Origin: Pseudolabrys sp. | GTDB taxonomy: Bacteria; Pseudomonadota; Alphaproteobacteria; Rhizobiales; Xanthobacteraceae | Reading direction: 5' to 3' | DNA: 50,394 nucleotides | Assembly: GCA_019689975.1 (NCBI GenBank) | Contig: JADGGK010000016.1 | Location: forward strand, 1 to 50,394 | The notes under the pieces: generated by a model | The model's database searches: none | What the model saw: only the letters and a program-made list of their open reading frames with translations | What the model was told of the DNA's origin: nothing | Program-made: the position numbers and the translations under genes | Part shown: piece after piece, positions 1 through 50,394 of the stretch | Layout: every line of letters starts with the position of its first letter | Position numbering within the stretch: position 1 is the first letter of the stretch

Positions 1-113
1 GCGAGACCGCGCACGGGGTGCGGCGGGCGCCGCGGTAAAGATCGGGTTAACGCAGCTGCCGGCCGCGGACGGTTTGCGCCGCAGTCGTTAAGAATCGTCG
101 TTAAAAAACACGG

Positions 114-129
114 TTAAGCGACACTTAAC
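114..129 (+). promoter_or_regulatory. CtrA-type box upstream of the first porin
   Basis: The sequence reads TTAA, seven bases (gcgacac), then TTAAC. This exactly matches the TTAA-N7-TTAAC full site of the alphaproteobacterial cell-cycle regulator CtrA. It ends 67 bases before the ATG of the beta-barrel gene at 197. Further TTAA tetramers lie at 47-50, 88-91 and 101-104, so bases 47-128 hold five. I see no convincing -10 hexamer after the box. That CtrA binds here is inferred from the motif alone. Confidence 0.5.
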
Positions 130-196
130 GAATTGCTGGCAAGGTCCCTCGTGAGCGCGCTCCGCATGGGAGTCGCGGATTCGATGAGGGACGATC

Positions 197-1048
197 ATGG
201 TCAGGCGTTTTGCGATCTCGATGCTCGTGGCGATGGCTGCGCTGGCGAGCCTGCCGGCGGCGCGCGCCGCCGACCTGCTGATGCCGCCGCCGATCATTCC
301 GCCCGAAGCAGGCGGCTGGTATCTGCGCGGCGATATCGGCTTCACCAATCAGAGCGTCCGCAGCCTTTTCAACGTCAACTATTCCGGCTTCCAGTCGGTG
401 ACCAATGTCGACAAGGGCTTCGATGCCGCGCCGCTGTTCGGCCTCGGCATCGGCTATATGGTCAACAACTGGCTGCGCTTCGACGTGACCGGCGAATATC
501 GCGGCAACGCCAATTTCCACGGGTTCGACGTGGGACAGCTTCCCAACGGATCGTGCGGCGGCCCGCCGCCGTGCTTCGCCGCGGATCGCTACACGGCCAG
601 CAAGTCGGAATGGCTGTTCCTGCTCAACGGTTATGTCGATCTCGGCACGTGGTGGGGCGTCACGCCCTTCGTCGGCGGCGGCGTCGGCGCAAGCCGCATC
701 ACGATCAGCAATTTCGGCGACTTTTCGACCTGCATCAACAGCTCGTCATGCTCCGGAAACGGCGGCTCCGACGCCTTTGCCGGCACCGCCAGCACCTGGA
801 ATTTCGCCTGGGCGATCCACGCCGGGCTCGCCTATCAGGTCACGCGCAACCTCACGCTCGAGCTCGCCTACCGCTATGTCGATCTGGGCAAGGCGCAAAG
901 CGGCGACCTGATCGCCTTCAACGGCACCAACAATTTCTACAACCCGATGGAATTCCACCACATCACGTCGAGCGACCTCAAACTCGGCATGCGCTGGCTG
1001 CTCGACGTGCCGCCGCCGCCGCCGCCGCCGCTGCACAGCCGCGGCTAG
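197..1048 (+). CDS. Outer-membrane beta-barrel protein (Omp25/31-like)
   Basis: A 283-residue precursor that probably folds as a small beta-barrel in the outer membrane. Residues 1-24 form a signal peptide (VRR, then a hydrophobic core, cleavage after ARA). The mature part alternates Gly/aromatic strands such as GVTPFVGGGVGASRI and LTLELAYRYVDLG, as in Omp25/Omp31 and OmpA-type barrels. The start is set by GAGGGAC just upstream and by the signal peptide. The C-terminus is odd: after the last strand it ends in seven prolines and LHSRG, not the terminal Phe/Tyr usual for Bam substrates. A second barrel gene follows after 88 bases on the same strand. Its role as porin or structural protein is not resolved. 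Confidence 0.85.
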   Translation: MVRRFAISMLVAMAALASLPAARAADLLMPPPIIPPEAGGWYLRGDIGFTNQSVRSLFNVNYSGFQSVTNVDKGFDAAPLFGLGIGYMVNNWLRFDVTGEYRGNANFHGFDVGQLPNGSCGGPPPCFAADRYTASKSEWLFLLNGYVDLGTWWGVTPFVGGGVGASRITISNFGDFSTCINSSSCSGNGGSDAFAGTASTWNFAWAIHAGLAYQVTRNLTLELAYRYVDLGKAQSGDLIAFNGTNNFYNPMEFHHITSSDLKLGMRWLLDVPPPPPPPLHSRG

Positions 1049-1136
1049 CGCGAAGCGCCGCAGCCGTTCTGCGACGGCACCGGGCGCCGCATCAGGCACG
1101 GCGCCCGTCGCCGGGGATCGGGAAGGGGAAAAAGGA

Positions 1137-1970
1137 ATGCGCCGGTTGCGGATCATGTTGCGGGGCCTCGCCATCGGCGCAGCCGTCGCCGCCATGCCGG
1201 CGGGCGGTGCGGCCGCCGGCGGCTGGCTCGACGCGCCGCTGCGCGGCTCGCTGTTCGACGGCTACGCGCTGTGGGAAGGCTTCTATGTCGGAGGCCATGC
1301 GAGCTATGTCAGCGGCGGCGCCGATTTCAGCAACGTGACGCAGTCGGTCGTGGCCGACGCGCTTCGCAACACGTCCCTCGACAGCACCTTCGGCATCTCG
1401 AGCTGGTCGCTGCTCGGCAAGAGCGACTCCAACGGTTCCGGCTTCGGCGGTTTCCTCGGTTACAACTGGCAGTGGGACGACGTGGTGCTCGGCCTCGAGG
1501 CGAACTACACCAAGGCCGACTGGAGCGCGGTGTCCGCGAATTCGGTCAGCGCACAAATGACGTCCGGCACTACGACCCACGACGTGACGGTCGACGCGCG
1601 CTCGTCCATCAAACTGATCGATTATGCGTCGCTTCGCGGCCGCGCCGGTTACGCCACCGGCCACTTCCTGCCCTATGGACTGATCGGTTTCGTCGTCGGT
1701 CGGGCCGATATCGCGACATCGGCGACGATCACCGACACGCAGACGGACAATTCAGCCTCCCCACCCACCGTGACGACCGTGGTCAATCAGGCCAGCGACA
1801 ATCGGTCCGACAAGTTCATCTACGGCTATTCGATCGGCGCCGGGCTCGACGTAGCGCTCGCACCGAACGTGTTCGTGCGCGGCGAATATGAACGCATCCA
1901 GTTCTTCGGGCTCGGCGGATTGAGTCTCTATCTCAACAATATCCGCGGCGGCCTCGCCGTGCGGTTCTGA
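1137..1970 (+). CDS. Outer-membrane beta-barrel protein, porin family
   Basis: A 277-residue precursor with a signal peptide over about residues 1-27 (MRRLRIMLRG, then an Ala/Gly-rich core). The mature protein shows the rhizobial Omp25/Omp31 pattern: an early WEGFYVGGHASY strand, GFGGFLGYNWQWDDVVLGLEANY, then YASLRGRAGYATGHFLPYG, and a last strand ending GGLAVRF. The terminal Phe is the classical Bam signal. GGAAGGGG lies about ten bases upstream of the ATG. It follows the barrel gene at 197 in the same direction and the two are probably co-transcribed, although their sequences differ enough that this is not a recent duplication. Ligand and function are unknown. Confidence 0.85.
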   Translation: MRRLRIMLRGLAIGAAVAAMPAGGAAAGGWLDAPLRGSLFDGYALWEGFYVGGHASYVSGGADFSNVTQSVVADALRNTSLDSTFGISSWSLLGKSDSNGSGFGGFLGYNWQWDDVVLGLEANYTKADWSAVSANSVSAQMTSGTTTHDVTVDARSSIKLIDYASLRGRAGYATGHFLPYGLIGFVVGRADIATSATITDTQTDNSASPPTVTTVVNQASDNRSDKFIYGYSIGAGLDVALAPNVFVRGEYERIQFFGLGGLSLYLNNIRGGLAVRF

Positions 1971-2012
1971 GCCCGTCGCCGCTCGGGTTGACCCCGGCCG
2001 CCAACTCGCCTA

Positions 2013-2069
2013 TGTCCGCCAGCGGGACACCCCTCCCCACCGAGGGGCGCCTATCTGGAAGGATAGACC
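2013..2069 (+). promoter_or_regulatory. Structured serC leader (serC-motif candidate)
   Basis: The bases before serC can fold into two adjacent hairpins. CCCCTC at 2030-2035 pairs with GAGGGG at 2042-2047. CTATC at 2051-2055 pairs with GATAG at 2062-2066, leaving TGGAAG in the loop. The Shine-Dalgarno GGAAGGA spans that loop and the 3' strand, four to twelve bases before the ATG, so the second hairpin would limit ribosome access. A conserved serC RNA motif upstream of alphaproteobacterial serC genes is known. The assignment here rests on position and pairing, without a covariance search. Confidence 0.5.
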
Positions 2070-3242
2070 ATGAGCGCGAGCAAACCCGGCGTGCGGCCGG
2101 TCGTTCCGCACTTCTCCTCCGGCCCCTGCGCCAAGCGCCCCGGCTGGAATCTCACCGCTCTGACCGACGCCGCCCTGGGACGGTCGCATCGCGCGAAGCT
2201 CGGCAGGGCCAAGCTCAAGCGCGCCATCGACCTGACGCGCGAGGTGCTGGAAATTCCCGCTGACTATCGCATCGGCATCGTGCCGGCCTCCGACACCGGG
2301 GCGGTGGAGATGGCGCTGTGGTCGCTGCTCGGGCCGCGCCCGGTCACGATGCTCGCCTGGGAGAGTTTCGGCGAAGGCTGGGTCACCGACGTCGAGAAAC
2401 AGCTCGGGCTCAAGGACGTGACCGTGCTGCGCGCGCCCTACGGCGAGCTGCCGGATCTGGGCGCGGTCGATTTCAGCACCGACGTGGTGTTCACCTGGAA
2501 CGGCACCACGTCCGGCGTGCGCGTGCCCAACGGCGACTGGATCGCCGCCGACCGCAAGGGATTGACCATCTGCGATGCCACGTCGGCGGCCTTCGCGCAG
2601 AGGCTCGCCTGGGACAAGCTCGACGTCGCCACCTTCTCCTGGCAGAAGGCGCTCGGCGGGGAGGCGGCACACGGCATGCTGGTGCTGAGCCCGCGCGCGG
2701 TCGAGCGGCTCGAGACCTACAAGCCACCCTGGCCGCTGCCCAAGATCTTCCGCCTCACCAAGGGCGGCCGGCTCAACGAGGGTATCTTCGCCGGCGAAAC
2801 GATCAACACGCCCTCCATGCTGTGCGTGGAGGACTATCTCGACGCGCTCGGCTGGGCGAAGTCGATCGGCGGGCTTGCCGCGACCATTGCCCGCTCCGAT
2901 GCCAATGCCGCGGCGCTCGCCGCCTGGGTCAAGGTCACGCCGTGGGTCGAACACCTCGCGCGCGTGCCGGCCGAGCGCTCCAACACCTCCGTGTGCCTGA
3001 AGGTGGTCGATCCCGCGGTCACGCGGCTTCCGCTCGAGGCGCAGGGCGCCTTCGCCAAGTCGCTCGCCGGCCTCCTGGAGAAGGAGGGCGTGGCCTACGA
3101 CATCGCCTATTACCGCGATGCGCCGCCGGGCCTGCGCATCTGGTGCGGGGCGACGGTGGAGACGAGCGACATCGAGGCGCTCACGCCCTGGCTCGACTGG
3201 GCGTTCGCCGAGACCAAGGCCGCGCTGGCGAAGGCGGCCTAG
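2070..3242 (+). CDS. serC: Phosphoserine aminotransferase
   Basis: A 390-residue class V aminotransferase that converts 3-phosphohydroxypyruvate and glutamate to 3-phosphoserine and 2-oxoglutarate, the second step of serine synthesis. The N-terminus [17 protein letters not shown] is typical of the alphaproteobacterial SerC subfamily. The PLP lysine is probably K193 in [16 protein letters not shown]. The start has a strong Shine-Dalgarno (GGAAGGA) placed inside a hairpin. serA starts seven bases after the stop, so the two first steps of the pathway are made together. SerC enzymes often also serve vitamin B6 synthesis (4-phosphohydroxythreonine), which the sequence cannot confirm. Confidence 0.95.
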
Positions 3243-3249
3243 CACGCGC

Positions 3250-4833
3250 ATGCCCAAGGTTCTCATCTCCGACGCGCTGTCGCCCTCCGCGGTGCAGATC
3301 TTCAAGGACCGCGGCATCGAGGTCGATTTCCAGCCGTCGCTCGGCAAGGACAAGGAGAGGCTCGCCGCGCTGATCGGCGACTATGACGGCCTCGCCATTC
3401 GTTCGGCCACCAAGGTATCGCCGAAGATTCTGGAGCGGGCGAAGAACCTCAAGGTGATCGGCCGCGCCGGCATCGGCGTCGACAATATCGACATTCCGGC
3501 CGCCACCGCGCGCGGCATCATCGTCATGAACACGCCGTTCGGCAATTCCATCACCACCGCCGAGCACGCCATTTCGCTGATGCTGGCGCTGGCACGGCAG
3601 ATCCCGGAAGCCGATGCCTCCACGCGGGCGGGGAAGTGGGAAAAGAACCGGTTCATGGGCGTCGAGATCTTCGGCAAGACGCTCGGGATCATCGGCTGCG
3701 GCAATATCGGCTCGATCGTCGCCGACCGCGCGCTCGGCCTGAAAATGAAGGTGATCGCCTACGATCCTTATCTTGCCTCCGAGCGCGCCGTCGACCTCGG
3801 GGTGGAGAAGGTGGAGCTCGACGAGTTGCTGCGCCGCTCGGATTTCATCACGCTGCACACGCCGCTCACCGACAAGACGCGCAACATCATCGACGCGGCT
3901 GCGCTCGCGAAGATGAAACCGGGCGTGCGCATCATCAATTGCGCGCGCGGCGGGCTGGTCGATGAGGCGGCGATCGTCGAGGCGCTGAAATCGGGACACG
4001 TTGCCGGCGCCGCGTTCGACGTATTCGCCACCGAGCCGGCGACCGACAACCCGCTCTTCAAATTGCCGAACGTCGTGTGCACGCCGCATCTCGGCGCCTC
4101 CACTACCGAGGCGCAAGAGAACGTGGCGCTGCAGATCGCCGAGCAGATGTCGGATTACCTCCTGCGCGGCGCCATCGCCAATGCGGTCAATTTCCCTTCG
4201 ATCAGCGCCGAGGAAGCGCCCAAGCTCAAACCCTTCATCGCGCTGGCCGAGAAGCTCGGCTCCTTCGCCGGGCAGCTCACGGAGACCGGCATCAGCAAGG
4301 TGCAGATCGCCTACGAAGGGCTTGTGGCGCAGATGAACACGCGGGCCTTGACCTCGGCGGCGCTCGCCGGCCTGCTGCGGCCGATGCTCGGCGACGTCAA
4401 CGTCGTCTCGGCCCCGGTGGTGGCCAAGGAGCGCGGCATCGTGGTCGAGGAAACGACGCGCGAGATGCCGGAGGATTACGAGAGCCTGATCACGGTCACG
4501 GTGACGACCGAGCGGCAGTCGCGGCACGTCTCCGGCACCGTGTTCGCCGATGGGCGCCCGCGCATCGTCAATATCAAGGGCATTCGCATGGACGCCGAGT
4601 TCGGCCCTTCGATGATCTACATCACCAATCTCGACAAGCCCGGCTTCATCGGCAAGTTCTCGTCCACGCTGGGCGATGCCGGGATCAACATCGCCACCTT
4701 CCATGTCGGCCGCGACAAGCCCGGCGGCAGCGCGATCGCGTTGATCGAGATCGACGGCGAGCTGCCGGAAGAGGTGCTCGCCAAGGTTCGCGCGCTGCCG
4801 CAGGTGCAGCAGGCCAAGCCGCTCCGGTTCTGA
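3250..4833 (+). CDS. serA: D-3-phosphoglycerate dehydrogenase, long form
   Basis: A 527-residue NAD-dependent enzyme that oxidises 3-phosphoglycerate to 3-phosphohydroxypyruvate, committing carbon to serine. The Rossmann motif GCGNIG is at residues 149-154. The catalytic Arg is in [10 protein letters not shown], and the Glu and His are in FATEPATDN and [10 protein letters not shown]. After the catalytic domain comes an allosteric-substrate-binding type insert, then an ACT domain from about residue 455 to the end ([20 protein letters not shown]). This is the long architecture seen in Mycobacterium and rhizobia, which usually gives serine feedback inhibition. The frame is open 44 codons further upstream, but the ATG at 3250 (MPKVLISD) fits the family start and avoids overlapping serC. 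Confidence 0.96.
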
Positions 4834-4975
4834 GCGCGGCCTCGGGGGCGCGCGGCCGCGCCCCCGGAGGGCCGTCGCGACGCCTTGCCTCGGTCCGCGC
4901 CATCCTTTATCCGAAGATGGACCTGGCCGGCCGCACCCGGTTTCAGACGTCCGGACGCTGGCAGGGAACATCCGC

Positions 4976-6268
4976 ATGGCGAATGTCGTGGTAGTCGGGT
5001 CCCAGTGGGGCGACGAGGGCAAGGGAAAGATCGTCGACTGGTTGTCGGAACAGGCCGACATCGTGGTGCGCTTCCAGGGAGGCCATAACGCCGGGCATAC
5101 CCTGGTGATCGGCAATACCGTGTTCAAGCTTTCGCTGTTGCCGTCGGGAGTGGTGCGCGAAGGCAAGCTTTCGATCATCGGCAACGGCGTGGTCGTCGAC
5201 CCGCGGGCGCTGCTCGAGGAGATCGCCCAGCTCGACAAACAGGGAATCAAGGTGACGCCTGAGAAGCTGCGGATCGCCGAGAACGCCACGCTGATCCTGC
5301 CGCTGCATCGCGAGCTCGAAGCGCTGCGCGAGGCGGACGGCGCTGCCACGCGCATCGGCACCACCAAGCGCGGCATCGGCCCGGCCTATGAGGACAAGGT
5401 CGGCCGCCGCGCGATCCGTTTCATGGATCTTGCCGATCTGCCGGCACTCAAGCCGAAGATCGAGCGTCTGCTCGCGCACCACAACGCGCTGCGACGCGGA
5501 AGCGGGCTCGCCGAGATCGCGCCGCAAGCCGTCTACGAGGACCTGGCACAACTTGCCCCCCAGGTGCTGCCCTATATGGACACCGTATGGTCGCTGCTCG
5601 ATTCCAAGCGGCGCGAAGGCAAGCGCATCCTGTTCGAGGGCGCGCAGGGCGCGCTGCTCGACGTGGACCACGGCACCTATCCCTTCGTGACGTCGTCCAA
5701 TACCGTGGCGGCGCAGGCGGCGACCGGTTCCGGCATCGGCCCCAATGCGATCGACTATGTGCTCGGCATCTGCAAGGCCTATACGACGCGGGTCGGCGAG
5801 GGGCCGTTCCCGACCGAACAGGCCAATGCGGTCGGCCGCGCGCTCGGCGAGCGCGGTCGCGAATTCGGCACCGTTACGGGCCGCGCCCGACGGTGCGGCT
5901 GGTTCGACGCCGTGCTCGTGCGGCAGAGCGTCCGCACCTGCGGCATCGACGGTCTTGCACTCACCAAGCTCGACATCCTCGACGGTTTCGACACCATCAA
6001 GGTCTGCACCGCCTACCGGCTCGACGGCCGCGAGATCGACTATCTGCCCGCCGGCGAGCAGGCGCAGGCCCGGGTCGAGCCGGTCTATGAAACCATTGCC
6101 GGCTGGAAGGAGCCCACGGCGCGGGCGCGCTCATGGGCGCAGTTGCCCGCACAGGCCATAAAATATGTCCGCCGAATCGAGGAGTTGGTCGGCTGCCCGG
6201 TGGCGCTGCTCTCGACCAGCCCGGAGCGCGAAGACACCATTCTCATGCGCAATCCCTTCGAGGCTTGA
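4976..6268 (+). CDS. purA: Adenylosuccinate synthetase
   Basis: A 430-residue cytoplasmic GTPase that joins IMP and aspartate to form adenylosuccinate, the first committed step of AMP synthesis. The length is standard. The GTP-binding loop [14 protein letters not shown] is at residues 8-21, followed by [10 protein letters not shown] (active-site His), [12 protein letters not shown] and the base-recognition segment [10 protein letters not shown]. It lies 142 bases after serA on the same strand. A separate promoter in that gap is possible but I see no clear hexamers. Confidence 0.97.
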
Positions 6269-6309
6269 ATTCGGAAAAAAGACAAGAAGCCAAACCAGAT
6301 TGGGCAGCG

Positions 6310-7620
6310 ATGGCCGATTATCAATCCCTGATCTCCCGCGCCGTGGCCGGTCTCGAGCACAATACCGGCGAGAACCGGCGCATGCTCTACGAACGCGCGC
6401 GCGCCGCGCTGGTGACGCAGCTGCGCAGCGTCGATCCGCCTCTCGACGAGGCCGCCGTCATCCGCGAGCGCGTGGCCCTGGAGGAGGCCATCCGCAAGGT
6501 CGAGGCGGAAGCCGCCACCAAGACCTCGCCGGGCGGCGGCGCGCGGACGGCCGAGCCCGCCCCCACGCTGCGCGACCAGGGCCTGCGGGATTTTCGCGAA
6601 ACGGTCGCCGAAGCCGCGCGGGCGGGAGACGGCACGGCGGGGGCGAACAGCGCCGTGCGCGAAAAGCCGCGCGCCGTTGCCGGCGAGCGAGCGGCGGCCG
6701 GCGATCGCCCCGTGGCCGCCCCCCCGTCCGAGCCGCCGCGCCCGCATGAGGACGGGTGGGCGTCTTATGCCGGAGCCGGCGCAAGGTCGCCGCTTCGGCC
6801 CGCGCCCGTCGACCGCCCCGCCGAGCCGGAGGAACGGCCGCCGCGACCGGTGCGCAGCACCGCTCCGCTTGTCAAATGGGCCGCGGTGGCGGCGGTCGTG
6901 GTCGCGCTCGCCGCGCTCGGCTATTGGCAGCGCCAGACCGTCGGCGCGCTGGTCGGCGGGTTTCGCACCGCAAGCGACTCGGCCAGCCGGCCGAGCGCGC
7001 CGCCGCCGGCCACGCAGCCGAAAATCGACGAACGCATCGAATCGAAGACGGCCTCCCCGGCGACGGCGCCGGCCGCCGCGGTGGCGCAGAAGGTCGTCCT
7101 CTACGACGAGGATCCGAGCAATCCACAGGGCCGACGTTATGTCGGATCGGCCATCTGGCGCACCGAGACGGTGTCGCCGGGGCCGGGATTGGCTCCCGAG
7201 CTTGCGATCCGCGCTGACGTGGAGATACCCGAGCGCCACATGCGCATGACGCTGTCGATCCGCCGCAACACCGACAAGGCGCTGCCGGCGAGTCATACCA
7301 TCGAGGTCATGTTCACGCTGCCCGCCGATTTTGATCAAGGCGGCATCGGCAACGTTCCCGGCCTGCTGATGAAGACCAACGAACAGGCGCGCGGCCTGCC
7401 GCTCGCCGGGCTTTCCGTCAAGGTGACCAACGGCTATTTCCTGATCGGTCTGTCGGCGGTGGAGCTCGACGTGCAGCGCAATCTCGAATTGCTCAAGAGC
7501 CGCGACTGGTTCGACATTCCCATCATCTACAGCAGCGGCAAGCGCGCCATCCTGGCGTTGGAAAAAGGCACGCCCGGCCAGCGCGTGTTCGAAGAAGCCT
7601 TCCGCGCCTGGGGCGAGTAG
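6310..7620 (+). CDS. Unknown membrane-anchored protein with soluble C-terminal domain
   Basis: A 436-residue protein that I do not recognise functionally. Residues 1-70 are helical and charged (ADYQSLISRAVAGLEHNTGE). A Pro/Ala/Arg-rich linker runs to about 185. One transmembrane helix lies at about 187-206 (LVKWAAVAAVVVALAALGYW). After a second low-complexity linker, residues 261-436 form a compact domain (KVVLYDEDPSNPQGRRYVGS to the end) with beta-rich segments. With positive residues before the helix, the C-terminal domain is probably periplasmic. The frame stays open into purA, but the ATG at 6310, 41 bases after purA, is chosen because upstream codons would overlap purA. Position suggests co-transcription with purA. 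Proteins like this are conserved beside purA in related genomes as far as I recall, but no role is known to me. Confidence 0.75.
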   Translation: MADYQSLISRAVAGLEHNTGENRRMLYERARAALVTQLRSVDPPLDEAAVIRERVALEEAIRKVEAEAATKTSPGGGARTAEPAPTLRDQGLRDFRETVAEAARAGDGTAGANSAVREKPRAVAGERAAAGDRPVAAPPSEPPRPHEDGWASYAGAGARSPLRPAPVDRPAEPEERPPRPVRSTAPLVKWAAVAAVVVALAALGYWQRQTVGALVGGFRTASDSASRPSAPPPATQPKIDERIESKTASPATAPAAAVAQKVVLYDEDPSNPQGRRYVGSAIWRTETVSPGPGLAPELAIRADVEIPERHMRMTLSIRRNTDKALPASHTIEVMFTLPADFDQGGIGNVPGLLMKTNEQARGLPLAGLSVKVTNGYFLIGLSAVELDVQRNLELLKSRDWFDIPIIYSSGKRAILALEKGTPGQRVFEEAFRAWGE

Positions 7621-7646
7621 CGCCCCGCGCGCGGCGCGACCACGGC

Positions 7647-9467
7647 TCACAGCGGCTGCGTTGCCGCCTCCAGCCAGCCGCGCGTTTCGGCATCGACGAG
7701 CGGACCGATCACCTCGTGCACGCGGGCGTGGTAGCTGTCGAGCCATTGCCGCTCCTTCGCCGTCAGCATCCGAGGCTCGATCAGCGTCCGGTCGATCGGT
7801 GCGAGCGTCAGCGTCTCGAACGCGTTGAGCGGTTTCTCGCCACCGGGCGGCTTGGGTTCGGCAATCACGAGGACCAGGTTCTCGATGCGGATGCCGTAGG
7901 CGGCGGTCTTGTAGTAGCCGGGTTCGTTGGACAGGATCATGCCGCGTCGCAGCGCGACGGTGCCGAGCTTGGAGATGCGCGCCGGCCCTTCGTGCACCGA
8001 GAGGTAGCTGCCGACGCCGTGGCCCGTACCATGGTCGAAGTCGAGCCCGGCGCGCCAGAGCGCGGTGCGCGCGAGCGGGTCGAGCTGCGCGCCGGTCGTG
8101 TTCTCGGGAAAGACCGCGGTGGCAATGGCGATGTGACCCTTGAGCACGCGCGTGAAACGGTCGCGCATTTCCGCGCTCGGCGTGCCGACCGCGATGGTGC
8201 GCGTCACGTCGGTGGTGCCGTCCTCGTATTGCGCTCCCGAATCGATGAGAAAGAGCTCGTTCGTTCCGATGCGGCGGTTGGAGGTGCGGGTGACGCGGTA
8301 ATGCACGACGGCCCCGTTGGGGCCGGCGCCGGCGATCGTCGGAAAGGCGATGTCCTTCAACCGTCCGGTCTCGCGGCGGAAGCTTTCCATCGCCGCGACC
8401 GCATCGATTTCCGTGAGCCGGCCCTTCGGCGCCTCGCGGGCAAACCAGGCGAGAAAGCGCGCGACCGCCGCGCCGTCGCGCTTGTGCGCGGCGCGGGCGC
8501 CCGCAATCTCGACCTGATTCTTCACCGCCTTCATCGTCGTGATCGGATCGGTGCCGTTCACCGGCTTGCCGCCGCCGTCGACGATGAGGCGGGTCAGCGC
8601 GTCGGCCGCGCTCGCGCGGTCGAGCCGCACGATCTTGCCGCGCAGGTCCGCAAGGTCGCGCACGAGCTCGCGGGGCTCGCGGATGTCCGCCACCTCTTCG
8701 AGCGCACGGCGGACCGCGTCGTCGAGCTTGGTGCCGTCGACATAGAGCACCGCGCGGCCCTCGCGCGGAATCGCGGCGAAGGCGAGCGCGACCGGCGTAT
8801 GCGGGAGGTCCGCACCGCGGATATTGAAGGCCCAGGCGACGTTGTGCGGATCCGACACGATCAGGCAATCGGCGCGCAGCCGCGCCAGCTCCGCGCCGAT
8901 GCGCTTGAGCTTGGCGGCGGCGCTTTCGCCGGCGAATGCGAGATCATGCAGCACCACGCGACGCTGCGGCGGCGGCGGGCGGTCGCGCCAGAGCGCGTCG
9001 ATCGGATTGTCGCCAAGCGCGACCAGCTCGGCGCCGGCCTCCTCGCAGGCCGCGCGCAATTTCGCCGCGGTCTCGCTCGTGTGCAGCCACGGGTCGTAAC
9101 CGATCCGCGCGCCGCGCGCGAGGTTCCGCGCCAGCCATTGTTCGGGCGGATGCTCGATGAGGTGCTCGAGTGTGAACACCGTGCCGTCGGTCTCCGCCGT
9201 GGCCTGCACGGTATAGCGTCCGTCGACGAACAGAACGGCGGTGTCCGCGAGCACGACGGCAAGACCGGCCGATCCGGTGAATCCGGTGAGCCACGCAAGG
9301 CGTTCCTCGCCCGGCGGCAGATATTCGTTCTGCTGGCGATCGGCCCGCGGCACCAGCAGGCCGTCGAGCCCGCGTTGCGTGAGTTCCGCGCGCAGCGCGG
9401 CGACCCGGGCGGCGCTCTGCGCGCGCCCGCCTGTCTCCTCGAAGGATTGAAGGCGTGCCTCGAACAT
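7647..9467 (-). CDS. Aminopeptidase P family metallopeptidase (M24)
   Basis: A 606-residue cytosolic Xaa-Pro aminopeptidase, which removes N-terminal residues preceding proline. The long architecture is visible: two creatinase-like N-terminal domains, then the pita-bread M24 domain and its C-terminal extension. Metal ligands are recognisable in DSGAQYEDGTTDVTRT (two Asp), HGTGHGVGSYLSVHE (His) and NEPGYY (Glu), with a last Glu in GIRIENL. The ATG at 9467 (MFEARLQSFEE) matches family starts; the frame runs open 92 codons further but that would cover prmA. It begins ten bases after the prmA stop, so they form an operon. It converges on the unknown gene ending at 7620. Confidence 0.93.
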   Translation of the reverse strand: MFEARLQSFEETGGRAQSAARVAALRAELTQRGLDGLLVPRADRQQNEYLPPGEERLAWLTGFTGSAGLAVVLADTAVLFVDGRYTVQATAETDGTVFTLEHLIEHPPEQWLARNLARGARIGYDPWLHTSETAAKLRAACEEAGAELVALGDNPIDALWRDRPPPPQRRVVLHDLAFAGESAAAKLKRIGAELARLRADCLIVSDPHNVAWAFNIRGADLPHTPVALAFAAIPREGRAVLYVDGTKLDDAVRRALEEVADIREPRELVRDLADLRGKIVRLDRASAADALTRLIVDGGGKPVNGTDPITTMKAVKNQVEIAGARAAHKRDGAAVARFLAWFAREAPKGRLTEIDAVAAMESFRRETGRLKDIAFPTIAGAGPNGAVVHYRVTRTSNRRIGTNELFLIDSGAQYEDGTTDVTRTIAVGTPSAEMRDRFTRVLKGHIAIATAVFPENTTGAQLDPLARTALWRAGLDFDHGTGHGVGSYLSVHEGPARISKLGTVALRRGMILSNEPGYYKTAAYGIRIENLVLVIAEPKPPGGEKPLNAFETLTLAPIDRTLIEPRMLTAKERQWLDSYHARVHEVIGPLVDAETRGWLEAATQPL

Positions 9468-9477
9468 GGACGGCACT

Positions 9478-10416
9478 CTATCGCTCCCGTCTGGCCCGGC
9501 AATGCCGGCGCAACAGCAGGGTGACCCAGCCGTCGCGCACGATGCGCCGCTGCAGCACGAGACGCTGCGCGCGATAGGCGGCGAGAGCGGCATTGGCCTG
9601 CGCGGGCAGCAGCCCCGAGAGCACGATCCACCCGCCGGGCGCGGCCAGGCGGCCGATCGACACCGCAAGGCGCAGCAGTGGCGCGAGCAGGATATTGGCG
9701 AGGATCGCCGCGTAGGGACCCTGGCGCGCAATCGTCGCCGCATTCGTGCCCGTGGCGCGGAGCACGCGCACGAGCGGCTGGACGCGATTGAGCCGCGCGT
9801 TGGCGCGCGCGGCGCCGACGGCGCGCGGATCGATGTCGCTTGCTATCACGAGGCCGCGGAAGCTTTTCGCGGCGGCAATGGCGAGCACGCCGGAACCGGT
9901 GCCGAGGTCGAGAAACCCGCACGCGCCGGTCGGCCTGCCGCGAGGCGCGCCGGCGCGGATCGGGGCCCTCCGGCGACGTTTCGCCAGCATGTCGATCGCC
10001 GCCAGGCAGCCCGCGGTCGTGCCGTGATGGCCGGTGCCGAAGGCCTGCGCGGCCTCGATCTCGATGCCGATGGCGTTGGCCGGAACGCGCGCGCGGTCGT
10101 GCGCGCCGTGCACGAAGAAGCGGCCGACGCGTACCGGGGCGAGGTCGGCAAGGCTGCGCGCCACCCAGTCCGTATCGGGCAGGCTCACGAAGACGAGCGC
10201 GTCGGCGGCCGCCTCGCCGGCGGCCGCGCGGACCAGCGCGCGCACCGCCTCGGGGTCGGGCGGATCGCGGAAATGGATGGCGACCTGCCAGCGGCCTTCG
10301 GCGGCCTCGAAGGCGGCGCAAGCGGCCGCCTCGGTCTCCAAGCCCTCGCCCAGCACGGCGACAAGGCGCCGCGCCGTTGGCTCGTCGCAGTCAAGCCGCA
10401 CGAGGGGGGTGCTCAT
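9478..10416 (-). CDS. prmA: Ribosomal protein L11 methyltransferase
   Basis: A 312-residue SAM-dependent methyltransferase expected to trimethylate ribosomal protein L11. The N-terminal half is the variable substrate-recognition domain. The catalytic half carries LDLGTGSGVLAIAAAK (SAM-binding motif I), the acidic SDIDPRAV strand and an ILANILLAPL segment like the NxL motif IV of the PrmA family. The ATG at 10416 is preferred over a start 12 codons upstream. It is divergent from the hemerythrin-like gene starting at 10469, with only 52 bases between them to hold both promoters. Related 50S protein methyltransferases are an alternative but fit less well. Confidence 0.88.
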   Translation of the reverse strand: MSTPLVRLDCDEPTARRLVAVLGEGLETEAAACAAFEAAEGRWQVAIHFRDPPDPEAVRALVRAAAGEAAADALVFVSLPDTDWVARSLADLAPVRVGRFFVHGAHDRARVPANAIGIEIEAAQAFGTGHHGTTAGCLAAIDMLAKRRRRAPIRAGAPRGRPTGACGFLDLGTGSGVLAIAAAKSFRGLVIASDIDPRAVGAARANARLNRVQPLVRVLRATGTNAATIARQGPYAAILANILLAPLLRLAVSIGRLAAPGGWIVLSGLLPAQANAALAAYRAQRLVLQRRIVRDGWVTLLLRRHCRARRER

Positions 10417-10468
10417 CGCCGCATTTACAGCGTTTGCCGACAGCTCTGGCAATGGCTATGGAAGCGGC

Positions 10469-11083
10469 ATGACCGATCCGCCGCCCCCCTCTCATGCCGA
10501 GGCGCTCGCGCTTGAGCACCGCGACGGATGGCCGCCGGAGCTGCGCTTGCTGCTCGCGCGCTATCCGCGCGAGGAATGGCACAACCATGCCAATCTCGGC
10601 GACATGGCGCGCTTCTGGCTCTCGCGCCACGCGATGTTCCGCGAGTTGGCGGATCTCGTGCAACGGGTCGCGCAGGGATTTGATGCCGGCGAGATCGCGC
10701 CGACCCGCTTCCCCGGCCTCATCATGCCGCGGCTGCAGTTCCTGCTCCGGCAGCTTGCGCTGCACCACCAGATCGAGGATCTGCACTATTTCCCGCTCTT
10801 CCGCGCCGCCGAGGCGAGACTCGCGCGCGGCTTCGACGTGCTCGAGCAGGATCACCACGCCATCCACGCTTATATGGCGCGCGTTGCGGAGACGGCGAAC
10901 GCGCTTTTGCACGCGCTCGCGGGCGCCGACATCGCGCGCCATGCGCGCTGCGGCGCCGACCATGCCGCGGCCAGCCGCGCGCTGATCCGCGGCCTGCTGC
11001 GCCATCTCGATGACGAGGAAGACCTGATCGTGCCGCTCATTCTCGACCGCGGCGAGGCGGCGCTGGGCGTGGCGCATCCGTGA
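10469..11083 (+). CDS. Hemerythrin-like (HHE domain) protein
   Basis: A 204-residue soluble protein with a four-helix hemerythrin/HHE fold expected to hold a non-haem di-iron centre. Candidate ligands lie in EEWHNHANLGD, ALHHQIEDLHYFP, VLEQDHHAIHAYM and RHLDDEEDLIVP, in the right order and spacing for the family. Such domains bind oxygen or NO or store iron, and the sequence alone does not say which. The ATG at 10469 (MTDPPPPSHAEAL) is used because the open frame upstream overlaps prmA on the other strand. Confidence 0.85.
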   Translation: MTDPPPPSHAEALALEHRDGWPPELRLLLARYPREEWHNHANLGDMARFWLSRHAMFRELADLVQRVAQGFDAGEIAPTRFPGLIMPRLQFLLRQLALHHQIEDLHYFPLFRAAEARLARGFDVLEQDHHAIHAYMARVAETANALLHALAGADIARHARCGADHAAASRALIRGLLRHLDDEEDLIVPLILDRGEAALGVAHP

Positions 11084-11160
11084 CGGGGTATGCCCGGCGT
11101 TCCCGGCCGCCGGCGATCACCGCGGGCCTGCCGGGCGCGCCGCCGCGGACGCGATCCGGA

Positions 11161-11316
11161 TCAGCGCTTGGTGTGCTTGAAATACTGGATCGCGCGCTCG
11201 TGCCGCAGCGCCTCGCGTCGACTCGCGAAGGTACCCAGATTGCGGCGACGGCCGGTCCTCGGGTCCTTCTTGCGCGAGTAGAGGCGGTATTTGCCGGACG
11301 CCAGCTTGCGGATCAC
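11161..11316 (-). CDS. Small basic unknown protein
   Basis: A 51-residue protein starting with GTG: VIRKLASGKYRLYSRKKDPR, then a GRRRNLGTF turn and a helical ASRREALRHERAIQYFKH end. GAGGAG stands nine bases before the GTG, which settles the start against longer readings. Short proteins of this type (IRKL-SG-YRLYSRKK...RRNLGTF) recur in rhizobia and other proteobacteria. The strong basic charge suggests nucleic-acid contact, but no function is known to me. It follows the basic 159-residue gene by 26 bases, so they are probably co-transcribed. Confidence 0.75.
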   Translation of the reverse strand: MIRKLASGKYRLYSRKKDPRTGRRRNLGTFASRREALRHERAIQYFKHTKR

Positions 11317-11342
11317 GGTTCTGGGCTCCTCGTCGGTCGTCC

Positions 11343-11822
11343 TCAAGCCGATCGCCGACGCCGCGATCTGGTTCCGCGGCGTTTGCGGCGCACCGCGGCC
11401 TGCGCCTTGACGATGTTGATGCGCCGAGCGCGGCGCATGGCCGGCGTGGGCTTGGCTCTTTCGGGGACATTGCGGCGCGGACGCGCCACGAAACGGTCGC
11501 CGCCGAGGTGGCGCGGCGCGGCCCCGAGTTGCGCCAGAACCCGGCGCGCCGCCTGCGTGTCGCCGACGAGAGTGCGACCCGCGCGATGCGCTTGGCCCTT
11601 GCCGATCAGCCATTTCTGCGTCGCCCAGCCGCCGCTCGCACGCCGGCCGGCCACGCGCTCGATGCCGCCGCGCCGGCCGACGTCATGATTGCGAAAGGCG
11701 ACGAAATCGGAACGCGGACGGACCTCGATGTGGAAGTATTTTCCGCTGCCGCGCGCGCCGGGCTTGGCGCGGCGTCGACGGACCGCGGAGCTCGCGCGGC
11801 CTCTTGCTGTTCTCGGTGCCAT
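11343..11822 (-). CDS. Basic unknown protein, rhizobial type
   Basis: A 159-residue protein with Arg-rich ends (RRRRAKPG near the start, RRKRRGTRSRRRRSA at the C-terminus) around a conserved core: KYFHIEVRPRSDFVAFRNHD, GGIERVAGRRASGGWATQKW and GDRFVARPRRNVPERAKPTP. AAGGAG lies nine bases before the ATG and fixes the start. I recognise the core as a conserved hypothetical of Rhizobiales, without known activity. The composition suggests a nucleoid- or RNA-associated protein, which is inference. It is 83 bases downstream of the L,D-transpeptidase and 26 bases upstream of the 51-residue gene, all on the same strand. Confidence 0.72.
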   Translation of the reverse strand: MAPRTARGRASSAVRRRRAKPGARGSGKYFHIEVRPRSDFVAFRNHDVGRRGGIERVAGRRASGGWATQKWLIGKGQAHRAGRTLVGDTQAARRVLAQLGAAPRHLGGDRFVARPRRNVPERAKPTPAMRRARRINIVKAQAAVRRKRRGTRSRRRRSA

Positions 11823-11905
11823 GACGGGTGTCTCCTTTCTTCGCCGCGGCGGCGCCGGCTGCCGCGTCCAACGATGCCCGCGCGGGCTTGCCGTTCGACG
11901 CCGGC

Positions 11906-12586
11906 TCATCGGCCATAGAAGGGAAAGAAAGGGATGAGCCCGCGCGGCCGGATGTAATAGTATCCGTCGTCGTCGTAATAGTAATAACGCGGCGGGGCGC
12001 GATAGACGCGGCGCGGAGGAAGCGCGATCGGCGCCTCGTCATCGTCGTCGGAATATTGCGCATCGTCGGGCGCGCGCAGGTCGCCGTTCGGGCGCGGCAG
12101 CGCGCTCGCCACCGCGCGCGGCTTGGCACGCTCCGCCACCGCCGGCAGTTCCTCCTTGGGGATGGTGCCGGTGAGAACCACGGTGGTGTGCGCCATCTTG
12201 TGCTTCTTCACCAGGTCCCAGAGGAGCGCGGCATGCGCGACGGACAATCGCACGCAACCGTGCGACGCCGGGTGGCCGAGACCCTTGTGGTTGGTGCCGT
12301 GAATTGCATGACCCTTCTCGGTGAAGAAGATGGAATAGGGCATGGGCGCGTCGTCCCATTCGCGGCTGAAATGATCCTTCTCCATGCGGAACGGCTTGAA
12401 GATGCCGTCCGGCGTGTCATATTGCGCGATCCCGGTCGACACCGGCCAGACATAGCGCTGCTCGCCGTCGACGGAGACGGTCATTTGCTGCGTCGACTTG
12501 TCGATGTGAATCAGCAGGTCGGCGCGCGCCGGCGTGATGACGGCGATGATCGCGGCGGCGGCAACCAGAGCGGCGGGAAAACGCAT
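11906..12586 (-). CDS. L,D-transpeptidase (YkuD domain)
   Basis: A 226-residue exported enzyme that makes or modifies peptidoglycan, forming 3-3 cross-links or attaching proteins to meso-diaminopimelate. Residues 1-22 form a signal peptide (cleavage after PARA). The YkuD signature is complete: His96 in HAIHGTNH and His109-Gly-Cys111 in HPASHGCVRLS, Cys111 being the acyl-accepting nucleophile. The start is supported by GGAGG nine bases upstream. After the catalytic domain comes an acidic, then Tyr-rich tail (PRYYYYDDDGYYYIRP) of unknown use. It leads a probable three-gene unit with the two small basic proteins downstream. Confidence 0.92.
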   Translation of the reverse strand: MRFPAALVAAAAIIAVITPARADLLIHIDKSTQQMTVSVDGEQRYVWPVSTGIAQYDTPDGIFKPFRMEKDHFSREWDDAPMPYSIFFTEKGHAIHGTNHKGLGHPASHGCVRLSVAHAALLWDLVKKHKMAHTTVVLTGTIPKEELPAVAERAKPRAVASALPRPNGDLRAPDDAQYSDDDDEAPIALPPRRVYRAPPRYYYYDDDGYYYIRPRGLIPFFPFYGR

Positions 12587-12744
12587 GATACGACCTCCAG
12601 CCCATCCGTCGTGGCAAGCTTAGCATGCCGCGGGGCGGGATTAAGGCAGGGCGGGTATCCGGATAAGTCGCGACCGCGGGCATTGGTTTCACATTCGCGT
12701 GCGATTCGTTGCGCGCCCGGCCCCGCGCGCGACCGCGGCGTCAT

Positions 12745-13149
12745 TCATTCGCTTCCCAGCTCCAGCACCCAGTAGCGCCGCCCGTCCGCCGCCACCGCGG
12801 AGGCGAGGCCGTAATGGGTGAGCCCGCGCAACAGCATGTTGCGGCGGTGAGCGGGTGACCGCGACCACATTCTGAAGGCGCAGTCGGCGTCGGGGCAACC
12901 ATAGGCGACGTTTTCGGCCGCGATCGCGTTGAAGGCGGCGACCCGCTCGCGGAAGCCGCGATGATCAAGATGGCGCCGCGCCGCCAGGTCGCGCGCATGG
13001 GCATGGGCGGCGCCGGCGAGCGCCGCGCTGACCGCAAGCGGCGGCAGTCGATGTTTGGCGCGCAGGGTGTTGATGTCGAAGGCCCGCGCCGGCGCGGCAA
13101 GCGCAAGGCATGCGGCGAGTGCAAAGAGAGGAGATGCCGATCGGCGCAT
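12745..13149 (-). CDS. CAP (SCP/YkwD-like) secreted protein
   Basis: A 134-residue protein with a signal peptide (MRRSASPLFALAACLALAAP, cleavage after ARA) followed by a short CAP domain. Family landmarks are AHAHARDLAARRHLDHRGF, AENVAYG and MWSRSPAHRRNMLLRGLTHYG. The pair of cysteines in GCPDADC may form a disulfide in the periplasm. The frame is open for 38 more codons upstream, but the internal ATG at 13149 gives the proper signal peptide. Bacterial CAP proteins are structurally defined but their substrates are mostly unknown. It lies 158 bases upstream of the L,D-transpeptidase on the same strand, which fits an envelope role. Confidence 0.82.
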   Translation of the reverse strand: MRRSASPLFALAACLALAAPARAFDINTLRAKHRLPPLAVSAALAGAAHAHARDLAARRHLDHRGFRERVAAFNAIAAENVAYGCPDADCAFRMWSRSPAHRRNMLLRGLTHYGLASAVAADGRRYWVLELGSE

Positions 13150-13243
13150 GACCGCGGGTTCCCAGCTTCCGACCCTCAGAACACCCGAGGCGCTCGCGCA
13201 TTCCCGCGCGCGGGGCGGATCCGGCAAGGCCGCGATCACGAAA

Positions 13244-13271
13244 GCCATGATCCCGGCGGCCATGATCCCGG
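13244..13271. repeat. Short tandem repeat, two copies
   Basis: GCCATGATCCCGG occurs at 13244-13256 and again at 13259-13271, a 15-base period in the gap between the CAP gene and the helicase gene. It may be chance in GC-rich sequence. The rest of the gap shows no gene. Confidence 0.4.
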
Positions 13272-13339
13272 ACCCGTCGCTGCCGCGCCGAGTGCCCGCG
13301 CCCGTCCTCGTCCGGAGCGAGCGCGCAAGGGAGGATCGC

Positions 13340-15898
13340 TCACACCCGCTCCAGGAAACGGTCCACGACCCGTTTCTCCCCGGCCTTGTCGAAGGCGACG
13401 GTGAGTTTGTTGCCGTCGACGGCGATGACGTTGCCGTTGCCGAACTTCTGGTGGAAGACGCGCTCGCCCACGGCGAATTGCGACACGGTGCCGGTCGATT
13501 TGGCGATGAGCGCGCCTTCGATGAGCGGCGGCGCGCGGCGCGCCCGCAAGGGATGCCCGCCGCGTCCCGCGTCCCCCGCTTGGCCTGGGCGGGAAACGAG
13601 CCGCGAGGCGGGGCGCCGGCCGCGTTCGGCGGCCTCCACGCGCGCCTCGGCTGCGGAGGCTTCGTCGGCTCCAGCGCCGCGGCGACCCTGCGCGCGCCGC
13701 CAGCCGGGCGTGCCGTAATTGGAGCCGAAGGCGGTCATCTCGTCAAAACGGCTTGCGCCGTAGGCGGCCATGCCGAATCCGCCGGTTCTCGCCTCGGTGA
13801 CCTCGACATTGTCCGGCGGCAGCTCGTCGAGGAAGCGCGAGGGGATGGTGGAGGTCCACAATCCGTGGATGCGCCGGTTGGTGGCGAAATAGATGCGGGC
13901 GCGCTTGCGCGCGCGGGTGAGCCCGACATGGGCGAGGCGGCGTTCCTCCTCGAGGCCGGCGTGACCCTCCTCGTCGAGCGAACGCTGGTGCGGAAACAGG
14001 CCATCCTCCCAGCCGGGCAGGAATACGGTGTCGAACTCGAGGCCCTTGGCCGCATGCAACGTCATGATGTTGACGGCTTCGCCGCCTTCGCCGCCGTCGG
14101 CGTCCGTCACCAGCGCGATGTGCTCGAGGAATCCGGTGAGGTTCTCGAACTCTTCCATGGAGCGGATGAGCTCCTTGAGATTTTCCAGGCGGCCGGCGGC
14201 ATCGGCGGAGCGGTCCCGCTGCCACATCTCGGTATAGCCGCTCTCGTCGAGCACGATTTCCGCAAGCTTCGCATGCGGGATCTTGGCGCCGAGGCCGCGC
14301 CAGCGGTCGAAGCAGTCGACCAGCGCGCGCAGGGCGGCGCGCGGCTTCGGCTTCATCTCGCCGCTTGCGCCAAGCAGACGCGCGGCCTCGAGGAGCGGGA
14401 TGCGCTTGCGGCGCGCCACTTCGTTGAGCATCTGCAGGGCGGCGTCGCCCAGGCCGCGCTTGGGCACGTTGAGGATGCGTTCGAAGGCCAGGTCGTCGGC
14501 GGGCTGCGCGATCACGCGCAGATAGGCGAGCGCGTCGCGGATCTCGGCGCGTTCGTAGAAGCGCGGGCCGCCGATCACCCGAAAGGGCAGGCCGATCTGG
14601 ATGAAACGGTCCTCGAACTCGCGCATCTGGAACGAGGCGCGCACGAGAATGGCGATCTCGTCGAGCGGATGGTCCGCGCCGTTCTCGCGCGCGGCGCGCT
14701 GCATCGCCTCGATCTCTTCGCCGATCGCGCGCGCCTCGTCTTCCGAATCCCAGCAGGCGGTGACCTGCACCTTCTCGCCGGGGCCTCCCTCCGCGCGCAG
14801 CGTCTTTCCGAGCCGACCCCGATTGTGTGCGATGAGGTGAGCGGCCGCGGCCACGATATGGCCGGTCGAGCGATAGTTGGTTTCGAGGCGGATGATCCTC
14901 GCGCCGGGGAAATCATGCTCGAAGCGCAGGATGTTGTCGACGTCGGCGCCGCGCCAGCCGTAGATCGATTGATCGTCGTCGCCGACGCAGCAGATGTTCG
15001 TATGCAGGCGCGGGCCGACGTCCGGGGAGCGCCCGCGTTCGGCTCCCTCATCCCCGGCGGTTGCGGCGCCCGGCGCGTCCGGCGAGGATCGCGGCTGTGC
15101 CAGCAGCTTCAGCCACAGATACTGCGCGGTATTGGTGTCCTGATATTCGTCCACGAGAATGAACTTGAAGCGCTCCTGATACTGCCGCAGGATGTCGGGA
15201 TGCTGTCGGAACAGGCGGATACACTCGAGCAGCAGATCGCCGAAATCCGCGGCATTGAGCGTCTTCAGCCGCTGCTGATAGGCCTGATAGAGCGCCTTGC
15301 CCTTGCCGTTGGCGAAGCTTACGGCCTCGATCGCCGGCACCTGGTCCGGCGCGAGACCGCGATTCTTCCAGCCTTCGAGCAACGCCGCGAACACGCGCGC
15401 CGGCCATCGCTGCTCGTCGAGCTTTTCGAACTCGAGGAGCTGCTTGATCAGCCGGATCTGGTCGTCGGTATCGAGGATGGTGAAGTCGCTCCTGAGGCCG
15501 ACGAGCTCGGCATGGCGGCGCAGGATCTTGACGCCGATCGCGTGGAAGGTGTCGAGCCAGGGCATGCCCTCGACCACCTGACCGATCATCTGCCCCACGC
15601 GGTCCTTCATTTCCCGCGCCGCCTTATTGGTGAAGGTGACGGCGAGGATCTCGGCCGGCCGCGCGCGGCCCAGATTGAGAATGTGGGCGATGCGGGTCGT
15701 GAGCACGCGCGTCTTGCCGGTGCCGGCGCCGGCGAGCACCAGCACGGGCCCGTCCAGGGTCTCGACCGCGCATCGTTGATCGGGGTTGAGACCGGCAAGA
15801 TAGGTCGCGCCGCGCAAGCGCAGCGCGCGCGCCGCTATCCCTTCCGCGGCGGGCTGCGGACCGGTGTCGATCGGGACGCGATGTTCGGCTTCGGACAT
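13340..15898 (-). CDS. ATP-dependent DNA helicase, UvrD/PcrA family
   Basis: An 852-residue superfamily 1A helicase that unwinds DNA 3' to 5' in repair and replication restart. Walker A is GAGTGKT at residues 57-63, followed by VTFTNKAAREM (motif Ia), LVDEYQDTN (Walker B) and GDDDQSIYGWRGAD (motif III). Motifs IV-VI include NYRST, IMTLHAAKGLEFDTVFLPG and VGLTRARKRA. The C-terminal 40 residues (RVFHQKFGNGNVIAVDGNKL) form the Tudor-like PcrA/UvrD tail. ATG at 15898 is preferred to a TTG 15 codons upstream. Rhizobial genomes may carry more than one UvrD-like enzyme, so I leave the symbol open. Confidence 0.93.
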   Translation of the reverse strand: MSEAEHRVPIDTGPQPAAEGIAARALRLRGATYLAGLNPDQRCAVETLDGPVLVLAGAGTGKTRVLTTRIAHILNLGRARPAEILAVTFTNKAAREMKDRVGQMIGQVVEGMPWLDTFHAIGVKILRRHAELVGLRSDFTILDTDDQIRLIKQLLEFEKLDEQRWPARVFAALLEGWKNRGLAPDQVPAIEAVSFANGKGKALYQAYQQRLKTLNAADFGDLLLECIRLFRQHPDILRQYQERFKFILVDEYQDTNTAQYLWLKLLAQPRSSPDAPGAATAGDEGAERGRSPDVGPRLHTNICCVGDDDQSIYGWRGADVDNILRFEHDFPGARIIRLETNYRSTGHIVAAAAHLIAHNRGRLGKTLRAEGGPGEKVQVTACWDSEDEARAIGEEIEAMQRAARENGADHPLDEIAILVRASFQMREFEDRFIQIGLPFRVIGGPRFYERAEIRDALAYLRVIAQPADDLAFERILNVPKRGLGDAALQMLNEVARRKRIPLLEAARLLGASGEMKPKPRAALRALVDCFDRWRGLGAKIPHAKLAEIVLDESGYTEMWQRDRSADAAGRLENLKELIRSMEEFENLTGFLEHIALVTDADGGEGGEAVNIMTLHAAKGLEFDTVFLPGWEDGLFPHQRSLDEEGHAGLEEERRLAHVGLTRARKRARIYFATNRRIHGLWTSTIPSRFLDELPPDNVEVTEARTGGFGMAAYGASRFDEMTAFGSNYGTPGWRRAQGRRGAGADEASAAEARVEAAERGRRPASRLVSRPGQAGDAGRGGHPLRARRAPPLIEGALIAKSTGTVSQFAVGERVFHQKFGNGNVIAVDGNKLTVAFDKAGEKRVVDRFLERV

Positions 15899-16032
15899 TG
15901 ATTGATTCTGCTTCCGCCTGAAAATGACATTGATGGCCGGCAATTTCGAGGGGCATTCAAGCCCCTCGCCGCGGCCGCTGGAACTCGCGGCGGCGAGCCT
16001 CTAAGCTAGCGCGGATGTCGGTGATAGTGACC

Positions 16033-16123
16033 GCTCATTGCGAGCGCAACGAAGCAATACGGAATTGGCCATGCCGAGGCGGGATTGCTTCGTCGCCCCT
16101 TCGGGGCTCCTCGCCATGACGGC
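16033..16123. repeat. Palindromic interspersed repeat
   Basis: An imperfect inverted repeat. TCATTGCGAG with a nearby GAAGCAAT faces ATTGCTTCG and TCGCCATGACGGCG about 50 bases later, with an inner GCCCCTTCGGGGC hairpin. The same words recur at 50231-50361 and, partly, near 19450 and 48924. It lies between the divergent helicase and cupin genes. The rest of the 287-base gap shows nothing I can name. Confidence 0.7.
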
Positions 16124-16185
16124 GCCGATGCAATCCGATCGGAACCTGCCGTAGCCGGCAGGCAAGCCACAGGGAGCCCCATGTC

Positions 16186-16635
16186 ATGCAGCCACTCACG
16201 CCAGGCGTCACCAAGGCCAATACCGGCATCGACGGCATCGTCTGGAACATCCTGGGCCAGACTTACGTGCCCAAACAAGTCTGCGAATCCTCCTTCTCGT
16301 GGCACGCGACCTTCCCGCCCGCCACCTCGGTGCCGCCGCACGTGCACCCGACCCAGGACGAATTCATCTACATGCTGGAGGGCCGGCTCGACGCCTGGGT
16401 CGACGGCAAGGATTTCGTCGCCACCGCCGGCGATCTCATTCGCCTGCCGATGAACATTCCGCACGGGCTGTTCAACAAATCCGATCAGCCGGTGAAATGC
16501 CTGTTCTGGGTTACGCCCACGCGCAGGCTCTACGACCTGTTCTGGGCGATCCATGCGATGAAGGAGCAGAAGCCGCAGGAGGTCATGGCGCTTGCGGCGC
16601 GCCACGAGATCAATTTCCTGCCGCCGCCGGCATGA
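16186..16635 (+). CDS. Cupin-domain protein
   Basis: A 149-residue single cupin. Motif 1 reads PPHVHPTQDEFIYMLEGRLD (two His and a Glu as metal ligands) and motif 2 reads GDLIRLPMNIPHGLFN (third His). Such small metal-binding beta-barrels act as dioxygenases, isomerases or ligand sensors, and the sequence does not decide. AGGGAG lies about ten bases before the ATG. It converges on the FAD monooxygenase gene, so both may belong to one catabolic pathway for a ring or quinone substrate (inference). Confidence 0.85.
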   Translation: MQPLTPGVTKANTGIDGIVWNILGQTYVPKQVCESSFSWHATFPPATSVPPHVHPTQDEFIYMLEGRLDAWVDGKDFVATAGDLIRLPMNIPHGLFNKSDQPVKCLFWVTPTRRLYDLFWAIHAMKEQKPQEVMALAARHEINFLPPPA

Positions 16636-16731
16636 ACGGCGCGCCGTCCCCGACCGCTCTGCCGCGAACGGCAAAAGCGTCGCGGTCGCCGCGCCGAGGC
16701 CGCGGCGGATCGCGATGGCCGCGGCGCGGGC

Positions 16732-17982
16732 TCAGGCGACCTTTTCCGGCCGATTGACCTGTTCCTTGGCAAATCCGGCCTTGGCCGCGTAGCCGCGCAC
16801 GATCGCCTTGCGCTCTTCGTAGGAGAGCACGTTGTCGATGTCGTCGAAGCCGTCGGGCGCACGCGCCTCGACCGCGTCGATGACGCCTTCGGGTCCGCCG
16901 GAGCGGTTGGCGCGGACGATTTCCGCCGTCATCGGCAACCGCTCGCGCTCATAGGCCCACAGCGCCTGATAGACATGCTCGCAATCGCGGAGCCGATCCG
17001 CGAGGCAGCGCGCGTCGAGAATCGCCTGCGAGGCGCCATTCGAGCCCACCGGATACATCGGATGCGCGGCGTCGCCGAGCAGCGTCACCCGGCCGTGGGA
17101 CCAGCGCGGAAGCGGGTCGCGGTCGCACATGGGAAATTCCCAGAATTCCGGCGTCGCCTCGATCAGCGCCTTGGCATCCACGAAGGGGATGTTGAAACGC
17201 TGCACATGCGGCATCAGGTCCTCGAATTTTCCCGGCCGCGACCAGTCCTCCTTCTTCGGCGGCGCGCCGCCCGCGCCGACCTTCACCAGCACCGCCCAAT
17301 TGGTCAGCGCCCGGTCGGGACGTGCGCTCGCGCCGATCGGATAGACGACGAGCTTGGCGGCCATCCCGCCCGCGATCACCATCGAACGCCCGGTGAGAAA
17401 TTGCGGCCAGTCGGCGGCGCCGCGCCAGAGCATGGAGCCGTTCCACCGCGCCGGCCCTTCGTTCGGATATAGCGTCTCGCGCACGAAGGAGTGAATGCCG
17501 TCGGCGCCGACGAGGACGTCCCCGCGCGCGGTGGCGAGGTGGGCGCCGTCGCGGCCGAAGAAATAGGCGGTGACGCCCGCCTCGTCCTGGGTGAATGCGC
17601 CGAGGCGATGGCCCGTGTGGATGCACGATTCGCCGAGACGCGCGCGCACCGCCTGGTAGATCACCGTCTGCAAACGGCCACGATGGATGGAGAACTGCGG
17701 ATATTCGTAGCCCGCGTCGGTGCCGCGCGGCTCGCGCCAGATCACCTGCCCGGCGCGGTTGGTATAAAGCAGCTCGTGCGTGCGGATGCCCACCTGGTCG
17801 AGCCGCGACAGCAGCCCGAGCTCGGCGAGCTCCTTGATCGCATGCGGCAGCGTGTTGATGCCCACGCCCAGCTCGCGGATGGCATCGGCCTGCTCGAAGA
17901 GCTCGCACGCGATTCCGCGCGCATGCAGCATCAGCGCGGTGGTCAGGCCCCCGATTCCGCCGCCGACGATGATCGCTTTCAT
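16732..17982 (-). CDS. FAD-dependent monooxygenase (flavin hydroxylase type)
   Basis: A 416-residue class A flavoprotein monooxygenase, of the family with salicylate hydroxylase and PhzS. It would use NAD(P)H and O2 to hydroxylate an aromatic or similar ring. The FAD dinucleotide motif GGGIGGL is at residues 7-13. GADGIHSFVRE is the conserved DG motif contacting FAD and NAD(P)H, and LLGDAAHPMYPVGSNGA is the GD motif binding the FAD ribityl. The protein lacks a signal peptide. It is divergent from the solute-binding protein at 18140 with 157 bases between. The substrate cannot be read from sequence. Confidence 0.88.
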   Translation of the reverse strand: MKAIIVGGGIGGLTTALMLHARGIACELFEQADAIRELGVGINTLPHAIKELAELGLLSRLDQVGIRTHELLYTNRAGQVIWREPRGTDAGYEYPQFSIHRGRLQTVIYQAVRARLGESCIHTGHRLGAFTQDEAGVTAYFFGRDGAHLATARGDVLVGADGIHSFVRETLYPNEGPARWNGSMLWRGAADWPQFLTGRSMVIAGGMAAKLVVYPIGASARPDRALTNWAVLVKVGAGGAPPKKEDWSRPGKFEDLMPHVQRFNIPFVDAKALIEATPEFWEFPMCDRDPLPRWSHGRVTLLGDAAHPMYPVGSNGASQAILDARCLADRLRDCEHVYQALWAYERERLPMTAEIVRANRSGGPEGVIDAVEARAPDGFDDIDNVLSYEERKAIVRGYAAKAGFAKEQVNRPEKVA

Positions 17983-18139
17983 GACGGACGCCCCGACGCT
18001 ACGCCGCGGCTATCATGTCGTCTCGCATGCCGGCCGGCAACCATTCCCTGCCGGCGCAGCCGGCGCCGGGGCCGGTTGACTTGCCCCCGTCCGACCCGCT
18101 CAACTGGGCACGCGGCGCTTGTGACGGGAGGGTCGGGTC

Positions 18140-19321
18140 ATGCGGTTCATCAAAGCAAGGCTGCTCGCGATCGCGCTGCTCGGCGCGGCGGCGGGGGCGG
18201 GCAACGGCGCGGTCGCGCAGGAAAAGATCCGCATCGGTCTCATCTACACGCTGAGCGGGCCGGCGGCGGTGCTCGGCCAGCAGTCGAAGAACGGTTTCGA
18301 GCTCGCGCTCAAGGCGCTCGGCGGCCGCATGGGCGGCAAGGAGGTCGCGCTGTTCGTGGCCGATGACGAGCTCAAGCCCGATGTCGCCATCCAGAAGGTC
18401 AAGGAACTGCTCGATCGCGACCGTGTCGACATCGTGGTGGGGCCGATCTTCTCCAACATGCTGCAGGCCATCCACAAGCCGGTGATGGATGCCGACAAGA
18501 TCCTCATCAGCACCAATGCCGGTGCCTCGTCTTTTGCCGGGGCTGCCTGCCATCCCAATTTCTTCGTCACCTCCTATCAGAACGATCAGATCTACGAGAC
18601 GCTCGGCAAAGTGGCGAACGACAAGGGCTACAAGCGGGTCTTCGCCATCGTGCCGAACTACCAGGCGGGCAAGGACGCTTTGGCCGGCTTCCGGCGCACC
18701 TACAGGGGTACGATCGTGGAGGAAGCGCTGGTGCCGCTCAACAGCATGGACCGGCAAGCCGAACTCTCCAAGCTTGCCGCGCTGAAGCCCGACGCCCTGT
18801 TCGCTTTCATGCCCGGCGGTCTCGGAATCAGTCTCATCAAGCAGTTCAACCAGGCGGGACTCAAGGACAAGATCCCGATCCTCTCCGCCTTCACCGCCGA
18901 CGAGGCCACGCTGCCCGCGCTCGGCGAGGCGGCCGAGGGCGTGTTCGGGGCGTTGACCTGGGCGCCGGACACCGACAATCCGCAGAACAAGGCCTTCGTG
19001 GCGAGCTACGAGGCGGCCTACAAGGCCATTCCCGCCTCCTATGCCATGCAGGCCTATGACACGGCGATGCTGATCGACAGCGCCGTCGCGGCGCTCAAGG
19101 GCGATGTCGCCGACGTCAAGGCGCTGCGCGCCGCGATCCGCAAAGCCGACTTCAAATCGCTGCGCGGACCGTTCAAGTTCAACGTCAACGGCTATCCGAT
19201 CGAGGATTTCTACCTGACGCGCGTGGTGAAACGGCCGGACGGCAAGTACCAGACCTCGATCGTCGAGAAGGTGCTGGTTGCGGACGCCGACCCCTACGCC
19301 AAGGACTGCAAGCTGCCGTAA
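18140..19321 (+). CDS. Branched-chain amino-acid type ABC substrate-binding protein
   Basis: A 393-residue periplasmic binding protein of the Leu/Ile/Val-binding (type I, Peripla_BP_6) group. Residues 1-26 are a signal peptide, and the mature protein starts QEKIRIGLIYTLSGPAAVLG, a hallmark of the family. The two-lobe pattern continues with DDELKPDVAIQKVKELLDRD and DIVVGPIFSNMLQA. GGGAGGG stands about nine bases before the ATG. No permease or ATPase genes adjoin it, so it is an orphan that must share a transporter encoded elsewhere. Family relatives bind amino acids, amides or aromatic acids. Its place opposite a flavin monooxygenase hints at an aromatic ligand (inference). Confidence 0.9.
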   Translation: MRFIKARLLAIALLGAAAGAGNGAVAQEKIRIGLIYTLSGPAAVLGQQSKNGFELALKALGGRMGGKEVALFVADDELKPDVAIQKVKELLDRDRVDIVVGPIFSNMLQAIHKPVMDADKILISTNAGASSFAGAACHPNFFVTSYQNDQIYETLGKVANDKGYKRVFAIVPNYQAGKDALAGFRRTYRGTIVEEALVPLNSMDRQAELSKLAALKPDALFAFMPGGLGISLIKQFNQAGLKDKIPILSAFTADEATLPALGEAAEGVFGALTWAPDTDNPQNKAFVASYEAAYKAIPASYAMQAYDTAMLIDSAVAALKGDVADVKALRAAIRKADFKSLRGPFKFNVNGYPIEDFYLTRVVKRPDGKYQTSIVEKVLVADADPYAKDCKLP

Positions 19322-19447
19322 CCGCCGACAAAGCTCCGATCGCCGCCGACAGGCGCATCGCGCCCGATCCTGCGCCGCGCCCTGCCGCCGTCACTGCGCG
19401 GCGCGGCGCATAAGCGACCACGCGATCCAGGGTCACAGGGTCAAGTC

Positions 19448-19513
19448 CGGATCGCTGCGCTTGGCTCGCAATGACGGGTCATTCCGGATCGCTTCGCCCT
19501 TGCCTCGCAAGGG
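19448..19513. repeat. Partial palindromic repeat elements
   Basis: Two incomplete copies of the interspersed repeat occur here: GGATCGCTGCGCTTGGCTCGCAATGACG starting at 19449, and GGATCGCTTCGCCCTTGCCTCGCAAGG starting at 19488. They lie in the 255-base gap between converging genes, where they might act as transcript ends. No gene is visible in the gap. Confidence 0.6.
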
Positions 19514-19576
19514 GAGGAAGGGGCGTCGGGATGGCACGAAGGGATTCCCTGCCGCGCTCGCGGCGACGGGCCGTCA

Positions 19577-20101
19577 TCACCGAACGCCGCGCTCGCGCCG
19601 TTCCGGCATGGCGATGCGGCGGCCGACGCCTTGCGGCAGCGGCAGCCGGCCGTGCGCTGCCTTGACGCGCGCGAGCCGCTGCATGACGGCGGCGGGGAAA
19701 GGCGCCACCTTCTTCGCGCTCATGTCGACGTGCAACGTCATGTTCTCGGAGGTGGCCGAGAGCCAGCCCTCCTCGGCGTGCAGCAGCTGTTCGAAATAGT
19801 GGATGCGCTTTTCGTCGTAATCGAGCAGTTGCCAGGTGACGCGCACCGGATCGCCCTCGTGCAGCTCGCGCAGGTAGCGCACATGGACCTCGGCGGTGAA
19901 GGTCGAGTGCGCCGTGGCGCGCAGATAAGGCAGGCCGATCCCGATGAGCTCGTAGACCTCGTCCACGGCGCGATCGAACAGGACGTTGTAGTAGGCCATG
20001 TTGAGATGGCCGTTGTAATCGATCCATTGCGGCTCGACCCGCATCAGCGAGGATACGAACGGCGCGGCGATATCGTCGGTTGCGGCTTGATCGATCTTCA
20101 T
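19577..20101 (-). CDS. Acyl-CoA thioesterase family protein (hot-dog fold)
   Basis: A 174-residue protein of the 4HBT-like thioesterase group, expected to hydrolyse a small acyl-CoA. The signature WIDYNGHLNMAYYNVLFDRA carries the Asp and the active-site region of the family, followed by TFTAEVHVRYLRELHEGDPV. It begins six bases after the stop of the 2-hydroxyacid dehydrogenase gene, so the pair is an operon. Carnitine- and betaine-pathway thioesterases belong to the same group, but there are no other carnitine genes nearby and I do not assign a substrate. Confidence 0.85.
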   Translation of the reverse strand: MKIDQAATDDIAAPFVSSLMRVEPQWIDYNGHLNMAYYNVLFDRAVDEVYELIGIGLPYLRATAHSTFTAEVHVRYLRELHEGDPVRVTWQLLDYDEKRIHYFEQLLHAEEGWLSATSENMTLHVDMSAKKVAPFPAAVMQRLARVKAAHGRLPLPQGVGRRIAMPERRERGVR

Positions 20102-20107
20102 CGGCGC

Positions 20108-21067
20108 TCAAGCGGAGATGGGATAGACCGCCTTTTCGCCGCTGAGCACGCGCGCGACGTCGCGCGCGCATTTGCGCTGCAGTTCCTCGAGCGCTTCGAC
20201 CGAATAGAAGGCCGTGTGCGGCGTGATGATGACGTTGTCGCGGTTGAGCAGGGGTGAGTCCTTGGCGAGCGGTTCCACCGCGACCACGTCGAGCGCGGCG
20301 CCGCCGATCTGCTTTGCATCGAGAGCCTGGACCAGCGCGGCTTCGTCGATCAACGCGCCGCGCGCCGTGTTCACGATATAGGCGCCTTTCTTCATCTTGG
20401 CGAAGGCCGATGCGTTCATCATGCCGCGCGTTTCCGGCGTCAGCGGCGCATGAATCGATACATAGTCCGAGCGCCGGAGCAGGGTATCGAAATCGACGCG
20501 TTCGACGCCCGCCGCGGCGAAGGTCTCGGGCTTGGCAAAGGGATCATAGGCGATGACCGTCATGCCGAAGGCCTGCGCCTTCGGCGCCAGCCGCCGGGGG
20601 ATGTTGCCGAAACCGACAAGGCCGAGCACCGTGCCCTCGATGCGCGTGATCGGCACCACCGCCGGCATCTCCCACCGTCCCGCCTGAACCAGCCTGTTGG
20701 CCAGCGGGATCTTGCGGATCAGCGCGAGCAGCAAGGCCATCGCGTGGTCGGAGACTTCGCGGATGCAGTAGTCGGGCACGTAGTTGACCGCGATGCCCTT
20801 CTCCTTGCAGGCGACAAGGTCGATGTTGTCCACCCCGAGACCGAAACGGCCGATCGCGCGGCAGCGCGTGAGCTGCGCGATCAGCTCGCGCGTGAGCCGC
20901 GCATAGGTCACCATGACGGCGTCGGCGTCGCGCGCGACCGCCAGGATGTCCTCGGCGCTGGGGCTCTTGGCCATGCGGATCTCGGGATCGAGGCGGCGCA
21001 GCTCGCCGAGCGCCGGATCGAGCGTGGGAAATATGTTCTCCGTGAAGGCGATGACGGGGCCGGCCAT
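20108..21067 (-). CDS. D-2-hydroxyacid dehydrogenase, CtBP-like
   Basis: A 319-residue NAD(P)-dependent dehydrogenase. The nucleotide-binding segment is LGLVGFGNIPRRLAPKAQAF, where the third conserved Gly of GxGxxG is Pro. The catalytic triad is in TARGALIDEA (Arg), VVAVEPLAKDSP (Glu) and NVIITPHTAFYS (His). The ending around AFYSVEALEELQ is characteristic of C-terminal-binding-protein (CtBP)-like bacterial members. GGAG lies about nine bases before the ATG. It leads a two-gene unit with the thioesterase. A CtrA-type box about 108 bases upstream faces the other gene (21265). Confidence 0.9.
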   Translation of the reverse strand: MAGPVIAFTENIFPTLDPALGELRRLDPEIRMAKSPSAEDILAVARDADAVMVTYARLTRELIAQLTRCRAIGRFGLGVDNIDLVACKEKGIAVNYVPDYCIREVSDHAMALLLALIRKIPLANRLVQAGRWEMPAVVPITRIEGTVLGLVGFGNIPRRLAPKAQAFGMTVIAYDPFAKPETFAAAGVERVDFDTLLRRSDYVSIHAPLTPETRGMMNASAFAKMKKGAYIVNTARGALIDEAALVQALDAKQIGGAALDVVAVEPLAKDSPLLNRDNVIITPHTAFYSVEALEELQRKCARDVARVLSGEKAVYPISA

Positions 21068-21174
21068 GCGTGAACTCCGCGCGTACGGGACGGGTTGCGC
21101 CTTTTACGACAGCGCCGGCCCGCCGTCCACCGGCGACCGAGAAAACCCGTGTCCCCTCCGTGGCTTGCGGCAAA

Positions 21175-21190
21175 TTAACCACTCCTTAAC
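21175..21190 (+). promoter_or_regulatory. CtrA-type box upstream of the small membrane protein
   Basis: TTAA, seven bases (ccactcc), then TTAAC: a second perfect TTAA-N7-TTAAC site in this window. It sits directly 5' of a plausible promoter (TTGCAC at 21196-21201, TATCCT at 21220-21225), centred near -50 of the presumed start, which is a sensible place for an activator. Binding by CtrA is inferred. Confidence 0.5.
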
Positions 21191-21195
21191 GACGA

Positions 21196-21225
21196 TTGCA
21201 CGGGGCGCGGAGCAGACGCTATCCT
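21196..21225 (+). promoter_or_regulatory. Promoter for the small membrane protein
   Basis: TTGCAC at 21196-21201 and TATCCT at 21220-21225 are separated by 18 bases, a fair match to the housekeeping sigma factor of alphaproteobacteria. Transcription would start near 21232, about 33 bases before the ATG at 21265. The CtrA-type box abuts its upstream edge. Confidence 0.45.
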
Positions 21226-21264
21226 GAAGCGGAGAACAGCGAAGAACAGTCGGAGGAGGCGGCA

Positions 21265-21399
21265 ATGCTGGCCACGCTGGCGCGGGGGACCGTGCTGCTT
21301 TTTCTTGCGCTCATGATCATGGTCTGGATCCTGTCGCTGGGCCGCAACGCGAGCGCGCCGTCGAACGAGCAACCGCCCTACAGCCGACTCTATTCGTGA
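21265..21399 (+). CDS. Small single-pass membrane protein (44 aa)
   Basis: MLATLARGTVLLFLALMIMV starts a 44-residue protein whose residues 8-24 are one transmembrane helix, followed by a polar tail ending PPYSRLYS. GGAGG nine bases upstream of the ATG and its own promoter and CtrA-type box support it as a real gene. The positive residue before the helix suggests the C-terminus faces the periplasm. I do not recognise it. The FAD oxidase gene starts 54 bases downstream on the same strand and may be read from the same promoter. Confidence 0.65.
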   Translation: MLATLARGTVLLFLALMIMVWILSLGRNASAPSNEQPPYSRLYS

Positions 21400-21453
21400 G
21401 CGGCGAGCCCGGCCTCGTTCGCACATCGCCAGCCGTCTGCTAATCTTGCCGTC

Positions 21454-22896
21454 ATGCAGTCCGCAGAGCAGCACGTGATGGCGCAGGCTTCCGCCGCGGG
21501 GGATGCGCGCGGCGACCGCGCCGCCGTCGGCAGGGCGCTCGAGGAGCTTGCCGCGGCCTTCGGCAACCGGCTGGTCACGAGTGCCGCGGCGCGCGAGCAG
21601 CACGGCAACACGCTCACCTGGATTCCCAACCAGCCGCCCGACGCGGTCGTCTATCCGCGCAGCACCGAAGAGGTGCAGCGCATCGTGCGCATCTGCGCGG
21701 CGCGCGGCGTGCCCATCATCCCGTTCGGGGTCGGCACGTCGCTCGAAGGTCACGTCAACGCCCCGCAGGGGGGCGTGGCGATCGATTTCCGCGACATGAA
21801 CAGGGTGCTCAGGGTCCACGCCGAGGACCTCGACTGCGTCGTGGAGCCGGGGATCACCCGCAAGGCGCTCAACGAACAGCTGCGCGACACCGGCTTGTTC
21901 TTTCCCATCGATCCCGGCGCCGACGCAACGCTCGGCGGCATGGCGGCGACGCGTTGCTCCGGCACCAATGCCGTGCGCTACGGCACGATGAAGGACAATG
22001 TGCTGGCGCTCAAGGTCGTGCTGGCGAGCGGCGAGGTGATCGATACCGCGCGCCGGGCGAGAAAGAGCGCCGCCGGCTACGACCTGACGCGACTGATGGT
22101 GGGATCCGAGGGCACGCTCGGCATCATCACCGAGCTGACGCTGCGCCTGTCGGGAATCCCCGAGGCGATCGCGGGCGGCATATGCCCCTTTCCCACGATC
22201 GCAGCCTGCTGCAACGCCACCATCCAGACCATCCAGTCCGGCATCCCGGTCGCGCGCATCGAGCTGCTCGACGCGCTGCAGGTGCGCGCGGTGAACATGT
22301 ATTCGAAGCTCGGCCTGCCCGAGACGCCGATGCTGCTGTTGGAATTCCACGGCACGGAGGCCTCGGTGGCCGAACAGTCGCAACGCTTCGGCGAGATCGC
22401 CGCCGAGTTCGGCGGCGGCCCGTTCAGCTGGGCTACCCGGCCCGAGGAGCGCACCAAGCTGTGGGAAGCGCGTCACCACGCAGCCTTGTCGAATATGGCG
22501 CTGCGTCCCGGCTCGCAGATGGTGGCAACCGACGTGTGCGTGCCGATCTCGCGCCTGGCCGACTGCGTGGTGGCGACGCAGGCCGACATCGAACGGACCG
22601 GGGTGACGGCGCCCATTGTCGGCCACGTCGGCGACGGCAATTTCCATCTCACGCTGCTCGTCGACATGAACGACCCCGAGGATGTCCGGCGCTGCAAGGC
22701 GCTCAACGAGCGCCTCGTCGAGCGCGCCCTGGCCATGGACGGCACATGCACGGGCGAGCACGGGGTGGGTCAGGGCAAGATGAAATATCTGCTGGCCGAG
22801 CACGGACCGGCGGCGCTCGCCGTCATGGCGGCCATCAAACGCGCGCTCGATCCGCAGAATATCCTCAACCCGGGCAAGATCGTCGCCCTGTCGTAG
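21454..22896 (+). CDS. FAD-linked D-lactate dehydrogenase / glycolate oxidase subunit (GlcD/DLD family)
   Basis: A 480-residue flavoprotein with an N-terminal FAD-binding (PCMH) domain and a C-terminal FAD-oxidase domain. The FAD-binding part includes VPIIPFGVGTSLEGHVNAPQ and DPGADATLGGMAATRCSGTN. The C-terminal part ends with GEHGVGQGKMKYL and LDPQNILNPGKI, the family signature. It would oxidise D-lactate, glycolate or another 2-hydroxyacid. glcE and glcF are not adjacent, which favours the stand-alone D-lactate dehydrogenase (cytochrome) type. With the 2-hydroxyacid dehydrogenase upstream, the region handles 2-hydroxyacids in two ways. Confidence 0.9.
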   Translation: MQSAEQHVMAQASAAGDARGDRAAVGRALEELAAAFGNRLVTSAAAREQHGNTLTWIPNQPPDAVVYPRSTEEVQRIVRICAARGVPIIPFGVGTSLEGHVNAPQGGVAIDFRDMNRVLRVHAEDLDCVVEPGITRKALNEQLRDTGLFFPIDPGADATLGGMAATRCSGTNAVRYGTMKDNVLALKVVLASGEVIDTARRARKSAAGYDLTRLMVGSEGTLGIITELTLRLSGIPEAIAGGICPFPTIAACCNATIQTIQSGIPVARIELLDALQVRAVNMYSKLGLPETPMLLLEFHGTEASVAEQSQRFGEIAAEFGGGPFSWATRPEERTKLWEARHHAALSNMALRPGSQMVATDVCVPISRLADCVVATQADIERTGVTAPIVGHVGDGNFHLTLLVDMNDPEDVRRCKALNERLVERALAMDGTCTGEHGVGQGKMKYLLAEHGPAALAVMAAIKRALDPQNILNPGKIVALS

Positions 22897-22945
22897 GACC
22901 GTCCCCGGCCGCGCAGAACCGAAGCTCCCCTGGGCGGACCAATGG

Positions 22946-23410
22946 CTACCGCTTCGGATAGACCGCGATCATGTCGAGCTCGACGCGGGCGCCCGGCGTC
23001 GAGAGCTGATTGACGCAGACGGTGGTCGAGGCCGGCGTCCAGGCGCCGAAATATTCCGCCAGCACCGCCACCATGCCGTCCATGTCGCGCATGTCGGTCA
23101 GGTATTTGGTCACCTTGACCACGTCGGTCCATGTCAGCCCCTCATGGTCGAGAATCGTCTTGATGTTTTCCATCGCCAGCCGGGTCTGGTCTTCGATGCG
23201 CACCGGGTGGTTGTGTTCGGCGAACACATGCGGATGCTTGTGGTAGAGCGGCGAGGGCGTCGCGCCGGAGATGAACAGCAGGTCGCCCGGCGCCTCCACG
23301 CGGATGGCGGGGGCATAGGGCATGTCCGCCTTGCGCGAGGGGATGGTCTGGATCTCGCCGAGCGAGGGGTTGGTCGGCGAGGTGGCAAAGGCGGGACGAC
23401 GGCTGCTCAT
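22946..23410 (-). CDS. RidA/YjgF family protein
   Basis: A 154-residue member of the Rid family, which in characterised cases hydrolyses reactive enamine/imine intermediates. The core begins at DLLFISGATPSPLYHK and ends GARVELDMIAVYPKR, where the Arg and the following acidic residues correspond to the family's active-site strand. An N-terminal extension of about 35 residues precedes the core; another possible start is the Met at about residue 30 (MPYAPAIRV). The extended form suggests a Rid subgroup other than classical RidA, so the substrate is open. Confidence 0.85.
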   Translation of the reverse strand: MSSRRPAFATSPTNPSLGEIQTIPSRKADMPYAPAIRVEAPGDLLFISGATPSPLYHKHPHVFAEHNHPVRIEDQTRLAMENIKTILDHEGLTWTDVVKVTKYLTDMRDMDGMVAVLAEYFGAWTPASTTVCVNQLSTPGARVELDMIAVYPKR

Positions 23411-23737
23411 GGCGTGGCGCTCCGGAATGACATGCATGCGATCGCGAACGGGCCGAGGCCGCGCGGCGCGGCGAGGCTTCGCCGCGACGGGGCGCCCGCC
23501 CGGCGCGCATCATAGCCTCTGGTCGCGCAGCCGGCATGGCCGTTGATCGCGATCGCGCGCATGGCGGCGCGCCGGCAGCGAGGCCCGCATGCGCGGGGCG
23601 TTCTCGCGTCGCGGCGAGGGATGCCGCGGGCCGGGTGACATAGAAATGCCGCCAATCGCCGCCAGACTGGCGTAGATTTCACAGCGTTGCCGACGGTCCC
23701 GAGCCGAGCTCGCGGGGAGCAGCGCTGGAGTTCGCCC
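23411..23737. other. Divergent intergenic region, no gene seen
   Basis: This 327-base gap separates ridA-like (-) and asmA-like (+). It is GC-rich with several GCATGC/CGATCG words and a TAGATT near 23674 that could be a -10 for the rightward gene. No RNA gene or convincing ORF is visible. Confidence 0.4.
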
Positions 23738-26700
23738 TTGCAGACGACCCTGCTCACAGCAGCGATCGCGATCATCCTGGCGCTGGTCACGGCGCTCGTG
23801 GGTCCGCTCCTGATCGACTGGGCGGCCTATCGTCCGTTGTTGCAGGCGCAGGCGAGCCGGCTCCTCGGCGTGCCGGTGCGCGTCGCGGGCGCAATCGACG
23901 TGCGGCTGCTGCCCTCTCCGCATGTGACGCTGCACGATATCGCGATCGGCGCTGCCGCCGACGCCATGCGCGCGGATGTGCTCGACCTCGAGCTTGCGAC
24001 CGGATCGCTGCTGCGCGGGGAATGGCGCGCCACCGAACTGCGCCTCAGCGGCCCTCGATTGCGGCTCGGGATCGACGCCGCCGGTCGCGTGACCGGGCCG
24101 GCGATCGCGGTCGGCTTCAAGCCCGAGGCGCTCACCATCGACCGCTTGAGCGTGAATGACGGCCGTATCACGCTCGCCGACGCGGCAAGCGGGGGCAGCC
24201 TCGTCCTCGACCGATTCTATTTCAACGGCACCGCCGGCTCGCTGCGCGGTCCCGTGCAGGGCGAGGGCGACGTGGTGGTCGACGGCGAGCATTATCCCTT
24301 CCGCATCGCCGCCGGACGCTATGCGGCGGACGACACGATCAAGCTCACCCTCAACGTCGACCCGCGCGAACGGCCGATCAGCGTCGAGATCGGCGGCACC
24401 TTGGCGCTGAGCGGAAGCTCCCCGCGCTTCGAGGGCCGGCTCGGCCTTACCCGGTTGGCGGGCATCGCGGCGCCGGAAGGGCGGCTGGTCGAACCCTGGC
24501 ATCTGACCGGACGGATCAAGGCGAGCGCCTCCTCGGCGCTGCTCGAGGATGTCGATTTCCAATACGGCTCGCAGGACCGCGGCGTGAAGCTCACCGGGCT
24601 TGCCCGTCTGACTTTCGGCGCGACGCCGCGCCTGCAGGGCGTGATATCGGGCGGTCAGATCGATCTCGACCGGGTGCTGGGCCATCACGGCGCCGCCGCC
24701 CCGGGCGCCGCGCTGCGCCAGCTCGCCGCCTGGGTGCGCGAGGCGTTTCGCCCGCCGGTGCCGCTGGCGATCGGAATCGGCATCGACCAGCTCACCGTCG
24801 CCGGCGGCGGCCTGCAGAATCTGCGCGGCGACATGACCGCCGACGCGCGCGGCTGGGATCTCGAACGGCTGGAATTCCGCGCGCCGGGTTTCACCCAGAC
24901 CCGGCTCGCGGGTCACCTCGGGCTCGGCGCGACCGGCGTCGTTTTCACCGGCGCGGCCGAGCTCGAATCGCTCGACCCCGCCGCGCTGACGGCGTGGCTT
25001 CAGGGACGCACGCAGGCAAAACCCGGTCAGCCGCGCCGCCTGCGCCTGCGCGGCGACATCACGGCCGGTCCGGAGAGGATCGCGGTCGAGCATCTGAGCG
25101 GCGAGATCGCGCGCAGGGCGGTGGCCGGCAGATTTGTCTACCAATTCGCCGCCCCGGGTCGGCCCTCGAAGCTCGACGCCGCGCTTAATGCCCCCGATCT
25201 CGATCTTGATCTTGCGCTCGACTTCGCGCGCGCCTTCTCGGCAGGCGCGGCACTCGAACGACCGCATGACATGACCATCGCCGCCGATATCGGCCGCGTC
25301 ACCATCGCCGGCATCGAGGCGCGCGGCTTCAGCGCCCGCCTCGCCGCGGTCGCGGATCGCTGGGAGATCGACAAGCTTGCGATCGGCGATGTCGCCGGCG
25401 CCGCGGTTTCGGCGAGCGGCCGCCTGGCGCTGTCCGACGCGCCGGCTCAGGGCGAGGTGCGGCTCGATCTTTCCGCGCCCGACATGGCGGCAGCGGCGGC
25501 ATTGCTGTCGCGCCTTGCGCCGGGTGCGACGCAGCTTCTCGAACCGCGCCTGTCCGCGGCCGCGCCGATAGCGCTGCATGCGCGGCTCACCGTCGCCGAT
25601 GGCGCGCACGGCCGCTTGGCGGTCGAGGGCACCGCGGGCAAGGTCCGACTCGCGCTCGACGGCAGCGGCGATTTCGACGCCGCGCGGCTCCGCCTCGGCA
25701 CCCTGCGTCTCGACGGGACGCTCGGCGCCGAGGACGGAAGCTCGCTGATCACGCTGCTCGGCCTTGATCGGTTGATCGCGGTCGATGCCGGCCCGGCTGC
25801 GTTGACGTTCAACGCCGTCGGCCCGGCGGAGGGTCATTTGCAGGTCACCGGGCGGCTGACGGCCGGAGGCTTGGATGCGGATGCGAGCGGCAGCGTGGAT
25901 GCATTCGCCGACCCGCCGGCGGCGGCGTTGCGGGTCGCGATTCGCACGGCCAATGCCGCTCCGCTGCGGCGCGGCGCGCGGCTGCCGTTCAGCCTCACGA
26001 CCCGGCTCGAGCTTGCGGGCGAGGACTTAACGCTGCACGAGATCGACGGCAAAGTGGCAGGCAGCGGCGTGCGCGGCCGCCTCGCGGTGAGCCTGGGTCG
26101 GCCGCATCGGCTCACCGGGGAGATCGAGGCCGACGCCGCCGCGGCGGGTCCCGTGCTCGCCGCGGCGATCGGCATGCCGGCCGGCGCCTCGGGCCCGGAT
26201 GCGGCCTGGACCTGGCCGGAGGAGCCTTTCGCCGGCGGTCTGTTCGGCGATCTTGCGGGAGCGGTGACGGTCAAGGCGCGACGGCTCGCGATTTTCCCGC
26301 GGGTGGACATGCGCGAATTCAGCGCCACGCTGCGTTTCGGTCGTGACGAATTCGCACTCGAGCGCATGACGGGCGCGGTCGCCGGCGGTCGGTTCACGGG
26401 CGAGCTTAGTCTGCATTCGGCCGCGGACGGCGTCTCGGCGCGCGGCAGCGCGACGCTGGCGGGTGCCGAGACGGCGCCGCTCCTGACGGCGGCCGCGCGG
26501 CCGCCGCTCGCCGGCCGGTTGGACTTGACCGTCGCCGCGGCGGGCGCCGGTCTCAGTCCGGCCGCGCTCGTCGGCTCGCTGCGCGGCAGCGGCCGCTTCT
26601 CGCTGGCGGATGCGTCATTCGCCGGGCTCAACCCGAGTGCTGTCGATTTGGCGGTCCGCGCGGTCGATGAGGGGGCGGGCATGGATGCCGCGCGCCTGTC

Positions 26701-27244
26701 GGAGGTGGCGCGTCGGGCGCTCGCCAGCGGTCACTTTCCGGTCAGGCAGGCGCAAGGCACGATCGCCATCGACGCCGGACAGGCGCGGCTTGCCGATTTC
26801 ACGGCGACGGCGGAGGCCTGCGACCTTGCGCTCGGCGGCAGCGTCGATCTGTTCGACGCCACGCTCGATCTGCATCTCGTGCTGTCGGATCATGCGCGGA
26901 GCGGTCGTCCCGACATCTTCGTCGCCGTCAAAGGGCCGATTGCGGCCCCGGCGCGGACCGTCGACGTGTCCGCTTTGACCGCCTGGTTGATGCTGCGCGC
27001 GGTCGAGAACGAAACGCGGCGTCTCAAGGCGGTCGAGCAGTCCTCGCGCACGAGCAACCTGTCGTCATCCGCGCCGACCGCAGGCAATGCCGGCGCCGCC
27101 CCGGTCGTCCCCGCCGCGCCAAGCCTGGCTCCGCCGCCGATCGCGATGCCGCCGCAACCCGTGCCGACGCTGCCCGTGCCCGTCTATGTCGATCCGCTGC
27201 CGCCGCGCGCCAGGCCGCAGGTCTCAGTCGGCACGCAGCGCTGA
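23738..27244 (+). CDS. AsmA family protein, large
   Basis: An inner-membrane-anchored, mostly periplasmic protein of 1168 residues, longer than E. coli AsmA (about 617). One N-terminal helix (TLLTAAIAIILALVTALVGP) is followed by the AsmA start: LLIDWAAYRPLLQAQASRLL and VPVRVAGAIDVRLLPSPHV. Long beta-rich repeats follow, then an AsmA-like C-terminal domain (SGRFSLADASFAG, FTATAEACDLALGGSVDLFD) and a Pro-rich tail of about 50 residues. AsmA/TamB-type proteins form lipid-carrying bridges from inner to outer membrane. The start is a TTG (QTTLL follows) with CTGGAG eight bases before it; another TTG lies 17 codons upstream. The 3' end overlaps the convergent RHH gene by 21 bases. Confidence 0.88.
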   Translation: MQTTLLTAAIAIILALVTALVGPLLIDWAAYRPLLQAQASRLLGVPVRVAGAIDVRLLPSPHVTLHDIAIGAAADAMRADVLDLELATGSLLRGEWRATELRLSGPRLRLGIDAAGRVTGPAIAVGFKPEALTIDRLSVNDGRITLADAASGGSLVLDRFYFNGTAGSLRGPVQGEGDVVVDGEHYPFRIAAGRYAADDTIKLTLNVDPRERPISVEIGGTLALSGSSPRFEGRLGLTRLAGIAAPEGRLVEPWHLTGRIKASASSALLEDVDFQYGSQDRGVKLTGLARLTFGATPRLQGVISGGQIDLDRVLGHHGAAAPGAALRQLAAWVREAFRPPVPLAIGIGIDQLTVAGGGLQNLRGDMTADARGWDLERLEFRAPGFTQTRLAGHLGLGATGVVFTGAAELESLDPAALTAWLQGRTQAKPGQPRRLRLRGDITAGPERIAVEHLSGEIARRAVAGRFVYQFAAPGRPSKLDAALNAPDLDLDLALDFARAFSAGAALERPHDMTIAADIGRVTIAGIEARGFSARLAAVADRWEIDKLAIGDVAGAAVSASGRLALSDAPAQGEVRLDLSAPDMAAAAALLSRLAPGATQLLEPRLSAAAPIALHARLTVADGAHGRLAVEGTAGKVRLALDGSGDFDAARLRLGTLRLDGTLGAEDGSSLITLLGLDRLIAVDAGPAALTFNAVGPAEGHLQVTGRLTAGGLDADASGSVDAFADPPAAALRVAIRTANAAPLRRGARLPFSLTTRLELAGEDLTLHEIDGKVAGSGVRGRLAVSLGRPHRLTGEIEADAAAAGPVLAAAIGMPAGASGPDAAWTWPEEPFAGGLFGDLAGAVTVKARRLAIFPRVDMREFSATLRFGRDEFALERMTGAVAGGRFTGELSLHSAADGVSARGSATLAGAETAPLLTAAARPPLAGRLDLTVAAAGAGLSPAALVGSLRGSGRFSLADASFAGLNPSAVDLAVRAVDEGAGMDAARLSEVARRALASGHFPVRQAQGTIAIDAGQARLADFTATAEACDLALGGSVDLFDATLDLHLVLSDHARSGRPDIFVAVKGPIAAPARTVDVSALTAWLMLRAVENETRRLKAVEQSSRTSNLSSSAPTAGNAGAAPVVPAAPSLAPPPIAMPPQPVPTLPVPVYVDPLPPRARPQVSVGTQR

Positions 27245-27502
27245 GGGGTCGGCGCTGCCGGCGAGCGGTCGTTGCGGCGGGCCGTCGCCGCGGGCGCGAT
27301 AATGATCGAGCACGAACAGGCGTATGGCCGAGGAAAGATTGCCGTGGCGGCGCTTGGCGTCGATCGCCGCCACCAGTTCCGACAGCGTCATGCCGCGGCC
27401 GGCGGCGATCTCCTTCAGGCTCGTCCAAAAGGCGTCTTCAAGGCTGACGCTCGTCTTGTGACCGGCGATCACGATCGAGCGTTTGACCACCGGAGATTTC
27501 AT
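27224..27502 (-). CDS. Ribbon-helix-helix domain protein
   Basis: A 92-residue protein with an RHH_4-like fold. The strand is KRSIVIAGHKTSVSLEDAFW, followed by two helices (LKEIAAGRGMTLSELVAAID and SSAIRLFVLDHYRAR). Such proteins usually bind DNA as dimers. Common in alphaproteobacteria, its targets are unknown. The ATG at 27502 (MKSPVVKRS) fits the family; the frame is open 22 codons more. It is on the same strand as fumC, 333 bases downstream, and its tail overlaps the end of the AsmA gene by 21 bases. Confidence 0.82.
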   Translation of the reverse strand: MKSPVVKRSIVIAGHKTSVSLEDAFWTSLKEIAAGRGMTLSELVAAIDAKRRHGNLSSAIRLFVLDHYRARGDGPPQRPLAGSADPSALRAD

Positions 27503-27835
27503 CGACCCCTCCCCGCGCGGAACGGGCGCGACCGCGCAACCGCCGCGAAACGGCGGCCGGGACCGCATCCGCGCCTCCCGCCGGCGCTTCGTGCGCCGCC
27601 GGCGGCATTCACGCCCTCTCGGCGAGGATTGCGGCAGCCGCGTCGCGGATTCAACACACGGTTGGTTGATCGCAACGGGCGTGCGCGCGCCCGCAGCCGA
27701 TGGCGATCGCAGCGGATCGGCGCCGCCGTGGCGGAAAGCCCCGCAACGGGCGGCTTGACCCGGCGCCGTCCCGAAAACGGATCCTGCGCGACGCGAATGC
27801 CGCGCGCGGGACGCGGCGGCCGGGCCGGTCGAGGC
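27503..27835. other. Intergenic region with GC hairpins, no gene seen
   Basis: The region between fumC and the RHH gene contains a tight hairpin CCGCCG-cgaaa-CGGCGG at 27540-27556 and a second GC-rich inverted repeat around 27580-27607. Neither is followed by a T-run on either strand, so they are not clear intrinsic terminators. They lie upstream of the RHH start and could shape its leader. I see no gene or RNA family here. Confidence 0.4.
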
Positions 27836-29254
27836 TCAGGAAGGCCGGGTCATCTTGGCCGGCTGCACCAGACGGTCGAATTCGGCGCCGCTCACATGGC
27901 CGAGGCGGATCGCTTCCTCGCGCAGCGTGGTACCGTTGGCGTGCGCGGCCTTGGCGATCTCGGCCGCCTTGTCATAGCCGATCTTCGGCGCGAGCGCGGT
28001 GACGAGCATCAGCGAGCGCTCCGTCAATTCGCGGATGCGCGGCTCGTTGGCCTTGATGCCGGCAACGCAATGGTCGGCGAACGAGCGCGCCGCATCGCCG
28101 AGCAGCCTGATCGACTGCAGCATGCAATAGGCAAGCACCGGCTTGAACACGTTGAGCTCGAAATGACCCTGGCTCGCGGCGACGGTCATCGTTGTGTGAT
28201 TGCCGAACACGCGGGTGCAGACCATGGTGAGGGCTTCGCTCTGGGTCGGATTGACCTTGCCCGGCATGATCGACGAGCCGGGTTCGTTCGCCGGAAGGAT
28301 GAGTTCTCCCAGGCCGGAACGCGGGCCCGAGCCGAGCAGGCGAATGTCGTTGGCGATCTTGAACAGCGCGGCGGCGGCCGCATCAAGGGCTCCGTGCACG
28401 ATGAGATAGGCTTCGTGTCCCGCCATGTGTTCGAATTTGTTGGGCGCACTGACGAACGGCAGCCGGGTGAGCGCGGCGACACGCCGGGCGAAGGCCTTGG
28501 CGAATTGCGGCTTGGCGTTGAGTCCGGTGCCGACCGCGGTGCCGCCCTGAGCCAGCGGGAAAAGCTCGCGCTGCGCGCGCGAGAGCCGCGCGAGCGCCGA
28601 CTTGACCTGCGCCGCATAGCCGGAAAATTCCTGCCCCAGCGTGATCGGTGTCGCATCCATCAGGTGCGTGCGGCCGATCTTGACGATGCCGGCGAATTCC
28701 TTCGCCTTGCGGTTCAGCGCCGCATGAAGCGCCGTCAGTGCCGGCCGCAGGTGATGCTCGATAGCCAGCGCCGCGGCGATATGCATGGCGGTCGGGATCG
28801 CGTCGTTGGACGACTGACTCATATTCACGTGGTCGTTGGGATGCACCGGCTTTTTCGTACCGAGCTCGCCGCCGAGCCTGAGATTGGCGGCGTTGGCGAT
28901 CACCTCGTTGACATTCATGTTGGTCTGCGTGCCGGAACCGGTTTGCCAGACCGAGAGCGGGAAATGGTCGTCGAGCTTGCCGTCGGCGATGTCCTGCGCG
29001 ATCGCGACGATCGCATCGGCACGCTTGCGGTCGAGCAGGCCGAGTTCGCAATTGACCTCGGCCGCGGCGCGCTTGACGAGCCCGAGCGCGCGCACGAGCT
29101 CGATCGGCATGCGTTCCTCGCCGATGCGGAAATGAAGCAGCGACCGCTGCGTCTGCGCACCCCACAGCCGGTCGGCGGGGACCGGCAGCGTGCCGAAGCC
29201 GTCGCTCTCGTTGCGAGTCCGGGGAGGAAGGTCGGCGGCGCGCGATTTTGCCAT
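27836..29254 (-). CDS. fumC: Fumarate hydratase class II
   Basis: A 472-residue oxygen-stable, iron-free fumarase that interconverts fumarate and malate in the TCA cycle. The superfamily signature [15 protein letters not shown] is intact (catalytic loop Ser), and [16 protein letters not shown] carries the conserved His. [12 protein letters not shown] and [14 protein letters not shown] are also as expected. The start at 29254 gives [20 protein letters not shown], near the usual family start. It lies 37 bases downstream of sspB on the same strand, so the two are probably co-transcribed. Confidence 0.96.
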
Positions 29255-29291
29255 GGCGTGTCCGGCGGGCGTCGGCCGCTTCGCGGCGCGG

Positions 29292-29864
29292 CTATTTCTT
29301 GCGGAAGCGATCGAGCCGCACGACCTGGGCGCCGCCGGCCGGCGGCGTCGGTTCCTCGTCAGTGGCTGGCGTCCGAGGCACGCTCGAGGATTGGGCCGAG
29401 GCCGCCGGCAGGCGCGCTCCGCTCTCGCCCGCATTGTCGGCGCGTCTGTCGGCGCCAGCGCCTCGATTTTTCTCCGCCGCATTGGCGGCTTCGCCCGCGC
29501 TGTCCTCGCCGATCTCCTCGAATTGCAGACTGAATTGCGCGGCCGGGTCGATGAACTTGGTGATCGCTTCGAACGGGACGGTGAGCTTGGTCGGCACCCC
29601 GCCGAAGGACAGGCCGACCTCGAAGGCATCCTCGCTCACTTTCAGATCCCAGAACTGGTGCTGCAGCACGATGGTGATCTGCTGCGGATATTGCGCGCGC
29701 AACCGATCCGGCATCCGCACGCCGGCATGCGTGGTGTCGAACGCGATGAAGAAATGATGGTCGCCGGGCAGGCCGCCGCGCTGGGCGGTGTCGGCGAGCA
29801 CGCTGCGCACCACGCCCCTGAGCGCCTGTTGCGTGAGGAGATCGTAGCGGATCTGATCGGCCAT
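29292..29864 (-). CDS. sspB: SspB-type ClpXP adaptor protein
   Basis: A 190-residue protein of the alphaproteobacterial SspB-alpha group. It tethers ssrA-tagged proteins to ClpX and speeds their degradation. The fold core is visible: [54 protein letters not shown] and [21 protein letters not shown] disordered Ala/Glu-rich linker follows, then [10 protein letters not shown], a short basic C-terminal end of the kind that docks on the ClpX N-domain. The tmRNA gene that encodes the tag it recognises lies about 370 bases upstream on the same strand. Confidence 0.92.
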
Positions 29865-30229
29865 GGCAGCGTTCGGCGGTCAGCGGTCCATCCTCGCAAC
29901 TCCGGGAACCCGATTCATGGACCGGTGATCCATGATCCCCGCCTCATTCCTCGCCTTTTCAGGGGGAGGAAGATCGCGCGGCGCGCGGCCGGCGTCGCAT
30001 GCGCGCAACGCTCACCCCGACTGCCCCCGCGCTTCCCGTGCAGGGACGGGTGTGACGGGGATTCGGGCGTCACCCGGTTGCACGCGCACATATTAGCACA
30101 ATAGCACAATACCAATACCGACGGAGCCGTCGTCTCCTCGAGGCGTCTTCCGCGTCCGGGGCCGGCGCGGCCGGCGCCGGCGGCGAGGCGCTCCGCTCCT
30201 CCCGCCCATGCCCGTCCGTCGCGTCGGGG
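29865..30229. promoter_or_regulatory. sspB upstream region with tandem 8-base repeat
   Basis: Most of this gap is GC-rich, but 30088-30118 is strikingly AT-rich. AGCACAAT is repeated directly at 30095-30102 and 30103-30110, next to ATATTA at 30090-30095. On the minus strand this reads ATTGTGCT twice, then TAATAT, which could be the -10 of an sspB promoter; a matching -35 is weak (TATTGG, 16 bases off). The repeat might be an operator. No ORF is credible here. Confidence 0.4.
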
Positions 30230-30600
30230 AAGGTGGAGGCTTCTGTTGCCGGGTGCCTCCGGACCCCGCCGGACGGGGCTAAGCCGTCAGGACTTCAGGT
30301 CGGTTTTTCAAACCGCTTACGCGGCCTGAGCCACCGGAGCATAGTTGTCGTTGGCAACTATGTGTTCGGCCCGATAACGGCGGTACCATGCCGGGCGAAA
30401 GCACGCCCTTTACGCCCTCGTCGATCCTAGTTCGGCCCCGAAATCAGAGGTCAAATGTCGGAGAGCCGAGATCGGAAAACGCAGAACCGGCCCCCTCTGC
30501 AATCCGACATCTGGCCTCTGGTGGAGCCGCCGGGTACTGCCCCCGGGTCCGATGGGTTTATTACGACGGCCGTTTATCGCCATAGCCGGGTCGCCCCGGC
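30230..30600 (-). ncRNA. ssrA: Transfer-messenger RNA, permuted two-piece (alpha) form
   Basis: Read on the minus strand, the gene first gives the acceptor piece, ending ...GGCGGCTCCACCA with CCA at 30521-30519. A T-arm (CCGGG, loop GGCAGTA, CCCGG) precedes it. A removable loop at 30518-30440 folds on itself (CAGAGGCCAGATGTCGGA against TCCGACATTTGACCTCTG). The coding piece then starts GGGGCCGAACTAGGATCGAC at 30439. Its GGGGCCG pairs with CGGCTCC of the acceptor, including one G-U. The resume frame at 30355-30317 reads ANDNYAPVAQAA and stop TAA, a rhizobial-type degradation tag. A GGAGGC/GCCTCC hairpin at 30260-30235 marks the 3' region. The 5' end near 30600 follows a possible -10, TATATT at 30612-30607. 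tmRNA rescues stalled ribosomes and tags the peptide for ClpXP. Exact processing ends are not known. Confidence 0.93.
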
Positions 30601-30691
30601 GGGACGAATATAGGGCGCCGCCCCGGCCGAAGGAAGGGCGGGGCGGCCATCGGCTCGCGCGGTTCCGCCCGGCCTGATCCGGCCTGCCGCG

Positions 30692-32428
30692 TCACGCCGC
30701 GCCGATGCCTTGCTCCGCCTCGTCCTCGAAAAACTGCCGCAGCTCTTGGGCCGGCCGCGCGCGGCTGAACAAATAGCCCTGCATCTCGGTGCAGCCGATC
30801 GCCTGCAGCATGTCGCGCTGCTGCTCGGTTTCCACCCCCTCGGCCGTGGACGCCATGTTGAGGCACTTGGCGAGATTGGCGACCGCGTTGACGATCGCCG
30901 CGGGCTCGCTGCCATTCGAGAGATCCTGGATGAAGGAGCGGTCGATCTTGATCTTGTCGAAGGGGAAGCTGCGCAAATAGCTGAGCGAGGAATAGCCGGT
31001 GCCGAAATCGTCAAGCGCGATCTGCACCCCGAGCTTCCGCAATTCGTGCAGCGTGGCGAGCGTGGCGAAGGTGTTCTGCAAAAGCACGGTCTCCGTGATC
31101 TCGAGCTGAAGCTTGCGCGCCGGCATGCCCGTTTCCGCCAGGATCCCGGTCACGGTGCTGAGCAGATTGCGGTTGTTCAACTGCGCCGGCGACAGGTTGA
31201 CGGCCACCTTGATGTGTTCCGGCCAGTTGACGGCTTCGGCGCAGGCCGTTCTGAGCACCCACTCGCCGAGCGGCACGATCAGGCCGGTTTCCTCGGCGAT
31301 CGGGATGAAATCGGCGGGCGAAACCACCCCGCGCGTGGGATGGTTCCAGCGCAGCAGCGCTTCGAAGGCGGTGATCGCGTTGGTCCGCAAGTCGACGAGC
31401 GGCTGATAATAGAGCTCGAATTTTCTGCCGGCGAGGGCGTTGCGCAGGTCCATCTCCAATTCGCGCCGCGCTTTCATCCGCGTGTTCATCTCCGGCTCGA
31501 AGAAGCGGAAAGTCCCGCGGCCGTCGCCCTTGGCGCCATAGAGCGCCATATCGGCATTGCGCATCAGTTCTTCCGCGTCGAGCGCGTCCATGGGTGCAAC
31601 CGAGATGCCGATCGAGATGTCGGTCACGATCTGGTGGCCGTCGATCTGATAAGGCTTGGCGATCGACTCGCGGATGCGCCGCGCCAGCACCGCGGCGTCG
31701 GTCGGCTGTTGCATCTGCGTCATGATAATGGCGAATTCGTCGCCGCCGAGACGCGCCACCGTATCGGGTTCGCGCGTGCAGGCGCGCAGCCGCTCGCCGA
31801 CGAGCTTGAGCAGTTCGTCGCCGATCGGATGGCCGAGGGCGTCGTTGACGCTCTTGAACTGGTCGAGATCGAGGCAGAGCACGGCAAGGCATTCCCCGCG
31901 CTTGACGCGCTTCAATTCGTGCTCGAGCCGCTCGCGCAACATGACACGGTTGGGCAGGTCGGTGAGCGCGTCATGGCGCGCCATGTGCGCGATGCGCTCT
32001 TCCGATCGCTGGCGCTCGGTCACGTCTTCGTGCGTTGCGATCCAGCCGCCGCCATCGAGCGGTTTGCTGACGACCGAAAACGCCCGTCCGTCGTCGAGCG
32101 AAACGGTGAGGCTGTAGGGCTTGCCGCTCGCCATGCCTTCGCGCAGGCGCGCGATGTAATCGTCGGGGTCGCCGACGAAGGTCCCGCGTTCGAGGCGATG
32201 GGCGAGCAGATCGCGCAGGAGGCATCCCGGCTTAACGACCTCCGCCGACATCCCGTACATCTCGAGATAGCGGCGGTTGCAGAAAATTAAGCGTGTTTCC
32301 GAATCAAACATCAGCACGCCCTGCGCCATGTTGTTGAGGACGGTTTCCAGCAATTGCGCGTTCTGCCGGGTCATGTGCGGAAATGCGAGAATTTCCGCGG
32401 GCGTGACCTGTTGCCTTGAGCGATCCAT
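30692..32428 (-). CDS. PAS-GGDEF-EAL protein (cyclic di-GMP turnover)
   Basis: A 578-residue signalling protein with no membrane segment. A PAS-7-like sensor region spans roughly residues 20-140 (ETVLNNMAQGVLMFDSETRL). The diguanylate cyclase domain has intact GGDEF at 228-232, and the phosphodiesterase domain has intact EAL at 356-358 plus DDFGTGYSSLSYL and KIDRSFIQDL. Both catalytic motifs look functional, so it may make or break c-di-GMP depending on the PAS signal. AGGGGGG before ATG 32428 fixes the start; the frame runs open 23 codons further. It precedes the tmRNA gene on the same strand. Confidence 0.9.
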   Translation of the reverse strand: MDRSRQQVTPAEILAFPHMTRQNAQLLETVLNNMAQGVLMFDSETRLIFCNRRYLEMYGMSAEVVKPGCLLRDLLAHRLERGTFVGDPDDYIARLREGMASGKPYSLTVSLDDGRAFSVVSKPLDGGGWIATHEDVTERQRSEERIAHMARHDALTDLPNRVMLRERLEHELKRVKRGECLAVLCLDLDQFKSVNDALGHPIGDELLKLVGERLRACTREPDTVARLGGDEFAIIMTQMQQPTDAAVLARRIRESIAKPYQIDGHQIVTDISIGISVAPMDALDAEELMRNADMALYGAKGDGRGTFRFFEPEMNTRMKARRELEMDLRNALAGRKFELYYQPLVDLRTNAITAFEALLRWNHPTRGVVSPADFIPIAEETGLIVPLGEWVLRTACAEAVNWPEHIKVAVNLSPAQLNNRNLLSTVTGILAETGMPARKLQLEITETVLLQNTFATLATLHELRKLGVQIALDDFGTGYSSLSYLRSFPFDKIKIDRSFIQDLSNGSEPAAIVNAVANLAKCLNMASTAEGVETEQQRDMLQAIGCTEMQGYLFSRARPAQELRQFFEDEAEQGIGAA

Positions 32429-32577
32429 CGAACCCCCCTGTGAGCAAGATCGGGCCTCCGAGCGCGCCCGTTCTAGGGGGTCTCCCTTTGAAACCACTCA
32501 AGGAATAGCCGCCGGTTTGATTAAAATCGCGCCGCATTCCGCCGCGCGGTCGACCGCCGCCGCGCCGCGGCGCGGTC

Positions 32578-34131
32578 TCAGCCCTCCGCCTGCGAGGGCG
32601 TCGCCGCGATCCGCGGCGCGCGCTCTCCCGGCCGCAGGCGACGCAGCCAGAGCACGACCTGGGCCACGATGAGCAATGCCGAAAGGCCGACGAACACCGT
32701 GCTGATCGGATGGTTCTTGATGTCGACGAAGACCCAGATGTCGCCGCGCGAGATCAACATGGCGCGGCGGAAATTCTCCTCGAAACGCGGTCCGAGGACG
32801 AATCCGAGCAGGATCGGCGCCGGATGGAAGCCGAGCAGCAGGAGAATATAGCCGAAGACGCCGATGAACAGCGTGAGGCCGACCTGGAACATATCGTTGT
32901 TGGCGCCGTAGACGCCGATGCAGACGAAGAACAGCGCGCTCGGGTAGAGATATTTGTACGGCACCGCGAGCATCTTCACCCACAGGCCGATCATCGGCAC
33001 GTTGAGGATCACCAGCAGGATATTGCCGATCCAGAAGCTGGCGATCAGCCCCCAGAAGATGTCGGGATGCTGGCTGATGAGCTGCGGTCCGGGAACGATG
33101 CCCTGGATCATCAGCGCGCCGAGCAGCAGGGCCATCACCGTGTCCCCGGGAATGCCGAGGCTCATGGTGGGGATGAAGTCGCCCTGGACCGAGGAATGGG
33201 TGGATGCCTCGGGGCAGGCGACGCCCTCGATCGCGCCGTTGCCGAAGCGCTCGGGCGTGCGCGATATCTTCTTTTCCGTGGCGTAGGAAACGAAGGAAGC
33301 GATGGTGGGGCCGGTGCCGGGGATCAGCGCGCACAGGCTGCCGATCAGCGTGCCGCGGATCCAGGGGAAGAACGAGCGCCTGATGTCGGCACCCGAGGGC
33401 CACATGTCGCGGACCTTCACATTGGCGTATTTGGTATCGAATTTGACGTTCTGGTTGATGCTCTTCATGAACTCGGCGATGCCGAAGACGCCGAGCGCGA
33501 GCGCGACGATCTCGACGCCGTCGTAGAGTTCGAGCAGGCCGAAGGTCAGCCGCGGCGTCCCGGTTTCGATGTCGGCGCCGACGATGCCGATGATCAGGCC
33601 GAGCACAGTCATCGCCACGCCTTTGAGCGGCGAGCCGCGCGCGAGCGTCGAGCCCGCGAGCAATCCGAGCAGCATCAGCGAACAGACCTCCGCCGGCCCG
33701 AATTTCATCGCCACGCTGACGAGCGCGGGCGCGAGAAAGATCATTTCAGTGATGCCGAACGAGGCGCCGATGAACGAGCCGATGACCGTGATGCCGAGCG
33801 CGGTCCCGCCTTTGCCCTGCTTGGTGAGGGGATAGCCGTCGAGGCAGGTCACGGCGTGCGGGGGATGGCAAGGCAGGTTAAGCAGGATCGAACAAATGGC
33901 GCCGCCATATTGCGCGCCGTAATAGACGCCGGCCAGCATCAGAATTGCGGCCACCGGCTTCATGCCGAAGGTGAGCGGCAGCAGGATCGAGATCGTGGCA
34001 ACCGGCCCCATCCCCGGGAGCACGCCGACCATGTTGCCGACGAGCACGCCCAGGAAGCACCACATCAGGTTGTGCGGCTCGAAGGCGACGGAGAACCCGT
34101 ACCAGAGATCGGTGAGGGCGGTTTCGATCAC
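32578..34131 (-). CDS. tctA: Tripartite tricarboxylate transporter, large permease TctA
   Basis: A 517-residue inner-membrane protein with about 11-12 hydrophobic segments. It is the large subunit of TctABC-type, ion-driven secondary importers for citrate-like carboxylates. Typical TctA words are GVLPGMGPVATISILLPLTF, AGVYYGAQYGGAICSILLNL, PCHPPHAVTCLDGYPL and TMSLGIPGDTVMALLLGALM. Its ATG overlaps the tctB stop as ATGA, so the two are translationally coupled. The periplasmic partner TctC is not in this window. Confidence 0.94.
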   Translation of the reverse strand: MIETALTDLWYGFSVAFEPHNLMWCFLGVLVGNMVGVLPGMGPVATISILLPLTFGMKPVAAILMLAGVYYGAQYGGAICSILLNLPCHPPHAVTCLDGYPLTKQGKGGTALGITVIGSFIGASFGITEMIFLAPALVSVAMKFGPAEVCSLMLLGLLAGSTLARGSPLKGVAMTVLGLIIGIVGADIETGTPRLTFGLLELYDGVEIVALALGVFGIAEFMKSINQNVKFDTKYANVKVRDMWPSGADIRRSFFPWIRGTLIGSLCALIPGTGPTIASFVSYATEKKISRTPERFGNGAIEGVACPEASTHSSVQGDFIPTMSLGIPGDTVMALLLGALMIQGIVPGPQLISQHPDIFWGLIASFWIGNILLVILNVPMIGLWVKMLAVPYKYLYPSALFFVCIGVYGANNDMFQVGLTLFIGVFGYILLLLGFHPAPILLGFVLGPRFEENFRRAMLISRGDIWVFVDIKNHPISTVFVGLSALLIVAQVVLWLRRLRPGERAPRIAATPSQAEG

Positions 34132-34634
34132 GTGCCACCCCAGGTCACCACCGGCATCGGCAGTTTCAGCAGATAATGGAACAGGATCACGCCGAACACC
34201 GTCACGCTGGCGGCGAGGATGAGCGCGCTCTTGAGCGTGGTCTCGCGATCACCGAGCGCGGCGACGAAGACACAGGCGAAGGTGGCCGGCAGCATTCCGG
34301 TCGTGCGGCCGAGCAGGATGAACAACACGGGGCCGCCGATGATGCAGGCCCAGCCGCGCCACTCGGCATGCGGCAGCGCGGCCTCCTCCGCGTCGGCTCC
34401 CGCGGTCGCGGTGGCGGCGATGAGACCGCCCAGAATCATCAGCAGGATGCCGAGCGCGACCGGGAAATAGCCCGGACCCATCTGGTTGAGGGTGCCGAGA
34501 GGATAGTTGCTGCCTTCGTGGGCCGTGATGAGGCCCAGAAGGATCATCAGCGCGCCGGCGTAGTAGTCGCGCTTCCACCAGGGAAAGAGCTTGTGCACGG
34601 GTGATCGTGGCAATGATGAACAATCGGCGGCCAT
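34128..34634 (-). CDS. tctB: Tripartite tricarboxylate transporter, small permease TctB
   Basis: A 168-residue protein with four transmembrane segments, the TctB (DUF1468) type: DYYAGALMILLGLITAHEGS, MGPGYFPVALGILLMILGGL and FGVILFHYLLKLPMPVVTWG. It partners TctA, overlapping its start by four bases. The ATG at 34634 has no strong Shine-Dalgarno; a GTG at 34598 (VHKLFPWWKR) is an alternative. The 212-base gap upstream shows no tctC, so the solute-binding subunit must be elsewhere. Confidence 0.9.
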   Translation of the reverse strand: MAADCSSLPRSPVHKLFPWWKRDYYAGALMILLGLITAHEGSNYPLGTLNQMGPGYFPVALGILLMILGGLIAATATAGADAEEAALPHAEWRGWACIIGGPVLFILLGRTTGMLPATFACVFVAALGDRETTLKSALILAASVTVFGVILFHYLLKLPMPVVTWGGT

Positions 34635-34846
34635 CTCAATCGATGCGCGGAGGCTTGGTCAATACGAAACTCGCGCCCGCGGCGCGCCGCGGCGCCTGCC
34701 CGCCGCCGCAAACGAAGTCATTTCTCATGCTGTTACAATGACTTATCCCACTTGTGCGCGACCGATCGTCCGCCCGGGGCGGTCACAAGTCTGCGAGGAA
34801 CGGCATGCGGCCGAAGCGGCGCGGGATGGCTCGCGCCGCCTCCCGC

Positions 34847-35296
34847 TCACCCCGCGGCCAGCGCCGAGAGGGTGGCCGCCGCGAGCACGACGACCTGGAC
34901 GCTGAAGATGGTGATGTTGACGTCCCAGGCCTTGGCGATGATCGGGATCGGCGCCTTGAACGGCAGGTAGCCGTTCTCGTCATAGGCGCCGCCGCCATAG
35001 ATCGGCATGGCGAAGACCGCGACGAAAAAGGCCGCATACACGATCGCTGCCATCAGCGCGGCGAGATAAAGCCGTTCGAGCGCAAGCGGTCCGGGCCACC
35101 AGATCAGCGCCAGCGCCAGCGTCCCGAAGCCGACATAGCTCGAGATCTGCCAGACCACGTGGAAACGGGCATGCGGCGTCCATCGCGGATTGGTCGCGTG
35201 GGTCCGGTTGAAGTCCGCGATGACGGTGGCAAATCCGTAGCCGAGCGTCGCCACGGTGAGCAGGATGCGCGCAAGCAATGTGAGATCGACGGGCAT
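34847..35296 (-). CDS. Small four-helix membrane protein (DUF6640-like)
   Basis: A 149-residue integral membrane protein with four hydrophobic helices: [20 protein letters not shown], then around [38 protein letters not shown], and [20 protein letters not shown] at the end. A polar loop [20 protein letters not shown] follows the first helix. GGGAGGA seven bases before the ATG supports the start. I recognise the pattern as a conserved hypothetical family (DUF6640 as far as I recall); its activity is unknown. It stands alone, divergent from thyA. Confidence 0.75.
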
Positions 35297-35541
35297 GGAA
35301 TGTTCCTCCCCAGAGACGCTATCGTAGCACCATGGTCTCGGCCTCGCAGCGCCTTGGGCCCGGCGCCGAACTCCGGCAGGGCGGGGGAGGGGCGGGCGCC
35401 CTCCGGCCTTGCGGTGGCGGCCGCGTCGCCATGATAAGCAACCGATTGGCCAATGAAATCGCGGATGTTGACAGCCGCGCCGCGCATGTTGCCCGAGCGG
35501 GCGAAACTGCCCATGCTCGGCGTCGCATCCGGTCCCCTGCC

Positions 35542-36336
35542 ATGCGTCAGTATCTCGATCTGATGGAACGCATCCTGCGCGACGGCGTGGTCAAGCAAGA
35601 CCGCACCGGCGTCGGCACGGTATCGATCTTCGGCCATCAGATGCGGTTTGCGCTCGAGGCGGGGTTTCCCTTGCTCACCACCAAGAAGCTGCACGTGAAA
35701 TCGATCATTCACGAGCTGCTCTGGTTTCTCGCCGGCGACACCAACATCAAATATCTGAACGAGCACGGCGTGCGCATCTGGGACGAATGGGCCGACGAGC
35801 GCGGCGAGCTCGGGCCGGTCTATGGCCGGCAGTGGCGATCATGGCCGGCGCGGGACGGACGCACGATCGATCAGATCGCGCAGGTCATCGAGCTGATCCG
35901 GCGCGATCCCGACTCGCGCCGCCTCATCGTCACCGCGTGGAACCCGGCCGACGTGGACAGGATGGCGCTGCCGCCGTGCCACTGCCTGTTCCAATTCTAC
36001 GTCGCCGAGGGACGGCTTTCCTGCCAACTTTATCAGCGTTCGGCCGACGTGTTCCTGGGGGTTCCGTTCAACATCGCGTCCTATGCGCTGCTGACGCTGA
36101 TGGTGGCGCAGGTCACCGGACTGAAGGCCGGCGACTTCATCCATACCCTTGGCGATGCGCATCTTTATCGCAACCACATCGAGCAGGCCAGGCTGCAGTT
36201 GACGCGCGAGCCGCGCCCGCTGCCGAGAATGAGGCTCAATCCGGCGGTGACGGACATCTTCGCCTTCCGTTACGAGGACTTCACCCTCGAGGGCTACGAT
36301 CCGCATCCCCACATCAAGGCGGAGGTGGCGGTGTGA
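35542..36336 (+). CDS. thyA: Thymidylate synthase
   Basis: A 264-residue enzyme, the same length as E. coli ThyA. It methylates dUMP to dTMP with 5,10-methylene-tetrahydrofolate, releasing dihydrofolate. The nucleophile is Cys146 in [35 protein letters not shown] is the conserved dUMP/folate loop and [18 protein letters not shown] is as in the family. The frame is open 70 codons upstream, but ATG 35542 ([12 protein letters not shown]) aligns with the usual start. The GNAT gene and folA follow with four-base overlaps, so all three are translationally coupled. FolA recycles the dihydrofolate made here. Confidence 0.97.
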
Positions 36337-36824
36337 GCGTGACGATCCGCCCGGCGCAGCGCAGCGATAGCGCGTTGATTCTGTCGCTGGTGCGGGAGCT
36401 TGCGGAATATGAGCGGCGCGAGTCCGAGGTCGAGGCCGACGAATCCCGGATCGCGGAGGCGCTGTTTGCGCCCGACCCGAAGCTGTTCTGCGATCTTGCC
36501 GAATGGGACGGCGAGCCGGCGGGTTTCGCCGTCTGGTTTCTCAGTTTCTCCACCTTCCGCGGGCGCCACGGCATCTATCTCGAGGACGTCTTCGTCCGTC
36601 CCGCCTTTCGCGGCCGGGGAATAGGCCGGGCGCTGCTCGCGCGCCTTGCCCGGCGCTGCGTCGAGCGACATTATGCGCGTTTCGAATGGGCGGTGCTTGA
36701 GTGGAATGCTCCGTCGATCGCGTTCTACCGCGCGATCGGCGCGCAGGTGATGGACGAGTGGAAGATCTGCCGCCTGAGCGGCGCGGCGCTGGTCAGGCTC
36801 GCCGAGAACGGAGCGCAGCCGTGA
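36333..36824 (+). CDS. GNAT family N-acetyltransferase
   Basis: A 163-residue acetyltransferase. The acetyl-CoA loop is [18 protein letters not shown] (R/Q-x-x-G-x-G/A), preceded by the strand GIYLEDVFV and followed by [20 protein letters not shown], as in the Spermidine/diamine-acetyltransferase-like subgroup. The GTG start shares GTGA with the thyA stop, and its own TGA overlaps folA's GTG. Such a gene between thyA and folA is common in rhizobia as far as I recall. The acceptor substrate is unknown. Confidence 0.88.
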
Positions 36825-37330
36825 CCATCGTCATCGTTGCCGCCGTCGGCGAGAACAACGTGATCGGATACAAGGGGCAATTGCCCTGGCGCCTCAAATC
36901 CGATCTCCGGCATTTCCGCGCCTTGACCCTCAACCGGCCGGTGATCATGGGCCGCAGGACGTTTCAATCGCTCGGCGGCAAGCCGCTCGACCTGCGGACC
37001 AATATCGTGCTGAGCCGCGACCTCAGCATGCCGGCGCCCGGAGCGGTGCTGGCCACGAGCCTCGACGCGGCGCTGGCCTATGCGCGCAAGGATGCGGCCG
37101 CGCGCGGCGTCGACGAGATCATGGTCATCGGTGGCGGCGACGTCTTCGCCGCCACCCTGCCGCTCGCCGCGCGCCTCGAGATCACTCACGTCCATGCCAG
37201 CCCCCAAGGGGATGCGCTGTTCCCGCCGATCGATCCCGGCGAGTGGCGGGAAATCGCGCGCCAGGAACATCGCGCCGGCCCGGGCGACAGCGCGGACTTC
37301 GCCCTGGCGACCTATGTGCGGCGCGGGTGA
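36821..37330 (+). CDS. folA: Dihydrofolate reductase
   Basis: A 169-residue NADPH-dependent enzyme regenerating tetrahydrofolate. Family landmarks are VAAVGENNVIGYKGQLPWRL (substrate loop), DLRHFRALT, PVIMGRRTFQSLGGKPL (NADPH loop) and MVIGGGDVFAATLP. It starts with GTG overlapping the stop of the acetyltransferase (GTGA). The product is required for the thymidylate synthase two genes upstream. Confidence 0.95.
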   Translation: MTIVIVAAVGENNVIGYKGQLPWRLKSDLRHFRALTLNRPVIMGRRTFQSLGGKPLDLRTNIVLSRDLSMPAPGAVLATSLDAALAYARKDAAARGVDEIMVIGGGDVFAATLPLAARLEITHVHASPQGDALFPPIDPGEWREIARQEHRAGPGDSADFALATYVRRG

Positions 37331-37362
37331 GCCGGCGCGCCACGCGCGGGGTCCGGAATGCG

Positions 37363-37391
37363 TTGTAAGCCTTTCGCCTCTCCCCTATAAA
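37363..37391 (+). promoter_or_regulatory. Promoter for hflK-hflC
   Basis: TTGTAA at 37363-37368 and TATAAA at 37386-37391 are spaced by exactly 17 bases, giving a strong housekeeping promoter. The -10 lies in CCCCTATAAA, which also resembles the -10 of heat-shock (RpoH) promoters, so stress control is possible (inference). Transcription would start near 37398, about 44 bases before the hflK ATG. Confidence 0.6.
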
Positions 37392-37441
37392 CCCGGCCAG
37401 ACGAGGCGGCGGGGCGTCGAACGCCGGGGAGACCCTTCGAC

Positions 37442-38587
37442 ATGCCATGGACAAACCAATCCGGAGGCCCATGGGGCTCGGGCAAGGGCCCGTGGGGCTC
37501 CGGGCCGCAACAGGCCGGCCCGACGCCTCCGGACCTCGAGGAAATCCTGCGCCGCGGCCAGGATCGGCTGCGGCGTTTTCTGCCCGGCGGCGGCATGGGC
37601 GGACGCGGCTTCGCCATGCTCGCGCTGGCGGCGCTGGTGCTCTGGGGCTGTTCCGGCTTCTTCACGGTGGGGGGCGAGGAGATCGGCGTCGTGCTGCGCT
37701 TCGGGCGCGAGGTGCGCGAGGTACCGCCGGGCTGGAGCTACCACCTTCCTTATCCGATCGAAACCGTGCTCACGCCGCGGGCCCTGCGCGTCAACAAGAT
37801 CGACATCGGCATGCGCGAGGTGGGGACCGACCGCCGCGGCGGCGTCACCACGACGCGGGAGGTGCCCGAGGAGAGCCTGATGCTCACCGGCGACGAGAAC
37901 ATCGTCGACGTGGATTTCTCCGTGCTGTGGAAGGTCAAGCCCAACGGGGTCGGCGACTATCTGTTCAACATCCAGAATCCGCAGGGCACGGTGAAGGCGG
38001 TGGCGGAAAGCGCCATGCGCGAGGTGATCGGGCGCTCGGAAATCCAGCCGATCCTGACCGGCGCGCGGCAGACGATCGAGGCCGCCGTGCTCGCGCTCAT
38101 GCAGAGGACGCTCGATCATTACAATGCCGGCATCCTGGTGATCGCGGTGCAGCTGCAGAAGGTCGACCCGCCGGCGCAGGTGATCGAGGCGTTCCGCGAC
38201 GTGCAGGCCGCGCGCGCCGACCTCGAGCGCTCGGTCAACGAAGCGCAGGCTTACGCCAATCGCGTGGTGCCGGAGGCGCGCGGCAAGGTGGCGCAGATCA
38301 TCCAGGCGGCGGAAGCCTATCGCCAGCAGGCCGTCGCCGAAGCGACCGGCGCGACCGCGCGCTTCCTGAAGATCTACGAGCAGTACCGGAAGGCGCCCGA
38401 GGTCACGCGCGAACGCATGTATCTCGAGACGATGGAGCGCGTGCTCGGCGGCGCCGACAAGATCATCGTCGATTCCAAGGAGAACGGGGTGGTGCCCTAT
38501 CTGCCGCTCACCGAATTGGGTCGTCCGGAGGGCAAGGCGCCGGCGCGGCCGAGCAATCCTGCGCCGCGCACGGGAGCGGGCCAATGA
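37442..38587 (+). CDS. hflK: FtsH protease modulator HflK
   Basis: A 381-residue SPFH/prohibitin-type membrane protein which, with HflC, forms a cage around FtsH and modulates its proteolysis. A Gly/Pro-rich cytoplasmic start (PWGSGKGPWGSGPQQAG) precedes a single transmembrane helix at about 57-74. The band-7 domain follows (VGGEEIGVVLRFGREVREVP and ALRVNKIDIGMREVG). A coiled-coil region (ARADLERSVNEAQAYANRVV) comes next, and the Pro-rich C-terminus ends in TGAGQ. Its stop overlaps the hflC start (ATGA), so the two are coupled. Confidence 0.94.
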   Translation: MPWTNQSGGPWGSGKGPWGSGPQQAGPTPPDLEEILRRGQDRLRRFLPGGGMGGRGFAMLALAALVLWGCSGFFTVGGEEIGVVLRFGREVREVPPGWSYHLPYPIETVLTPRALRVNKIDIGMREVGTDRRGGVTTTREVPEESLMLTGDENIVDVDFSVLWKVKPNGVGDYLFNIQNPQGTVKAVAESAMREVIGRSEIQPILTGARQTIEAAVLALMQRTLDHYNAGILVIAVQLQKVDPPAQVIEAFRDVQAARADLERSVNEAQAYANRVVPEARGKVAQIIQAAEAYRQQAVAEATGATARFLKIYEQYRKAPEVTRERMYLETMERVLGGADKIIVDSKENGVVPYLPLTELGRPEGKAPARPSNPAPRTGAGQ

Positions 38588-39483
38588 GAATGAAATTCTT
38601 GAGCGGACTGATCGTCGTGCTGGTCGCGGCCGCGCTGGTCGTCGGCTATTCGTCGGTATTCACCGTCTATCAGACGCAGCAGGCGCTCGTCTTCCGTCTC
38701 GGCAGCCCGCAGCCGCCCGTCACCGAGCCCGGCCTGCATTTCAAGGCGCCGTTCATCGACACCGTGGTCTATATCGACAAGCGCATTCTCGACCTCGACG
38801 TGCCGGCGCAGGAGGTCATCGCTTCCGACCAGAAGCGGCTGGTTGTGGACGCCTTCGCGCGTTACCGCGTCAAGGATCCGCTGCGCTTCTATCAGACGCT
38901 CGGCTCGATCGACGCCGCCAATTCACAGCTCACCATCCGTCTCAACTCGGCGCTGCGCAGGGTCCTGGGCGAGGTCACATTCACGCACGTGGTGCGCGAC
39001 CAGCGCGCCGAGCTGATGACGCGGATCCAGCAGCTCGTCGACCGCGAGGCGCAGGATTACGGCATCGAGGTCGTCGACGTGCGCATCCGCCGCGCCGATC
39101 TGCCCGATCAGAACAGCCAGGCCGTCTATCGCCGCATGCAGACCGAGCGCCAACGGGAGGCCGCCGAGTTTCGCGCCCAAGGGACCCAGCGCGCACAGGA
39201 AATCCGCTCCCAGGCCGACCGCGAGGTCACGGTGCTGATCGCGGAGGCCAATTCCAAGGCGGAGCAGATCCGCGGCGAAGGCGATGCGACACGGAACCAG
39301 ATTTTCGCGCAGGCCTATAGCCAGGACCCCGAATTCTTCGATTTTTACCGCTCGATGCAGGCCTACGAGACCGGGTTGAAGGCGAGCGACACGCGTCTGC
39401 TGCTCAGACCCGATTCGAACTTCTTCCGGTATTTCAACGATCCGACGGGGCAGCGGCCGGCGGCGGCCGCGCCGGCGCGCTAG
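38584..39483 (+). CDS. hflC: FtsH protease modulator HflC
   Basis: A 299-residue partner of HflK. The N-terminal anchor is at about residues 5-22 (FLSGLIVVLVAAALVVGY), then VYQTQQALVFRLGSPQPP and the SPFH domain, with VRIRRADLPDQNSQAVYRRM and a helical tail (AQGTQRAQEIRSQADREV). The end, SNFFRYFNDPTGQRPAAAAP, is as in other HflC proteins. ATG 38584 overlaps the hflK stop by four bases. Confidence 0.95.
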   Translation: MRMKFLSGLIVVLVAAALVVGYSSVFTVYQTQQALVFRLGSPQPPVTEPGLHFKAPFIDTVVYIDKRILDLDVPAQEVIASDQKRLVVDAFARYRVKDPLRFYQTLGSIDAANSQLTIRLNSALRRVLGEVTFTHVVRDQRAELMTRIQQLVDREAQDYGIEVVDVRIRRADLPDQNSQAVYRRMQTERQREAAEFRAQGTQRAQEIRSQADREVTVLIAEANSKAEQIRGEGDATRNQIFAQAYSQDPEFFDFYRSMQAYETGLKASDTRLLLRPDSNFFRYFNDPTGQRPAAAAPAR

Positions 39484-39507
39484 CACCGCCGGCGGGCGCG
39501 GCTCGGC

Positions 39508-39696
39508 ATGAGCGACTTCCTGGCCGCACTCGGACTGGTATTCGTCATCGAGGGCGTGATCTTCATCGCCTTTCCCGGTCATGCCAAGGCGGCGATGCAA
39601 AGCGTGCTGGAGACGCCGGACGCCACCCTGCGCGGGATCGGCCTTGCCGCGGCGATAATCGGGCTTATTTTGGTCTGGCTGGTCCGCGGCGGCTGA
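39508..39696 (+). CDS. DUF2065 small membrane protein
   Basis: A 62-residue protein with two transmembrane helices: FLAALGLVFVIEGVIFIAFP and IGLAAAIIGLILVWLVRGG. This is the DUF2065 (YjeT-like) family, which is typically encoded right after hflC. Function is unknown, but the constant position suggests a link to HflKC-FtsH. It lies 24 bases after hflC. Confidence 0.85.
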   Translation: MSDFLAALGLVFVIEGVIFIAFPGHAKAAMQSVLETPDATLRGIGLAAAIIGLILVWLVRGG

Positions 39697-39797
39697 ACGA
39701 TGCGCGAAACCCCCGCCGGTGGAGGCACGGATGGCCCTTGAATCGCCGCGAGGCCGGGGGCAGTGTCGCGCACGCTAATCGGGAGGGCTCGAAGCCC

Positions 39798-41291
39798 ATG
39801 CACGCGGTTCTTGGATCTGGTCCGCTCCGCCGAGCGAGTCGGCTGGTCGCGGTTCTCGCCGTCGCGGCCATCGCCTGGCCCATGCCGCAAGGCACCGCCG
39901 CGGCGCGCGGGCCGGAGGCGATCGCCGACGTGGCGGAAGCGGTCATCGACGCGGTCGTCAACATCTCCACCAAGCAGTCGGTCGACCTGCGCGGCGACGT
40001 TCCCCGCCTGCCGCCGGGCTCGCCGTTCGAGGAATTCTTCGACGAGTTCAACAAGAACCGGCGCAACCAGGAGGGACCTTCCCAGCGCCGGATCAATTCG
40101 CTCGGCTCGGGCTTCATCATCGACCCGAGCGGACTGGTGGTCACCAACAACCACGTCATCGCCGATGCCGACGAGGTCGACGTCATCCTGAACGACGGCA
40201 CGACCATGAAGGCGACGATCGTCGGCCGCGATACCAAGACGGATCTCGCGCTGCTCAAGGTCGATCCCCCGCGGCCGCTCAAGGCCGTCAAGTTCGGCGA
40301 TTCGGACAAGCTTCGGCTCGGCGAATGGGTGATCGCGATCGGCAACCCGTTCAGCCTCGGCGGCTCGGTGACCGCCGGCATCGTCTCGGCACGCAACCGC
40401 GACATCCAGTCCGGCCCCTATGACAACTACATTCAGACCGACGCCGCCATCAACCGCGGCAATTCCGGGGGTCCGCTGTTCAATCTCAACGGCGAGGTCA
40501 TCGGCGTCAACACGGCGATCATCTCCCCGTCCGGCGGCTCGATCGGTATCGGCTTTGCCGTGCCGTCGAAGACGGTGGTGCCGGTGATCGAGCAGTTGCG
40601 CAAGTACAAGGAAGTGCGGCGCGGCTGGCTCGGCGTGCGCATCCAGCAGGTGAGTGCCGAGATCGCCGAGAGCCTCAATGTGAGCCCTCCGCGCGGCGCC
40701 TTGGTTGCCGGTGTCGACGAGAAGGGGCCGGCGAAGCCCGCCGGCATCGAGCCCGGCGACGTCATCATCAAATTCGACGGCCGCGACATAAAGGAAATGC
40801 GCGATCTGCCGCGCATCGTCGCCGACTCGCCCGTCGGCAAGGAGGTCGAGGTGGTGATCATCCGCAAGGGCAAGGAGATCACCAAGCGCGTCACGCTCGG
40901 GCGGCTCGAGGACTCCGACAAGCGCGCCTCGAATGCCAATGACAAAGGCAGCCAACGCGACAACAGCCTCGCGCCGAGCGAGCGGTCGGCGGTCAAACGC
41001 GCGCTCGGTCTTGAGCTCTCCAATCTGACGGAGGCGTTGCGGCGCGAGCACCACATCAAGGACGGCGTCAAGGGCGTGCTCATTACCGGCGTCGATCCCA
41101 ATTCGCCCGCGGCGGAAAAGCGGCTGACTCCGGGCATGGTGATCGCGGAGGTGCAGCAGGAGCCGGTCGGCAGCCCGGTCGAATTGCAACAGCGCCTGGA
41201 AAAGCTGAAGAAGGACGGCAAGAAAACCGTCGTGCTGCTGGTCATCTCGCCCGACGGCGATCCCAGTTTCGTGGCGTTGTCGCTCAACTGA
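39798..41291 (+). CDS. DegP/HtrA-type periplasmic serine protease
   Basis: A 497-residue Do-family protease/chaperone degrading misfolded envelope proteins. A signal sequence covers about the first 35 residues (RLVAVLAVAAIAWPMPQGTA). The trypsin-like triad is His119 (TNNHVIADADEV), Asp149 (TKTDLALLKVD) and Ser223 (NRGNSGGPLFN). Two PDZ domains follow (GWLGVRIQQV...GIEPGDVIIKFDGRDI and GVLITGVDPNSPAAEKRLTP). GGGAGGG about ten bases before ATG 39798 supports this start over a TTG 20 codons earlier. It lies 101 bases after the DUF2065 gene. DegP and DegQ paralogues cannot be told apart by sequence alone. Confidence 0.94.
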   Translation: MHAVLGSGPLRRASRLVAVLAVAAIAWPMPQGTAAARGPEAIADVAEAVIDAVVNISTKQSVDLRGDVPRLPPGSPFEEFFDEFNKNRRNQEGPSQRRINSLGSGFIIDPSGLVVTNNHVIADADEVDVILNDGTTMKATIVGRDTKTDLALLKVDPPRPLKAVKFGDSDKLRLGEWVIAIGNPFSLGGSVTAGIVSARNRDIQSGPYDNYIQTDAAINRGNSGGPLFNLNGEVIGVNTAIISPSGGSIGIGFAVPSKTVVPVIEQLRKYKEVRRGWLGVRIQQVSAEIAESLNVSPPRGALVAGVDEKGPAKPAGIEPGDVIIKFDGRDIKEMRDLPRIVADSPVGKEVEVVIIRKGKEITKRVTLGRLEDSDKRASNANDKGSQRDNSLAPSERSAVKRALGLELSNLTEALRREHHIKDGVKGVLITGVDPNSPAAEKRLTPGMVIAEVQQEPVGSPVELQQRLEKLKKDGKKTVVLLVISPDGDPSFVALSLN

Positions 41292-41332
41292 GCGCGCAGG
41301 ATGCACCCCGGGGATGGCACGGGCCCGGCCCG

Positions 41333-42217
41333 TCAACCCTCGACGAATTCCTGGCGCCGATAGCCCTGCACGTAGAGCAGCGCGGTGAGGTCGGCATGGT
41401 CGATCCGCGCGGGCGCGGCGGCCGCGACCGGCGGCTTGGCGTGGAATGCGACGCCGAGACCGGCGTCGGCGATCATGTCGAGATCGTTGGCCCCGTCGCC
41501 GGCAACCAGCGTCTCGCTCTTGTCGAGGCCGAGCCGCCGGCACAATCCGACGAGCGTGGCGTGCTTCTGCGCGCGGCCGAAAATCGGCTCGGCGACCGTT
41601 CCGGCGAGCCGCTCGCCGTCGAGCGTCAGCGTGTTGGCCCGCACCTCGTCGAAACCGATCATGGCCGCGATGCGATCGGCAAACAGCGTGAATCCGCCCG
41701 ACACCAAGCAGGTATGGGCGCCATGCGCCCGCATGGTCGCCACCAAAGTGCGTGCGCCCGGCGTCAATCGGATGCGATCGCGCACGACGTCGTTCACGAC
41801 CGAGATCGGCAGGCCTCTGAGCAGCGCCACGCGCTCGCGCAGGGCCGGTTCGAAGGCGATGTCGCCGCGCATCGCGCGTTCGGTGATTGCCGCGACATGG
41901 GCTTTCAAGCCGACATAGTCGGCGAGCTCGTCGATGCACTCCTGCTGGATCATGGTCGAATCCATGTCGGCGAGAAACAGCCTTTTGCGTCGCTTGCCGG
42001 CGGGCTGGATCACGACGTCGATCGGCAGGCCGGTGGCCGCGCGCAGCCGCTCGGCAAACCCGCGTTGGTCGATACCGGCTTCCGCGCTAAAAGGGATATC
42101 GACTGCGTCCGCTCCCAATGGCGCGATGTCGCCGGCTGTCGGGAGTACCGCGCGCAGGCGTGCGACCGCGGCATCGAGGATCTCCGAAGCGGCAATGACG
42201 GTGGCGACGTGAAGCAT
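41333..42217 (-). CDS. serB: Phosphoserine phosphatase
   Basis: A 294-residue HAD-superfamily enzyme that releases serine from phosphoserine, the final step after SerA and SerC. The nucleophile motif DMDST is at residues 84-88. VSGGFT carries the motif II Ser/Thr and the metal site is in [18 protein letters not shown]. An N-terminal ACT-like domain of about 75 residues precedes the HAD part, as in many alphaproteobacteria. The ATG at 42217 shares bases with the miaA start on the opposite strand. A longer frame would run 34 codons into miaA. Confidence 0.95.
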
Positions 42218-43139
42218 GTCGATGCCTGTGAACGCCGTGCTTATTGCAGGGCCGACCGCGAGCGGCAAGTCGATGCTGGCGTTGCGGCTTGCGCGGCGCT
42301 TCGGCGGCGTGATTGTCAATGCCGACTCGATGCAGGTCTACGCCGACTTGCGGATCCTCACCGCGCGGCCGAGCGCGGAGGAGGAGAAGCTGGTCGAGCA
42401 CCGCCTCTATGGCCACGTGGATGCGGCGGTCAATTATTCCACGGGCCAATGGCTGCGCGAGGTTGCCGCCGTCCTCGAGGAATTGGCGCGGCAGGGCAGG
42501 CTGCCGATCCTGGTCGGCGGTACCGGACTCTACTTCAAGGCGTTGACGAGCGGTCTTGCCGCCGTGCCGCCGATCCCGCCCGACCTACGCCGCGAGGTAC
42601 GGCGCCGTCTTGCGCAGGAGGGCGCGGCGGCGCTGCACGCCGAGCTGGCGCGGCTCGATCCCGCCACGGCGCGGCGCGTCACCGACAGGGATCGGGCGCG
42701 GATCTCGCGCGCGCTCGAGGTCGTGCTGGCGACCGGCCGGCCGCTGTCGGACTGGCACCGCGACGGCCTGCCGCCGCCGATCGCCGCCGACCGCGCGGCC
42801 AAGGTCTTCATCGCCTGCGAGCGGCGCGAGCTGGTGGCACGAATCGAGCGCCGTTTCGCGGCCATGCTCGCGGCCGGCGCGCTCGAGGAGGTCAGGCGCC
42901 TCGCGGCGCGCGGCCTCGATCCGTCGCTGCCGGCCATGAAGGCCCATGGGGTGGCGTGGCTCGTGCGCCATCTCCATGGCGAACTCACGCTGGCGGAAGC
43001 CGCCGCCGGCGCCGTGCGGGACACGCGCCGCTACGCCAAGCGGCAGCACACTTGGTTCCGCCACCAATTGCCCGACTGGCCCTGGCATGGGGCGCCGGAG
43101 GCGGAAAAAATGCTCGTCAATCGACTCGCGGAACGCTAG
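42216..43139 (+). CDS. miaA: tRNA dimethylallyltransferase
   Basis: A 307-residue enzyme that adds a dimethylallyl group from DMAPP to the N6 of A37 in tRNAs reading UNN codons. The P-loop GPTASGKS is at residues 12-19. [19 protein letters not shown] is the substrate-binding DSxQ segment, and [10 protein letters not shown] and [14 protein letters not shown]-type helices are as in the family. Two starts are close: ATG 42216 and ATG 42222. The 5' end abuts serB, so there is no separate intergenic promoter space. Confidence 0.95.
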
Positions 43140-43182
43140 AATGGCGATCCGCGCGGTGACAGGCCGAATAATATAATGAGTC

Positions 43183-43211
43183 TTGACCGTTATGCGGCGG
43201 GCCCTTATAAC
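43183..43211 (+). promoter_or_regulatory. ilv operon promoter
   Basis: TTGACC at 43183-43188 and TATAAC at 43206-43211 are 17 bases apart, a near-consensus promoter. Transcription should start near 43218, about 21 bases before the leader-peptide ATG. It is the only strong promoter seen ahead of ilvB. Confidence 0.7.
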
Positions 43212-43238
43212 CGCGCAATGAAAGTTCGAGCGGGAATA

Positions 43239-43292
43239 ATGTTACGCAATATTATTATCGTAAGCGAGGTTCGGACGTTGGCCAGGTCCTGA
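43239..43292 (+). CDS. Leader peptide of the ilv attenuator
   Basis: A 17-residue peptide, MLRNIIIVSEVRTLARS, ending in TGA. Seven residues are Ile, Val or Leu, with three Ile codons and a Val codon in a row (43251-43262). GAGCGGGA lies just upstream. It sits between the promoter at 43183 and the terminator before ilvB, where attenuation leaders of branched-chain operons occur. Ribosome stalling at these codons would sense shortage of charged Ile/Val/Leu tRNAs. The peptide itself needs no further role. Confidence 0.8.
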   Translation: MLRNIIIVSEVRTLARS

Positions 43293-43341
43293 CAGGGACC
43301 GCAGGCGAGCGTCCGGACATGGCCCGTTGCGGGCCTTTTTT
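43270..43341 (+). terminator. Attenuator with alternative hairpins upstream of ilvB
   Basis: An intrinsic terminator, GGCCCG-TTG-CGGGCC at 43321-43335, is followed by six T (43336-43341). Two upstream pairings compete with it. TTCGGACG (43270-43277) pairs with CGTCCGGA (43310-43317). GGCCAGGTCC (43280-43289) pairs with GGACATGGCC (43315-43324, one mismatch) and would remove four bases of the terminator's 5' strand. A ribosome stalled on the Ile codons leaves 43280-43289 free to antiterminate; one at the stop codon covers it and lets the terminator form. The pairings come from direct reading of the sequence. Confidence 0.78.
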
Positions 43342-43376
43342 ATTGCCCCGGGCAGGTACAACGAAGGACAAGGACG

Positions 43377-45137
43377 ATGGCACGCGAAATGACCGGCGCC
43401 GAAATGGTGATCGAGGCGCTTGCCGATCAGGGCGTCAAGCACCTGTTCGGCTATCCGGGGGGCGCGGTGCTGCCGATCTACGACGCGCTGTTCGCGCAGG
43501 ACCGGGTCAAGCACGTGCTGGTGCGCCACGAGCAAGGCGCCGTGCACGCGGCCGAAGGCTATGCGCGCTCCACCGGCAAGGTCGGGTGCGTCCTGGTGAC
43601 GTCGGGTCCCGGCGCCACCAATGCGGTGACCGGATTGACCGACGCGCTGATGGATTCGATCCCGATCGTCTGCATCACCGGGCAAGTGCCGACGCATCTG
43701 ATCGGCAACGACGCTTTCCAGGAGTGCGACACCGTCGGCATCACGCGGCCGTGCACGAAGCACAATTATCTCGTCAAGAGCGTCGGCGATCTCCCGCGCG
43801 TCCTGCATGAGGCGTTCCATATCGCCGCGAGCGGACGCCCGGGCCCGGTGGTGGTCGACATTCCGAAGGATGTCCAGTTCGCGCGCGGCGTCTACGCGAA
43901 GCCGAAGGACTTTCCGCATACCGGCTACCGGCCGAGGCTCAAGGGCGACATGGACAAGATCCGCCAGGCGATCGAGCTGATGGCGCAGGCCAAGCGGCCG
44001 GTGTTCTACACCGGCGGCGGCGTGATCAATTCCGGCAGGGCCGCGAGCGAGCTGCTGCGCGAGCTCGTCAAGCTGACGGGCTTTCCGATCACGTCGACCT
44101 TGATGGGGCTCGGCGCCTTTCCCGCCGGCGATCCGCAATGGCTCGGCATGCTCGGCATGCACGGCACGCTCGAAGCCAACATGGCGATGCATGATTGCGA
44201 CGTGATGATCTGCATCGGCGCGCGCTTCGACGACCGCATCACCGGGCGGCTCGACGCCTTCTCGCCCGGTTCCAAGAAGATCCACGTCGACATCGATCCT
44301 TCCTCGATCAACAAGAACGTCAAGGTCGACGTCGCGGTCGTGGGCGACTGCGCGCATGTGCTGGAAGACATGGTGCGGTTGTGGCGGACCCAGGCAAGGC
44401 AACCGGACAAGAGCGCGCTCGCCGACTGGTGGCGGCAGATCGAAAAATGGCGTGCGCGCCGCTCGCTCGCCTATCGTCCGTCGAACGAGGTGATCAAGCC
44501 GCAATACGCCATCCAGCGGCTCTACGAACTCACCAAGGACAAGGACGTCTACATCACCACCGAAGTCGGTCAGCACCAGATGTGGGCGGCGCAGTTCTAC
44601 CGCTTCCAGGAACCGAATCGCTGGATGACCTCCGGCGGGCTCGGCACCATGGGTTACGGCCTGCCGGCTTCGGTCGGAGTCCAGCTGGCGCATCCGCGCT
44701 CGCTGGTGATCGACATAGCCGGGGAGGCGTCGGTGCTCATGACCATGCAGGAGCTGTCGACCGCGGTGCAATACCGGCTGCCCATCAAGGTGTTCATCCT
44801 CAACAACCAATACATGGGCATGGTCCGGCAATGGCAGGAACTGCTGCACGGCGGGCGCTATGCCGAAAGCTATTCGGCGGCGCTTCCGGACTTCGTCAAA
44901 CTCGCCGAGGCCTATCACGCCTGCGGCATCCGCTGCGAGAAGCCGGGCGACCTCGACCACGCCATCAAGGAGATGATCGCGGTCGACAAGCCGGTGCTGT
45001 TCGACTGCGTGGTGGATCCGAAGGAGAACTGCTTCCCGATGATCCCCTCGGGCCGCGCGCACAACGAGATGATCCTGGGGGATGCCGGCGTCAGCCCCGA
45101 GGAGGCGGTGACGGAGGAAGGCAGGGTGATGGTATGA
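43377..45137 (+). CDS. ilvB: Acetolactate synthase, large (catalytic) subunit
   Basis: A 586-residue ThDP/FAD enzyme making acetolactate or acetohydroxybutyrate, the first shared step of Val/Leu/Ile synthesis. The ThDP-activating Glu is E52 (VLVRHEQGAVHAAEGYAR), LFGYPGGAVLPIYDAL and VTSGPGATNAVTGLTDALMD are typical, and the C-terminal third has VFILNNQYMGMVRQWQ. The ThDP/Mg loop reads IAGEASVLM, with E450 where GDG or GDA is more usual. The start follows the attenuator by 35 bases. ilvN follows after 199 bases. Confidence 0.96.
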   Translation: MAREMTGAEMVIEALADQGVKHLFGYPGGAVLPIYDALFAQDRVKHVLVRHEQGAVHAAEGYARSTGKVGCVLVTSGPGATNAVTGLTDALMDSIPIVCITGQVPTHLIGNDAFQECDTVGITRPCTKHNYLVKSVGDLPRVLHEAFHIAASGRPGPVVVDIPKDVQFARGVYAKPKDFPHTGYRPRLKGDMDKIRQAIELMAQAKRPVFYTGGGVINSGRAASELLRELVKLTGFPITSTLMGLGAFPAGDPQWLGMLGMHGTLEANMAMHDCDVMICIGARFDDRITGRLDAFSPGSKKIHVDIDPSSINKNVKVDVAVVGDCAHVLEDMVRLWRTQARQPDKSALADWWRQIEKWRARRSLAYRPSNEVIKPQYAIQRLYELTKDKDVYITTEVGQHQMWAAQFYRFQEPNRWMTSGGLGTMGYGLPASVGVQLAHPRSLVIDIAGEASVLMTMQELSTAVQYRLPIKVFILNNQYMGMVRQWQELLHGGRYAESYSAALPDFVKLAEAYHACGIRCEKPGDLDHAIKEMIAVDKPVLFDCVVDPKENCFPMIPSGRAHNEMILGDAGVSPEEAVTEEGRVMV

Positions 45138-45336
45138 CGCGGCACCGGGGCGGACGGTCGTGTCGCGCGGGCCTGGCGCGAGAGTGAACGGATCCATGGA
45201 CAACCGGCAAAGAAAGATCGCGCACGAAGCCGCCGCTCCTTTGACCCCGCGTCCGCTACGGCATCGCGCCCGCGACGGAACGGATCGCAAACCGGGACGG
45301 CGTCTTCGCCGTTGTCGGGCACCGAGGTAGGTCACC

Positions 45337-45894
45337 ATGAACGCTCCGGCACCCACCAGCCATTACCCCGCCGCGCCGACGGCGCAAACGGTCGAGACGC
45401 ATACGCTGTCGGTTCTGGTCGACAACGAGCCGGGCGTGCTCGCCCGCGTCATCGGCCTGTTCTCCGGGCGGGGCTACAACATCGAGTCGCTCACGGTCTC
45501 GGAGACGGAGCACCAGAAGCACCTTTCGCTGATCACCATCGTCACGACCGGCACGCCGATGGTGATCGAGCAGATCAAGAACCAGCTCGACCGGCTGGTG
45601 CCGGTGCATCGCGTCGTGGACATGACTCTCGCCGGCAACTCGATCGAACGCGAACTCGCAATGGTCAAGGTGCGGGGCAGGGGCGAGCACCGCGTCGAGG
45701 CGCTGCGGCTCGCCGACGCCTTTCGCGCGCGCGTGATCGACGCCACGACCGAGAGTTTCGTGTTCGAGATCACGGGCAAGAGCGACAAGATCGAGCAGTT
45801 CATCGAGCTGATGCTGCCGCTCGGCCTCGTCGAGGTGGCGCGCACCGGCATCGCGGCGATCGCGCGCGGGCCGGAAGGGATGGCGGCGCGTTGA
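45337..45894 (+). CDS. ilvN: Acetolactate synthase, small (regulatory) subunit
   Basis: A 185-residue regulatory subunit that stimulates IlvB and confers valine feedback inhibition. The ACT domain is near the start (HTLSVLVDNEPGVLARVIGL, then GRGYNIESLTVSETEHQKHL), and the C-terminal domain includes RELAMVKVRGRGEHRVEALR. A 199-base spacer from ilvB holds a 44-codon ORF (45195 onward) with no support as a gene. Confidence 0.95.
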   Translation: MNAPAPTSHYPAAPTAQTVETHTLSVLVDNEPGVLARVIGLFSGRGYNIESLTVSETEHQKHLSLITIVTTGTPMVIEQIKNQLDRLVPVHRVVDMTLAGNSIERELAMVKVRGRGEHRVEALRLADAFRARVIDATTESFVFEITGKSDKIEQFIELMLPLGLVEVARTGIAAIARGPEGMAAR

Positions 45895-45927
45895 AACGGG
45901 CTTGTCGCGCGTCCGCATAGAATCTAG

Positions 45928-47004
<1,077 letters not shown>

Positions 47005-47163
47005 TGCCGCACGCCGGCGCGGTGATGCTCGCGGGCGCGCAGCTGCCAAGACGATCCAGGCCAATCCGGCAGCCGCGCCGGGGCCGCGGCGAAACGCGTG
47101 TCGGCGTTCCTGGCCGCCCGTGGCGGCATTGAGGCGTGCGGCGCCGAGCCCGCGCGGCACGGT

Positions 47164-47191
47164 TTGCAATCGCTGCCGGAGCCGCTAGGTT
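47164..47191 (+). promoter_or_regulatory. Possible promoter for the ABC importer
   Basis: TTGCAA at 47164-47169 and TAGGTT at 47186-47191 are spaced by 16 bases, a weak but plausible promoter. Its start site near 47198 would favour the ATG at 47219 over that at 47201 for the ATPase. Confidence 0.35.
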
Positions 47192-47218
47192 GCCGCAGGC
47201 ATGGGGAGGTCGGCACGC

Positions 47219-48025
47219 ATGCGCAATGCGCCGGCGGTGGCGCTCGACGACGTGACGGTGGCATTCCGGCTCGGGGACGGCGCCGCTTACACGGTGATCG
47301 AGCGCGCGCGGCTCACGGTGGATGACGGTGAATTCGTCGCCATCGTCGGGCCGACCGGCTGCGGCAAGTCGACCCTGCTCAACGTCGTCGCCGGGCTTCT
47401 GTCGCCGGCTGCCGGCCGCGTCGTGATTTACGGCGAGCCGCTCGCGGCGCTCAACCGCCGGGCCGGCTATCTCTTTCAATCGGACGCCCTGTTTCCCTGG
47501 AAGACCGCGTTGGAGAACGTGGCCATCGGCCTGGAGACGGCGGGCACGCCGGCGCGGGAGGCGCGTGCGCGTGCCCTCGAATGGCTCAAGCGGGTGGGCC
47601 TCGGCACCTTTGGCGACCGCTACCCGCACGTGCTGTCGGGTGGGCAGCGAAAGCGCGTCGGCCTCGCCCAGGTGCTGATCCGCGATCCCCGGATATTGCT
47701 GATGGACGAACCCTTCGGTCCTCTCGATGCACAGACGCGCCAGATCATGGGCAATCTCCTGCTCGACCTGTGGGGCGCCGACCGCAAGGCCGTCCTTTTC
47801 GTCACCCACGACCTCGAGGAGGCGATCGCGCTGTCGGATCGCGTCGTCATCATGTCGGCGGGCCCCGCCGCGCGAATCATCGGTGATTGGCGCGTGCCCC
47901 TCGCGCGCCCGCGCGACATCGCCGAGGTGAAGCTGGATCCGGCGTTCCACGCGTTGCATCGGGACATTTGGCACCGGCTGAAGGCCGAGGTCGTCAAGGG
48001 CTATGCGCAGGTGGAGGGCGTCTGA
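47219..48025 (+). CDS. ABC transporter ATPase, nitrate/sulfonate/taurine type
   Basis: A 268-residue ATP-binding subunit of a NitT/TauT-family importer. Walker A is GPTGCGKS at 44-51, then the Q-loop in GYLFQSDALFPWKTAL, the signature LSGGQRKRVGLAQVLI, Walker B in ILLMDEPFGPLDAQTR and the switch His in VLFVTHDLEEAIALSD. GGGGAGG ten bases upstream fixes ATG 47219. The permease starts two bases after its stop and the binding protein follows 304 bases later. Confidence 0.92.
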   Translation: MRNAPAVALDDVTVAFRLGDGAAYTVIERARLTVDDGEFVAIVGPTGCGKSTLLNVVAGLLSPAAGRVVIYGEPLAALNRRAGYLFQSDALFPWKTALENVAIGLETAGTPAREARARALEWLKRVGLGTFGDRYPHVLSGGQRKRVGLAQVLIRDPRILLMDEPFGPLDAQTRQIMGNLLLDLWGADRKAVLFVTHDLEEAIALSDRVVIMSAGPAARIIGDWRVPLARPRDIAEVKLDPAFHALHRDIWHRLKAEVVKGYAQVEGV

Positions 48026-48027
48026 GG

Positions 48028-48816
48028 ATGCCGCGGGCGCAGCTTCTGGTGTTGCAGGTTCTGGTCGCCGTCATGGCGATCGGCGCCTGGCATCTGTTCT
48101 CCTCCTACCGCATCTTCGGCGTCGTGGTACTGCCGCCGTTCTTCTTCTCGACGCCGCTCGACGTCGCCCGGCAGGTGGTCGCCTGGTTCGCGACCGGCGT
48201 CATCTGGAAACACCTGTGGGTGACGCTCTGGGAGTCGATCCTCGCCTTTGTCCTCGGCTCGATCGGCGGCGCGGGAGTGGGCTTCTGGTTCGCACGCAGG
48301 CCGCGGGTTGCGGCGGTGTTTGATCCTTACGTCAAGATGATCAATGCGCTGCCGCGTGTGGTATTGGCGCCGATTTTCACGCTCTGGCTCGGCCTCGGCA
48401 TCTGGTCGAAGGTCGCGCTCGGCGTGACGCTCGTCTTCTTCATCGTGTTCTTCAACGTCTATCAGGGGGTGAAGGAGGTGAGCCCTGCGGTGCTGGCGAA
48501 CGCACGCATGCTCGGGATGAACGAACGGCAGTTGATGCGGCATGTCTATTGGCCGTCGGCGCTGTCCTGGATGTTTTCCTCGCTGCACACCTCGGTCGGC
48601 TTTGCCGTGGTAGGCGCGGTGGTGGGCGAGTATCTCGGCTCGGCGGCCGGCCTCGGCTATCTGATCCAGCAGGCGGAAGGCGTGTTCGACGTCGCCGGCG
48701 TGTTCGCGGGCATGTTCGTGCTCGCCGCCTTCGTGGTCGTCATCGACGCGTTCGTCAGTCTCGCGGAGAAGCGGCTTCTGGTATGGCGGCCGACGGCCGG
48801 CGAGGGAAAACCCTAG
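48028..48816 (+). CDS. ABC transporter permease, NitT/TauT type
   Basis: A 262-residue inner-membrane protein with about six helices. It has the BPD_transp_1 pattern LWVTLWESILAFVLGSIGGA and the EAA-type loop VSPAVLANARMLGMNERQLM, which contacts the ATPase, with SSLHTSVGFAVVGAVVGEYL as in SsuC/TauC relatives. It is almost fused to the ATPase gene (two bases between). The transported solute depends on the binding protein downstream. Confidence 0.92.
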   Translation: MPRAQLLVLQVLVAVMAIGAWHLFSSYRIFGVVVLPPFFFSTPLDVARQVVAWFATGVIWKHLWVTLWESILAFVLGSIGGAGVGFWFARRPRVAAVFDPYVKMINALPRVVLAPIFTLWLGLGIWSKVALGVTLVFFIVFFNVYQGVKEVSPAVLANARMLGMNERQLMRHVYWPSALSWMFSSLHTSVGFAVVGAVVGEYLGSAAGLGYLIQQAEGVFDVAGVFAGMFVLAAFVVVIDAFVSLAEKRLLVWRPTAGEGKP

Positions 48817-49120
48817 CAGGTTGCGGCCGGACCGAGCGGGCCCGGTCGCGGCGCGGCGAGCTTTCCTTTCCGTTGCGAGGCGGCGCGGCCGCCGAAGCCA
48901 TCCCGGGTCACGCCGCCAATTCAGGATTGCTTCGCGTCGCTTGCCGTGACGGAGCATCCCGCATGGCTCTGCCGCGCGCGCAAGGGCGCGGTCGACGCTG
49001 CGTTCTTGATGGCTTGACGGCGGATCGACAGCGCCGAAATCGGCTCTGGTCACCCTTGCCGGCCTGGCCTATTGTTGGCGCGAGACGGCCGCCAAGGCCG
49101 CGTCTGTGAGGAGGACTTCC
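48817..49120. other. Gap with partial palindromic repeat
   Basis: Between the permease and the binding-protein genes lies GGATTGCTTCGCGTCGCTTG followed by CCGTGACGG (from 48924), a half copy of the interspersed repeat. It may act as a partial terminator and lower or separate expression of the following gene. TTGACG near 49014 and TATTGT near 49070 could belong to promoters, but neither has a matching partner. No gene is visible. Confidence 0.5.
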
Positions 49121-50143
49121 ATGCCCAGATCGTTGCGCCGGCTCGCTCTCCTGCTCGCTTTGCTCGCGCTGCCGCCCGGTTTCGCGTTCGCGCAGTCGAA
49201 GGTGACGCTCGCGGTCGGCGGCGGGTCATGCCTGTGTTATCTGCCGACCATGCTTGCCAAGGCGCTCGGCGAATACGAGAAGGCGGGCGTCAATGTCGAC
49301 GTCGTCGACTTCAAGGGCGGCTCGGAATCGCTCAAGGCCGTGATCGGCGGTTCGGCCGACGTCGTCTCCGGCTATTTCGATCACTGCGTCAACCTCGCCG
49401 CCAAGGGACAGCACCTGCAGTCCTTCGTCGTCTATGACCGCTTCCCCGGTCTCGTGCTGGTCGTGTCGCCCCGGCACACGAGCGAGATCAAGTCGGTGAA
49501 GGACCTCGCCAACAAGAAGGTCGGCGTCTCGGCGCCCGGCTCCTCGACCGACTTCTTCCTCAAATATCTGCTCAGCAAGAACGGCGTCGATCCGAATGCG
49601 GTGGGCGTGATCGGCGTCGGCCTCGGCGCCACCGCCGTGGCGGCGATGGAACAAGGTCAGATCGACGCCGCGGTCATGCTCGATCCGGCCGTCACCATCC
49701 TCGCCAACAAATACAAGGATCTGCGCATCCTGAGCGATACACGCAGCCAGAAGGACACGCTCGCGGTCTTCGGCGGCGAATATCCCGGAGGAGCGCTCTA
49801 TACCCGGGCGGAATGGATCGCCTCGCACGAAAAGGAAGTGCAGGCCATGACCAACGCCATCCTCGCCACGCTGCAATGGATCCACTCGCACACAGCGGAG
49901 GAGATCGCGGACAAGATGCCGGAAAATCTGGTCGGCAAGGACAAGGCGACCTATGTCGCCGCGCTTAAGAACATGCTGCCGATGTATTCGCAGAACGGTC
50001 GGATGGATCCCAAGGGCGCGCAGGCCGTGCTCGCCGTCTTCAGCCAGTCCTCGCCCGAAGTGGCCAAGGCCAATATCGACCTGTCGAAGACCTATACGAA
50101 CAAATATGTCGACGCGGCCTTGAAAAGCATGGGCATGAAGTAG
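49121..50143 (+). CDS. ABC substrate-binding protein, NMT1/SsuA-like
   Basis: A 340-residue periplasmic binding protein. Residues 1-24 are a signal peptide (LRRLALLLALLALPP core, cleaved after FAFA). The mature start is QSKVTLAVGGGSCLCYLPTM, and KAGVNVDVVDFKGGSESLKA and ADVVSGYFDHCVNLAAKGQ match the NMT1/SsuA-like group. Two cysteines in SCLCY are unusual in this position. GAGGAGG six bases before ATG 49121 decides against a GTG five codons earlier. With the ATPase and permease upstream it completes an importer. Ligands in the family include sulfonates, nitrate, thiamine precursors and aromatic acids. Confidence 0.9.
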   Translation: MPRSLRRLALLLALLALPPGFAFAQSKVTLAVGGGSCLCYLPTMLAKALGEYEKAGVNVDVVDFKGGSESLKAVIGGSADVVSGYFDHCVNLAAKGQHLQSFVVYDRFPGLVLVVSPRHTSEIKSVKDLANKKVGVSAPGSSTDFFLKYLLSKNGVDPNAVGVIGVGLGATAVAAMEQGQIDAAVMLDPAVTILANKYKDLRILSDTRSQKDTLAVFGGEYPGGALYTRAEWIASHEKEVQAMTNAILATLQWIHSHTAEEIADKMPENLVGKDKATYVAALKNMLPMYSQNGRMDPKGAQAVLAVFSQSSPEVAKANIDLSKTYTNKYVDAALKSMGMK

Positions 50144-50171
50144 CCGGCGCCGCCGCCCGCGCGCCTTTCCC

Positions 50172-50361
50172 CGTCATCGCGCGCCGGCGCGCCGTTCTCC
50201 CGTCATCGCGGGCCCGCGCGCACCCTCCCGCGTCATTGCGAGCCCGAGCGAAGCGAGGGCGAAGCAATCCAGGACCGGCGGCGCCACGAATGCGGGCATC
50301 GGGCCTGCGGCACGGGCCGTGACTGGATTGCTTCGGCGGCTTGCGCCGCCTCGCAATGACG
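50172..50361. repeat. Palindromic repeat with three tandem half-units
   Basis: CGTCATCGCG occurs at 50172-50181 and 50201-50210, and CGTCATTGCG at 50231-50240, so units recur every 29-30 bases. The last begins a long inverted repeat: CGTCATTGCGAG at 50231-50242 faces CTCGCAATGACG at 50350-50361, and GAAGCAATCCAG faces CTGGATTGCTTC. The interior carries no ORF of note. The same words appear near 16.0, 19.4 and 48.9 kb, marking an interspersed family downstream of genes. Confidence 0.7.
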
Positions 50362-50394
50362 GCGGAGATGCCGTGCCGCAATGACCACGCGCCG

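Follow-up and report, generated by a model that had tools for sequence, protein, structure and literature searches.

A probable leader-peptide attenuator of ilvBNC in Pseudolabrys sp. and its relatives before ilvB across the Hyphomicrobiales

In Pseudolabrys sp., the gap between miaA and ilvB holds a leader that is very probably a cis-acting, ribosome-mediated transcription attenuator of ilvBNC. We observe here a short open reading frame (ORF) with a run of branched-chain amino acid (BCAA) codons, a hairpin (P2), an intrinsic terminator, a position directly before ilvB, conservation among relatives, and a codon bias within the run. From these features we infer ribosome stalling, a key codon, an antiterminating pairing, and a response to starvation. 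All positions refer to the window, the whole 50,394-nucleotide stretch that was analyzed (contig JADGGK010000016.1). An earlier sequence-only reading had proposed a branched-chain leader-peptide attenuator of ilvBNC at this site, and the proposal is backed by the conserved ORF, P2, the terminator, and the place before ilvB.

RESULTS

The elements of the leader all lie on the + strand. Its putative promoter (43183 to 43211) consists of TTGACC (43183 to 43188), a 17-nt spacer, and TATAAC (43206 to 43211), from which transcription would be expected to start near 43218. When TTGAC was used as the search anchor for the genus comparison, TTGAC and then a -10-like box (at least 4 of 6 matches) were found in 20 genus leaders, with a 17-nt spacing in 18 of the 20. 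The leader ORF runs from an ATG at 43239 to a TGA at 43290 to 43292 and encodes the 17-residue peptide MLRNIIIVSEVRTLARS, in which three Ile codons (43251 to 43259) are followed by the Val codon GTA (43260 to 43262), making an Ile-Ile-Ile-Val run. An intrinsic terminator (43321 to 43341) sits between this ORF and ilvB, the first structural gene, and is made of GGCCCG (43321 to 43326), a TTG loop, CGGGCC (43330 to 43335), and six T (43336 to 43341). Our pattern scan caught the terminator and missed the promoter because its rule demands a -10 box ending in T. A letter-by-letter check confirmed the coordinates previously given for the promoter, the 17-residue ORF, the long hairpin, and the six-T terminator before ilvB. 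By NCBIfam equivalogs, the order on this strand is miaA, a 237-base gap that contains the leader, ilvB (acetolactate synthase large subunit; 43377 to 45137; NF006581.0, 1135.5 bits), ilvN (acetolactate synthase small subunit; 45337 to 45894; NF008864.0), and ilvC (ketol-acid reductoisomerase; 45985 to 47004; NF004017.0). Elsewhere, the window carries an Rfam serC leader (RF00517; 2020 to 2071; 71.2 bits) and, on the minus strand, an alphaproteobacterial transfer-messenger RNA (RF01849; 30232 to 30639) for which ARAGORN gives the tag ANDNYAPVAQAA.

All 20 genus loci whose upstream region is complete, that of the window among them, have a leader ORF with a BCAA run. This genus sample covers 20 of 24 genomes; the locus of G009 is cut at a contig start, and G006, G008, and G019 are without a fetched locus. 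As read from these sequences, this is a short leader ORF with codons for the products of the operon. There is also an in-frame ATG at 43218, absent from the earlier reading, which lies near the expected transcription start and would give a 24-residue peptide. A leaderless start at this codon is possible in the window's genome. We prefer the 17-residue start because 11 of the 20 genus sequences in the alignment have ACG at 43218, while the internal start codon is kept in all 20.

The GGGCC of the terminator is invariant across the 20-sequence genus alignment. With up to three mismatches allowed, the terminator and the bases following it match once in the window and in 0 of 100 shuffles. An ATTG at 43342 to 43345, past the point where the terminated RNA should end, is kept in 19 of the 20 genus leaders.

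The hairpin P2 is formed by 11 pairs between 43269 to 43279 and 43308 to 43318, and its 5' strand lies inside the leader ORF, as in a protector hairpin. In the genus alignment, 89% of cells in P2 are paired and six pairs are changed on both sides. None of 500 shuffles had a covariation score as high, and pairing in six slid registers amounts to just 23 to 43%. P2 is, on this comparative evidence, supported by covariation.

We then examined how often such a leader precedes ilvB, using a detector that looks for a short ORF with an Ile/Leu/Val run and then a terminator. Thirty IlvB loci were fetched from genomes in the genus and order to which the window belongs, and a further 80 came from named genomes. 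Counting that of the window, 105 distinct IlvB-found loci had upstream sequence and served as the unbiased set. A leader ORF and terminator were detected at 78 of these 105 loci fetched through IlvB alone. Over all ilvB upstream regions the detector was positive in 129 of 156, a set in which 51 come from leader-model hits and are biased. Controls drawn from all 156 loci were positive in 1 of 468 shuffles (which preserve base composition only), 0 of 156 reversed sequences, and 0 of 156 opposite strands. Judged by these comparisons, the leader before ilvB is not a chance arrangement. The detector was negative at 27 of the 105 loci. Read by eye, L020, L038, and L040 among them carry a leader that was lost to the strict rules, and no leader was visible by eye in L023, L044, L058, and L108. 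Across the ilvB loci L002 to L111, miaA was found within 1500 bases upstream of 20 of 27 leader-negative and 21 of 78 leader-positive loci.

The distribution of miaA bears on a simpler account, in which miaA would simply end in this terminator and the short ORF would be accidental. The presence of miaA just upstream on the same strand would suit it. However, on that strand miaA is absent from the 1500 bases upstream of 57 of the 78 detected leaders, so the leader does not go with miaA, and most loci without a detected leader do have miaA within that distance. The putative promoter separates the terminator from miaA, and the rarity of detector hits in shuffled sequence also speaks against an accidental ORF. 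We regard this account as having next to no chance of being right.

A covariance model, R1, was made from the alignment (A1) of the 20 genus leaders. It found one place in the window's own genome. Among family genomes 59 of 149 were matched and among order genomes 39 of 199, each of them once, with the own genome belonging to both samples. For all 58 fetched matches, which are the best-scoring of each search among 96 distinct places and include two loci of the training alignment (L112 and L114), ilvB follows directly on the same strand, no more than about 200 bases away. Because R1 contains no ilvB sequence, the association between leader and ilvB is real.

At the gathering score, an Rfam scan returned no family at the leader. 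When the RF02502 (Rhizobiales sRNA Atu_C8) model was aligned directly, it matched end to end with window positions 43241 to 43352, at 18.2 bits against a gathering score of 50. At an E value of 0.001, RF02502 had no match in the window's own genome, and it matched 0 of 14 control genomes, Caulobacter vibrioides among them. RF02502 was found directly before ilvB in 16 of 20 ilvB loci chosen for scanning, and in the order sample it matched 99 of 199 genomes, 27 of them above the cut-off. Among the 33 matches examined, of 102 listed, 31 are followed by an ilvB gene: 29 of 30 automatically fetched loci precede ilvB, and 2 of 3 further ones precede an ilvB-like gene. In the Agrobacterium locus L100, the RF02502 stretch encodes MKNLNVLIVVGRRMGRMV. 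By a reading of two tables, 31 of the 39 order-sample matches of R1 overlap an RF02502 match, and these shared places indicate that intermediate forms join the window-type leader to RF02502. The two are alike in place and architecture, with a position before ilvB, a BCAA leader ORF, a hairpin, and a terminator. They differ in that the window leader falls below the gathering score and in that RF02502 is filed as an sRNA gene and not as a leader. As far as the alignment tells, the window leader is a diverged relative of RF02502 that would work like Atu_C8 without reaching its score. Atu_C8 itself is probably an ilv leader attenuator of its hosts and not a free-standing sRNA gene, which suggests the real nature of an element catalogued as an sRNA.

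Atu_C8 is said to stem from an Agrobacterium paper. We found no statement of Atu_C8 as an ilv leader in the open-license literature, where the sole match to the name concerns, by its title, rice phytocyanins. The main texts of PMC4201532, PMC3927594, and PMC3738593 contain no word beginning with "ilv."

The filing of RF02502 as an sRNA gene also favors a reading in which the leader acts mainly in trans, with the terminated RNA or the peptide regulating other mRNAs and attenuation of ilvB being a side effect. Such action has a parallel in Sinorhizobium, where, in the passages available of PMC7298713 and PMC10117765, the trp attenuator yields a trans-acting sRNA and peptide. A free sRNA would nevertheless have no need of ilvB downstream, where the gene stands after every fetched R1 match and after 31 of the 33 examined RF02502 matches. 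We judge mainly trans action highly improbable and continue to favor attenuation in cis. For the terminated leader RNA, the filing of the homologous Atu_C8 offers an indirect hint, by analogy.

Two RF02502 matches were exceptions to the ilvB pattern. In L220 (1501 to 2844) and L246 (1903 to 3330), the leaders encode the Val-rich peptides MMIAIDMVVVGRRMGTAA and MKIAMVLIVVIERMGGMA, respectively, and the gene downstream encodes an MFS transporter that belongs to the Bcr/CflA family or is close to it. The two loci come from two different families of the order. Against TIGR00710 (cut-off 200.9), the L220 protein scores above the cut-off (216.7 bits) and the L246 protein below it (163.4 bits); the two proteins share 47% identity over 394 columns. 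Because the longest frame of the L220 gene starts within the leader, its true start probably lies further downstream. These arrangements suggest a transporter that may be under BCAA-type attenuation. A further locus, L245 (G193:C1049:7949-8069), is one of its genome's two Atu_C8-type leaders and stands before a second ilvB-like gene.

To model stalling, we folded transcripts ending in the terminator loop after removing the part under a stalled ribosome. The ribosome shadow, counted from the first base of the codon in the A site, was set at 12 nt, a value taken from general background. In the window, the terminator arm was then paired at 0.52 for a stall on the first Ile codon, 0.07 on the second, 0.04 on the third, 0.05 on the Val codon at 43260, 0.30 on Ser, and 0.96 on Glu. 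The earlier reading had held that the geometry agrees with stalling at 43251 to 43262. The fold model of the window gives this no support at the 12-nt shadow, where stalls on the second and third Ile codons and on Val leave the arm free. The value of 0.52 at the first Ile reflects a weak pairing on the immediate 5' side of P2, which stays intact; for stalls on the first Ile, the 20 genus leaders span 0.21 to 0.77. P2 is broken only once the ribosome edge passes about 43275 to 43278, and a stall on the Val codon at 43260 needs a shadow of 15 to 18 nt (about 15 nt or more) to do so.

Across 129 leaders, the median sequestration of the terminator arm at 12 nt rose from 0.9 kcal/mol at the first codon of the run to 1.9 kcal/mol at the last, and for the last codon it was 3.1 kcal/mol at 18 nt. 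In this wider set, but not in the window, the fold model prefers a stall late in the run to one at its beginning. With the ribosome at the stop codon the median was 2.8 kcal/mol, versus 3.1 kcal/mol with the ribosome on P2, values too close for the fold model to tell a stall from a stop. When the 3' arm of the terminator was included, the terminator kept an advantage of at least 5.1 kcal/mol whichever of the computed stall positions in the window was considered, which means that any antitermination would need to be kinetic.

The sequence-only reading had also drawn an antiterminator in which GGCCAGGTCC (43280 to 43289) pairs with GGACATGGCC (43315 to 43324), a 3' strand that overlaps P2 and the terminator. 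The two candidate strands do pair at 9 of 10 positions in the window, but this pairing is not conserved and has no covariation support. In the 20 genus members, the changed pairs, changed cells, and pair types are all at shuffle level. The percentage paired was 73.7, compared with 69.6 in shuffles (reached by 6 of 500), and it was also above that of slid registers. Over 126 leaders, the power of the segment to take up the terminator arm equaled that of its own shuffles, which preserve base composition only (mean z of -0.02). We keep the antiterminator as drawn only as a candidate, since neither covariation nor shuffles support it. When folds were inspected by eye for a better conserved antiterminator, candidate partners differed between genomes. 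In several folds, that of the window included, the 5' end formed a candidate long-range helix with bases around the T run.

Codon usage in the run differs from that in ilvB. In 74 of 78 leaders, the last codon of the run is for Val. GTA accounts for 97 of the 142 Val codons in the run in the wider set, versus 81 of 4538 in ilvB (106 loci), and in the genus, GTA is in the run of 20 of 20 leaders versus 7 of 869 Val codons in their ilvB genes. AT-richness was considered as a cause and rejected: GTT, with the same AT content, shows no enrichment (6 of 142 Val codons in the run versus 391 of 4538 in ilvB), and the part of these leaders that follows the run has GTA at only 1 of 53 Val codons. ATT is also overrepresented among Ile codons, with 76 of 118 in the run versus 596 of 4070 in ilvB, where it is a minority codon. 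By approximate distances, for which P2 was placed from single-sequence folds with some helices of only 1 to 4 pairs, the last codon of the run lies a median of 6 nt before P2 (129 leaders) and the last Ile codon a median of 12 nt before it (123 leaders). The window's genome has, among 45 tRNA hits, one tRNA-Val gene each for UAC, GAC, and CAC.

Codon choice and spacing together point to valine and hint that the rare GTA codon (43260 to 43262 in the window) may be the main sensor. In a rival reading, the ribosome would stall on the three Ile codons and Ile would be the main signal. Ile codons are indeed common in the run and are mostly ATT, and in the window, at the 12-nt shadow, a first-Ile stall sequesters far more of the terminator arm than a Val stall. 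However, that first-Ile effect leaves P2 whole and depends on weak pairing, the second and third Ile stalls have little effect, the last Ile codon is farther from P2 than the last codon of the run, and the skew of GTA is far above that of ATT. We consider Ile as the main signal unlikely, though it deserves weight, and take valine as the preferred signal below.

DISCUSSION

We propose that RNA polymerase would start near 43218 and that a ribosome would trail it through the leader ORF. With charged tRNAs, the ribosome would reach the stop codon, or P2 would form, leaving the terminator free so that transcription would end near 43341. The same end would be expected with no ribosome on the leader, when P2 would form. 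When a charged branched-chain tRNA is scarce, most likely tRNA-Val, the ribosome would wait at the end of the Ile/Val run and cover the 5' strand of P2, thereby freeing its 3' strand. This freed strand and the 5' arm of the terminator would then enter an alternative pairing, and ilvBNC would be transcribed.

A bolder version combines several of these points for the whole order: attenuation would depend on the rare GTA codon (read here by a single-copy tRNA-Val UAC) and would use no dedicated antiterminator, a stall would melt P2 and unspecific pairing would delay the terminator, and the terminated RNA (Atu_C8) would also act in trans. Taken as a whole, we consider this combination improbable.

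This analysis brings a family of ilv leaders across the Hyphomicrobiales under one description, and it sharpens a loose claim of Ile stalling to a testable one, namely that the rare GTA codon beside P2 may be the main sensor. In passages of PMC1183508, Elf and Ehrenberg relate leader codon bias in attenuation to the starvation sensitivity of single isoacceptors, and replacement of CUA by CUG in the Salmonella leu leader is described there as giving lower sensitivity. A Val sensor based on GTA would, by analogy, fit this pattern.

Among known ilv attenuators, that of Caulobacter crescentus ilvBN is alike in coming from an alphaproteobacterium and in having tandem Ile and Val leader codons and a Rho-independent terminator before ilvBN. 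The likeness is one of description and not helix by helix, since it draws on the account of Tarleton 1994 in part of PMC4117421, where attenuation with Ile and Val codons is described. It differs in that RF02502 has no match in C. vibrioides. The ilvBN and ilvGMEDA leaders of Escherichia coli share a BCAA-rich leader peptide, a terminator, and the same pathway, and, in the portion of PMC6123439 available, their peptides are 32 residues long with 11 and 15 BCAAs, respectively, compared with 17 residues and 7 BCAAs in the window. That portion also cites Vitreschak 2004 for putative attenuators of BCAA genes across Gram-negative species. For Sinorhizobium meliloti, a relative, an excerpt of PMC2573895 cites the same work for a cis-regulatory element of ilvIH; it is likened here by description, as a known or predicted element before genes for the same enzyme. 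Attenuators of this kind are thus already known, and the present leader would be a further example.
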